DNA from: a virus
Length of the DNA: 38,910 bases
Reading direction: 5' to 3' (one strand)
Virus record (IMG/VR): IMGVR_UViG_3300028415_000010
Location: 1 to 38,910 of that record
The position numbers were made by a program, and so were the translations under genes. Every line of letters begins with the position of its first letter. Positions within the stretch are counted from its first letter, which is position 1. The notes below the pieces were generated by a model, which was not told where the DNA came from, did no database searches, and saw nothing but the letters and a program-made list of their open reading frames with translations. This document shows, one piece after another, positions 1-38,910 of the stretch.

Positions 1-12
1 ACATTACAAGAC

Positions 13-69
13 ATAACCGAGGGTAGACCGAGAGAATAACCGAGGGTAGACCGAGAGAATAACCGGGGG
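13..69. repeat. Tandem 23-bp repeat, about 2.4 copies
   Basis: The unit ATAACCGAGGG...ACCGAGAGA occupies 13-35 and is repeated exactly at 36-58. A third, partial copy (ATAACCGGGGG) follows from 59. Nothing codes here. It may be part of a terminal repeat or concatemer-processing region. Confidence 0.85.
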
Positions 70-373
70 ATGAAAACGACAGGGAGAGAGACAGACAGTG
101 ACGAAAAATTGACGGATAAAAAACAATAGGGCCAAACCTTGGGCCAGAACCGTCAGAAAACTGTCAGTTATCAGGGGGTGAACCACTCCTTAATCAGGGG
201 AGGGTCAGCAAACATGAGGGAAAACAAGGGGTTAGAAGCCTGTGCGATCAGCCAGGGCGAATGAAAGGTTATAACATAACGTCAAAACGAAGGGGGGGCC
301 ATGGGGGAAATCGACTTTCGTTAATCATTAATAAGGCCACACGGATTTTTACCCATTTTAAGTCCGGGTGTAA

Positions 374-416
374 CAACCTGGGGTAAAGACCCGGGGTCAC
401 AACCTGGGGTAAAGAC
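374..416. repeat. 17-nt direct repeat
   Basis: CAACCTGGGGTAAAGAC is present at 374-390 and again at 400-416, separated by CCGGGGTCA. The related word CAACCTAAGG occurs further on at about 729-738. The role is unknown. Confidence 0.8.
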
Positions 417-552
417 TGAGGGATATAAAGGAGACCCTCTCTCCTGGGGTTATAACAGTAGCAATCAGGGGGATATTCAGGGGGTAGGCTTGGGGGTTGG
501 TATGACATGTTTGTGATAATAGTTAACCGGGGTTGGGAGCCCGGGGACTTCA

Positions 553-590
553 CATGGCCTGAGTGAGGCGTAAGCCGAGGGAAGGCCATG
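553..590. repeat. Inverted repeat, 8-bp arms
   Basis: CATGGCCT (553-560) and AGGCCATG (583-590) form a perfect 8-bp inverted repeat around a 22-nt loop. No T-run follows on either strand, so it is not a typical terminator. It lies beside the 12-mer array. Confidence 0.6.
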
Positions 591-596
591 AGGTGT

Positions 597-653
597 ACCT
601 CAAGCTGCATCTTAAGCTGCACCTCAAGCTCAATCTTAAGCTACATCTGTAAG
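597..653. repeat. 12-bp imperfect tandem array (SRR-like)
   Basis: Units follow the pattern A(C/T)CT(C/T)AAGCTNN: ACCTCAAGCTGC, ATCTTAAGCTGC, ACCTCAAGCTCA, ATCTTAAGCTAC, then a decayed copy. Isolated relatives follow at 718-729 (ATCTGAAGCTAC) and 730-741. T7 carries arrays of short imperfect repeats next to its terminal repeats; the placement here, just past the terminase, is comparable. The functional equivalence is inferred. Confidence 0.75.
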
Positions 654-659
654 AAGGGA

Positions 660-685
660 GGTCTCCACCGTCCTTGGCAGAGACC
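660..685 (-). other. Hairpin downstream of the rightmost promoter
   Basis: GGTCTC (660-665) and GAGACC (680-685) can pair in RNA made from the promoter at 768-787. Only a pyrimidine-rich stretch, not a T-run, follows, so termination is doubtful. An RNA-processing hairpin is equally possible. Confidence 0.35.
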
Positions 686-767
686 CCCGGTCTAAACAGG
701 AGGTAGGCTTGGGGTCAATCTGAAGCTACAACCTAAGGTAATATCTTTCAGTTTTTTCTTTCAGTCT

Positions 768-787
768 TCCCCATAGCTAAGCCATTT
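768..787 (-). promoter_or_regulatory. Phage RNA polymerase promoter candidate, phiOR-like
   Basis: On the minus strand this reads AAATGGCTTAGCTATGGGGA, matching the 20-mer found upstream of several gene blocks in 17 of 20 positions. It lies beyond the terminase stop and points into the gene-free end, exactly where T7 has phiOR. Start of transcription is expected at the first G of the GGGG run, by analogy with T7-type promoters. Confidence 0.65.
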
Positions 788-866
788 GGAATCCCTTGTC
801 TCCCAAGGGCTCCTAAGGTCCACTACCTGGGGTTTACCTGTTGGAACTTTAACCAATAGTGTTATA

Positions 867-2540
867 TCATAACATCCCAGAGAACCATCCTGTGGCTCCC
901 CCATGCAGGTCATCACCTGTGGCCTCCTCAATGAACTTCTCCAGTTCCTGGTCCAGCAGCTCTTCCTTCCGCTGTTCCTCTGCACCAATCTGGTCCTGTT
1001 CCATCAGCTCAGTGAACCACTTGACCAAGATAGCCAGGGCATCAAGCCTGTCGTCATGGCTGAGGGCTCCCTTCTCGGCAGTAATCCGACTCATCTGGTA
1101 GAACAGTGAGTAGGCCGGGTCAGCCTTGGTTTCCTCGTGGTCCAGGGCTACAACCTTGGGATCGACGATGAGCCTGTGCTGCATCATCACGGGTTCCAAC
1201 GTATCGATAATCCGTTGTTCTTTCTGCTGGTGGTTCTTCACCTCCTCAACAGTCACTGGGTAGATACGTTCCAACACTGGTTTAAGCAATGCCGTGAACA
1301 TGCCATCACCAAAGTTATCCTCCACAACGATCTTCTCGATATTATGCTTCTTGGCAACCTTGGCTAATGACTCCAGTACCTCGGGGCTGTAACCACCTTT
1401 CAAACCTGAGGCTTCAGGGATGAACACGTTACCGTTGAGCATGTAACCCACGGCATAGGAGGTCTCATCCTTACCACGGCCTGAGGGGTCAATGGACATA
1501 ACCCTGGTCTGGTAATCCGCCAGCTCTTTCGCCACATAGAAGGGCTCATAGAAACGATCACCAGTCAGCCCCAGGTTGGGTAGCTCGTGGATCGCATTCT
1601 CATGGCTGACAGAGTGTACAATCTCCGTTGGTCCTTTCTGGAAGGGTATCGACATCAGGGCCATATCGGAGAACTTCAGGGGATACTTATCGGCATCGCT
1701 GAGGCTTGTGTCCAACATGAACTGCAATGCGAAGCCAGACTTACCGTAAGACAGCAAGCGTTCCTGGAGGTCTTCATCCGAGAACCGGTCGGGGTCAGTT
1801 GTATGACCTGGCGTATAATTCTCATGGTCCGCAACATAAGGAGCCAACTTCCCGCCATAAGCCATGATTTGCTTGTCGCTGGGGAACAGGGCCGGCCATA
1901 TCCGTATGTGGAAACCACGCTTCTCCATCTGGTTGTACAGAGACATCTCGTTCTGCGGTGTCCCGAGGAACAGTATCCTTGAGCTTTCCAAGGGTTTCAG
2001 GATCGCATCAAACTCCTTCACTGCCTCAGACAGTTTCTCCCTGGCAGTCTGGGTCTGACTATTGTTCACTACCTCGATGTCATCACCGATAATAACGTCA
2101 GCACGGGAGCCTGTGAGCTGCCCTGTGATGCCTACAGATTTAACCGAAGGGGAATGGTCAGGGCGGGCTGGTCCTACGTCAAAGGAGATCAGAGAGTCCC
2201 TCTGTCCCGGTTCTGACGATAGGTGTTCCAACCAGTCAATCGTGTTAATCAGCCTCTTGGTAAACGAGGAGAACTGATCGGCACGTTCCTTACTTGCAGA
2301 GACCACCATGATCTTAAGCTGCGGGTCTCTGTATAGAAGCCAGACGACATACGCTGAGGTAATCCAGCTCTTGCCCACACCACGGAATGCCTCAATGACA
2401 GAACGCTTGGGGCCAAACTGGAGGTAACTCGCAATGTCGTACTGGAGGGGTGTGGGGTCTGGTAGCGCCAGTTCCTTCCATATCAAGTAGAGGAAGACGC
2501 GAAAGTCCTTCTTAGTCTTTTCCTCAACAGATTGTGTCAT
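867..2540 (-). CDS. Terminase large subunit (T7 gp19-like)
   Basis: A 557-residue DNA-packaging motor that would dock on the portal, pump DNA and cut concatemers. The N-terminal ATPase has a Walker A loop with R53-G-V-G-K57-S58, and a Walker B region ADVIIGDD at about 147-154. The C-terminal RNase H-like nuclease shows VMSIDPSGRGKDE, then KIVVEDNFGDGMF, then SHDDRLDAL, giving the expected acidic residues. Length is close to T7 gp19 (586). The ATG at 2540 has only a weak GGAT upstream, and a four-codon frame ending in ATGA overlaps it. The small subunit gene lies 128 nt upstream. Nothing looks damaged. Confidence 0.96.
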   Translation of the reverse strand: MTQSVEEKTKKDFRVFLYLIWKELALPDPTPLQYDIASYLQFGPKRSVIEAFRGVGKSWITSAYVVWLLYRDPQLKIMVVSASKERADQFSSFTKRLINTIDWLEHLSSEPGQRDSLISFDVGPARPDHSPSVKSVGITGQLTGSRADVIIGDDIEVVNNSQTQTAREKLSEAVKEFDAILKPLESSRILFLGTPQNEMSLYNQMEKRGFHIRIWPALFPSDKQIMAYGGKLAPYVADHENYTPGHTTDPDRFSDEDLQERLLSYGKSGFALQFMLDTSLSDADKYPLKFSDMALMSIPFQKGPTEIVHSVSHENAIHELPNLGLTGDRFYEPFYVAKELADYQTRVMSIDPSGRGKDETSYAVGYMLNGNVFIPEASGLKGGYSPEVLESLAKVAKKHNIEKIVVEDNFGDGMFTALLKPVLERIYPVTVEEVKNHQQKEQRIIDTLEPVMMQHRLIVDPKVVALDHEETKADPAYSLFYQMSRITAEKGALSHDDRLDALAILVKWFTELMEQDQIGAEEQRKEELLDQELEKFIEEATGDDLHGGATGWFSGML

Positions 2541-2668
2541 AACTTATCCATGTCGTGTCTATACCGAGGTAAGGACTTCTGAGGACAACACAGAGCCGTA
2601 CACAATGGTTTAGCCGTGTGTCAGGTCAGGTCATCCTCAGAAGCTCACACAGACGCTCTCAGCGCCTC

Positions 2669-2911
2669 TCAGTGCATAGGGTTGGTTGGGTCGTTCTCAT
2701 CGAAGGATGGGAGGTTATCCCCCAGTTTCTCCAATGGGCTCTTACCCGTGAGCTTCACTTGAATATTGTTATCCTTGAGCATCCCTCGGATAACGCTAAG
2801 CTCGGCGGCAGTTACGGAACCATCCTGAACTCGCTTGGAGAGTTCCCGGACAGAATCGACCTGAAGCTCTTCAAGTAGCTCCATGAGTTCAGCGTTCAGT
2901 TCTTCCTTCAT
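2669..2911 (-). CDS. Terminase small subunit (T7 gp18-like)
   Basis: An 80-residue protein, predicted helical and acidic in its first half, with the segment VTAAELSVIRGMLKDNNI that is typical of small terminase proteins of T7-like phages (T7 gp18 is 89 residues). It should recognise the concatemer and guide the large subunit. The ATG overlaps the stop of the preceding HNH gene (ATGA) and is served by GAGGA eight bases upstream. It precedes the large subunit as expected. The call rests on size, position and the segment named. Confidence 0.85.
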   Translation of the reverse strand: MKEELNAELMELLEELQVDSVRELSKRVQDGSVTAAELSVIRGMLKDNNIQVKLTGKSPLEKLGDNLPSFDENDPTNPMH

Positions 2912-3138
2912 TTGTTCCGTCCTCTGTTCTTCTTTTTGCTCTGAAGCCGGAGGTTGCTCATCGCCCGGTTGGCTGGGTTGCGATCCTTATGGTCCACATC
3001 CTTGCCATCACCTTTCTTGGCGTTACCGGCTTTAATCATCTTCCGGCGACTCAGCACACGGTTTGACCTACGCTTTCTCTGCTCAGGCTTTCCGTGGTAG
3101 TCCCGGTACTCTTTCTTGTAATCTCTCTTCTTGGGCAT
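2908..3138 (-). CDS. Small HNH nuclease-like protein next to terminase
   Basis: A 76-residue, very basic protein. The segment DGKDVDHKDRNPANRAMSNL contains the HNH pattern (D-H, then N-x-x-N-x-x-x-N-L/R) with a Lys/Arg-rich tail. Several tailed phages carry HNH proteins beside terminase that help with end cutting during packaging; in others such genes are homing endonucleases. The small size, lack of a DNA-specificity domain and 4-nt overlap with the small terminase gene favour a packaging or maturation partner. This role is inferred. Start: AAGG/GAGG lie just upstream of the ATG at 3138. Confidence 0.75.
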   Translation of the reverse strand: MPKKRDYKKEYRDYHGKPEQRKRRSNRVLSRRKMIKAGNAKKGDGKDVDHKDRNPANRAMSNLRLQSKKKNRGRNK

Positions 3139-3142
3139 ATCC

Positions 3143-3628
3143 TTATGACCTCATACTTAGTGCTTTCATCAGGGTATCTACTGCACGTTTAACCCACCCT
3201 TTGCCGTACCTATCGAACTGGGCATACTGGGCATACTCATAGAGACGTAACTCAGTGAATACCCTTGCGGCTTGCTTGGGGTCTGACTGCTGGGCATGGC
3301 GGATAGTTGATGGCCCGAGGATTCCATCCACAGACGCACCAACAGTATCCTGGAGTAATGTCACAGCGGTATATGGCCCCATGTTGATCGCAGCGTCAGC
3401 CACGACCATGGCAAGGGGCGGGGGCAGCTCGTGCAACTTGAGGCCGAGCCAGAAGTCCTGCTCATAGATAGCCAGGGCATCTTCTGGACTCAGCTCTCGG
3501 ATATTGACGTTAGGGTAGGATGCGGAGGAGATTCCGTACTTGGTCAAACCTCCGGGGTCATGAGGGTCAGTGGACAGACCACCTTCCCAGGAAAGGATAT
3601 GCGCCAAGATCAATGCCTTGACGCTCAT
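3143..3628 (-). CDS. Endolysin, glycoside hydrolase 108 type muramidase
   Basis: A 161-residue peptidoglycan-cutting enzyme. The N-terminus carries the GH108 signature SWEGGLSTDPHDPGGLTKYG, with E15 as the expected catalytic glutamate. The remainder fits the C-terminal peptidoglycan-binding part of the ZliS/GH108 family, including the segment GPSTIRHAQ. No signal peptide is visible, so release would need a holin or other membrane lesion. AAGGAG precedes the ATG at 3628. T7 itself uses an amidase (gp3.5) for lysis; here a dedicated muramidase sits among the late genes, next to a membrane coiled-coil protein, as a lysis pair. Confidence 0.92.
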   Translation of the reverse strand: MSVKALILAHILSWEGGLSTDPHDPGGLTKYGISSASYPNVNIRELSPEDALAIYEQDFWLGLKLHELPPPLAMVVADAAINMGPYTAVTLLQDTVGASVDGILGPSTIRHAQQSDPKQAARVFTELRLYEYAQYAQFDRYGKGWVKRAVDTLMKALSMRS

Positions 3629-3635
3629 GTTTTAA

Positions 3636-3965
3636 CTACTCCTTGTTTTTCAGGGTCTTGATTTCAACTCGAAGTTCGACTACGGCTTCTGAAAGTCTGC
3701 CCAGGTTTCCATCCATCTTGTCCAGAATCTTGATGAACCGTTCGCGGTTCTTTTTGTTCTGAGCCATCTGGTACTCCACACGGGACAGTCGTTTGTCGAT
3801 CTCATCGATATTCTCCTCGGTTTTCATTGACTCCAAGGTCTCTAACCGATGATCGACATCGATTGTGCGTTGTGTTTGGGCGTACCAGAAGGGGATGAGG
3901 GCTATACCTGCGGCAACAATGACAATCAGAAACCACTTGGGTAGGGTTTTGAGGTGATCACTCAT
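3636..3965 (-). CDS. Single-TM coiled-coil protein, candidate inner-membrane spanin or holin
   Basis: A 109-residue protein with one hydrophobic helix near the N-terminus (about 9-26, PKWFLIVIVAAGIALIPFW) followed by a long charged heptad-rich region (HRLETLESM... to ...ELRVEIKTLKNKE). This layout matches Rz-type inner-membrane spanins: cytoplasmic tip, one helix, periplasmic coiled coil. A class III-like holin is the main alternative. The endolysin begins 8 nt downstream. I chose the ATG at 3965; an upstream in-frame ATG at 4007 would add 14 residues without a clear ribosome binding site. GGAGG lies 14 nt before 3965, longer than ideal. Confidence 0.65.
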   Translation of the reverse strand: MSDHLKTLPKWFLIVIVAAGIALIPFWYAQTQRTIDVDHRLETLESMKTEENIDEIDKRLSRVEYQMAQNKKNRERFIKILDKMDGNLGRLSEAVVELRVEIKTLKNKE

Positions 3966-4056
3966 GACAACCGCTTTTTCCTCCCGCGTACCCAAGCTTG
4001 TTCCCATGCGGACACAAGCAGAATGTCGTAACCAAAACGATCAGATGGAAGGCCAT
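3958..4056 (-). CDS. Possible 32-residue hydrophobic peptide overlapping the coiled-coil gene
   Basis: The frame begins with ATG at 4056, with GGAG nine bases upstream, and ends in TGA at 3958. It overlaps the next ATG, as expected for translational coupling (ATGAGTGA). The product starts MAFHLIVLVTTFCLCPHGNK: a short hydrophobic segment containing two cysteines, then a polar Gly/Lys-rich tail. The TTFC stretch is only a poor lipobox. It could be a tiny membrane lysis helper, or just a leader that couples ribosomes to the next gene. No family is recognised. Confidence 0.35.
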   Translation of the reverse strand: MAFHLIVLVTTFCLCPHGNKLGYAGGKSGCHE

Positions 4057-4059
4057 AAA

Positions 4060-7000
4060 TTATTCTCCCTGTTTCTGCTTTAGAGCCTCCACTTCCTGCT
4101 TTAGCTCTTTGATTGCTTCGACCATGAGGCCCATCATGTTTCCGTAGGCAAGGCTGTAACGGTCAGTCTCGGCGTTGTACTTCACAGCCTCAGGCAAGAC
4201 CTTCAGCACTTCCTGGGCTATAAGACCCGTTTTGCGATCAGTCTCGACATCGGTTCTTTCATACGTAAAGCCGGTCAACTGGTCTACACGGTCAAGCGCC
4301 CCGTCGATAACTTTGAAGTCATCCTTAACGCGTTCATCCGAGTACTCCGTGATGCTACCATTCGCCGTGAAGTTACCAGAGACACGCTCAAAGGTGAACT
4401 TTGGGTAGATCCCGTTCCTGATCGTGAGGTCGCCTTTGTTCAGTTCAATACGGTTGTTATAGTTATCGTGGAAGATACGCATGTCTGCGTCATCACCGAA
4501 GCGAACCGACTTAGTGTTAGGCCACGTGGTGTGTCCCCCGACCGTGTCGTCGGCGTTCGCCCGGATGAAGTTACCAGCAGTCAGACCATTGAGCTTGTCA
4601 CTGTCTGCTGCCTTGGCACCGGTTCCCAGTTTCCCATTAAGGGTTGACTGGAGGTTCGTGATATCCGAGATCGCATGCCCATGGCCTACAGGAGTCTTGT
4701 CGTCTAGTGCATTCTGAAGCCCTGAGATAGCGGCAATCTCATGGCTGTGGCTGGAGTCAGCCTTACCATTCAGAGCCGTTTGCAGACCGGAGATGTTGCT
4801 GATCGAATGCCCGTGAGAGGTATCCGCCTTTGAGCTGGGGTTGAAGTTACCCGCATGCCAGATCAAGTTGTTATTGACCTTTAGCTCACCGCTACCGGAC
4901 GATCTCTCAAAGTTGAGATCATCATTGGTCTCGGTTCTTACCATCCATATACGGGTACCGTTGGCAAAAACGTCGAATAGAGCTCTGCCATTCTCATCCG
5001 CCTCGAAGGTGAACGTACGACCAACAGTGTTAAACGTCACATTATTCGTGAAGTGCACTGCACCATTGAACGTCTCAGTCGTATCCGTCCGAGCATAGCT
5101 GGATGCCTCAACACCTGACAATCGAGCTGAATCGTAAGCCGTAGCCGTAGTGCCAACCTTGCTGTCCAAGGCTGCTTGAAGGCCTGATACATTACCAATT
5201 GTGTGGTTGTGGCTATCGTTACCCACGGTCGCATTCAGGGTCACGTTACCCGAGCCATCGAAAGAGGCTGAACCATTGAGGTCGCCACTCAGAGATAGCT
5301 GGATGCTTGTTGCCCATTTACTGGCAGAAACCGCATTCGAGTTCAAACCGAGGTAGAGACCATCGGCCAAGCTTCGAGTAGGCACATTGTCTGAACCCGT
5401 GCCCACGTTCTTGGTACCGGCACTCCCAACCCCAAGGTTCGACCTTGCAGCAGAGGTACTGTTCACATCCGAGAGGTTGTCTCCCCGGCGTAGGTAGACC
5501 TGGGGAATAGGCACGGTGCCATAGATCAAGTCGTCGTTGACGATCAGCTCTTCGCCAACATCCACGAAACCAACCTGGGGCAAGGTACCTGGGACTGAGA
5601 TCACCCAGTATTTTCCCTTGTCTTCTATCTGAGGGCTCGGAATCGGTAGTGTCCCACCTGACGCATCATACTGAGAGATGTAAATCCGGGCACCGTTGAC
5701 CGCAGCTTGCGCTTGCTCTGCGTAGTGGCGTGAGGAGTAGAGACCGGGTTCGACCTCTTGTCCCCCAGGCTTGGAAGCCCACTCCATGGACTTTGCCTCA
5801 TGTGCCGCAGAGTTGGTCTCAGAATTGGATGCATTGCCTTCACTGGTGGCCGCAGCCGAGGCAGAACCTTGGGCCGAAGTCGCAGAATCTGAAGCCGAAG
5901 TCGCAGAACCTTGAGCGGCATCTCGAGAAGCTTCAGTGTCAATCTTCGCGTTTTGGGCACTGCCCTCGTAGAACTCCGCGTTAGACGCCGCGTTTACAGC
6001 AGCGGCGCTTGCATCCGCAGCAGTCGTGCGGTCTTGCTCAACCTGGGTTGCCGAGGAGACAACAGTATCTTTCAGCGTACCGGTGAGAACACGATCAGCC
6101 TCAGCTTTACGCGCCCAATGAAGAGCGGAGTATTGACCTGGGGCTACCGGAGAGTCTTCAGCTTTAGTAGCCCAATCAATCGCTTCGTAGGCCCAGTGTT
6201 TTGCACTGTAGGTGCCTGAGCTTTCTACGGTCTGACCGGGCGTCTTCTCTGCCCATTCGTGCGCCTTGGCCTCGAAACCAGCTGCACCAGTCTCTGCGTT
6301 CTCCGCTTGGGCCTTCGCTGTTTGAGCATCATCCCGTGCAGACTCAGCGTCTGACACCCGGCTCTCAACTTGAGCAGTATAGTTATAGGCTTCAGTCGCA
6401 GCTGTGATCGCATTCTGAGATTGATTAGAGGCAACGTCTCTGGCACTGACAGCTGCGTTTTTAGCAACCTGTGTTTCATCCTCCAAGATATTCACGTTGG
6501 TCTCGGCATTCAGAGCTGCCAAGGCCGAATCAGCAGACGACTGAGCTGAAGCAGCAGCCGCGTCTTTATCCTGTGAGATACTATCCCGCAGGTCAGAGTT
6601 AATGCCGTACTGGTCGTCCACGTATTGGCGGTTGGCCGCATCGGTATTAACCTGGGGATATGCCAGGTCTTTCAACCGACGATCAATCATTGAGAACGAA
6701 CCATCAGGCTCAGGCTTCACACTGTCCCGAGCCAGGTCGTATGCTTCCTGCATGGCGTAGAACACTTGGTTCGCACTGTCGTCCAAGTCACGCTCGGACA
6801 ACTCAGCGGCATTCACAAAGTCCACGGCGCGATGCTGCAGGAAGGTATTACGGTACACCGTGATGTCCGCAGGTTCGGTCAGAGCGTTGTCCAGTTTGAT
6901 AGTCGCGGCATCCACAAAGGAGAAACCGAACTCTTCCAGACCATTGATCGAGACCTTTACGTCATCCTCACTGATGTACTCAAAATCGAAGACAAACGTG

Positions 7001-7071
7001 TCGTCTCCAGTCTCAGTGTCATTCTTGGTGTATATTGTCCTTGAGAAATAACTTTCAGCCATATCATTCAT
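4060..7071 (-). CDS. Tail fibre (T7 gp17-type N-terminus) with C-terminal S74 chaperone
   Basis: A 1003-residue receptor-binding fibre. Residues 1 to about 150 resemble the T7 gp17 domain that attaches fibres to the tail. The middle is Ala/Ser-rich and predicted to form a trimeric coiled coil; three modules contain YSAKHWA, YSALHWA and YSSRHYA. Four later modules carry HxH followed by GLQ.AL-type repeats (NHTIGNVSGLQ, HSISNISGLQ, HEIAAISGLQ, HAISDITNLQ). The C-terminus is an intramolecular chaperone of the peptidase S74 type: S911-D-E-R-V-K916 supplies the Ser/Lys dyad, so the last 93 residues should be cut off after trimerisation. The upstream gene overlaps by 8 nt. A second ATG at 7062, one base after that gene's stop, fits the family's N-terminus better. 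Confidence 0.93.
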   Translation of the reverse strand: MNDMAESYFSRTIYTKNDTETGDDTFVFDFEYISEDDVKVSINGLEEFGFSFVDAATIKLDNALTEPADITVYRNTFLQHRAVDFVNAAELSERDLDDSANQVFYAMQEAYDLARDSVKPEPDGSFSMIDRRLKDLAYPQVNTDAANRQYVDDQYGINSDLRDSISQDKDAAAASAQSSADSALAALNAETNVNILEDETQVAKNAAVSARDVASNQSQNAITAATEAYNYTAQVESRVSDAESARDDAQTAKAQAENAETGAAGFEAKAHEWAEKTPGQTVESSGTYSAKHWAYEAIDWATKAEDSPVAPGQYSALHWARKAEADRVLTGTLKDTVVSSATQVEQDRTTAADASAAAVNAASNAEFYEGSAQNAKIDTEASRDAAQGSATSASDSATSAQGSASAAATSEGNASNSETNSAAHEAKSMEWASKPGGQEVEPGLYSSRHYAEQAQAAVNGARIYISQYDASGGTLPIPSPQIEDKGKYWVISVPGTLPQVGFVDVGEELIVNDDLIYGTVPIPQVYLRRGDNLSDVNSTSAARSNLGVGSAGTKNVGTGSDNVPTRSLADGLYLGLNSNAVSASKWATSIQLSLSGDLNGSASFDGSGNVTLNATVGNDSHNHTIGNVSGLQAALDSKVGTTATAYDSARLSGVEASSYARTDTTETFNGAVHFTNNVTFNTVGRTFTFEADENGRALFDVFANGTRIWMVRTETNDDLNFERSSGSGELKVNNNLIWHAGNFNPSSKADTSHGHSISNISGLQTALNGKADSSHSHEIAAISGLQNALDDKTPVGHGHAISDITNLQSTLNGKLGTGAKAADSDKLNGLTAGNFIRANADDTVGGHTTWPNTKSVRFGDDADMRIFHDNYNNRIELNKGDLTIRNGIYPKFTFERVSGNFTANGSITEYSDERVKDDFKVIDGALDRVDQLTGFTYERTDVETDRKTGLIAQEVLKVLPEAVKYNAETDRYSLAYGNMMGLMVEAIKELKQEVEALKQKQGE

Positions 7072-10000
7072 CCATGATTAAGTTGTTGATTGGGTACGCC
7101 GCGTAAAACGACTTGAGAGGCATAAGGTTCATAAAGTTCCTCATGGTATTGTCGTCAGCCTTTCCTTGGGTCAGATCACCGAAGACCTGGGCACCGCTCT
7201 CTACCATCGAAAGCGCAGGGTTGGCGACCAAGGCGTCTGCCGCAGAGTTTGCGTACCGCTGTCCAATGGCCGGGTAACCAAAAGGGGTGCTGGCCTTGTT
7301 GTAAAGACTGAAGGCACCACCAAAGGATGTGGTATATCCCAGACCACCAAGGGCGATCTTATCGGTTGTCATGTGGTTCTCTTCCCACTCTTCCCGCTTG
7401 TCGTCCGACATCCCGGCCATCTTTATCTGATTCCGCCCCATGTACCAAAGAGTGCCTCCCATAACCTCACCCATAAACGTGGTATACGTTGAGAGTTGGT
7501 CCATGTTGGCCATCTTGTTACCGAGGCTTTTGTAGATACCTGACAGTAGAAGGGTCTGGAACTGGAACAGGAATTGACCAAGAGGTCTCTCCGTCCAACG
7601 GACACGTTCACCACTCAGAACTCGGAGGGTTTGGTTACTGGACATGCGGTACATCCCAGAGAGGAACTTGTCGATCAATTCCTCATCGACCTCTCCATCT
7701 GAGCGGAGCCACTTCTCGAACTTGAGGGTATTTACTGAGTCACCGAAGACACCCTTGGATGTTTCGACGGTTCCAGCCATGTGACCTGCTACCCTTTCGT
7801 AATCGACCTGGGAGAGACCCAGCTCTTCCTTGGTGAAGAATAACCTGCCATTCTTTTTGGCCTGAGCCGCGCTCTTATCCAAGGCCACAGTCCATAGGGT
7901 TCTTCTGGCGAACTGGTCGAAACCTCGCATCAGGGACACCGTCGAAACCGTTTTCATAGCCGAATGTCCAAGCCGTGCGGCAAAGGTCGTCGAACCATAG
8001 AGCCCGGTCTCTTCATAATGGTTGAAGTACATGTTGTAGTACATCTTGTCCATAGCGAAGCCTTGCTTCTCGATCTCTTTGGCCAGGGCCACCGAGTTCT
8101 CACGCAGGACAGGCACAGCTTTGAGAGTTGCCGCGACACCGCCACGGAATACGCCACCGACGAACTCAGCCATACCCGCAAGACCAGCCATACCGAGCAT
8201 TACCACGGAGTTGTATTGGAGCGTTGCTGACATAGCGGCTTTCTGCTTGGCTGTCATTCCCTTGAAGTGGGTTGGCTTGTTCCGCACGTTGTCGATCATG
8301 TCGTCAAAGCGTCCAAGCTCCTTGTTGATAACCGATTGGTCCATTTCCTCCTTGATAAGCTCATCGTTTATCTTCTGACGAGCCGCTCGAATCTTGCCGG
8401 GACCGGACAGGCCCTTGGAGGCCAGAGCAGCTTCACCAGCCATCTCTCGGGTATATTGCTCCGAGATTGCAAAGGCGTTCGTGTTCATAACATCCCGGAG
8501 CGCGATCTGTTCGCCTAACTCCGCGTCAGACCTTGCGAAGATATTGAGGTCAGCCCTCTTCTTCATCCGGTCGATGTAATCCTTCTTATTAACCTGCTTG
8601 TTGGCCTTCCTGTCTGCCAGAACCTCGAAGACTTCCTCAAGGTAATCATCCGCAGACTGACCCACAGCTTTATCTTCCTGTGCAATATCCTGGAGAACCT
8701 CCCGCATCTTCTCTTTATCCTTGAAGATATCATCGAGCGATTCCATTTTATCTCGACGGAGAGCCTTCACCATGCCACGGGCAATGAGTTCTGCCGCAGC
8801 TTTAGGAAGCGTCTCGTTTGCCTCTTGCAGTCCATTCCTGAAAGCAGAGACCAACCGTTTCTCACCCCCGGCCTTATTCAACTCCTTTTGAACGGCCACC
8901 GGCTTGTACATCCGTGGTAGGTAATTGGCGTCCAGAGACCATTCGTCAGACCCTTCAACACCATAACGCTTGGCAAGCCGTGCGCTCATAGCAACCCGCT
9001 CACGGAGAATGTCCGCAGCTTCGTCCAGAGCCGGATTACCTGACCGTTGGCCAGTTATCACGATATCGAACACCTGATCACCCATCTCTTCAGTCAGATC
9101 GTATTGCTTGTTGATCTGGTTCAGGGAGATGTTGTTATCCTTCATGTGTTGCTGCACACGCTTTGCCAGCCGGAAGTTTGTCTGCTCGATGATGCCGTTG
9201 GCCTTGCCCTGTGACAGAAGGTCCGCAGCAACCCCTTGAGGCTGATTCTTGGATCGGATGGGGTTCGAGTACAGGATATGACCGAGACCTCTCATGGTCT
9301 TACTGAGGCTCTTCTGAACGGTCCCGTACAAGTCTTGTCTGTGAATCTTACCGGCCCACGACTCACCAGCACCTTGTGTCACTCCCTCCAGATCATCCAG
9401 ATCATCATCCTGTGCCCTGACCGAAGCATGTACCTCATCACCGAAGCCGCCTTCTTCTTCAGGCTCAAACTTCCAGTAGCCATCATCTTCGACACGTTGG
9501 GTCCATTTGGAGTTACCCTCGGTAATCTTCCCCAGCTCTCGGGAGGCTTGTGACCTCAGGTCATTCGGGAGGTCTTCATCATCGGCCTGTTTCTGCAAGC
9601 TCTTCTTAATGATGTTCAACCTCTCGATTGGAGCCATCTGCTCAAATGTCCGATAGACTGCCGCTCGTGAGTTAGCATCGACCATAGTTTCCGCCGCTCG
9701 TCTCACATCTTCCTTGGATTCATCGAACTCCCGGCTGAACTTCAGGCTATTCGACTCCTGGTCCATGATCTCGTCGTATGCCTTGGCTTTCTCATCCTTG
9801 AGAATCAGCTCTGGGTTTCGTTTGACCCTGCGTTGTGCCCGTTTGTTAGCCCGCTTCTTGACCTTAGCCGTGTCGATCAGCGAGGGCGTTTCCTGGGGTT
9901 TCAGACTCAGGGGTACATTACCGGGGGTTTCCTCTGCCACATCCGCCGCATCAGCAACCACTCGTGTGTCTACGGTCTTCTCAACACGCTCCGCGCCTTT

Positions 10001-10738
10001 CCTTGCGCTTCGAGCCGTGAGTCCACCTACAGCGCCACCAAGGGGAGCTGCAAACAGGAGGGAATAACCTACCTCAACCATGGCATCCTCAGCCGTGTAG
10101 TTGTCATTGGTATAATTCTTGATCCCACCATAGATAGCCGCATCTGCTGCCGTGGTCCCGACGATCTCAGCCATAGCCATAGCACCTCGGGTTTTGTGAG
10201 CCATCTGGATACCTCTGGTCAATGCCGCTACACCAGAGCCAGCGCCCATAGTGGCCGCCGTGGTTCCTAGAAATACAGGGTCACGGGTCATGGAGAGCAT
10301 GTTCGCCAAGAAGCTGGCACCTATAGATGTGGACGCATGGGTATAAATATCCTGCTCACGTTTCAGTCGCTTCGATAGGTCACGGGCGTGTTCTTCACTC
10401 ACCGCTTCCTCATAGAAACGCTCCTGCATAGCGGGGTTCAGGTTCTCAACGAGGGGTTGTATATCTTCAGACTTGGGGTCGAAATTCTCCTGCTCTTCCC
10501 AGTCCTTACCGCCGAAATTAACGTGTGTAAATTCATCGAGGTCACTCGCTATGTTGGTGACGCTCAGGTCGGTAATAGAACCTTGGCCATACTGATTAAC
10601 CGCATCTCTATAACGATCAGCCTTCTGAGCCCCACGACGAAGAGACTCTGCGCCTGCACTCCGACCATCCGTAGGGACGAAAGGACGGGTTCCTTCAAAG
10701 GGGTTTGCCTTGGGGGTTGAATTACTGTTTGGTTCCAT
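7064..10738 (-). CDS. Internal virion protein, T7 gp16-like (large ejection protein)
   Basis: A 1224-residue virion protein at the T7 gp16 position, of similar length (T7 gp16 is 1318). It should be stored in the core under the portal and form part of the channel that crosses the cell envelope during DNA entry. Small-residue-rich hydrophobic stretches (around GASFLANMLSMTRDPVFLGT, GYSLLFAAPLGGAVGG and MLGMAGLAGMAEFVGGVF) fit membrane insertion. I see no lytic transglycosylase motif at the N-terminus, unlike T7 gp16. GAGGTGACAG sits directly before the ATG. Assignment is by position, size and composition more than by a diagnostic motif. Confidence 0.82.
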   Translation of the reverse strand: MEPNSNSTPKANPFEGTRPFVPTDGRSAGAESLRRGAQKADRYRDAVNQYGQGSITDLSVTNIASDLDEFTHVNFGGKDWEEQENFDPKSEDIQPLVENLNPAMQERFYEEAVSEEHARDLSKRLKREQDIYTHASTSIGASFLANMLSMTRDPVFLGTTAATMGAGSGVAALTRGIQMAHKTRGAMAMAEIVGTTAADAAIYGGIKNYTNDNYTAEDAMVEVGYSLLFAAPLGGAVGGLTARSARKGAERVEKTVDTRVVADAADVAEETPGNVPLSLKPQETPSLIDTAKVKKRANKRAQRRVKRNPELILKDEKAKAYDEIMDQESNSLKFSREFDESKEDVRRAAETMVDANSRAAVYRTFEQMAPIERLNIIKKSLQKQADDEDLPNDLRSQASRELGKITEGNSKWTQRVEDDGYWKFEPEEEGGFGDEVHASVRAQDDDLDDLEGVTQGAGESWAGKIHRQDLYGTVQKSLSKTMRGLGHILYSNPIRSKNQPQGVAADLLSQGKANGIIEQTNFRLAKRVQQHMKDNNISLNQINKQYDLTEEMGDQVFDIVITGQRSGNPALDEAADILRERVAMSARLAKRYGVEGSDEWSLDANYLPRMYKPVAVQKELNKAGGEKRLVSAFRNGLQEANETLPKAAAELIARGMVKALRRDKMESLDDIFKDKEKMREVLQDIAQEDKAVGQSADDYLEEVFEVLADRKANKQVNKKDYIDRMKKRADLNIFARSDAELGEQIALRDVMNTNAFAISEQYTREMAGEAALASKGLSGPGKIRAARQKINDELIKEEMDQSVINKELGRFDDMIDNVRNKPTHFKGMTAKQKAAMSATLQYNSVVMLGMAGLAGMAEFVGGVFRGGVAATLKAVPVLRENSVALAKEIEKQGFAMDKMYYNMYFNHYEETGLYGSTTFAARLGHSAMKTVSTVSLMRGFDQFARRTLWTVALDKSAAQAKKNGRLFFTKEELGLSQVDYERVAGHMAGTVETSKGVFGDSVNTLKFEKWLRSDGEVDEELIDKFLSGMYRMSSNQTLRVLSGERVRWTERPLGQFLFQFQTLLLSGIYKSLGNKMANMDQLSTYTTFMGEVMGGTLWYMGRNQIKMAGMSDDKREEWEENHMTTDKIALGGLGYTTSFGGAFSLYNKASTPFGYPAIGQRYANSAADALVANPALSMVESGAQVFGDLTQGKADDNTMRNFMNLMPLKSFYAAYPINNLIMDE

Positions 10739-10755
10739 CTGTCACCTCTGAGAGA

Positions 10756-10780
10756 TGGGACTCCAAGTGATGAAGTCCCA
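10756..10780 (-). other. Intergenic hairpin between internal virion genes
   Basis: TGGGACT and AGTCCCA form a 7-bp stem around an 11-nt loop in the late transcript, 18 nt before the gp16-like ATG. No T-run follows. A second hairpin using the same GGGACT/AGTCCC arms lies at 13468-13490. Both could be RNase III processing or stability structures. Confidence 0.6.
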
Positions 10781-10785
10781 CCGTT

Positions 10786-12891
10786 TTAATATGGTGTGGG
10801 TTTCTTGATCGATCTATCTTCTTCAGGCAGTTCACGTAGTACCTGTAGGACTTGGCTTGGATGAACCTGGGGAGCCAACGCAAAGCCGTTCTTGTGTTTA
10901 ATCTGAATGGCACCGGGTATCTCTGGATGTGAGGTAATCTGAATGGTTCCATCGCCATTAAATGCGTCATCGAGGTTATCTATCTCGAAGTCCATACTGG
11001 GGTTTGTGTCCTCAAACTGACGTTCCCACTCCGGTAACATCCTCTCCACAAAGTTTCTCATCACACCGTAAGGCTCTTTGTCCTTATCCACCCGACCGTT
11101 CTCATTGGTCCAGGCACCGAAGTCTTCCGCAGATCGAATCTCACGTTTGAATGAGTCGAGGAAAGCCTTACCGTTACGTCCCTTGAGTGTGAAGCTGTCA
11201 CCAAACCATTGGGATTCTTCCGTGGTGTTGTAATCCGCAGATAGACTTTCGACCGTAGCTGTGAACGCGGCATCCATCGGCGCACTCTTCATGGTCTGTA
11301 GCCTTTCTTTCAGCTCTGGCATGTACTCGGTGCCATACCTATTCTCATAGTCAGACATGAGGGTTTGGTACTTCTCACGGTCCTGCCAGGAGGTATGTTC
11401 AGCCGAAGGTCCAGACTTGCGGTTCTCAACATGGTTCTTCCATCCCATCTGCCATGAACCACCATAAGCCTCCCTCAGAAGGTCCATCGAACGGAGGCGA
11501 CCACGGGTCTCAGCATTGCGATCACCGGGGAAGTAGGTCTTCAAGGCTTCCGTCATGCTTCCACCGAAGGCACTGGCCACTTGATCGAGCGCCTGCCCAT
11601 ACTGAGTGATCTTCTCAGGGTCGAACTCTCCGTCTGGGTTCTTCACGATATTCGCAAAGTCCGTCATCTGAGTCTGAACTTCCAACGGAACATACTTGAG
11701 GTTCTTCTGATGCTGTTGGTAGGCCATTTGATACTGCTTGGCTTTCTCCGGGTTATCGAAGGTTCCATCCTCATTCATATTCGACCTGAGTCTTGCCAAC
11801 TTTTGGCCAGACTTCTGGTAAGCCCCGTCGATCAACATGCGTTTGGCCTGTTCACCAACTTTATCGGTTAGACCATTACGATCTACAAGACCATCCACCA
11901 AGATATTCAAGCCTTCCTTCGTCTCGGGTCTCTTATCCTTCAGAAGTGAGAATATGACGTTCCTACCAGAGGCTTCCCGTTGACCAGACATGAGCCAGTC
12001 GTGGTGTGCTTCCTTCTGTTGTGCTGATTGGAATAGACCCTCTTCATCCATCATGTTGACGGTACTCCGGGCCTGTCCCTCGGTCAGCTCCGGGTCATTG
12101 TGAAGTTCGTAACTGAGGTCCATGTATTCCATCCGGGCCTGCTCCAAGCGTTCTTCCTCAATGCCTTCCGTGGCTGTGGTCAACTGGATACCAGCTTGTG
12201 ACCGGAAGCCTTCGTCAAACTTCACGTTATCCACAAGGTCTTTTGCCTTATCGTACTGACCTGCTTGGTTGTACTGTTGGGCCAGGCCGACGAGAACCTC
12301 CTGTATCTCTTCAGGCCGTTTCTTATAGAGACCCTTCTGGTTGATCCCGTCTTGATACGCCTGATTGATGAAAGCACCGCGTTCACCGGGCTTGGCTTCT
12401 GCCATACCTGAGGTCAGATACTCCACGAACTGACGACCACGTTGCTGCTCTTCGTAGACCGTTTGTTTTTCCGTGGCATACCCGCTCATCTCAGATAAGA
12501 AATTCTTCTGGTACTTCTCTCGGTTATCGGTATCACCGTAACCACTGAAGAGAGCCCCGAACTCTTCCATTTGCTGGACCTCACCCACCACCGTCTCTGC
12601 CGGGAGTCCTTCAAGGTTCTGTTCTTCAAGTTTCTTTTTGATCGCCGGGACGTACTTCGCCTTATTCCTTTGGTATTGGTGGCGGTCGGCCATGTCTATC
12701 TCTTCCTGCTCTCGAACCTTCGTCCGAGCATACTGACCTGCCATCTGGTTTACCGCCCCAGCGGCCCTCTGGAAGTCCTGCTGCACGGATGTACCGGAGG
12801 CTGATGAACTCTGAGAGGGAGCTGAGGCGACACGGCGGGGGGAGGGCGAAAAGATGCGGCTATTGGGTTGCCTGATGTCGCCTCTTGCCAT
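10786..12891 (-). CDS. Internal virion protein, T7 gp15-like
   Basis: A 701-residue, strongly helical protein, close to T7 gp15 (747 residues). It begins MARGDIRQPNSRIF, followed by a Ser/Ala-rich linker and a region rich in Gln, Glu, Lys and Arg with no membrane segment. In T7, gp15 joins gp16 to build the periplasmic part of the ejection channel. The ATG shares its first base with the stop of the gp14-like gene (TAATG), so the two are translationally coupled. Assigned by position, length and composition; no catalytic motif is expected. Confidence 0.85.
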   Translation of the reverse strand: MARGDIRQPNSRIFSPSPRRVASAPSQSSSASGTSVQQDFQRAAGAVNQMAGQYARTKVREQEEIDMADRHQYQRNKAKYVPAIKKKLEEQNLEGLPAETVVGEVQQMEEFGALFSGYGDTDNREKYQKNFLSEMSGYATEKQTVYEEQQRGRQFVEYLTSGMAEAKPGERGAFINQAYQDGINQKGLYKKRPEEIQEVLVGLAQQYNQAGQYDKAKDLVDNVKFDEGFRSQAGIQLTTATEGIEEERLEQARMEYMDLSYELHNDPELTEGQARSTVNMMDEEGLFQSAQQKEAHHDWLMSGQREASGRNVIFSLLKDKRPETKEGLNILVDGLVDRNGLTDKVGEQAKRMLIDGAYQKSGQKLARLRSNMNEDGTFDNPEKAKQYQMAYQQHQKNLKYVPLEVQTQMTDFANIVKNPDGEFDPEKITQYGQALDQVASAFGGSMTEALKTYFPGDRNAETRGRLRSMDLLREAYGGSWQMGWKNHVENRKSGPSAEHTSWQDREKYQTLMSDYENRYGTEYMPELKERLQTMKSAPMDAAFTATVESLSADYNTTEESQWFGDSFTLKGRNGKAFLDSFKREIRSAEDFGAWTNENGRVDKDKEPYGVMRNFVERMLPEWERQFEDTNPSMDFEIDNLDDAFNGDGTIQITSHPEIPGAIQIKHKNGFALAPQVHPSQVLQVLRELPEEDRSIKKPTPY

Positions 12892-13445
12892 TATATGACT
12901 CCTTTACTTCCTGAACCGTTGCTTTGTCCTATCTTCAGGCTTGAACCGATTGAGGCACCTGTTGCCGCACCTTGAATACCAGAGGAGACGACTGAAGCCC
13001 AACTGAACTCAGGACTCTGCCACTGTGATTCGATCCGACTGTCCAAGGCTTTCTGAGACGCTTTGGTCTCCATCTCGTAGGCAGCACGGCTGTTATCAAG
13101 ATCGCGTCCCAAGGTTGCCAGAGCTTTCGCAGCCTGTTCTTGGAAGCGTTGGGATAGGTTATTGATGGAGCGCCCGGTTAAACCTGAGGCTCCACCTCGG
13201 GCTCTGGCTTCTCCCTGTTTTTCGAGGGATTGAAGCTTGATGCTCCGTTTCTGTTGGTTGATTTGGTCTTCGGTCTGGGCCTGACGGATGTTCCGTGAGC
13301 GGTTCTCGTAGGTTGTATTGAGAACCTCAGCGTCCCACATCGCGGCGTTGTACTCGTTGGCCTGCTCAATGGCTTTGGATTGTCCGTAGGCGTCCAGACC
13401 CATCTGAAGGCCTCCCATTACGAAGGCCCCAGCGACTGCTGCCAT
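12891..13445 (-). CDS. Internal virion protein, T7 gp14-like
   Basis: A 184-residue protein (T7 gp14 is 196). A hydrophobic, Gly/Ala-rich N-terminus (MAAVAGAFVMGGLQMGLDAYGQ) is followed by a helical middle with many Gln, Arg and Ala, and a Gly/Ser-rich C-terminal stretch GIQGAATGASIGSSL. In T7, gp14 is ejected first and forms the outer-membrane part of the entry channel. AAGGAG stands eight bases before the ATG. It heads the gp14-gp15-gp16 block. Confidence 0.87.
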   Translation of the reverse strand: MAAVAGAFVMGGLQMGLDAYGQSKAIEQANEYNAAMWDAEVLNTTYENRSRNIRQAQTEDQINQQKRSIKLQSLEKQGEARARGGASGLTGRSINNLSQRFQEQAAKALATLGRDLDNSRAAYEMETKASQKALDSRIESQWQSPEFSWASVVSSGIQGAATGASIGSSLKIGQSNGSGSKGVI

Positions 13446-13467
13446 AGGTCACACTCCTTGTGGTTGT

Positions 13468-13490
13468 GGGACTAACCTTAGGTCAGTCCC
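13468..13490 (-). other. Strong intergenic hairpin upstream of gp14-like gene
   Basis: GGGACTGACC and GGTTAGTCCC form a 10-bp stem (one G-U pair) closed by a TAA loop in minus-strand RNA, between the gp12-like stop and the gp14-like ribosome binding site. No T-run follows, so it is more likely an RNA processing or stability element than a terminator. Confidence 0.7.
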
Positions 13491-13500
13491 GAGGTTGAGA

Positions 13501-16293
13501 CTAGATGCGACGGCTTCTCTGATTGAAGAAACCTTCCCATGTGGCGGATTGGAACTTGAAGCCGAAGACCTCGTGGTTCCTGATACGAACTTTAACGGCG
13601 CCGGAACGACCCATTATTGGCGCTGAGTACCGGCCTGAGGTGACTGGCACCTTGCCAATCAGGTTGTCCAAACGACCGAGAACACGGCCTTGGAACAACC
13701 GTGTCCGGGTTTCCCGAGCCAATGTCTCCACCTCAAAGATGAAGTTCGTCGTGTCGTAATACTGGATGTTTAACCGCTTGAGCTGTAATCGACCACTGGA
13801 GTAGGCCGTGCCGTCCCTGTCTCGAACTTGGAATGGCGAGAACTCGTAGAGTACGTTTATTGGGTAGCCCTTATAGAAGCGCCCGTCGATGGTCTTGGTG
13901 ACCTCACCAGGTTTTAGGTCCGCTGGTAAATACTCCGTGTCTCGATACTCATAACTGTCGAGAAAGACCGGGTGACCATGGAATTGCTCCAGTTCGTCAT
14001 AAGCCAACTCAATGGTCTCAAGGAAGGTCTCGTTTATAGGTTTCCCATCCCCTTCCTCATCTATCTGCCTTTCGATAAGGAATGAGAGCTGAGTGTTGTT
14101 GACCGATAGATCAACCACGTTTCCCGAGAATTCCCACTTGGACCATGCGGATTGCACTCGCTCATTATTCTTATCGAAGTAGTTGTAGACATACACCGTG
14201 CTTGAATGTGGACCAACCTGCGGGTCAGACGTAAGGAGGAACAGCGCATTGATGGCTGTATTGCCCACCATCTTCAGGACATTCCCTTCGATGTACTCTG
14301 GGACATGAGCGGTCACATCCTCAGTATTAAACTGGTAACCATCACCAACTGCGAAGAACTCTTTGACTGCTTTGTGTTTACCGCGCTTGGCCACAAAGTA
14401 GACCCTGTTGCCAATGGCTTGGGGTTCAATCGAAAGATCAGCTTCATCAGCGGTTGCCATACGAGCCATGATGGAGCCAGCCGTGAATACTTCGTCCTGC
14501 TGAAGGACGTACTGCTTTCGGTCAGTCCAGAGAATCAAGGCACCTGCACCGGGCGTCATGTGCCTGATGTTGACCACATCGTTGGTATCGAGAGACACTT
14601 CAATGGCATCGCTGTCTACGGTCGTGGCCACGGTTGTGGGAAACAGGTTGAAGAACTGGTTGACCTCAGAGATCGTCAAAGTATCGCCACTGGCCATTAC
14701 TAGACGGTTTTGGTGTAGGCCTATGGCAGTGATACCTCGGGGACTGATCACAGTCGCGTCTTCCATGTTCTGCTCAGACATAAACGAGGGGAAGGGCGCT
14801 GAGTCATTATCACCAACACCACGGGGTTCCCATGGGGCCGTTGTAAGCTCGAAGTATATACCCAGGGCGTTATCGGTGGTCACTCGCCCTATGTCCTGCC
14901 TACGGTTAAGCAGCAGGGGCATGGTCTTTAGGTCAAACCTGTTTTCAGTTGCGAGACCAACGGCCTCTGTCCAGATGCCTTGAGACCCATCCGAGCGGTC
15001 AAACTCCAGCCAGTAACCATTGGCTTCATCTCCACCAATGTCGCCACGTACCTGAACCTTGTAACCATCGGGCACGTTGGCACCCGGTAAGTCCTGCTCA
15101 GACATTATGTTTCTCTTGAAGGCTATTAAAGCAGAGCCACCCAAGGAGTCGTTTGCTTCGAGCGTGAAGTCTTCTGAAGAGGACACATGGACCACGTTTC
15201 CCTCAGCTACGGCGATGATGCCTGTCTCATTGATAACCTCTTGGGCAAGACTCGCAGCAATCGACTCGGTGCGTAGACCATCTCTTGCACCATCAGCGGT
15301 AGTTTCAGGGGTCTTCACGTTATACAGAGTATCGTTGATCGTGACGTTATAGTTCACGGCGTAGTCCGCTTGGCGAACCCAGAGTAATGCCTCAAAGTTA
15401 GGACGCCCGGTTACACCTGTGGTGACCTGAAACTTTTCTGAGGATACAGCCATCGTCTTCGGATACCACTTGCCATTACTACTATAACCCTCCCAGTTAA
15501 TACTAAGCTGTGAACTCTCGGAAACTTCGATGGCTTGGCCAGGCGCAACCGTAATAAATACCTCTGAGCCTTTAACACCCGCGTCGAAACCCGCAAAGTC
15601 TTCGGATAAACGAACAGCTAGACGGGAAGCAATGGATGCGGGCGAATCCCTGAAGTCAAACTGGTAGGTTTTACCGTTGATGGTGTATCTGTAGTAACTG
15701 TAACTTCCTTGCGCTAGAAACAAATCATATTTGCCAATGCTCCGATAATTATTACTACGAATGGACAACGTGTACTGCCGATACTCCGTGACCGTAGGCT
15801 CGGCATCGTCATCACTGTCCCCAATCACTCGCCGGGTCGGGAACGTGCGATTCAGGATAAGCACACTGTCCTTAATTGGTAGGAGCTGGAAGGCCTCTCT
15901 ATGTGTCCAATTACCCACAGGGTTGAGATAAGGAACGTCCTTCAGTGAGCCACCAGTTATATCCAACTGCTTCTCAAGCTCTTGGCTAATGTCTACGGGA
16001 TACTCGGTCCCGGCATCACCATCGTAAACCTTGAGCTTCTGACCACCGTCATCATTTAGGACGACCCGATAATGCTCCCGGACATCCCTGTGATAATCCA
16101 TGATGTAGGCTTGATCTGCGGAGATACCTGAGGGGCCATTCAACTTGGTCGATGGGCGGGGGGATAGCCCTGTGACAAGGGAGTTCCAGCAGTTGATCTG
16201 TTCCTCACACTGGGTCGGTAACCTCAGGGCTGGGGCTTGTTGAGAGACTCCACCTACCAAGTTGGTTATTTCCTGAGATACGAGTTGTCCCAT
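13501..16293 (-). CDS. Tail tubular protein B (T7 gp12-like nozzle)
   Basis: A 930-residue tail nozzle protein, longer than T7 gp12 (794). The N-terminal signature NLVGGVSQQAPALRLPTQCEEQ followed by GLSPRPST is diagnostic for the family. The rest is predicted beta-rich, with further family-like segments such as AIGLHQNRLVMASGDTLTIS. Six copies would close the tail tip and hold the fibres. The ATG shares a base with the stop of the gp11-like gene (TAATG), with AGGAGG nine bases upstream. The extra 130 or so residues probably reflect a larger peripheral domain. Confidence 0.96.
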   Translation of the reverse strand: MGQLVSQEITNLVGGVSQQAPALRLPTQCEEQINCWNSLVTGLSPRPSTKLNGPSGISADQAYIMDYHRDVREHYRVVLNDDGGQKLKVYDGDAGTEYPVDISQELEKQLDITGGSLKDVPYLNPVGNWTHREAFQLLPIKDSVLILNRTFPTRRVIGDSDDDAEPTVTEYRQYTLSIRSNNYRSIGKYDLFLAQGSYSYYRYTINGKTYQFDFRDSPASIASRLAVRLSEDFAGFDAGVKGSEVFITVAPGQAIEVSESSQLSINWEGYSSNGKWYPKTMAVSSEKFQVTTGVTGRPNFEALLWVRQADYAVNYNVTINDTLYNVKTPETTADGARDGLRTESIAASLAQEVINETGIIAVAEGNVVHVSSSEDFTLEANDSLGGSALIAFKRNIMSEQDLPGANVPDGYKVQVRGDIGGDEANGYWLEFDRSDGSQGIWTEAVGLATENRFDLKTMPLLLNRRQDIGRVTTDNALGIYFELTTAPWEPRGVGDNDSAPFPSFMSEQNMEDATVISPRGITAIGLHQNRLVMASGDTLTISEVNQFFNLFPTTVATTVDSDAIEVSLDTNDVVNIRHMTPGAGALILWTDRKQYVLQQDEVFTAGSIMARMATADEADLSIEPQAIGNRVYFVAKRGKHKAVKEFFAVGDGYQFNTEDVTAHVPEYIEGNVLKMVGNTAINALFLLTSDPQVGPHSSTVYVYNYFDKNNERVQSAWSKWEFSGNVVDLSVNNTQLSFLIERQIDEEGDGKPINETFLETIELAYDELEQFHGHPVFLDSYEYRDTEYLPADLKPGEVTKTIDGRFYKGYPINVLYEFSPFQVRDRDGTAYSSGRLQLKRLNIQYYDTTNFIFEVETLARETRTRLFQGRVLGRLDNLIGKVPVTSGRYSAPIMGRSGAVKVRIRNHEVFGFKFQSATWEGFFNQRSRRI

Positions 16294-16922
16294 TAGTGAA
16301 GACCTCCTGTTAGTGCCCGAGAAGTTGGGTCAATAAGCCCACCGTCCGTGTGTTGCTTCGAGGAGCTTCGGTAGTTATCCCGAGCTATCCCTGGGTTATT
16401 CATCAGACTGTAATTACCAGCCTCCAGTTCTTCAGCCTCCAGATGAGCAAGGGCTTCCTGCTCGTCCCGCAAGTGGTAACGCGCCAGCGCATCTGACCCG
16501 AGGAAGTCATTCTGGAATATCCGGGAGGCTTTGACCACGATGTAGATTTTGACTGATTCAGGGAGTTCGTCCCAGTCGAGACCCACCACGAGCGTTGCTT
16601 TGATAGTTCCCCCCATCTGATATGTCCGATTGATCACATCATAGAGTTTACGACCTCGGGCCTGGAACTGTTGACTTCCTGTGTCCAGCTTCAAGGTATT
16701 CCGTGGGAGCTGAATCTCCTTCTTATTGTTGGGAATCAATTTGGCGTTTGGGGTTGTGTTGAAGTACCAGCCGAGCCGTTGGATGTCCCGTGAGCTTCTC
16801 TCCAGTTGGAGTTGAGCCAGTCGTGATTCGGAGAGGCCTGTTCCTACGGAGTTTACCGGGGCTTCACCGATGGAGGCCAATACCTCGTTCACAGCGTCTA
16901 GTTCAGTCATTGGGCCTAGCAT
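16293..16922 (-). CDS. Tail tubular protein A (T7 gp11-like gatekeeper)
   Basis: A 209-residue adaptor (T7 gp11 is 196) between portal and nozzle. The start MLGPMTELDAVNEVLASIGEAPVNS and the later NTTPNAKLIPNNKKEIQLP resemble the family. A perfect AGGAGG five bases before the ATG at 16922 supports this start over the in-frame ATG four codons later. Its stop overlaps the gp12-like start, so the two tail genes are coupled. A terminator precedes the gene, as in T7 between genes 10 and 11. Confidence 0.95.
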   Translation of the reverse strand: MLGPMTELDAVNEVLASIGEAPVNSVGTGLSESRLAQLQLERSSRDIQRLGWYFNTTPNAKLIPNNKKEIQLPRNTLKLDTGSQQFQARGRKLYDVINRTYQMGGTIKATLVVGLDWDELPESVKIYIVVKASRIFQNDFLGSDALARYHLRDEQEALAHLEAEELEAGNYSLMNNPGIARDNYRSSSKQHTDGGLIDPTSRALTGGLH

Positions 16923-16944
16923 TCTGACCTCCTTTGTGATAATG

Positions 16945-16977
16945 GAAAAAATAGGCCACCACCCGGAGGTGATGACC
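16945..16977 (-). terminator. Terminator after the capsid gene (T7 Tphi-like)
   Basis: Minus-strand RNA forms a 10-bp stem GGTCATCACC/GGTGGTGGCC (two G-U pairs) with a TCCG loop, followed by TATTTTTTCC. It lies 38 nt past the capsid stop and just before the gp11-like ribosome binding site. T7 has its class III terminator Tphi at the same place, where partial read-through lowers tail protein expression relative to capsid. Confidence 0.9.
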
Positions 16978-17014
16978 TTAAGATGACCTAAGCATTAGCT
17001 CGGGTCTTTACGCC

Positions 17015-18070
17015 TTATACGTGGTACTTCTCGATAACCACACACATACCCGGACGCAGGATGTCGTGACCGACAGCCAGTTTACCCAGGATGTTGTGAC
17101 CAAGACGCAGCGGCTCAGGAACGTGAGTTACGTTCAGGTCCAACAGCTTGGTGGTGGCAATCGCGTCTTCCACGAATACCAGACCAACGACGTTGCTGTA
17201 GTCGCCACGGTACTTGGCGGCGTTACCAGAACCGAACTCTACGTCAGACAGCGGCTCAGGATCGTCTACCAGACCGGCAGACTCATCGGCACCCGGCAGG
17301 TTGTTGGACTCCCAGACGTTGATACCGGCGATACGAGCCACGGGGCCAGTAGCCTGCATGGACGGATCGACAGAACCAGCTACGTCCTTGTTCAACCAAG
17401 TGATCGCGGTAGCGTCATCCTGAGAGATGTTAACCAGGGCTTCGATCTGCTCTGGGCCGAAGACCACGTTGGCGTTCTTACGGATGCTGTTCTTGCGGAA
17501 CTGAGTCCGGGCCTTGTATAGGGCATCAACCAGGGCAGCACCCCTGTCCTCGTCACCAGCAGAAGACAGCATGACGTTCTGGGTGTAAGGCTCATCCGGC
17601 AGGGTCTTAAGACCGGCAGCTACAGCCTCAGAGTTACCGGTGATGTAACCAGCCTTGGCCATCATGCGGAAGATGTTCCGGTCAACGAGACCAGCCAGAG
17701 ATTCGGCACACTCGGTGCTGTACTGTTCGCGCACATCATAGTGCAGAATCGCTTCCTGAATGTCCGGGATGAACACAGGAGAGATCGCGATGTCGTCAAT
17801 GGTGACGGTGCGCTCAGCGTGGCCGATCTGATTGGTTTCGATCAGCTTACCGGGAGTGTGGTACTTCGCGGTGTTCTTACCGATCAGCGGGAAGCTTGCG
17901 GATTTACCATTATTGATGGTGCGAACCCGAGTTAGCTTCATGGCGATGTGCAGGTCATGGAACATAGTCATGACTTCGCCGCCATACTTCTGCAGGAACA
18001 GAGCACGGGAATCGCCGGAGTTATCGTGCTGACCCGGCTGAGAGAGAGTTTGATCTGAAGGGAATACCAT
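17015..18070 (-). CDS. Major capsid protein (T7 gp10-like)
   Basis: A 351-residue shell protein, near T7 gp10A in length (345). Recognisable segments are the N-terminal ALFLQKYGGEVMTMF, the E-loop region SASFPLIGKN and IDDIAISPVFIPDIQEA. It should adopt the HK97 fold and assemble around the scaffold encoded just upstream. AAGGA lies before the ATG. Codon choice looks more uniform than in neighbouring genes, as usual for the most abundant virion protein. No downstream frame suggests a frameshifted second form like T7 gp10B. Confidence 0.96.
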   Translation of the reverse strand: MVFPSDQTLSQPGQHDNSGDSRALFLQKYGGEVMTMFHDLHIAMKLTRVRTINNGKSASFPLIGKNTAKYHTPGKLIETNQIGHAERTVTIDDIAISPVFIPDIQEAILHYDVREQYSTECAESLAGLVDRNIFRMMAKAGYITGNSEAVAAGLKTLPDEPYTQNVMLSSAGDEDRGAALVDALYKARTQFRKNSIRKNANVVFGPEQIEALVNISQDDATAITWLNKDVAGSVDPSMQATGPVARIAGINVWESNNLPGADESAGLVDDPEPLSDVEFGSGNAAKYRGDYSNVVGLVFVEDAIATTKLLDLNVTHVPEPLRLGHNILGKLAVGHDILRPGMCVVIEKYHV

Positions 18071-18107
18071 AAAGTGTTTCCTTAATTATTGAGTGTCTTC
18101 CGTGATT

Positions 18108-18119
18108 ATGTCTAGACAT
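18108..18119. other. Perfect 12-bp palindrome upstream of the capsid gene
   Basis: ATGTCTAGACAT lies in the short gap between scaffold and capsid, 37 nt before the capsid ATG. The gap carries no copy of the phage promoter 20-mer that I can find, although T7 has its strongest promoter here. The palindrome may be an RNA structure or chance. Confidence 0.4.
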
Positions 18120-18128
18120 TGAGACTAT

Positions 18129-18893
18129 TTAACCGAAGGTCATCCAACCATCGGCGTTCATTCCTTTCTTGGAGGCCTGACCTGCAGCCAACCTCTTGTC
18201 GATCTCGGCTCGATAAGCTTCGCCAATACCATCCTTCCGGCGATACCGGGGGTCTTGCATGGCTTCCATCAGATCACCATCCGATTGAATTGGCTTAAGG
18301 CCTGCCGGGGTGTTGCCATTCACACGGGTACCCTCGAAGCCGTTAGCCTCGCGATACATAGCCTGGAGTGCTTTCGTGGCCACTTTCTTGGCCTGAAGAT
18401 CAGAGCTATCGAAGACCTTGTTGAAAGTCTCAGTCTCACCTTCTTCCAGGGCGTTCTCAGCCCACTTTTGCATCTCCTCGTATTGCCCCTTGCCACCGAC
18501 CATGTCGTGAATCTCACGGTCGTGCAGTTGGAGTTCCAGCTCTCGGATACGGCTATCGGCGTCCGACCCATCAGACTCGGGGTTATCATCTGAGGGGTCC
18601 TCTTCCTGAGAATCACCTTCGTCGTCGCCTTGGGACTTATCTTCGCCACCGGTCGGTTCGTCACCACCAGAGTTCTGTCCCTTCAAGTCGTTGTATGCAT
18701 CAATCAGTTGCTCCATCGACTCAAAACCGTCAGGCAGACCATTCGGCTGGTCGTCCTGTTCTTCACCCTCGGTTGGGGTTTCAATCGGGTCGCCATTGGC
18801 GTCTGTCACCCGAAGATCGCTGGTATCTACTTGCGGGTCTTCACCGCCTTCCTGACCCTCTTCAGGGCCTTTGTTATTGTCCTCTCGGGCCAC
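18129..18893 (-). CDS. Capsid assembly scaffold (T7 gp9-like)
   Basis: A 254-residue, highly acidic protein: the first half is almost entirely Glu, Asp, Gly, Pro and Gln, the second is helical (ELELQLHDREIHDMVGGKGQY onward). This is the usual composition of T7-type scaffolds, which shape the procapsid and then leave. The start codon is GTG at 18893, supported by AAGGAGG five bases upstream inside the end of the portal gene (20-nt overlap). It is placed between portal and capsid as in T7. Confidence 0.93.
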   Translation of the reverse strand: MAREDNNKGPEEGQEGGEDPQVDTSDLRVTDANGDPIETPTEGEEQDDQPNGLPDGFESMEQLIDAYNDLKGQNSGGDEPTGGEDKSQGDDEGDSQEEDPSDDNPESDGSDADSRIRELELQLHDREIHDMVGGKGQYEEMQKWAENALEEGETETFNKVFDSSDLQAKKVATKALQAMYREANGFEGTRVNGNTPAGLKPIQSDGDLMEAMQDPRYRRKDGIGEAYRAEIDKRLAAGQASKKGMNADGWMTFG

Positions 18894-20412
18894 CTTGACC
18901 TCCTTGCATCATCTGTTGGATTGCTGCGGTTCCACCTTCTTGTCCGAGCTGTTGCATCATCTGTTCCTGCTGACGGGACTTGCGCTGTTCTGGCGTGAGA
19001 ATCAGACCTTCCGTGTCGATACTCAGGGCTGCAGCCATACGCGATGCCAATTCGCTGAAGTTGACGTACTCCTGAAGAACCTCAGGCCCCAGGTTTGCGA
19101 ACTGGCTGATGAGAACTTGAAGCTTTTGAAGCTCCTGCTCTCGTCCCAGTGCGTTAATCCCTGTGATAATCTGTGGTTCCAGAGTGTCTTTGGGCATCTC
19201 CGGGAGCTGGCCTGCGGAATGCAAATAGCCAATCTCAAGGTCTGCGATAGGTTTCTGCAGCGTGTTTGCCAACTGCGTGAATAGACCGCCAAGACCCTCT
19301 TCGAGCATCTGGGTAACCTGACGGATTTCTTCTGCGGTTACACGCTCCGCGTCCCTGCGGATGGCGCCTGTCATCAGGAATGACTCTTGGAGACGTTGGA
19401 TGACTTCCTGTCTCATCTGCTGGGCTATCGCAAAGTCGCCATGCTTATCCATTTGCAACGCCGTGACATCTCCATCGTTCCCTTTCACGAACCCACCGTT
19501 CGGAGCTTTCTCCAAGGCTGCGGGTTTCGCTGACGCACCGGGCTTAACGAGGAATATAACTTTGGCTGCGGCGACTGAGGCTTGTGTGATCGCTTTGGTC
19601 AGAACCTCAAGTGTGTTGAAGTCTCCCATGTGTTCTTCGACGTAGGACCGTCCATAGTCTTCGCCATCAACTTTGACCAGCCGTTGAGCGACCCAAGGGT
19701 TCTTCCCTTTGGGATACATCGAATGGGAGGTCTCGATCTTGACCCCTGCGACTTCTTGGTATGACTGCCAACGCTCTCCATGCGTTTTGTAAATCCGTGT
19801 GTAGACCTTTACGTCTTGCTCAGTCTTACCTTTGGCATCCTCATCAGCGGCAACGTGGGCCTGTGCTTCTGCCGGTAGCTTATCCTTGCTGACAGACTCA
19901 CAGATGATGATCTCACTGGTGTCGCCTTCAGAATCACGTTCCACCACATATTGGCTGAGAGAGTAAGCCCTGACGCTCTTCTTTCCGTAGTAGAGCAGGA
20001 CGTTACCAGCCACCAAGAGGTGCTTGAGTATGTAATGAAGCCGTTCCCGAGTGTCCTTGTTCTCGATGTTTTTCATCGCGATACGCTCGATAGAAGCCAA
20101 GGTTGCCTCGACCTCACCGTGAGACGCTTGGTCAATCCCTGCGTCATTCAGGGTCTTCTCATCCACAGTCAACCGAAAGAACGGATAACCGGGTGGCAAG
20201 AGACCCAGCAGCAGTTTTGACCCAAGGTTCTTAACAGCAGCCGCTCCCAAACCCTGGTAGGGTAGGTAATGGTCACTGCCTTGGGAGGCTTCATCGGGTG
20301 GAACTAGGGAGGGAATTGTGACGGATGCACAAGCCTTCGCTCGGTTCAAGTAGGCTTCGCGCTTCGAGCTGAGGGATTTATATCTCCCAGCTAATGTATG
20401 CGCTTCTGCCAT
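18874..20412 (-). CDS. Portal, head-tail connector (T7 gp8-like)
   Basis: A 512-residue portal (T7 gp8 is 536) that would form a dodecamer at one vertex, start head assembly and pass DNA. The segments KREAYLNRAKACASVTIPSL, YLPYQGLGAAAVKNLGSKLL and LLPPGYPFFRL are typical. The C-terminus is Gln/Gly-rich (QQEQMMQQLGQEGG...). AAGGA lies seven bases before the ATG. Its 3' end contains the ribosome binding site of the scaffold gene, so expression of the two is linked. Confidence 0.96.
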   Translation of the reverse strand: MAEAHTLAGRYKSLSSKREAYLNRAKACASVTIPSLVPPDEASQGSDHYLPYQGLGAAAVKNLGSKLLLGLLPPGYPFFRLTVDEKTLNDAGIDQASHGEVEATLASIERIAMKNIENKDTRERLHYILKHLLVAGNVLLYYGKKSVRAYSLSQYVVERDSEGDTSEIIICESVSKDKLPAEAQAHVAADEDAKGKTEQDVKVYTRIYKTHGERWQSYQEVAGVKIETSHSMYPKGKNPWVAQRLVKVDGEDYGRSYVEEHMGDFNTLEVLTKAITQASVAAAKVIFLVKPGASAKPAALEKAPNGGFVKGNDGDVTALQMDKHGDFAIAQQMRQEVIQRLQESFLMTGAIRRDAERVTAEEIRQVTQMLEEGLGGLFTQLANTLQKPIADLEIGYLHSAGQLPEMPKDTLEPQIITGINALGREQELQKLQVLISQFANLGPEVLQEYVNFSELASRMAAALSIDTEGLILTPEQRKSRQQEQMMQQLGQEGGTAAIQQMMQGGQGGPRGQ

Positions 20413-20425
20413 TCAAATGTCCTTA

Positions 20426-20659
20426 TTAAATGTTCAGGCCACTCTTTCCCTTGGCCTTTCCTGACTTATCACCGGTATTAACTCCCGGTCGCTTGAGGTC
20501 TCGCCTCAGTTTCTGTCGGGTGTTTTTCCGCTTCTTGCCGGTCTTGTCGTTATTCGCCGGCTTCTTGCCCACGGAGACATCACCGGATTTAGCCGGGGGC
20601 GGTGCAGGCGGCGGGGGCGGCGCAGGTGGTTTTACTGCTGGGTCATCGAAGATTCCCAT
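20426..20659 (-). CDS. Small basic Pro-rich virion protein, T7 gp7.3-like
   Basis: A 77-residue protein with three zones: MGIFDDPAVK, a proline run (PPAPPPPPAPPP), and a basic tail (KKRKNTRQKLRRDLKRP...) ending KGKSGLNI. The basic Gly/Lys/Ser-rich tail with a terminal GLNI resembles the end of T7 gp7.3 (GGGINI), a small protein needed for tail assembly or adsorption and encoded at the same place before the portal. The ATG at 20659 has GGAG seven bases upstream; a longer frame upstream overlaps the previous gene and lacks this. Similarity is limited, so the role is tentative. Confidence 0.65.
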   Translation of the reverse strand: MGIFDDPAVKPPAPPPPPAPPPAKSGDVSVGKKPANNDKTGKKRKNTRQKLRRDLKRPGVNTGDKSGKAKGKSGLNI

Positions 20660-20837
20660 CTTCAGTCTCCTCGTCGTCCATGTTCTCGATGTATTCGATG
20701 ACTTCACGCCTTCCAAGCTTCTGGTCGATAACCCTCAGATCGTCTTCCGGTTCTATCCGGGTGTTGAACGAATCGTTGAGCCATTCGATCAGTTGTGCTC
20801 TCAGATAGGCGTTATGTCCTATCCTTAGCGAAGCCAT
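20643..20837 (-). CDS. Hypothetical 64-residue acidic protein
   Basis: The product (MASLRIGHNAYLRAQLIEWL...) is probably helical with an acidic C-terminus (ENMDDEETEDGN). I do not recognise it. Its first codons coincide with the phage promoter candidate at 20820-20839, so RNA started there cannot encode it in full; it would be made from transcripts that begin further upstream. There is no clear ribosome binding site. It overlaps the next gene by 17 nt. The next good ATG inside the frame is near its end, so either this start is used or the gene is not real. Confidence 0.5.
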   Translation of the reverse strand: MASLRIGHNAYLRAQLIEWLNDSFNTRIEPEDDLRVIDQKLGRREVIEYIENMDDEETEDGNLR

Positions 20838-20839
20838 TT
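20820..20839 (-). promoter_or_regulatory. Phage RNA polymerase promoter candidate before the structural genes
   Basis: Minus strand AAATGGCTTCGCTAAGGATA matches the common 20-mer at 17 of 20 positions. It stands at the border between replication and virion genes, equivalent to T7 phi6.5, and would drive the gp7.3-like, portal, scaffold and capsid genes down to the terminator at 16945. Confidence 0.7.
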
Positions 20840-20840
20840 G

Positions 20841-21044
20841 TTACCGGACCCCAGCGAGGACAGGTTCTTGAAGCGTGAAGGTCACAACCTCACCATCAAT
20901 CTTCGTTTCCCCTTCCTTAACCTTGCTGTTTTTGTTGGCCAGGGCTTTCTCCGCGTCTTTCTTACTCGGGTACAGATCGGTTGGATTGGACGGGAACTCG
21001 ACAGTCTTACCGGTATCCCGGTCGCGGACTCCAAATACGACCAT
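20841..21044 (-). CDS. Hypothetical 67-residue protein
   Basis: A small soluble protein starting MVVFGVRDRDTGKTVEFPSN, with a Lys-rich middle and a predicted beta-strand C-terminus (KIDGEVVTFTLQEP). AAGGAG lies seven bases before the ATG, and spacing to its neighbours is tight (3-4 nt), so it is very likely expressed. No family recognised. It sits between replication and head genes, where T7-like phages carry variable small genes. Confidence 0.75.
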   Translation of the reverse strand: MVVFGVRDRDTGKTVEFPSNPTDLYPSKKDAEKALANKNSKVKEGETKIDGEVVTFTLQEPVLAGVR

Positions 21045-21048
21045 AGGT

Positions 21049-21258
21049 TTACTCCTTCATCAGTTTGTTGGCTTCATCGATTCGACCTGCAGATTCACTC
21101 CGCTTGGTCTTCTGGTCTTCTGCATAGCGTTCTGCAGCTTCAAACGCAGCGTTCTCCTTCTCGTTCGACTTGCGGATACGCTTGGACTGGGCTTTAACCT
21201 CAGTCAGTGCGAACTTAATGAACAGCGTTTTGAATGCTTGGGCTAGACTTAGAAACAT
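21049..21258 (-). CDS. Hypothetical 69-residue helical protein
   Basis: An amphipathic or hydrophobic N-terminus (MFLSLAQAFKTLFIKFALTEV) is followed by a charged helical region (KAQSKRIRKSNEKENAAFEAAERYAEDQ) that could form a coiled coil. AGGAG lies nine bases before the ATG. The shape resembles the small class III holin T7 gp17.5 or a membrane-associated peptide, but the location is before the head genes. Not recognised. Confidence 0.7.
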   Translation of the reverse strand: MFLSLAQAFKTLFIKFALTEVKAQSKRIRKSNEKENAAFEAAERYAEDQKTKRSESAGRIDEANKLMKE

Positions 21259-21273
21259 AGGGTCTATCTCCTG

Positions 21274-21813
21274 TTATGATTTGCGTTGGGTCTGGATAAG
21301 CTCACGTTTGGAAAAGAAGACCATCTTCTCCGCGTCATACAGAGAGTCATTCCCTGGCTTACCGTTACCCTGGCGTAGAGCAGCCTTGCGCCAGATCGCT
21401 TTGAACACGTTGGCTTCAGCCGGGGTCATTTCCAGGGCTTCAATGAGGTCGTTACACTCAGCGGTGTAGGGCTCGGCGTCCTCGTCTGTGGGTTCTTCCA
21501 CATCGGTCTTGTAGTAGCTGTTGGAACCACCAGAGAGCCGTGAGTCGGTAGAGCTTGGTGTCTGTCCCGAGGTCGGGACTTCAGGTTGTGGGATACTACC
21601 CACCACAAGCTCCAATTGCAACTGGCACTCTTCAAGGTCCAGCCACGTACCTGTGGTGAACCAAACCTTCTGACCACCGAACCGTCTCAGTCCGTTTGTC
21701 GTCTCTACCTCGTCGATCATTGTTGTGTATCTGGCAGGGCCTACGTCGCAGAGGAATGGTTCTCCACTCTTCTTACGGACAATAGCGCCTTCCTTAATCT
21801 GATCTGGGGTCAT
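21274..21813 (-). CDS. DUF3310-like protein with N-terminal extension
   Basis: A 179-residue protein. The N-terminal 75 residues look like a small beta domain (GAIVRKKSGEPFLCDVGPARY, KVWFTTGTWLDLEECQL). A Ser/Thr/Pro/Glu-rich linker follows. The C-terminal 60 residues (YTAECNDLIEALEMTPAEANVFKAIWR...) resemble DUF3310, a short domain common in phages (C-x-D/N-x-I-E-A-L ... N-V-x-K-x-x-x-R) of unclear function. AGGAGG precedes the ATG, which overlaps the exonuclease gene by 20 nt. Confidence 0.65.
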   Translation of the reverse strand: MTPDQIKEGAIVRKKSGEPFLCDVGPARYTTMIDEVETTNGLRRFGGQKVWFTTGTWLDLEECQLQLELVVGSIPQPEVPTSGQTPSSTDSRLSGGSNSYYKTDVEEPTDEDAEPYTAECNDLIEALEMTPAEANVFKAIWRKAALRQGNGKPGNDSLYDAEKMVFFSKRELIQTQRKS

Positions 21814-22639
21814 ACAGCTTTACCTCCTGTTTATTGGTGTTCCACTCGCCATGGCGCAGAATCCTTGAGACACGAGCCTGCAGTAATGCGGCCTCCTCGT
21901 TCAGACCTTGGCGCTCGAAGTTGGCTTTCACGACATCCCACATGTCTTCGGCATCATCCTTGGTCCATCGGGTTTCAGTCGTATCCTTACGCTTGCCAGA
22001 CTTGAAGGTGTGTTCATAGGACACCGGCTTCTGAAGGTTCTCAAGGGCATCCAAGGCAGTGTCGAAACCAACCTGAGGACATCCTGGGTAACCATCTGTC
22101 TGGTCTCCGGCCAATGCCTGAGCCAAGTGGAACCGGTCGGCATGTTCTCGGGACACTTCCCACGGTTGATAATCCTTGTCGGGATTGAAGAGCCAACCTG
22201 GGATGGTCTGCATGTCCTTATCAATGGACACGATGATTTTCTTGGCCTTTGGTTTGTACTTCGGGTTGGTCGCGAGGATGCCCATCACATCGTCAGCCTC
22301 AAGGTTGGGCCTCATGACAGACTCGTACTCTTCTGCGAGTGCTTCTTTCAGCTCACGTAGAGCCATGGGTTTTCGGCCACCTTTGCGGTTGCCTTTGTAA
22401 GTCGGGAGGATGTCATGTCGCCAGTACCGGCCTGTTGGACAGGACCAAGTGAAGATCACCTCATCAGCTTTAAGCTCTTCCTTGAGGCGTTCAATCTTAC
22501 GGGTCGCGTGTCCAAAGGCGGTGTCGAAGTCAGAGTAGAGAACCCAGATGCCATCCGGGAACTCCACTTCATGTTCAGCCACAGAGGCTGCTTCATAGGC
22601 GAAGACATCTCCGTCCAAAAGAAGGACGGTCTTGCTCAT
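21794..22639 (-). CDS. 5'-3' exonuclease (T7 gp6-like, FEN/PIN fold)
   Basis: A 281-residue exonuclease that should remove primers and degrade DNA from 5' ends, also supplying ends for recombination. Acidic metal-binding clusters are visible: LLLDGDVFAYE at the N-terminus, then NLEADDVMGILA, then IIVSIDKDMQTIPGWLFN, followed by ALAGDQTDGYPGCPQVG, a helix-hairpin-helix-like DNA-binding loop. I chose the ATG at 22639, whose A is the last base of the polymerase TGA (TGATG), with AAGGAG eight bases upstream; an upstream in-frame ATG adds six residues. Confidence 0.94.
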   Translation of the reverse strand: MSKTVLLLDGDVFAYEAASVAEHEVEFPDGIWVLYSDFDTAFGHATRKIERLKEELKADEVIFTWSCPTGRYWRHDILPTYKGNRKGGRKPMALRELKEALAEEYESVMRPNLEADDVMGILATNPKYKPKAKKIIVSIDKDMQTIPGWLFNPDKDYQPWEVSREHADRFHLAQALAGDQTDGYPGCPQVGFDTALDALENLQKPVSYEHTFKSGKRKDTTETRWTKDDAEDMWDVVKANFERQGLNEEAALLQARVSRILRHGEWNTNKQEVKLYDPRSD

Positions 22640-24675
22640 CAGTGGGTCTCCTTCCACGTTGTTCCAATGTCGTAGTCACATGCCAGGGGGCAGCGGAACT
22701 TAAAGAATTGCTCAGTCTTCTCGATGGCTTTCTGGGACAGTTCGCCAAGATTCTCGCCAATCTCATGGCTTCTCACGGCGATCTGAACCTCATCATGCAC
22801 CCAAGCACAGAACACAAAGTCACCGTCCCAGCCGTGCTTCAAGCCAGCCTCAAGGGCCAGCTTCTCAAGCTCGACACACCACTTCTTACAGATGAGTGCG
22901 CCTGCGGACTGGAGCAAGGTGTTTAGGGCTGCGTGTTCAGAACGGATGGTCAACCTGCGGCCATCAAGACCCTTGAGGTCACCGTTCTTACCTACGGCTT
23001 TCTTCACTGCGTCACGGAGCTGGCGGATTGCCGGGGTGTTATCCAGGAACTTACGCTTGAGCTGTTTACCCTTGCGCTTCTTCTCTGCGGACGTTCCGTT
23101 GGGTACAACGATGGAGCCAATCTTCTCGTCACCACCGCCGTATAGAAACGCATAGATGAAGGTCTTGGCGATCCCACGGATACGCTCATGTTCCTCGTTG
23201 TCCTCACCACGCTCTGTTCCGGGAGGGACTAGGCCGAGGGCCAGTACGTTAGCCCAGTGGATGTCACCTTCCAGAATCTCCTTGATATAAGCACCACCGT
23301 CCCACCTCGCCATGAAGTGACCAAGGCACCGGAGTTCCAGACCTGAGGCATCTGACCCGAAGAGGCGCCAGCCGGGAGGTACTGTGAAGAGTTCACGGCA
23401 CTCAGCCCCATAGAGGGCCTTAAGGCTTGGCACTTGGGCCACGTTGGGTTGGCTGTGGGTCGCTCGACCGGTCACCGCAGCGTTGGTGTTCACGGAGCCA
23501 TGGATGAACCCGTGCTTGTTCACGACCTTGAGCCATGCCTGCTTCCCATCAGCAAGTTGGCCCATGCGCTTATCAAGCGTCAGGTAATCAACGATGAGCT
23601 GGGCCTCGGGATAAGCCAGAGACGACAACGTGTCCTCATCGACCTTGGGCTTGCCTGTGTCCGTGAAGACCTCAGGTTCCCAGCCATACCGCTCGATCAT
23701 CACCTTGGCGATCTGGTCGCGAGAACTGGGGTTGAACTCCACGAGATTCACAGCGGTAAACAGAGCGCCTTCCGTGCGGTCAGCCTTCAGGACATCCTTG
23801 CGATATCGGATGGTACGCTTGGGCTTTCTGATGCCCTGGCTCTCATACCAACAACCGAAGGTCTCCTTGAGCTGGCTCTCGACCTCGACGTACTTGGCCC
23901 GTAGTTCCATCTCCAGTTTCTCCGCGTTCTCAACGTCAAAGTAGAAACCGTTGCGTTCCTGCTGGGCCATGAGCCATGCGATATCATGCTCAAGGGTAAT
24001 GGCCGTGGGACTGTGCTCACGCTTATCCAGCGCCTTGAAGAGCTTGACGGTTACCCGAACGTCCTGTTCGCAGTATTCCAGCATCTCCTCAGAGTAATGC
24101 TCCCAGTCAGTCTCCTCACCGAACTCGTCCTTGAGTTCCTTAAGGCGGAAGCCCCAGGCCTTCAGAGAGTGAGACCCAGTGAGCTTGGGCGGAAGCACAG
24201 GTTTCCCTTCCCGTTGCTTCAACTCCATGGATAGCATCCGAGTGTATTTCGCAAGGCGTTGAATCTCAGCCTTATCATCCTCGTCCTGCTCTTCCTTGAG
24301 CGTTATCTCCGTCCGCCGTTCAATCGCACCGTCCAGTTTCTTCTGGGTTTCCTGAATCTTGCGGTATCTCCGGGTTCTCGGGAGGTCTTTATCCCCGATG
24401 TTGGAGAAGATGAGACGAGAGGCGACCATGGTGTCGAACAGGTTGTCTGACCTGATGACGCGGCCTGAGAGTTTCTCTAGGGCAGGGTGGTCGTACTTGA
24501 TTCCGTTATGGAAGGCTATTAGATCGGCTTTCTCGCAGAGGTCGATGAAGGCGTCCATTTCTCCGGGTCGGAACCGGTAGATGTCACCTGTGTCGATGTC
24601 CTCAGCGACAGCACAGTGGAAGAGGGAGACCGTATCGAGAAGACCGTTCGCTTCGATGTCTGCTGCTAGTCTCAT
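22639..24675 (-). CDS. DNA polymerase, family A (T7 gp5-like)
   Basis: A 678-residue replicative polymerase with proofreading. Exonuclease motifs: D6-I-E8, HNGIKYDHP (D62) and YCEQDV. Polymerase motifs: A at SDASGLELR (D442), B at R500-GIAK504-TFIYAFLYG, and C at H627-D-E629. The residue equivalent to E. coli Pol I 762 is Y508, as in T7. The thumb insertion that in T7 binds thioredoxin is shortened to roughly 35-45 residues between FGCWY and VEFNPSSRD (about 75 in T7). The start overlaps the previous stop (ATGA); GGAGGG lies upstream. Confidence 0.97.
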   Translation of the reverse strand: MRLAADIEANGLLDTVSLFHCAVAEDIDTGDIYRFRPGEMDAFIDLCEKADLIAFHNGIKYDHPALEKLSGRVIRSDNLFDTMVASRLIFSNIGDKDLPRTRRYRKIQETQKKLDGAIERRTEITLKEEQDEDDKAEIQRLAKYTRMLSMELKQREGKPVLPPKLTGSHSLKAWGFRLKELKDEFGEETDWEHYSEEMLEYCEQDVRVTVKLFKALDKREHSPTAITLEHDIAWLMAQQERNGFYFDVENAEKLEMELRAKYVEVESQLKETFGCWYESQGIRKPKRTIRYRKDVLKADRTEGALFTAVNLVEFNPSSRDQIAKVMIERYGWEPEVFTDTGKPKVDEDTLSSLAYPEAQLIVDYLTLDKRMGQLADGKQAWLKVVNKHGFIHGSVNTNAAVTGRATHSQPNVAQVPSLKALYGAECRELFTVPPGWRLFGSDASGLELRCLGHFMARWDGGAYIKEILEGDIHWANVLALGLVPPGTERGEDNEEHERIRGIAKTFIYAFLYGGGDEKIGSIVVPNGTSAEKKRKGKQLKRKFLDNTPAIRQLRDAVKKAVGKNGDLKGLDGRRLTIRSEHAALNTLLQSAGALICKKWCVELEKLALEAGLKHGWDGDFVFCAWVHDEVQIAVRSHEIGENLGELSQKAIEKTEQFFKFRCPLACDYDIGTTWKETH

Positions 24676-24938
24676 CCGTCAGTCCTGCCCTCCGGGTTGT
24701 ATATAATGTCTGTCCCAAGGAGGTAGAACGAAACGGTGTCTTCCGCTACTATTTTCCGCATAATGTGGTTACGGAAAGGGTCGAGGAAGGGCGTGTAGTT
24801 TGCTTCGTTGAGAAACTGATACATCTCATCCCGCGTCAGTTCGATGTAGTCAATATCTCGGTCTTGCTCAGCGGCCTCAACCTTGGCCTCGCGAACCTGT
24901 TGCATAATCGGTTTTCTTTTCTTCAGGTTTACTCGCAT
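24672..24938 (-). CDS. Hypothetical 88-residue protein
   Basis: The first 25 residues are basic (MRVNLKKRKPIMQQVREAKV), then come acidic and mixed stretches (DRDIDYIELTRDEMYQFLNE) and a hydrophobic C-terminal part (DTVSFYLLGTDIIYNPEGR). AGGAGG seven bases upstream of the ATG and a 4-nt overlap with the polymerase gene show it is expressed with the replication genes. No family is recognised. Confidence 0.75.
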   Translation of the reverse strand: MRVNLKKRKPIMQQVREAKVEAAEQDRDIDYIELTRDEMYQFLNEANYTPFLDPFRNHIMRKIVAEDTVSFYLLGTDIIYNPEGRTDG

Positions 24939-24940
24939 AG

Positions 24941-26539
24941 CTATACCTCCTGATCTTCAAATGGAGACTTCGCAGCCACCTCGATGAGGCCTGTCTCTGA
25001 GTCGTAATTAAGGGGAATGGTTGCCCCGGTGCTTTGTCCGGTGTAACGGTCCTTCAGTATCCTGAAGATCGTAGTCTGCCTTTCGATGGGGTCGGATGCC
25101 TGCTGGTTACGCTCCAGGCCAAACATGAAGTAAGACCAGAAGCCAATCGCTCGGCTACCCTTGAACTGCCTGATCGTTGCACGACCACCTTCCTCGTGCG
25201 GAGCCCCTTTGTCCGGGGTCGTAAGGTGAGAGATGAGGTGAATTATGATGTTGTGACGCTTGGCCAGTGAGCCCAGCCTTGCCATTACATCCTCAAGTTC
25301 TTCCTTCTCGTCTTTCTCACCGCCTGTCGCCAGTGCAGTCAGATGGTCGATATAGAAGAATTTGACACCCTGAGCAGCCAGGAAGATGATCGCTGGCTCA
25401 ATCTCATCGAAGTCCGTACAACCGAATGAGTCCCAGATATTGACCATATCGAGAAACTCTTCGTCTGCCAGAACCTCATCCATCTCCCTCTGTTCCCAAC
25501 CGGAGTCAGGCACATGGAAGGTGCGTCCAGCTACTTTACCGGCGATGCGTTTCCCCAGTTCTTCCGGGGACATCTCCATGTAAATTGCTGCCACAGGTTC
25601 ACGAAGAACCTTAACGTCATAGGCCATGGACTGGGTAAAGAGGTCGGTCTTGCCAACCCCGGTGCCAGCGCCAAGGGTATAAATCTCACCGAGACGACGA
25701 CCGTAGGTCAGCTCAGTCAGCTCCTTGATGAACCAGTCGTAACCCCATTGGATAGGAGCCTTGATTGAGTCCACGATGTCCGACATCTTGAGCAGACCGG
25801 CGGGCTGGTACTTCTTGGCAGACCACACGGCTTTCGCTAGGTCTTCCTGTCGTCCAGCCTTGAGCATGTCGCTGGCGTCTTTCAACGGCAGGTCGATGAT
25901 CTTCACGTTCAGATGCATGAGCAGATTGGCGCATTTCTCAACAGCTTCCTGACCGGCGTCATCCATATCGAACGACAGCAGGATTTCATCGAAGTTACTC
26001 AGGTAGTCCAGGTTCTTTGAGATGACCTTGTGGGCACCCTTGGAACCGGTGGGCACAGAAACAACGGGATACTTGTTCCCTTGCACCTGACTGAATGACA
26101 GAGCATCCAGCTCCCCTTCCGTGATGATTATCTTGCGACCACCCTGGAACAGGTGCATACCCATGAGATAGGAGCCGGGGTCGCCCAACCCGATGAAATC
26201 CTTATTCTTGAATCTCACCTTCTGAGCCTTCAGTCGTCCCTTTTCGTCACGGATATCCGCGATGTGGACCAACTGACCATTGAAGGTTCCGATCTTGTAG
26301 CCATACTTCTGGCATGTCTCTTGGTGAAGCTTTCGGCTCTTGATGGGTCGCACCTCGCCGTCTAACGGCTTGAAGTCCAGCTTGGGTTTGGAAGCCTTGG
26401 GAGCCTCCTCTCCATCTGCTGGTTCAAAATGCTCACAGCCAAAACAGTAAGCATGGCCATCCGAATACCGAGCGAGGTTATCCTTAGAGCCACACTCGGG
26501 GCAGGGCTCCTTCCGTAAGAACTCGCTCTCAGATTCCAT
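24941..26539 (-). CDS. Primase-helicase (T7 gp4-like)
   Basis: A 532-residue replication protein (T7 gp4A is 566). The N-terminal zinc finger uses C13, C16, C32 and C35. A TOPRIM core with IIITEGELDALSF follows. The C-terminal DnaB-type helicase has Walker A (GAGTGVGKT), Walker B (FFYIDHLTAL), HLISHLTTPDKG and an Arg-rich segment GSRAIGFWSYFMFGLERN. It should unwind the fork as a ring and make primers for the polymerase. The C-terminus is acidic but ends DQEV rather than in the aromatic residue used by T7 gp4. Its ATG overlaps the previous stop (TAATG). Confidence 0.96.
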   Translation of the reverse strand: MESESEFLRKEPCPECGSKDNLARYSDGHAYCFGCEHFEPADGEEAPKASKPKLDFKPLDGEVRPIKSRKLHQETCQKYGYKIGTFNGQLVHIADIRDEKGRLKAQKVRFKNKDFIGLGDPGSYLMGMHLFQGGRKIIITEGELDALSFSQVQGNKYPVVSVPTGSKGAHKVISKNLDYLSNFDEILLSFDMDDAGQEAVEKCANLLMHLNVKIIDLPLKDASDMLKAGRQEDLAKAVWSAKKYQPAGLLKMSDIVDSIKAPIQWGYDWFIKELTELTYGRRLGEIYTLGAGTGVGKTDLFTQSMAYDVKVLREPVAAIYMEMSPEELGKRIAGKVAGRTFHVPDSGWEQREMDEVLADEEFLDMVNIWDSFGCTDFDEIEPAIIFLAAQGVKFFYIDHLTALATGGEKDEKEELEDVMARLGSLAKRHNIIIHLISHLTTPDKGAPHEEGGRATIRQFKGSRAIGFWSYFMFGLERNQQASDPIERQTTIFRILKDRYTGQSTGATIPLNYDSETGLIEVAAKSPFEDQEV

Positions 26540-26901
26540 TACAGCGACCCGTTACGGAGACTCAGGCGGTACGCATTGTTGTACTGCACGACAAGCTGAG
26601 GGAGTTTCGTGGCGATCTGACCATGAGTCCCAAACATCAGGACGAACTCCATCTCAGTCCGAAGGAACTTAAGACGTTCACGGTGAGCAGGAACATAGCG
26701 GACATAACCATCGCCAATGTCCTCACCTCGCATGGCGTTCTCCGTACCACGCAGCTCATGAACACGAGCAGCCAACCGTGTGATGCCGTAGTTATTAATG
26801 GCTTCCCACGCGGTAATCCCGCCGTTCTCCTCAACGTGACGTACTACCTTCTGACATTGAGTCAGACCTGGGGTCGGGTTTAGTTTGTGTACTGCGCCCA
26901 T
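26539..26901 (-). CDS. Helix-turn-helix domain protein
   Basis: A 120-residue protein whose N-terminal part (TQCQKVVRHVEENGGITAWEA, then INNYGITRLAARVHELR) fits a winged-helix fold of the kind found in many small phage proteins; the C-terminal part is helical (FLRTEMEFVLMFGTHGQ). It could bind DNA at the replication origin or regulate transcription; neither is shown. I chose the ATG at 26901 because AGGAGG stands five bases upstream; the in-frame GTG two codons earlier overlaps that site. It is coupled to the primase-helicase. Confidence 0.72.
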   Translation of the reverse strand: MGAVHKLNPTPGLTQCQKVVRHVEENGGITAWEAINNYGITRLAARVHELRGTENAMRGEDIGDGYVRYVPAHRERLKFLRTEMEFVLMFGTHGQIATKLPQLVVQYNNAYRLSLRNGSL

Positions 26902-26914
26902 AGGCACCTCCTGT

Positions 26915-27277
26915 TTAAATAATGGTTTGGTAAAGGGGCTCGGCCTCGTGGTGGATACAGCTCAGGAAATCAATGAGGCCATTGAGAGCTTCCTTTTGGG
27001 CTTCTGTGTACTGATCGTCAGAACCGACGACAACCACAAAGATAGAGTTCTCGTTATAACGGGCATCGCAATTTCCCACGGTTTCCTCTTTACGAGCAGC
27101 CGGGTAGTTACCATGGCCTACAACGTCTCCATCCCTGAGAATGACGTAATGACAACCGAGGCCATTACAGCCCCGGTCGCGGTCCATACACTCAACGTCC
27201 CATGCGCTGAGATCTTCCTGACCAGTACCGGTTCCCATGACCACAAAGTTCGTGGTCTTATCGCGGGGTCGATACAT
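26915..27277 (-). CDS. T7 lysozyme (gp3.5) homologue lacking catalytic and zinc residues
   Basis: A 120-residue member of the N-acetylmuramoyl-alanine amidase fold, at the T7 gp3.5 position. Matching segments are GCHYVILRDGDVV (T7 GYHFIIKRDGTVE) and ETVGNCDARYNENSI (T7 MAVGSHAKGYNHNSI). T7 gp3.5 binds zinc through H17, H122 and C130 and needs Y46 and K128. Here H17 is replaced by Met (FVVMGTG), Y46 by Cys, and the protein ends before the H122-C130 segment. It should be unable to cut peptidoglycan. In T7 the same protein also binds and inhibits RNA polymerase; that may be the retained role. AAGGA precedes the ATG. Confidence 0.82.
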   Translation of the reverse strand: MYRPRDKTTNFVVMGTGTGQEDLSAWDVECMDRDRGCNGLGCHYVILRDGDVVGHGNYPAARKEETVGNCDARYNENSIFVVVVGSDDQYTEAQKEALNGLIDFLSCIHHEAEPLYQTII

Positions 27278-27278
27278 T

Positions 27279-27638
27279 TCATTTTTTCCTTAAATCGTTA
27301 TCGTGGGGATAGTGTTCAATACTGAAACGGATGGTCTCTTCACCTTTCGGAACGATGTACTTAACGATGTGCAGGTCGTATATCCTGTTGTCGTTGAAGT
27401 CATATCGCTGCTGAAGGCAATCAATGAAGGGTTTCAGGCAGTTATCGATGTCCGAGGCTTTGTTGCTATAGTGGACTTCGATGGTCAGTAGTAGATTGCC
27501 TTCCGTTGGCAGATCAAGGTCAGGCAGATTCCTCCGCATGTGGTTTTCGTACAGACGATAGGCCTTGCTCTTGACCTTCTTCCCGAGGTAACTCTGGTTC
27601 GCAGAGAGAGGCTTAAGACCTGTCTCTACGGAAGTCAT
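27279..27638 (-). CDS. RusA-like Holliday junction resolvase
   Basis: A 119-residue endodeoxyribonuclease of the RusA family (E. coli RusA is 120). The core SDIDNCLKPFIDCL supplies two aspartates and the lysine of the active site, followed by FNDNRIYDLHIVKY with the third acidic position. It should cut branched DNA before packaging. It occupies the place of T7 endonuclease I (gp3), an unrelated nuclease doing the same job. The ATG overlaps the stop of the single-stranded-DNA-binding protein gene (ATGA). Confidence 0.9.
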   Translation of the reverse strand: MTSVETGLKPLSANQSYLGKKVKSKAYRLYENHMRRNLPDLDLPTEGNLLLTIEVHYSNKASDIDNCLKPFIDCLQQRYDFNDNRIYDLHIVKYIVPKGEETIRFSIEHYPHDNDLRKK

Positions 27639-28297
27639 ACGAAGTCGTCGTCATCCTCCTCGCCCTCTTCGGGAGAGTTGGACTGATCGCTGAACCCATT
27701 GTCCTCGCCATCGTCGTTGTCGAACTCATCCTCTTCAAAGCCATCGTCGTAAGAACCAAAGCCGTGATCTTCTGCAGACCGAGCGCTGGGCTTGGCCTTC
27801 TTGATGATCTGAACAGCCTCAGGTTCCAGCCGGAGGCCGACCTCGTTCTTGTTCTTCCAGGTGAAGAGCCGCATGTTTACAGCCACGGTCGAGCCTGGGT
27901 ATACAGCCGGGAGTTCGGCCTCAGCGTCTGACTTATTGGAGCCAATGAATTTACCCTTGGCGTCGAAGAACTTAACGGCTTTCTCGAAGGCAGCCTTCCC
28001 TTGGCCAGCGATACGCCTCATGTTGATGTTGAAGGTAACTTTGCCTTCCTCCTCATTAATCTCGTACATCGTACCGGTCACCTTGACCTTCTTACCGGCC
28101 TGGACCTTCATCTTCTCAGCGTGGTCAGCTCGGGCCTCATCAAGCTCTTCACACAGAGCCATGGCCTTCTCGTCATAATCCATGATGAGCTTTACGCTAT
28201 ACTTACCTTCCTCATCGAACTCGTAGTCCGCCTTGGTCAGGTACGGGTAGTTCGCAACGCCAGGTGGGGTCGTCTTGAATTGAAATTTACTCGCCAT
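27635..28297 (-). CDS. Single-stranded DNA-binding protein (T7 gp2.5-like)
   Basis: A 220-residue protein (T7 gp2.5 is 232). The N-terminal OB-fold region includes FKTTPPGVANYPYLTKADY and the later LFTWKNKNEVGLRLEPEAVQI. The last 50 residues are almost all acidic and end DDDDFV, the aromatic-tipped acidic tail by which gp2.5 contacts the polymerase and helicase. I chose the ATG at 28297 with AGGAG nine bases upstream; a longer frame would add 16 unrelated residues. It is first in the replication block, behind a phage promoter. Confidence 0.93.
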   Translation of the reverse strand: MASKFQFKTTPPGVANYPYLTKADYEFDEEGKYSVKLIMDYDEKAMALCEELDEARADHAEKMKVQAGKKVKVTGTMYEINEEEGKVTFNINMRRIAGQGKAAFEKAVKFFDAKGKFIGSNKSDAEAELPAVYPGSTVAVNMRLFTWKNKNEVGLRLEPEAVQIIKKAKPSARSAEDHGFGSYDDGFEEDEFDNDDGEDNGFSDQSNSPEEGEEDDDDFV

Positions 28298-28455
28298 TAT
28301 GCATTTCTCCTGTAACGGTCTCGTGTCCAGCAGTAAGCGATCCATGCTGTATCTGCGCCTTCCTCATCAGCAAGCTGAAGGAAGACCTCAAGCGGTACGC
28401 TCATCTTCTGGTCGATCAACATGTGAAGTTTTGTCTGTGCGGAAATCTGGACCAT
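28297..28455 (-). CDS. Hypothetical 52-residue protein
   Basis: A small protein (MVQISAQTKLHMLIDQKMSV then a helical EVFLQLADEEGADTAWIAY) with a basic end. AGGAGG lies five bases before the ATG at 28455. A longer frame, starting inside the promoter at 28477-28496, is an artefact because that ATG is promoter sequence. The stop shares its last base with the ATG of the next gene (TAATG). First gene after the promoter; no family recognised. Confidence 0.75.
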   Translation of the reverse strand: MVQISAQTKLHMLIDQKMSVPLEVFLQLADEEGADTAWIAYCWTRDRYRRNA

Positions 28456-28476
28456 CAGAGCCTCCTTGTGTGTCTT

Positions 28477-28496
28477 TATCCATAGGTAAGCCATTT
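28477..28496 (-). promoter_or_regulatory. Phage RNA polymerase promoter candidate before the replication genes
   Basis: Minus strand AAATGGCTTACCTATGGATA, identical over 20 bases to the copies at 32659 and 33223. It lies just past the reductase stop and before the 52-residue protein and gp2.5-like genes, a position like that of T7 phi2.5. Transcription should begin at the GGA. Confidence 0.82.
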
Positions 28497-28547
28497 AAAT
28501 AGAACTGGTAAGCAGGCACGACGACCCAGAGGTTCACCGGGGGCACA

Positions 28548-30515
28548 TCATTTGATAGGACATGCTCCTGAAGCGCACTCGTCGTTGCCGATCTCGTCAA
28601 ACGTGTTGTTCTCGTCATCCTCAACATCCACGGGTGAGAGCTTGGCGACGTACTCTTCGTACTGCTCCTTGGTTACAACCTCCTGAGGTAGGTAGGGATA
28701 ACCCAGGTCTGCAGCGGTCTTCGTGGGGTCAGTCCGGTAGAGGAAGGACACACCGACATAGACATCCCAGTTATCCAGGAGCCAATCGATGATTGCAGGG
28801 ACTTCCTCGGGGTCGTAACTGATCGTCACGCTGGTGTTCTGTTGCGTCCAGTTCTCTTGCAGCAGCTTGTACCGTTCGAGTTGGTCTACAGCAGACTCCA
28901 GGTTCACCTCTTTGTCATCCACCTTGTCAAAACCCACACCGTCATACTTAACGGGCATGGTTACGATGACATTGGCCTTATCAAAGGGATGGTCCATGAC
29001 CTTGTAGTTGGCCCGGTCCAGCTTCTTGACCAGTGGGTCATGCTTCGAGAAGTTGATGTTGTTGAAGATGTAGCGTCCAAGCGGTTTGTGAACACCCTCG
29101 GTCGTGTCCATGACCTTGCTCAAGGTTCCTGAAGGCTTCACACAGGTCACGTTCTTGGGTCGTGGTGTGTTCAGCTCATCAGCCATTGAGTAGGCCGCGA
29201 AGGTGGCGTTACGCTCCATGTCCTTGTAGTCGTAGGCAGTTAGGTCAGGGCGCTTAGCAATGCCTGTCAGACCAACGCCACAGAGTCGGAGATGGAAGTT
29301 GTTAAGATGCCATGACTCTTGCAGGACACCATCCCTAAGATCGACACAGGTCTGCCGGTAGTTGGCTCGGGCAGCGATGCGTAGGGCTCGGAGCAGGCCA
29401 ACGGTGTCACCCTTGAACTTGGCGACATCAACCTCGGTCAGATTACAGAAGGACTTGTTACCCAGCAGAATCTCAACGCAGGGATTGGCGCCTTTGAACC
29501 ACGGGGCTCGACGCAGGGCTTCCTCACCATTGATGAAACCTGGCTCAGAACCACCAGCTTCCTGCATCAACTCGAAGATATGCTCCAGCTCTTCCTTCAG
29601 CGGCTTCTTCTTGAACAGCAGACTGTTGTTGCTCTGGGTGCGATGCTCAAGGCCGTATTCCCAGAAGTCCTTCTTAGCGACAGCGAACTCGCGCCACTCG
29701 GGTTCATCCACAGGGAAGATCGCAATCTCAGCACTACGGCGTGACGAGAGGACGGTGCCCAGCAGGTTCTCAACATCGAGAATGTCCATGCGGGTCAACA
29801 TCTGGCCAGCCTTGCGGTTCATGATCTTGGCGATCTTGGTGTAGGCCTCAGCGATCTGCTCATCACCTGAGGAAATCCAGCCGTAGCCAGACAAGCGTTC
29901 ACCGGCAGGACGAATCTGAGAGAAGTCCAGCACGAGCTTACTGACGTTGTGTTTGCCAGCCATGAGTTTGCCGATGGACTTGGCCCAGGCCTTGGCGCTA
30001 TCGCCTACCGTGATGGTCCAGACGCCATCCTCGACGGTCTCACTGTTCCACTCGTTGCCACCTTTCTCGGTCCTCTCGGAGCGGATGACTTCGATATCAG
30101 GAATCGGCTTGAGGAAACCGGTCAGGGTGCCAATCACTGGGCTGAAGCCAACGCCACAACCTTGGAGCAGCAGCCACAGGCTATCCACTACGTCATACAC
30201 GGTTTCGACATTGAGGAAGGAGCAGTTGAACTGGGAGGCTTCACGGCGCTTGGCGACATCCGTGCCACCGAGCCATAGAGTCCGTCCCGAGGTCGAGACC
30301 TTGCGATCAAGCATAAGCTCTTGCAGTTCGACCAGTTCGTCCTCTTCGGCCTCAGCCAGGTTACGACCCGCAGATCGTTCCCATAGCCATCTCTGGTGTC
30401 CGATCACGCGCTCAACGGTCATAGGCCATGTCTCGAAGACAGAGCCATCGGCTGTGAGCGGTCGGTTATATGTGCGCCGGGTAACAACCTTCGAGCGCAT
30501 ACTTTGTTTCGTCAT
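28548..30515 (-). CDS. Ribonucleotide reductase, class II monomeric (adenosylcobalamin-dependent)
   Basis: A 655-residue enzyme converting ribonucleotides to deoxyribonucleotides. Key residues: the redox cysteine in SQFNCSFLN; the active-site run NPCVEILLGNKSFCNLTEVD, with N-x-C-x-E and the second redox cysteine; and a C-terminal C-x-x-x-x-C pair (CASGACPIK) that would regenerate the active site. VKPSGTLSKVMDTTEG is the phosphate-binding loop. The single-chain layout and lack of a radical-generating small subunit gene point to class II (RTPR type), which uses vitamin B12 coenzyme. I prefer the ATG at 30515 (AAAGGA six bases upstream) over 30530, which overlaps the previous stop but has no binding site. 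Confidence 0.93.
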   Translation of the reverse strand: MTKQSMRSKVVTRRTYNRPLTADGSVFETWPMTVERVIGHQRWLWERSAGRNLAEAEEDELVELQELMLDRKVSTSGRTLWLGGTDVAKRREASQFNCSFLNVETVYDVVDSLWLLLQGCGVGFSPVIGTLTGFLKPIPDIEVIRSERTEKGGNEWNSETVEDGVWTITVGDSAKAWAKSIGKLMAGKHNVSKLVLDFSQIRPAGERLSGYGWISSGDEQIAEAYTKIAKIMNRKAGQMLTRMDILDVENLLGTVLSSRRSAEIAIFPVDEPEWREFAVAKKDFWEYGLEHRTQSNNSLLFKKKPLKEELEHIFELMQEAGGSEPGFINGEEALRRAPWFKGANPCVEILLGNKSFCNLTEVDVAKFKGDTVGLLRALRIAARANYRQTCVDLRDGVLQESWHLNNFHLRLCGVGLTGIAKRPDLTAYDYKDMERNATFAAYSMADELNTPRPKNVTCVKPSGTLSKVMDTTEGVHKPLGRYIFNNINFSKHDPLVKKLDRANYKVMDHPFDKANVIVTMPVKYDGVGFDKVDDKEVNLESAVDQLERYKLLQENWTQQNTSVTISYDPEEVPAIIDWLLDNWDVYVGVSFLYRTDPTKTAADLGYPYLPQEVVTKEQYEEYVAKLSPVDVEDDENNTFDEIGNDECASGACPIK

Positions 30516-30526
30516 TGTGAGTCCTT

Positions 30527-30931
30527 TCATTTGGTAGGTTTAGCGGTAAGACGCCTCCAGATTTGTCGTGGGGTCGGGAAGGGCACGAGGACACCTAGAA
30601 CAATGGCCCAGTACCAAGGGATACCATCCTTGAAGATGTTCTCTTGGCTCTCGATGGCCTCCACGTTGTTCTTCTGGGTTGACGTCTCCTTGTTGGTCAC
30701 GGTGTCTGATTGAACGGTTACGGTCCCTGAGTTCTCACTTATATCGTTCTCGTTCTCAGCAGTTGATGACGCCTCGTCAGAACCGACAGAAGCCTTATCG
30801 TCACCAACCTCGACTGAAGCAGAGGGGCCTCCTCCTGAGGCCATCCCTGCGAAAGAACTGAGGGCTCCAAGCCCGGAGCAACCACCAAGGAGGGCAAGGA
30901 ACATCATGATGGACAGGTAGTATCTAGCCAT
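30527..30931 (-). CDS. Lipoprotein with C-terminal membrane helix, candidate unimolecular spanin
   Basis: A 134-residue protein. The N-terminus is a lipoprotein signal: hydrophobic LSIMMFLALLGG before C18. Residues about 30-100 are hydrophilic, Ser/Thr/Glu/Asn-rich and predicted unfolded. The C-terminus has a hydrophobic stretch (WYWAIVLGVLVPF) followed by arginines (RQIWRRL), as for an inner-membrane anchor. Outer-membrane lipid at one end and inner-membrane helix at the other is the plan of a u-spanin (as in phage T1 gp11), which fuses the two membranes at lysis. The place, far from the other lysis genes, is odd. GGGAG lies seven bases before the ATG. Confidence 0.6.
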   Translation of the reverse strand: MARYYLSIMMFLALLGGCSGLGALSSFAGMASGGGPSASVEVGDDKASVGSDEASSTAENENDISENSGTVTVQSDTVTNKETSTQKNNVEAIESQENIFKDGIPWYWAIVLGVLVPFPTPRQIWRRLTAKPTK

Positions 30932-30977
30932 CGGTTAACTCCCAAGGGAGAAACGTGGTCAGCTCACGAACCTTCAT
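30924..30977 (-). CDS. Possible 17-residue leader peptide
   Basis: An ATG at 30977, overlapping the previous stop (ATGA), opens a frame for MKVRELTTFLPWELTDG, whose TAG lies inside the first codons of the lipoprotein gene. AGGA immediately precedes the ATG. It contains the GGGAG binding site of the lipoprotein and could couple its translation. It could equally be chance. Confidence 0.25.
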   Translation of the reverse strand: MKVRELTTFLPWELTDG

Positions 30978-31150
30978 TCCTGGTCTCCAAACTCGTCCAT
31001 CATCATGTCGTCAACGTCCGGGGCCATGTCGAAGTGTTCCCCGTACCCAGGCCAGTTATCGACACCAGCCTCTTCCAGACCAATGAGTTGCGACTCACTG
31101 CGCAGAAGACTCCGTAAACGCGCTTCGTCAATCACGTAGGTCTTGCTCAT
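30974..31150 (-). CDS. Hypothetical 58-residue acidic protein
   Basis: The product begins MSKTYVIDEARLRSLLRSES and ends in a Met/Asp-rich acidic tail (DDMMMDEFGDQE). The ATG at 31150 overlaps the MazG-like stop (ATGA), and GGAG lies seven bases upstream. No family recognised. The helical start with an acidic end could suggest a protein-binding role, but that is a guess. Confidence 0.65.
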   Translation of the reverse strand: MSKTYVIDEARLRSLLRSESQLIGLEEAGVDNWPGYGEHFDMAPDVDDMMMDEFGDQE

Positions 31151-31467
31151 CGCTTATCTCCATTCCCAGTTAATTTTCCACGGCTCTGACGGTCGGCCAG
31201 CTTCTTCAGATTGTTCTGCGCTGCGTCATGCATGGGGATACCCAGAAGGCCCAGTAGTTGCGCCATGTACCAGAGGGTGTCACCACATTCGGCTTCGATT
31301 TCGTCCCGGAGTGTGTCCAGACCATAATCCCCACGTAGGAACTTCTTGACCTTACCGGCCACTTCACCAGACTCGTTGACGAGACCCAGTGTGAGGTAAC
31401 CCAATGCTGTTTCCTCTGGGTAGACAGCGGTCTTCGCGGTTTCTTCTTGATAATCGTTCATGTGCAT
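31147..31467 (-). CDS. MazG-like nucleotide pyrophosphohydrolase
   Basis: A 106-residue single-domain enzyme. GLVNESGEVAGKVKKFL and LRDEIEAECGDTLWYMAQL give the E-x-x-E and E-x-x-D pairs that bind magnesium in the MazG superfamily. Members hydrolyse (d)NTPs to monophosphates, or in some proposals lower ppGpp; phage copies are often placed with nucleotide-synthesis genes, as here beside ThyX and ribonucleotide reductase. I chose the ATG at 31467 (GGAGGG eight bases upstream); 31461 is a second choice. The much longer open frame upstream overlaps a membrane protein gene and is not real. Confidence 0.85.
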   Translation of the reverse strand: MHMNDYQEETAKTAVYPEETALGYLTLGLVNESGEVAGKVKKFLRGDYGLDTLRDEIEAECGDTLWYMAQLLGLLGIPMHDAAQNNLKKLADRQSRGKLTGNGDKR

Positions 31468-31471
31468 AGGG

Positions 31472-31678
31472 TTATCCCTCCAGGTTTTTTCCAGTTGTGA
31501 TGAGGCTCCAGCCTTCCTGAACGCCTTCCCAGGCATCAGCAGTGAGTCCTTCGAGGTCATCGGTATTGCCAGCCAGCGTGTCAACGAAGACAGCCAGCGG
31601 TACAAACACGATCATGCCCAGTCCGAGGAAACGGACATAGGCGAAACGGAAGGTTTTGAATGCGAGTTTCTTAACCAT
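31472..31678 (-). CDS. Small membrane protein (68 residues)
   Basis: A basic N-terminus (MVKKLAFKTFRFAYVRF) is followed by one hydrophobic helix (LGLGMIVFVPLAVFVDTLA) and an acidic C-terminal tail. Positive-inside reasoning puts the N-terminus in the cytoplasm. GAGGG lies nine bases before the ATG, which overlaps the ThyX stop by 8 nt. Function unknown; exclusion of other phages or membrane remodelling are possibilities only. Confidence 0.72.
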   Translation of the reverse strand: MVKKLAFKTFRFAYVRFLGLGMIVFVPLAVFVDTLAGNTDDLEGLTADAWEGVQEGWSLITTGKNLEG

Positions 31679-32435
31679 TGGTCAAAGCCCTCCATGAGAC
31701 TGCCAGTTCTTCCGGCATGAGTTGGTCAATCGCATAGGCAAACGCATTGATCTCTTTCTGAGCGTGGCTGTCCGAGCGTTGTCCGAAGACACGGGCATAG
31801 GCCGCAAGACTTCCGGTCTCGACCCACTCGGTATAAGTGGCCATCGGGAGAATCTCTCGGGCCTGCTCTGGGCAGATGTTCTCGTTGAAAATCAGGTGGT
31901 TATACAACTCAGCGATGTGGTCATAAAGATCACCGACTGTCTGCGAGATCGAGGTTGATAGTGCATGGGGCTCATCACTGGAGCCTTGCTTGATGCTCGG
32001 GGCCTGGAGACGCCACTCCTGAGGGATATGGAACTCTGGGGGTGTACTCACATAGCGCCGACTGATCTCATTGCGGGTAACGCCAATCTGGTGTTTGAAC
32101 CATTGTCTTGCAATGAAGAATGGGGCCTTGATGCGGAACTTGAGTTGTACCTGAGCGAACGGTGTCCAATGAACAGCCATGCGCCGGAACTCCATGAGTC
32201 GATCACGGATATACTCGCTGTTGTCCGATGTGGCTAACGTAAATACCAGATCGTCAATTTCACCCTTGGGACAGCCCCGAGCCAGAAAACCGATAAGGCC
32301 TTTGTCCCGGTCAGTCAACCCGGCCGATACCATAGAGAAGGACACTCGGGCCGCATTAACCACGGACAGGTCATTACCCATCCGGTCAATCAGCGTTACA
32401 GCACTGCGTTCATCGTTGAGTGGGTCAATAATCAC
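31671..32435 (-). CDS. thyX: Flavin-dependent thymidylate synthase (ThyX), divergent phage type
   Basis: A 254-residue enzyme making dTMP from dUMP with FAD and methylene-folate. The signature region reads APFFIARQWFKHQIGVTRNEISRRYV. Cellular ThyX has RHR followed seven residues later by Ser; here that becomes KHQ, with NEISRRY keeping the substrate loop. The same KHQ-type variant is, to my knowledge, frequent in phage ThyX. The start codon is GTG at 32435, overlapping the previous stop (GTGA), with GGGAG six bases upstream. It works with the adjacent MazG-like protein and ribonucleotide reductase. Confidence 0.88.
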   Translation of the reverse strand: MIIDPLNDERSAVTLIDRMGNDLSVVNAARVSFSMVSAGLTDRDKGLIGFLARGCPKGEIDDLVFTLATSDNSEYIRDRLMEFRRMAVHWTPFAQVQLKFRIKAPFFIARQWFKHQIGVTRNEISRRYVSTPPEFHIPQEWRLQAPSIKQGSSDEPHALSTSISQTVGDLYDHIAELYNHLIFNENICPEQAREILPMATYTEWVETGSLAAYARVFGQRSDSHAQKEINAFAYAIDQLMPEELAVSWRALTNG

Positions 32436-32617
32436 TTGAGGCTCCCATCACCGTTGTACTTGCTGCGGCTTTCTTGGGGATGCCGACCTAGACGAGTGCG
32501 GAAGTGCGCCGTTGGGCTTGGCGACTCACGGTGAATCTCATGGAATCTCTGCATGTTTCGCATGATCAGTTTTTGCTGTGGGCTAACGATCTCGAAGCCA
32601 CCGATTGTTTCGTTCAT
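32432..32617 (-). CDS. Hypothetical 61-residue protein
   Basis: The product (MNETIGGFEIVSPQQKLIMR...) has a helical middle (NMQRFHEIHRES) and a basic C-terminus (FRTRLGRHPQESRSKYNG). AGGAGG lies seven bases before the ATG at 32617. It is the first gene after a phage promoter and overlaps the ThyX start by 4 nt. The middle is slightly reminiscent of LexA-like winged helices, too weak to name it. Confidence 0.7.
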   Translation of the reverse strand: MNETIGGFEIVSPQQKLIMRNMQRFHEIHRESPSPTAHFRTRLGRHPQESRSKYNGDGSLK

Positions 32618-32658
32618 AAGCGCACCTCCTGTGGTGTCATTTGGTTTTAGCGTTGGTT

Positions 32659-32678
32659 TATCCATAGGTAAGCCATTT
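32659..32678 (-). promoter_or_regulatory. Phage RNA polymerase promoter candidate before ThyX block
   Basis: Minus strand AAATGGCTTACCTATGGATA, identical to the copies at 28477 and 33223. It overlaps the stop codon of the beta-barrel gene and drives the 61-residue protein, ThyX, MazG-like and reductase genes. Confidence 0.82.
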
Positions 32679-33165
32679 AGAAACGAACGATTCCTTGGAT
32701 GGCTGTGAAGGTGAAAAACACGTGGTTAAGCTCGATGCCGACACCCTTGTATGTGTATGAGAGGAGAAGCCCAGGCATAGGCACGATGGAGAGGCCTAGG
32801 TCGTCTTTGTAACCAGTGGCAGCAGCCAGACCACCACCCAAGCAGAACTGTCCGTTCCCCATGTTTGGACACATGGACTTGGACACTCGGGCAATGACTG
32901 AGGGTTTGCTGTAGCTATTGGTCACTCGCATGAGGGCGTAACCGGTGGCCCACTCAAGGTTGGGGTCGGTTTCATCCTGAACCAGATGGCGGTATTCATA
33001 ACCGATGGTGTTGTGTGTCTCGTTAAAGCCTTCGCCATCGTTGTCGGACATATGGGAGGACCAACCTCCGATAATTGCGGTGTGGTCTGTGCGTGTCTCA
33101 GCCTCGGTGGGTTCAGAGAGTAGAAAGAGGATGGCGAGCGGTATGAGCAGAGAATGGTTTAACAT
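32677..33165 (-). CDS. PagP-like outer-membrane beta-barrel protein
   Basis: A 162-residue exported protein. The signal peptide (LNHSLLIPLAILFLLSEPTEAE) is followed by alternating strand-like segments and a C-terminal phenylalanine, as in outer-membrane barrels. Its order of motifs resembles the lipid A palmitoyltransferase PagP: a His in GWSSHMSD (PagP H33 region), NSYSKPS (PagP D76-S77 region, with Asn for Asp), and a final GGGLAAATGY...VGIELNHV...F. A phage copy could alter the cell surface, blocking further infection. Whether it is an enzyme is open. GGAGG lies eight bases before the ATG at 33165; a frame starting in the promoter is an artefact. Confidence 0.65.
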   Translation of the reverse strand: MLNHSLLIPLAILFLLSEPTEAETRTDHTAIIGGWSSHMSDNDGEGFNETHNTIGYEYRHLVQDETDPNLEWATGYALMRVTNSYSKPSVIARVSKSMCPNMGNGQFCLGGGLAAATGYKDDLGLSIVPMPGLLLSYTYKGVGIELNHVFFTFTAIQGIVRF

Positions 33166-33185
33166 GAATGGAACCTCCAGAAACG

Positions 33186-33210
33186 AGAAAACCCCAGCCG
33201 AAGCCGGGGT
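33186..33210 (-). terminator. UUCG-loop hairpin in the leader of the barrel gene
   Basis: Minus-strand RNA ACCCCGGC-TTCG-GCTGGGGT forms an 8-bp stem with a stable UUCG loop, then TTTTC. It lies 13-37 nt downstream of the promoter at 33223 and before the barrel gene, so it is either an attenuator or a 5' stabilising hairpin. Confidence 0.72.
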
Positions 33211-33222
33211 CGAGGATGTGTT

Positions 33223-33242
33223 TATCCATAGGTAAGCCATTT
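33223..33242 (-). promoter_or_regulatory. Phage RNA polymerase promoter candidate between two terminators
   Basis: Minus strand AAATGGCTTACCTATGGATA, identical to copies at 28477 and 32659. A terminator at 33264-33289 isolates it from upstream transcription, and the barrel gene follows. Confidence 0.82.
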
Positions 33243-33263
33243 AATTTTCTGGAGGTCAGAAAC

Positions 33264-33289
33264 GAAAAAACCCCAGCCGAAGCCGGGGT
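33264..33289 (-). terminator. UUCG-loop terminator after the early membrane peptide
   Basis: Minus-strand ACCCCGGC-TTCG-GCTGGGGT followed by TTTTTTC: an 8-bp stem, UUCG loop and T-run, 20 nt after the stop of the 27-residue peptide gene. A typical intrinsic terminator; it would end transcripts of the RNA polymerase block. Confidence 0.88.
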
Positions 33290-33308
33290 CTTAACTCTCT
33301 GTCTGTGT

Positions 33309-33392
33309 CTACTGCGAGTTCGCGATGATCGTCAAAAGCAGCATAATGATTATGATTGCGAGGGGAACCCCATCGTCATCATTCACCTTCAT
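33309..33392 (-). CDS. 27-residue membrane peptide
   Basis: ATG at 33392 with TAGGAG seven bases upstream encodes MKVNDDDGVPLAIIIIMLLL plus TIIANSQ. An acidic N-terminus precedes one hydrophobic helix (PLAIIIIMLLLTIIA). The binding site overlaps the stop of the HNH gene, and a terminator follows the gene, so it is a complete, translated unit in the RNA polymerase operon. Function unknown; small early membrane peptides of phages often act on host membrane proteins. Confidence 0.65.
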   Translation of the reverse strand: MKVNDDDGVPLAIIIIMLLLTIIANSQ

Positions 33393-33402
33393 AGGCCGTC
33401 TC

Positions 33403-33849
33403 CTACCGTGGTATATGTCGCCATGTCTTTCCTTCTGTGATCTTCGAGATGGTCCTGGGATCGACTCCCAGTTCCTTGGCCATATTGTACGCACTCTTAT
33501 GCTTCGATCTCAAAACGTACATGACATCCTCCTCGGTTAACTTAGCGCGACCACTTCGCTCTCCTCGGGCGCATCGACCTCGGGCAACTCTATCCGCCAC
33601 GTTGTCTGCATGGGTTCCCAGCACGAGGTGGTGAGGGTTGATGCAGTTGGGCTTATCGCAGGTATGACGCACGACCATGTTCTCTGGGATAGGACCGTGG
33701 GTCTGTTCGTAGTTCAACCTGTGGCAATACTTGAGGCCACCGCCGACTTTGATCTGTACGTGGCCATCTTGAGTCGTGGTCCTCCCGATCACTAACTGGC
33801 AACCGGTCTCCTCATAAAACTTAACGGGCAGTCCATTCAATGGATTAAT
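33403..33849 (-). CDS. HNH homing endonuclease with C-terminal HTH, non-ATG start
   Basis: About 148 residues. HNH_3-type core: CHRLNYEQTHGPIPENMVV, then RHTCDKPNCINPHHLVLGTH, with paired cysteines and the H-N-H pattern. The C-terminus (KLTEEDVMYVLRSKHKSA, then YNMAKELGVDPRTISKITEG) is a helix-turn-helix that would set target choice. It is a free-standing selfish gene inserted after the RNA polymerase gene. No ATG or GTG fits: AGGAGG at 33855-33860 is followed after five bases by ATT (33849) and after 14 by TTG (33840). The ATT spacing is ideal, so a rare ATT start is my choice. Confidence 0.82.
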   Translation of the reverse strand: MNPLNGLPVKFYEETGCQLVIGRTTTQDGHVQIKVGGGLKYCHRLNYEQTHGPIPENMVVRHTCDKPNCINPHHLVLGTHADNVADRVARGRCARGERSGRAKLTEEDVMYVLRSKHKSAYNMAKELGVDPRTISKITEGKTWRHIPR

Positions 33850-33886
33850 ATCTACCTCCTGTTGGTCTCGATATAGAGACAATGGG

Positions 33887-36703
33887 TTATGCAAAAGCGT
33901 AGTCCGACTTAATGACGGACTCGATGTCGAGACTTCCATGTTCAGGTAAAGACGGTACTTCCTCCCGGAGTTCAGGTGGGAGCTGGGCCAGGAACTCATC
34001 CCGGAGCTGCCCGAAGTAGTCATTCCGGTAAAGCTCAACGAAGGCCTCCCGGATAATCTGGAAGAAGCGCCCGGTGTTAGCAGCATGAACACCAAACGAG
34101 TCGTGGATAAGCGCGAAGCTCTTCATACCCTCTTGTACCGACATCGAGACCAGTTTCAAAAGGTGTGAGGAGTCCAGGCTATGTGTCACGTTGGGGCTGA
34201 TCGCGTTGCCAGCACGGACAGTGTCCATGTTCTCCTGCTCCTCACGGATGGAGAGCTGCATACGAGAACCGAAGAGCCTGGTGTTGATCTGACGGAGCTT
34301 GGACTGGCGGTAAGCCTGCATGACCGGGAACCCGAGGTTCGTTGTCCAGCGGACGGGACGACCCTGAGCCGCCACCAGTTTCGCAGTCTTCTGCATCCAC
34401 TCCATGATCTCCGCAGCCTTAAGCACGGTCTCACGGACATACTTGTACAGCAGACGGGCCATGGCACCAGCAGCCATGAAGCCATCCCCAGAGAATGGGA
34501 ACACACGGTTCGCCTTATCCTCGCTGTAGCCCTTGGACAACAGGTTATCCCTTTGCTTCTTGAGAGGGCCAAGGGTGTCCTCCATGACCTGCTCCCGGAA
34601 GCCATACTCCTTGGAGCCATACGGAAAGGTCATAACCGAGCGTTTCACATGCTTACGGGTAAGCCCGAACTGGAGCCACTCCCAGTAGGCCATGTGGTAC
34701 TCAAGCTCACGTTTAACCTCACGCTGTCCCTTGTTGAGCTTCTCATCGCCCATCACCTTGTTCAGGAACGCAGGCCACTTACGGTTATCCGCGCCTTTGA
34801 TATTCTTCAGGTAGTAGGTCTTCGCGTACTCTGCGGCCTTCCGCAGCGCCTCCTCACGAGACTCCGCGCCACCCACGGTCTCCTCCATGTGGGCTTGGAC
34901 CTTGTCCATGACCTCAGAGTAGATATCCTGAGGTTCATCCGAGGGAATCAAGTTCACCGCAGAGCCAGTGATTTCACACCGCAGCGCCATCCCCAGGTTC
35001 TGAAGCCCTGAGCAGGAACCATCCAGATCGATCGGCATGTGGGACACGTAGTCCGCGCCTTCAAGCTGGATACCCTTCATCTCGACACAGGCGGCGTATG
35101 CCTGGAATGGTTTGTCGGCCTCTTCCCAGAGACGGACTTCGATTGGGTCATCAGCACATGCAGTGAGTGTGGTCCAGTTCTTCTCAGTCCATGCGACACG
35201 CTCATCGAAAGACACCTTGTCCACGCCAAAGAGGTTGGCCACATGTACCTTGAACCACCACAGACCTTCAGGCCCGAGACGCCTACCTTCGGAGAACTCC
35301 AGCAGACCTTTGATCCAGTCCGCAGTCTGGGGGTTGAGGTTGGGCACCGCGTACAGGCGACCCCGGAAGTCCAGTTGGTGTGGGAAATAGATAGACTCGA
35401 AGTCCATGAACCGCTTGGCTGTACCCATGATGAGATTGAAGTTCACCCGTTGGCCTTTCCGAGAGACATTCTCATCGAAAGCCATAGCCGCTTGCTTGCG
35501 GTAGTTGTTCCAGATGACTTCCCGTTTCTCATACTCAGGATGGACCGGGGGTTTGGGCGGTTTGTTGAAGGGGTTGGCCTTGCACTCCTCCGACCACTTG
35601 TACACGAGTTTACGCTGGGCGCTGTGTTCCTTGCCCCACTCCGGTTTCTCAGGCACTGGGACATTCTCCAGTTCAGGCATCTTGGAGCCAGGAACCGTGC
35701 GGCCAATCTCCCGGAGCTTGCCATGCAGCGCAACCACATGCTTACGGATACGCCAAGGGGTCTCCTGTGCAGCGTTCAACGCACGGATTACCTCAGGCAT
35801 GTGAGCTGATTTTAGCTCTTCGAGATAGTCCCGAGATCGAGTCTTGACCATCCGAACCGGACGGTTATACGCGCTCAGATAGCCACCCCCGTGGCTCATA
35901 CCGTGGGACCAGCGAACCGGAGGGATGCACATGGGCTCCCGAACTGGGGTTAACTCAGCGACCTGCTCAACATTGTTCGTGATCCAATCGATCATCTCTT
36001 GGGTGGCAACGATGTGCTTCACAACCTTCTGACGACCATTCTTGTTTGGCTGTGCGATGTCCTTGACCTCAAACCTGGAGGCGAACAGGGAGGTAGCAAC
36101 CTCAACGAGGTATTGCCCGGTCTGGAGCTTCTTCTTCTCCGACCATGGGTCACGCTCCACGCTGGCCATCCGAGCGATACGAACAGCGGAGTCCATCTTG
36201 TGCTTGGGGTCGTTCTTCTGGTCGATGCGACGTTGGATGACCTTCAGCAGCTTGTCGTCCTCAGCCTTCAGACTCGCGAGAAACAGCTCATCTTCAATGG
36301 CTTTCCCAATGTTTACAGCCACTGTGGCGTATGGCGTTGGCTGTGAGATCGATGCAATGATGTTCTGGAGGGTCAGCATGGCTGCTTCACGAAAGCCTAT
36401 AGAGGCGATCTCAGCGTCTGCTAAGGCATGGACCGCTGGTTTACCTCCTTGGGATTTACCAGCAATCTCTTCGTGGAGGTTAATCAAGGCAACCGCAAGA
36501 TCACCGACCATGTGACCTATGAAACGGGAGCCATAGGATGTCTTGTCTTCATGACCCGCATCCCTACGTTTCTGTACCGCAGCCTCGAAGCGTTCCTTGC
36601 CTAATTCGTAAGACCTCCATTCAAGGTTAATCTGTTCCTGGTACAACTCAGGGTCAACCTGCATGTCGATGGTGAGGTCTGCACGTTGGTTCACATCATT
36701 CAT
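33887..36703 (-). CDS. Single-subunit RNA polymerase (T7 gp1-like)
   Basis: A 938-residue DNA-directed RNA polymerase (T7 is 883) that would transcribe most phage genes from its own promoters. Catalytic motifs: A with IDLDGSCSGLQ (T7 D537), B with RKHVKRSVMTFPYGSKEYGF (T7 K631 and Y639), and C with ALIHDSFGVHA (D868, T7 D812). RFMDFESIYFPHQLDFRGR and the terminal SDYAFA, equivalent to the T7 FAFA foot, are also present. The extra length lies mainly in the N-terminal half. GAGG lies 11 bases before the ATG. The gene is preceded by its own type of promoter and by the integrase terminator. Confidence 0.98.
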   Translation of the reverse strand: MNDVNQRADLTIDMQVDPELYQEQINLEWRSYELGKERFEAAVQKRRDAGHEDKTSYGSRFIGHMVGDLAVALINLHEEIAGKSQGGKPAVHALADAEIASIGFREAAMLTLQNIIASISQPTPYATVAVNIGKAIEDELFLASLKAEDDKLLKVIQRRIDQKNDPKHKMDSAVRIARMASVERDPWSEKKKLQTGQYLVEVATSLFASRFEVKDIAQPNKNGRQKVVKHIVATQEMIDWITNNVEQVAELTPVREPMCIPPVRWSHGMSHGGGYLSAYNRPVRMVKTRSRDYLEELKSAHMPEVIRALNAAQETPWRIRKHVVALHGKLREIGRTVPGSKMPELENVPVPEKPEWGKEHSAQRKLVYKWSEECKANPFNKPPKPPVHPEYEKREVIWNNYRKQAAMAFDENVSRKGQRVNFNLIMGTAKRFMDFESIYFPHQLDFRGRLYAVPNLNPQTADWIKGLLEFSEGRRLGPEGLWWFKVHVANLFGVDKVSFDERVAWTEKNWTTLTACADDPIEVRLWEEADKPFQAYAACVEMKGIQLEGADYVSHMPIDLDGSCSGLQNLGMALRCEITGSAVNLIPSDEPQDIYSEVMDKVQAHMEETVGGAESREEALRKAAEYAKTYYLKNIKGADNRKWPAFLNKVMGDEKLNKGQREVKRELEYHMAYWEWLQFGLTRKHVKRSVMTFPYGSKEYGFREQVMEDTLGPLKKQRDNLLSKGYSEDKANRVFPFSGDGFMAAGAMARLLYKYVRETVLKAAEIMEWMQKTAKLVAAQGRPVRWTTNLGFPVMQAYRQSKLRQINTRLFGSRMQLSIREEQENMDTVRAGNAISPNVTHSLDSSHLLKLVSMSVQEGMKSFALIHDSFGVHAANTGRFFQIIREAFVELYRNDYFGQLRDEFLAQLPPELREEVPSLPEHGSLDIESVIKSDYAFA

Positions 36704-36863
36704 AAATAATAAAGCCTCTAATTGGTCTTACAGTTAGGTCTTAAGGTTTGTCCTTAGGTTTAACCTAAGGTTTAGGTTCTTACTGTGTGATAATTACTGT
36801 TGGTTAAGACTTAAGGTCTGCAGTGGGTCACAACCCAAGGTGATAACCCAGGGTTAAACCTCC
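36704..36863 (-). promoter_or_regulatory. RNA polymerase gene leader with CCTTAGG palindromes
   Basis: A 160-nt leader without genes. CCTTAGGTT-T-AACCTAAGG at 36752-36770 is a perfect 9-bp inverted repeat. Related words (TTAGGTCTTAAGG, TTTAGGTT, TTAAGACTTAAGG) surround it, and AACCC-T-GGGTT and TGGGT-TGTG-ACCCA hairpins lie at the promoter-proximal end. A/T-rich TGATAATTACTG sits in the middle. It could hold operators, RNA structures, or an origin; T7 has its primary origin near gene 1. Confidence 0.55.
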
Positions 36864-36883
36864 TGTCCTTAGGTAAGCCATTT
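36864..36883 (-). promoter_or_regulatory. Phage RNA polymerase promoter candidate before the RNA polymerase gene
   Basis: Minus strand AAATGGCTTACCTAAGGACA, 18 of 20 matches to the main form. It would let the RNA polymerase transcribe its own gene. It lies between the integrase terminator and the leader. Confidence 0.75.
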
Positions 36884-36935
36884 AATGACTCCATGGAACG
36901 GGGTCGAGAAGATACCGATGTCGTTACTACTTTGC

Positions 36936-36962
36936 AAATAAAAACCCCAGTCGAAACCGGGG
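36936..36962 (-). terminator. UUCG-loop terminator after integrase
   Basis: Minus-strand CCCCGGT-TTCG-ACTGGGG followed by TTTTTATTT, 36 nt past the integrase stop. The stem keeps the same shape as the two terminators at 33186 and 33264, but the closing pair next to the loop is T-A instead of C-G, a compensated change that supports the structure. Confidence 0.88.
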
Positions 36963-36997
36963 CTGTTGATAGTGCTTGTTCAAATAATCTGATGGAC

Positions 36998-38002
36998 CTA
37001 ACCCATGTGCTTTGTCACATCACGATTGCTGTAATGAACATACCGGGCCAGCGATTGCATGTTCTTATGACCAGTGACCTGTTGGACCATCAGCATGTTG
37101 GGAAGGGTCTTGGCATACTTGGTCGCAGCCGTGTGTCGGCAATCATGGAGTCGCAGATGCTTGAGGCCTGTCCGGTGCTTGGCCCTCCTGAAGCGTGTCC
37201 GCATGCCCTCATAGGTGATCTTGAAGACAGGCCCCTTGACACGACCTGAGGTCAGCTCTGAGAGCAATGCTCGGGCCTTCTGATTCAGGGGTACGGTACG
37301 TGCGGTTCGCATCTTCGTGTTGGCCTTGGGCAGCGAGATGTAGGAATCCTCAGGGTCATCAAGGTCCATCCATTCCACCCTCAGGAACATCAACTCAGAG
37401 AGTCGCATCGCTGTCTCGAGTAGTAGGCTGTACGCAATGCTGTACTCACCGCCCAGTTCCTCACGTAGAAGCTCCTGCTCCTTGGCCTTGTGGATGACGT
37501 CACGGCCATCCCCGGTGCTGGGTATCTTGATCATCTTGATCGGGTTCACGAGGTCGAACATCAGCTTTTCCTGGCGGAACCACTGGAAGATCGCTGAGAT
37601 GAAGAACAGCTCCTTCCTGACGGTCTCAGGACTGACGGATTTGAGCCTCGTGACCTTGTAGTCTTGGGCTGCTTCCGCGTTGAAGGACTCCAGGGTGAAG
37701 CCATCCAGTCGAATCTCCATGAGCTGGAGCATCTTGAGACGCTTGTGTTGGCTGGTCTTGCCGGTCTGCGTGGTCTGCTCCTCGAGCTTGGGCTTCAGAC
37801 ATTCCTCACGGTACTTGTGCAGGGCGTCAGCCATGGGGGTGCCCTTGAGTCGGTAGAAGGCTGAGACCTCGCGCTCCTTGGCCCAGTGTTTGGCCTCGGC
37901 TCGGGTGGTGAAGGTCTGACTCTTTTTAATAGTCTTCCCCGTGTTGGTTGTCCATCTGACATGCGCCCGGTATTTACCGTTGGTCTCTCTGGAGATATGC
38001 AT
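36998..38002 (-). CDS. int: Tyrosine recombinase, phage integrase
   Basis: A 334-residue site-specific recombinase. The N-terminal arm-binding part (MHISRETNGKYRAHVRWTTN) and a core-binding helical domain are followed by the catalytic domain. Active-site residues in order: R in ETAMRLSELMFL, K in the strand-turn near TKMRTARTVPL, H-x-x-R in LHDCRHTAATKYA, H in VTGHKN, and the nucleophile Y in SLARYVHYSN. It should integrate the phage at a site matching the tRNA-like sequence 126 nt upstream. I chose the ATG at 38002 with GAGGG upstream; 23 residues of a longer frame have no support. The gene has its own terminator and a likely sigma70 promoter. Confidence 0.95.
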   Translation of the reverse strand: MHISRETNGKYRAHVRWTTNTGKTIKKSQTFTTRAEAKHWAKEREVSAFYRLKGTPMADALHKYREECLKPKLEEQTTQTGKTSQHKRLKMLQLMEIRLDGFTLESFNAEAAQDYKVTRLKSVSPETVRKELFFISAIFQWFRQEKLMFDLVNPIKMIKIPSTGDGRDVIHKAKEQELLREELGGEYSIAYSLLLETAMRLSELMFLRVEWMDLDDPEDSYISLPKANTKMRTARTVPLNQKARALLSELTSGRVKGPVFKITYEGMRTRFRRAKHRTGLKHLRLHDCRHTAATKYAKTLPNMLMVQQVTGHKNMQSLARYVHYSNRDVTKHMG

Positions 38003-38127
38003 AATGACCCACCCTCTGTAAGGTTTGGTTGTTCCGTAAAGTTGGAACCTCGCGAATGGCGCGGGGCTCACTCAGGCCAACCGCCAGAAGGGCACCGGGC
38101 TTGTCACAGCTGGTTATGTCCCGCAGG

Positions 38128-38171
38128 CTTACAAGGCGAGGGTCAGGGTTCGAGCCCCTCTCCACCCACCA
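38128..38171 (+). other. tRNA 3'-half-like sequence, probable attachment core (attP)
   Basis: From CTTACAA (like the anticodon loop of tRNA-Val(UAC)) the sequence runs through GGCGAGGGTC, a T-arm AGGG-TTCGAGC-CCCT, and TCCACCC-A-CCA. A further 5' stretch (CAGCTGGTTA at about 38107-38116) recalls a D-arm, but the anticodon stem and 5' acceptor do not pair, so this is not a working tRNA gene. A tRNA 3' end next to integrase is the usual attachment site plan, where integration rebuilds the host tRNA. Confidence 0.65.
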
Positions 38172-38237
38172 AATCCCTTGGAAAACAACCACTTATACTA
38201 CCCTTGGTTACCCAATCTGACCGCTTGTTCCGTGGCA

Positions 38238-38257
38238 GAGTCCGTGAGTACGGACTC
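38238..38257. promoter_or_regulatory. Palindromic operator candidate
   Basis: GAGTCCGT-GAGT-ACGGACTC: two perfect 8-bp arms around 4 bases. It lies about 16-35 bases past the expected start of the promoter at 38280-38309. A single arm recurs at 38356-38363. The neighbouring MarR-like protein, a dimeric winged-helix type, is a natural candidate to bind it. Confidence 0.65.
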
Positions 38258-38279
38258 ATCGTCGTCCCTAAGTTCCTGA

Positions 38280-38309
38280 ATAATAAGCTTGTTACCGGGG
38301 TCGAGTCAA
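38280..38309 (-). promoter_or_regulatory. Sigma70-like promoter reading toward integrase
   Basis: Minus strand TTGACT (38304-38309), an 18-base spacer, then TATTAT (38280-38285): five of six matches to each host consensus box. Transcription should begin near 38273, pass the operator and tRNA-like region, and reach the integrase gene. Confidence 0.65.
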
Positions 38310-38397
38310 ACCCTTTACCGATTAAGACTCCACGATTTTGACCCGCGTAACCGCTACGGACTCTCCATCTGTGATGTCGCCCGGTTTTAACCTGGAC

Positions 38398-38429
38398 ATA
38401 AAAACCCGAGACCTCAGGAAAGCCTCGGG
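38398..38429 (-). terminator. Terminator after the MarR-like gene
   Basis: Minus-strand CCCGAGGC / GTCTCGGG forms an 8-bp stem with one mismatch and a 9-nt loop, followed by TTTTTATG. It lies 17 nt past the MarR-like stop and separates that gene from the integrase promoter. Confidence 0.82.
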
Positions 38430-38445
38430 CGGTTTAACATTGCTC

Positions 38446-38766
38446 TCAATCCGTGAGCTGTTTGATCTTCTTTGCGAGAGATTCCCCCCTTTCGTTCAGG
38501 TGCCAGCACTGCACCCTATAATCGTTCTCATCGGGTTCTACTCGGGCTACATCGATCCCGGCTTTCCCCGGCCTTGCACGATGAGTTAGATTCCGAAGGT
38601 TTCTGCTGGCGGACTGCTTAGACATATCCAGTGAAGATACCGCTTGGGATACCGTTAAACCGGGTTTATCCATTAAGTGCAGGAAGCACAGCATGGTTCC
38701 CACCGGTATGTCGTTCTCGTATTCTCGAAAGAGCTGCAGAACATTTATCAGTTTCTTATTGCTCAT
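38446..38766 (-). CDS. MarR-like winged-helix regulator
   Basis: A 106-residue protein. After an N-terminal helix (NKKLINVLQLFREYE), the fold shows a helix-turn-helix (LTVSQAVSSLDMSKQSASRN) and a wing with ARVEPDENDYRVQCWHLNERG, ending in a helix ESLAKKIKQL, the usual MarR order but without long dimer helices. It could regulate the lysogeny module; the operator palindrome lies 190 nt downstream. Its ATG at 38766 has GGTGA nearby, a weak site. It may be transcribed with the gene upstream, whose stop lies 29 nt away. Confidence 0.8.
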   Translation of the reverse strand: MSNKKLINVLQLFREYENDIPVGTMLCFLHLMDKPGLTVSQAVSSLDMSKQSASRNLRNLTHRARPGKAGIDVARVEPDENDYRVQCWHLNERGESLAKKIKQLTD

Positions 38767-38795
38767 AGTTATTCACCATTTCCTCACGGCTTAAC

Positions 38796-38909
38796 TCAGA
38801 GGTTAAGTCCGATTGCATATAGCTCACCGGCCTCGATAGCCGGGGCTCCATCCTTAGTATACCGCTCGACCTTATCCCTATCGTTTGTGAGTACCCAGCG
38901 CCCCACCTG
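38796..38909 (-). CDS. Partial gene, C-terminal 37 residues
   Basis: An open frame enters from the right edge and ends with TGA at 38796. The visible part includes RWVLTNDRDKVERYTKDGAP and AIEAGELYAIGLNL. The mix of charged and hydrophobic residues is protein-like, and it lies 29 nt upstream of the MarR-like gene in the same direction. The start is outside the window, so the product cannot be named. Confidence 0.5.
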   Translation of the reverse strand, partial: QVGRWVLTNDRDKVERYTKDGAPAIEAGELYAIGLNL

Positions 38910-38910
38910 C

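Follow-up and report, generated by a model that had tools for sequence, protein, structure and literature searches.

A predicted integrase promoter inside the probable attachment site of a T7-like phage, and its separation from the integrase gene in two integrated Marinobacter relatives

How T7-like phages can be temperate is an open question, and neither LUZ100 nor cyanophages have yielded stable lysogens (PMC10134795, PMC8776855). The locus analyzed here addresses this question. It lies in a viral contig of 38,910 bases (hereafter the window, meaning the whole stretch of DNA that was analyzed), which carries T7-like genes on the minus strand. In the original prediction, the segment between a MarR-like gene and the integrase gene was a lysogeny switch, in which a dimer bound to a palindrome represses the integrase promoter. 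The accompanying remark that switches in integrating T7-like phages are poorly described is fair, although a MarR-based switch has already been proposed for LUZ100 and its relatives (PMC10134795). The question here is what this segment is, and which protein acts on the palindrome.

The minus strand encodes a T7-like RNA polymerase (RNAP; 33887..36703, Pfam RNA_pol E 3e-98), as well as DNA polymerase, portal, capsid and terminase. A tyrosine integrase (Int) of 334 aa is encoded upstream of RNAP (36998..38002, minus strand; Pfam Phage_integrase E 4.5e-21), and its residues R200, K230, H286, R289, H312 and Y321 were invariant in the alignment. Beside int, a MarR-like winged-helix protein of 106 aa is encoded at 38446..38766 on the minus strand. 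A single-subunit RNAP, a tyrosine integrase upstream of it and a MarR-like gene beside the integrase are traits of temperate T7-like Autographiviridae, and all of them are present. Before marR, the 3′ end of a small conserved gene was found (38796..38909, minus strand), the start of which lies beyond the contig end. Its reading frame, QVGRWVLTNDRDKVERYTKDGAPAIEAGELYAIGLNL, resembles the C-terminus of a 62-aa gene preceding marR in Marinobacter prophages. An inverted repeat, CTTAACCTCTGAGTTAAG (38790-38807), overlaps the stop codon of this small gene.

The promoter, the perfect palindrome, the half-site, the MarR-like gene and the terminator described in the original prediction were all found in place on the minus strand. 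The sigma70-type promoter, TTGACT-18-TATTAT (38280..38309, minus strand), has 10/12 consensus matches and points towards int. The palindrome, GAGTCCGT-GAGT-ACGGACTC (38238..38257), is a perfect 20-bp inverted repeat with an N4 spacer, and no other match to it was found in the window, even when three mismatches were allowed. The upstream half-site is ACGGACTC at 38356..38363 (minus strand, where it reads GAGTCCGT). The intrinsic terminator of the marR unit (38404..38430, minus strand) has 12 pairs, and equivalents are present in the relatives described below. By consensus alone, the promoter is at chance level (one found, 1.8 expected in the region). Of 500 shuffles of the 443-bp gap between int and marR, 37 contained a perfect 8+8 inverted repeat; of 1000 shuffles, 33 contained an 8-mer occurring three times. 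The window as a whole has just two perfect inverted repeats of this kind, at 38238-38257 and 36752-36770. Taken alone, the promoter, palindrome and half-site are only mildly unusual.

Between the palindrome and the integrase gene stands the 3′ half of a tRNA-Val(TAC), from the anticodon loop to CCA (CTTACAAGGCGAGGGTCAGGGTTCGAGCCCCTCTCCACCCACCA; 38128..38171, plus strand), which the original prediction had missed. At the anticodon end, the first 17 of 17 bases are identical to Marinobacter tRNA-Val(TAC), after which the sequences diverge. The tRNA-Val(TAC) genes of three Marinobacter genomes share these 17 bases and resemble the phage sequence again at the 3′ end, whereas their T arm is different. 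In exact and 3-mismatch searches of the genomes, no host tRNA was found that carries the whole 44-base sequence. ARAGORN and Rfam did not call it, as is expected because it is only half a tRNA, and its identification as tRNA-Val rests on the comparison with Marinobacter tRNA-Val. Its position and orientation are the same as those of the tRNA-Arg att repeats in the relatives. We infer that this phage integrates into a host tRNA-Val gene.

The relatives were obtained by a search with an RNAP alignment, which detected two proviruses with RNAPs 53 and 59% identical to that of the window. When viral contigs were scanned with Int, MarR or RNAP as single proteins, no relatives were detected, and a broad MarR alignment was too diverse for searching. 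The two proviruses are T7-like prophages of Marinobacter similis A3d10 (G004) and of genome G083 (IMGVR 2667527567 and 2887963325). Their integrases are 36-37% and their MarR proteins 55% identical to those of the window. They share with the window the gene family, the gene order, the place and spacing of the promoter, a tRNA attachment site and arm repeats. In contrast, their attachment site is tRNA-Arg(CCT) instead of tRNA-Val, their repeat sequences differ, the GAGTCCGT palindrome is absent, and M. similis has an extra 57-codon ORF. The RNAP match of M. similis A3d10 (L117-L119) is in pieces, with a stop and a frame change, and this prophage may be defective.

In both proviruses, marR is at the far end from int. 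The att repeats, of 45 and 43 bp, are identical within each prophage and correspond to tRNA-Arg(CCT), ending in the anticodon loop. In the host genomes of M. similis A3d10 and G083, a terminator, the promoter and an intact tRNA-Arg(CCT) come after marR, while int stands directly after a copy of the 3′ half of tRNA-Arg(CCT). Thus, marR, promoter, attP and int are contiguous in the phage and are split by integration, as judged from the prophage ends and the att repeats. The two relatives are integrated in the host chromosome, and the window is the unsplit form. Since int and the marR-promoter part are at opposite ends of both integrated relatives, each beside an att repeat, the window segment is, by comparison, probably the attP, with the promoter and palindrome in its MarR-side arm.

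The comparison also bears on the promoter. Its place and 18-bp spacing are kept in the two relatives, at 121 and 131 bp from the core versus 107 bp in the window. When the G083 promoter was slid along the minus strand of the window, the best place overall was 38309 (19/30). A promoter scan around marR of both relatives gave exactly two promoters, one before the marR unit (TAGACA-16-TATAAT) and one towards the tRNA (TTGACG-18-GATAAT or TTGACG-18-GATACT). Furthermore, no such promoter was found between the att core and int in the two prophages. Because the promoter is conserved and none stands between core and int, these results support that the promoter at 38309 is a real int promoter, which would be lost from int on integration. 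Thus far the original prediction agrees with our analysis: in this integrating T7-like phage, a marR gene that has a terminator of its own precedes a host-type promoter pointing towards int, and two Marinobacter prophages have this promoter at the same place.

The part played by the palindrome was the next element of that prediction, which took it to be an operator: a dimer bound about 16-35 bases past the start would block the int promoter, the MarR-like protein of the phage being the candidate for this dimer. Several features suit this reading. A protein modelled as a MarR-type winged helix is encoded next door, a dimer could be accommodated by the 20 bp of the palindrome, in which the centres of the half-sites are spaced by 12 bp, and a palindrome of this size stands just past the promoter. 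However, the two relatives have no palindrome of this sequence, in spite of a 55% identical MarR. In addition, no further copy of the palindrome precedes marR or RNAP within the window, and one half of it fits the pattern of arm repeats. Among viral contigs, the palindrome occurs in 26 stretches, and homologs of six of this phage's proteins were found near none of them. We consider the operator reading unlikely, and the claim that the palindrome is the switch of the integrase was not borne out in this comparison.

What the half-palindrome fits is a direct repeat, CACGGA, with a period of 12 (38225..38246, minus strand; starts at 38246 and 38234), which probably represents arm-type sites and overlaps one half of the palindrome. 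The units are 75 and 63 bp from the core, and in M. similis the repeat GTGTGCAAT, also with a period of 12, is 73 and 61 bp from its core. A 6-mer repeat of period 12 at that place in the window arm was obtained in 17 of 20000 shuffles, a figure which is not a clean probability, as the geometry was picked after seeing M. similis. No clean period-12 repeat pair was found in G083. The sequence ACGGAACAA is present in both flanks of the core, at 38225-38233 on the MarR side and at 38029..38037 (minus strand) in the integrase-side arm, and the 443-bp gap contains five copies of ACGGA, which flank the core on either side. Likewise, the Marinobacter prophages share ACGCAAA and TTGTGCA across both arms. 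One palindrome half is a unit of the probable arm repeat, and the other half is an inverted extra copy of it. The original prediction had not noted ACGGAACAA in both flanks, nor that the element is an attP arm, from which it follows that integration would part the promoter from the integrase.

The arm sites of a tyrosine integrase are expected to recur in both arms at fixed distances, and the repeats are read here as sites of this type. To judge from the sequences, the palindrome more probably belongs to the docking sites of the integrase than forms the switch site of a repressor. This favours sites for integrase or excisionase over a MarR operator; the same sites could also autoregulate the promoter. 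Against the arm-site reading count the inverted pair only 4 bp apart, which is unusual, the difference in repeat sequence between the window and the relatives, and the lack of a clean period-12 pair in G083.

If an excisionase is concerned, it might be the MarR-like protein itself or another small phage protein, which would act as excisionase and repressor at once through the ACGGA sites. The gene for excisionase, xis, is often a neighbour of int. This place is held by marR in many temperate T7-like phages, and no separate xis was identified among the window genes checked, the annotation covering part of the genes. Winged-helix excisionases that act in both recombination and transcription are known (PMC11963761). 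The ACGGA sites, however, are not conserved, and we regard this dual role as improbable.

Finally, the inverted repeat might act as RNA, forming a hairpin in the int leader that protects the mRNA or damps translation. An 8-pair hairpin of -13.8 kcal/mol can indeed form just past the predicted start. Its z-score is only -1.46, however, and the 150-base leader folds no better than its shuffles (z -0.02); moreover, the leaders of the relatives have no hairpin of that strength. A function as hairpin is thus very improbable.

We next considered the MarR-like protein apart from this palindrome. The gene matched Pfam MarR_2 with E 2e-5, below the curated cut-off, and PHROG 9665 ('transcriptional regulator') with E 5e-22. 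Its AlphaFold model is a confident winged helix (pLDDT 84.5), for which the top PDB matches in Foldseek were MarR-family regulators. The closest viral models were phage MarR proteins, e.g., cyanophage P-SSP2 gp0.7 (TM 0.85). This protein is a good candidate for the repressor. Relatives of the phage MarR that stand alone are encoded in G083 (L133, ~4630-4960) and G093 (L134, ~3260-3590), with no relative of the phage RNAP and no close relative of int nearby. Of these, the G093 copy has a recognition helix similar to that of the window protein.

As for the site of such a repressor, the authors of LUZ100, citing earlier work, placed the proposed MarR sites around the promoter that precedes RNAP (PMC10134795). 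In the literature, we found no operator that had been mapped for such MarR control in T7-like phages. In the window, the RNAP leader contains a perfect 19-bp palindrome, CCTTAGGTTTAACCTAAGG (36752..36770), adjoined by CCTTAAG/CTTAACC motifs. It is a better candidate for the repressor operator than the palindrome at 38238-38257. A repeat resembling a phage RNAP promoter, AAATGGCTTACCTAAGGACAGGA, lies upstream of RNAP (36861..36883, minus strand). The repeat AAATGGCTTACCTATGGATA has six strong copies on the minus strand, at 36883, 33242, 32678, 28496, 20839 and 787, and none on the plus strand; the copy at 36883 is the one just mentioned upstream of RNAP, and all six are probably promoters of the phage RNAP. 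Its core, TACCTAAGG, is also present in the RNAP leader of a Marinobacter prophage. In both Marinobacter relatives, the RNAP leader possesses a host-type promoter, TTGACT-16-TACTAT, and an array of ~16-bp repeats (TTACTACTAGTTC and variants). The arrays are situated between the phage promoters and the RNAP start (L015 4440-4663 and L016 1030-1259). In shared-word tests, no word was common to the marR promoter and its upstream region, the int promoter with the arm, and the RNAP leader. The 10-mer CTCGACCCCG is common to the int promoter and the RNAP leader and is also found at 33214.

Taking these observations together, we consider it fairly probable that the segment is an attP combined with the int promoter, that its repeats are Int arm sites with a possible role in autoregulation, and that integration splits off the promoter. 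In unintegrated phage DNA, host RNA polymerase would start at about 38272, and the transcript would cross the MarR-side arm, then the tRNA-Val core and lastly the arm on the integrase side before reaching int. Int would bind the direct repeats of both arms and carry out recombination between the core at 38128-38171 and the tRNA-Val gene of the host. Since the palindrome lies ~16-35 bases past the start and overlaps the arm sites, bound Int or excisionase could shut the promoter off. After integration, int would be at one prophage end without the 38309 promoter. At the other end would be marR, terminator, promoter and palindrome, with the promoter antisense into the restored tRNA gene. Because of this orientation, something would be expected to silence the promoter; silencing would be useful in the prophage, and this keeps alive the reading of the palindrome as a MarR operator.

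Integration itself might also be part of the switch in this family of temperate T7-like phages. With attP between the promoter and int/RNAP read-through, recombination would disconnect them without any repressor, excision or circle formation would restore the connection, and MarR would hold the RNAP leader only. We regard this as possible but doubtful. If true, the order promoter, attP, int would be a layout rule by which integration shuts down its own recombinase. The Marinobacter prophages, with mapped attL and attR, are a tractable system in this regard: in them the int promoter is seen severed from int by integration, and they direct the search for the repressor site to the RNAP leader.

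Among known systems, LUZ100 (PMC10134795, OP329100) is similar to the window in the order marR, tRNA sequence, int, phage promoter and RNAP, and in having a host-type promoter for int, which in the window is a predicted one. However, LUZ100 co-transcribes marR and int from P3, which is a trait of LUZ100 and not of the whole group. With a marR terminator and a separate conserved promoter inside attP, the window seems unlike such a single transcription unit. In addition, the MarR of LUZ100 is only 27% identical to that of the window. In Pasto (L006 8491-8573) and a Limnohabitans phage (L013 4689-4777), an annotated tRNA-Leu lies between int and RNAP, unlike LUZ100 and the window, in which the tRNA sequence is between marR and int.

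Separation of a promoter from its integrase is found outside T7-like phages. In ICEclc, a conjugative element without such a MarR-int module, Pcirc is active in the closed circle. Once ICEclc is integrated, Pcirc is across the element from int; the relatives of our phage likewise have the promoter at the other end. The ICEclc promoter, at the far right end (102,729), was assigned to the int gene (intB13) at the left end (PMC2892462). In the KplE1 prophage, where the intS promoter and the att region overlap, Int and excisionase repress this promoter, and negative autoregulation has been demonstrated (PMC2951348). Relative to the core, the KplE1 promoter is on the same side as int and remains linked to it in the integrated state, whereas the window promoter would be parted from int. 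In mycobacteriophage BPs, the attP position makes gene expression depend on integration; the attP of BPs is tied to the repressor gene (PMC4557955), whereas the attP of the window stands between int and its promoter. T7-like phages with MarR-integrase modules and tRNA att sites (LUZ100, pelagiphages and cyanophages) are already known, as are promoters split by integration in other elements. What is new here is the combination of these traits in a T7-like family linked to Marinobacter, in which int has a promoter of its own within attP and of which two integrated examples are described.
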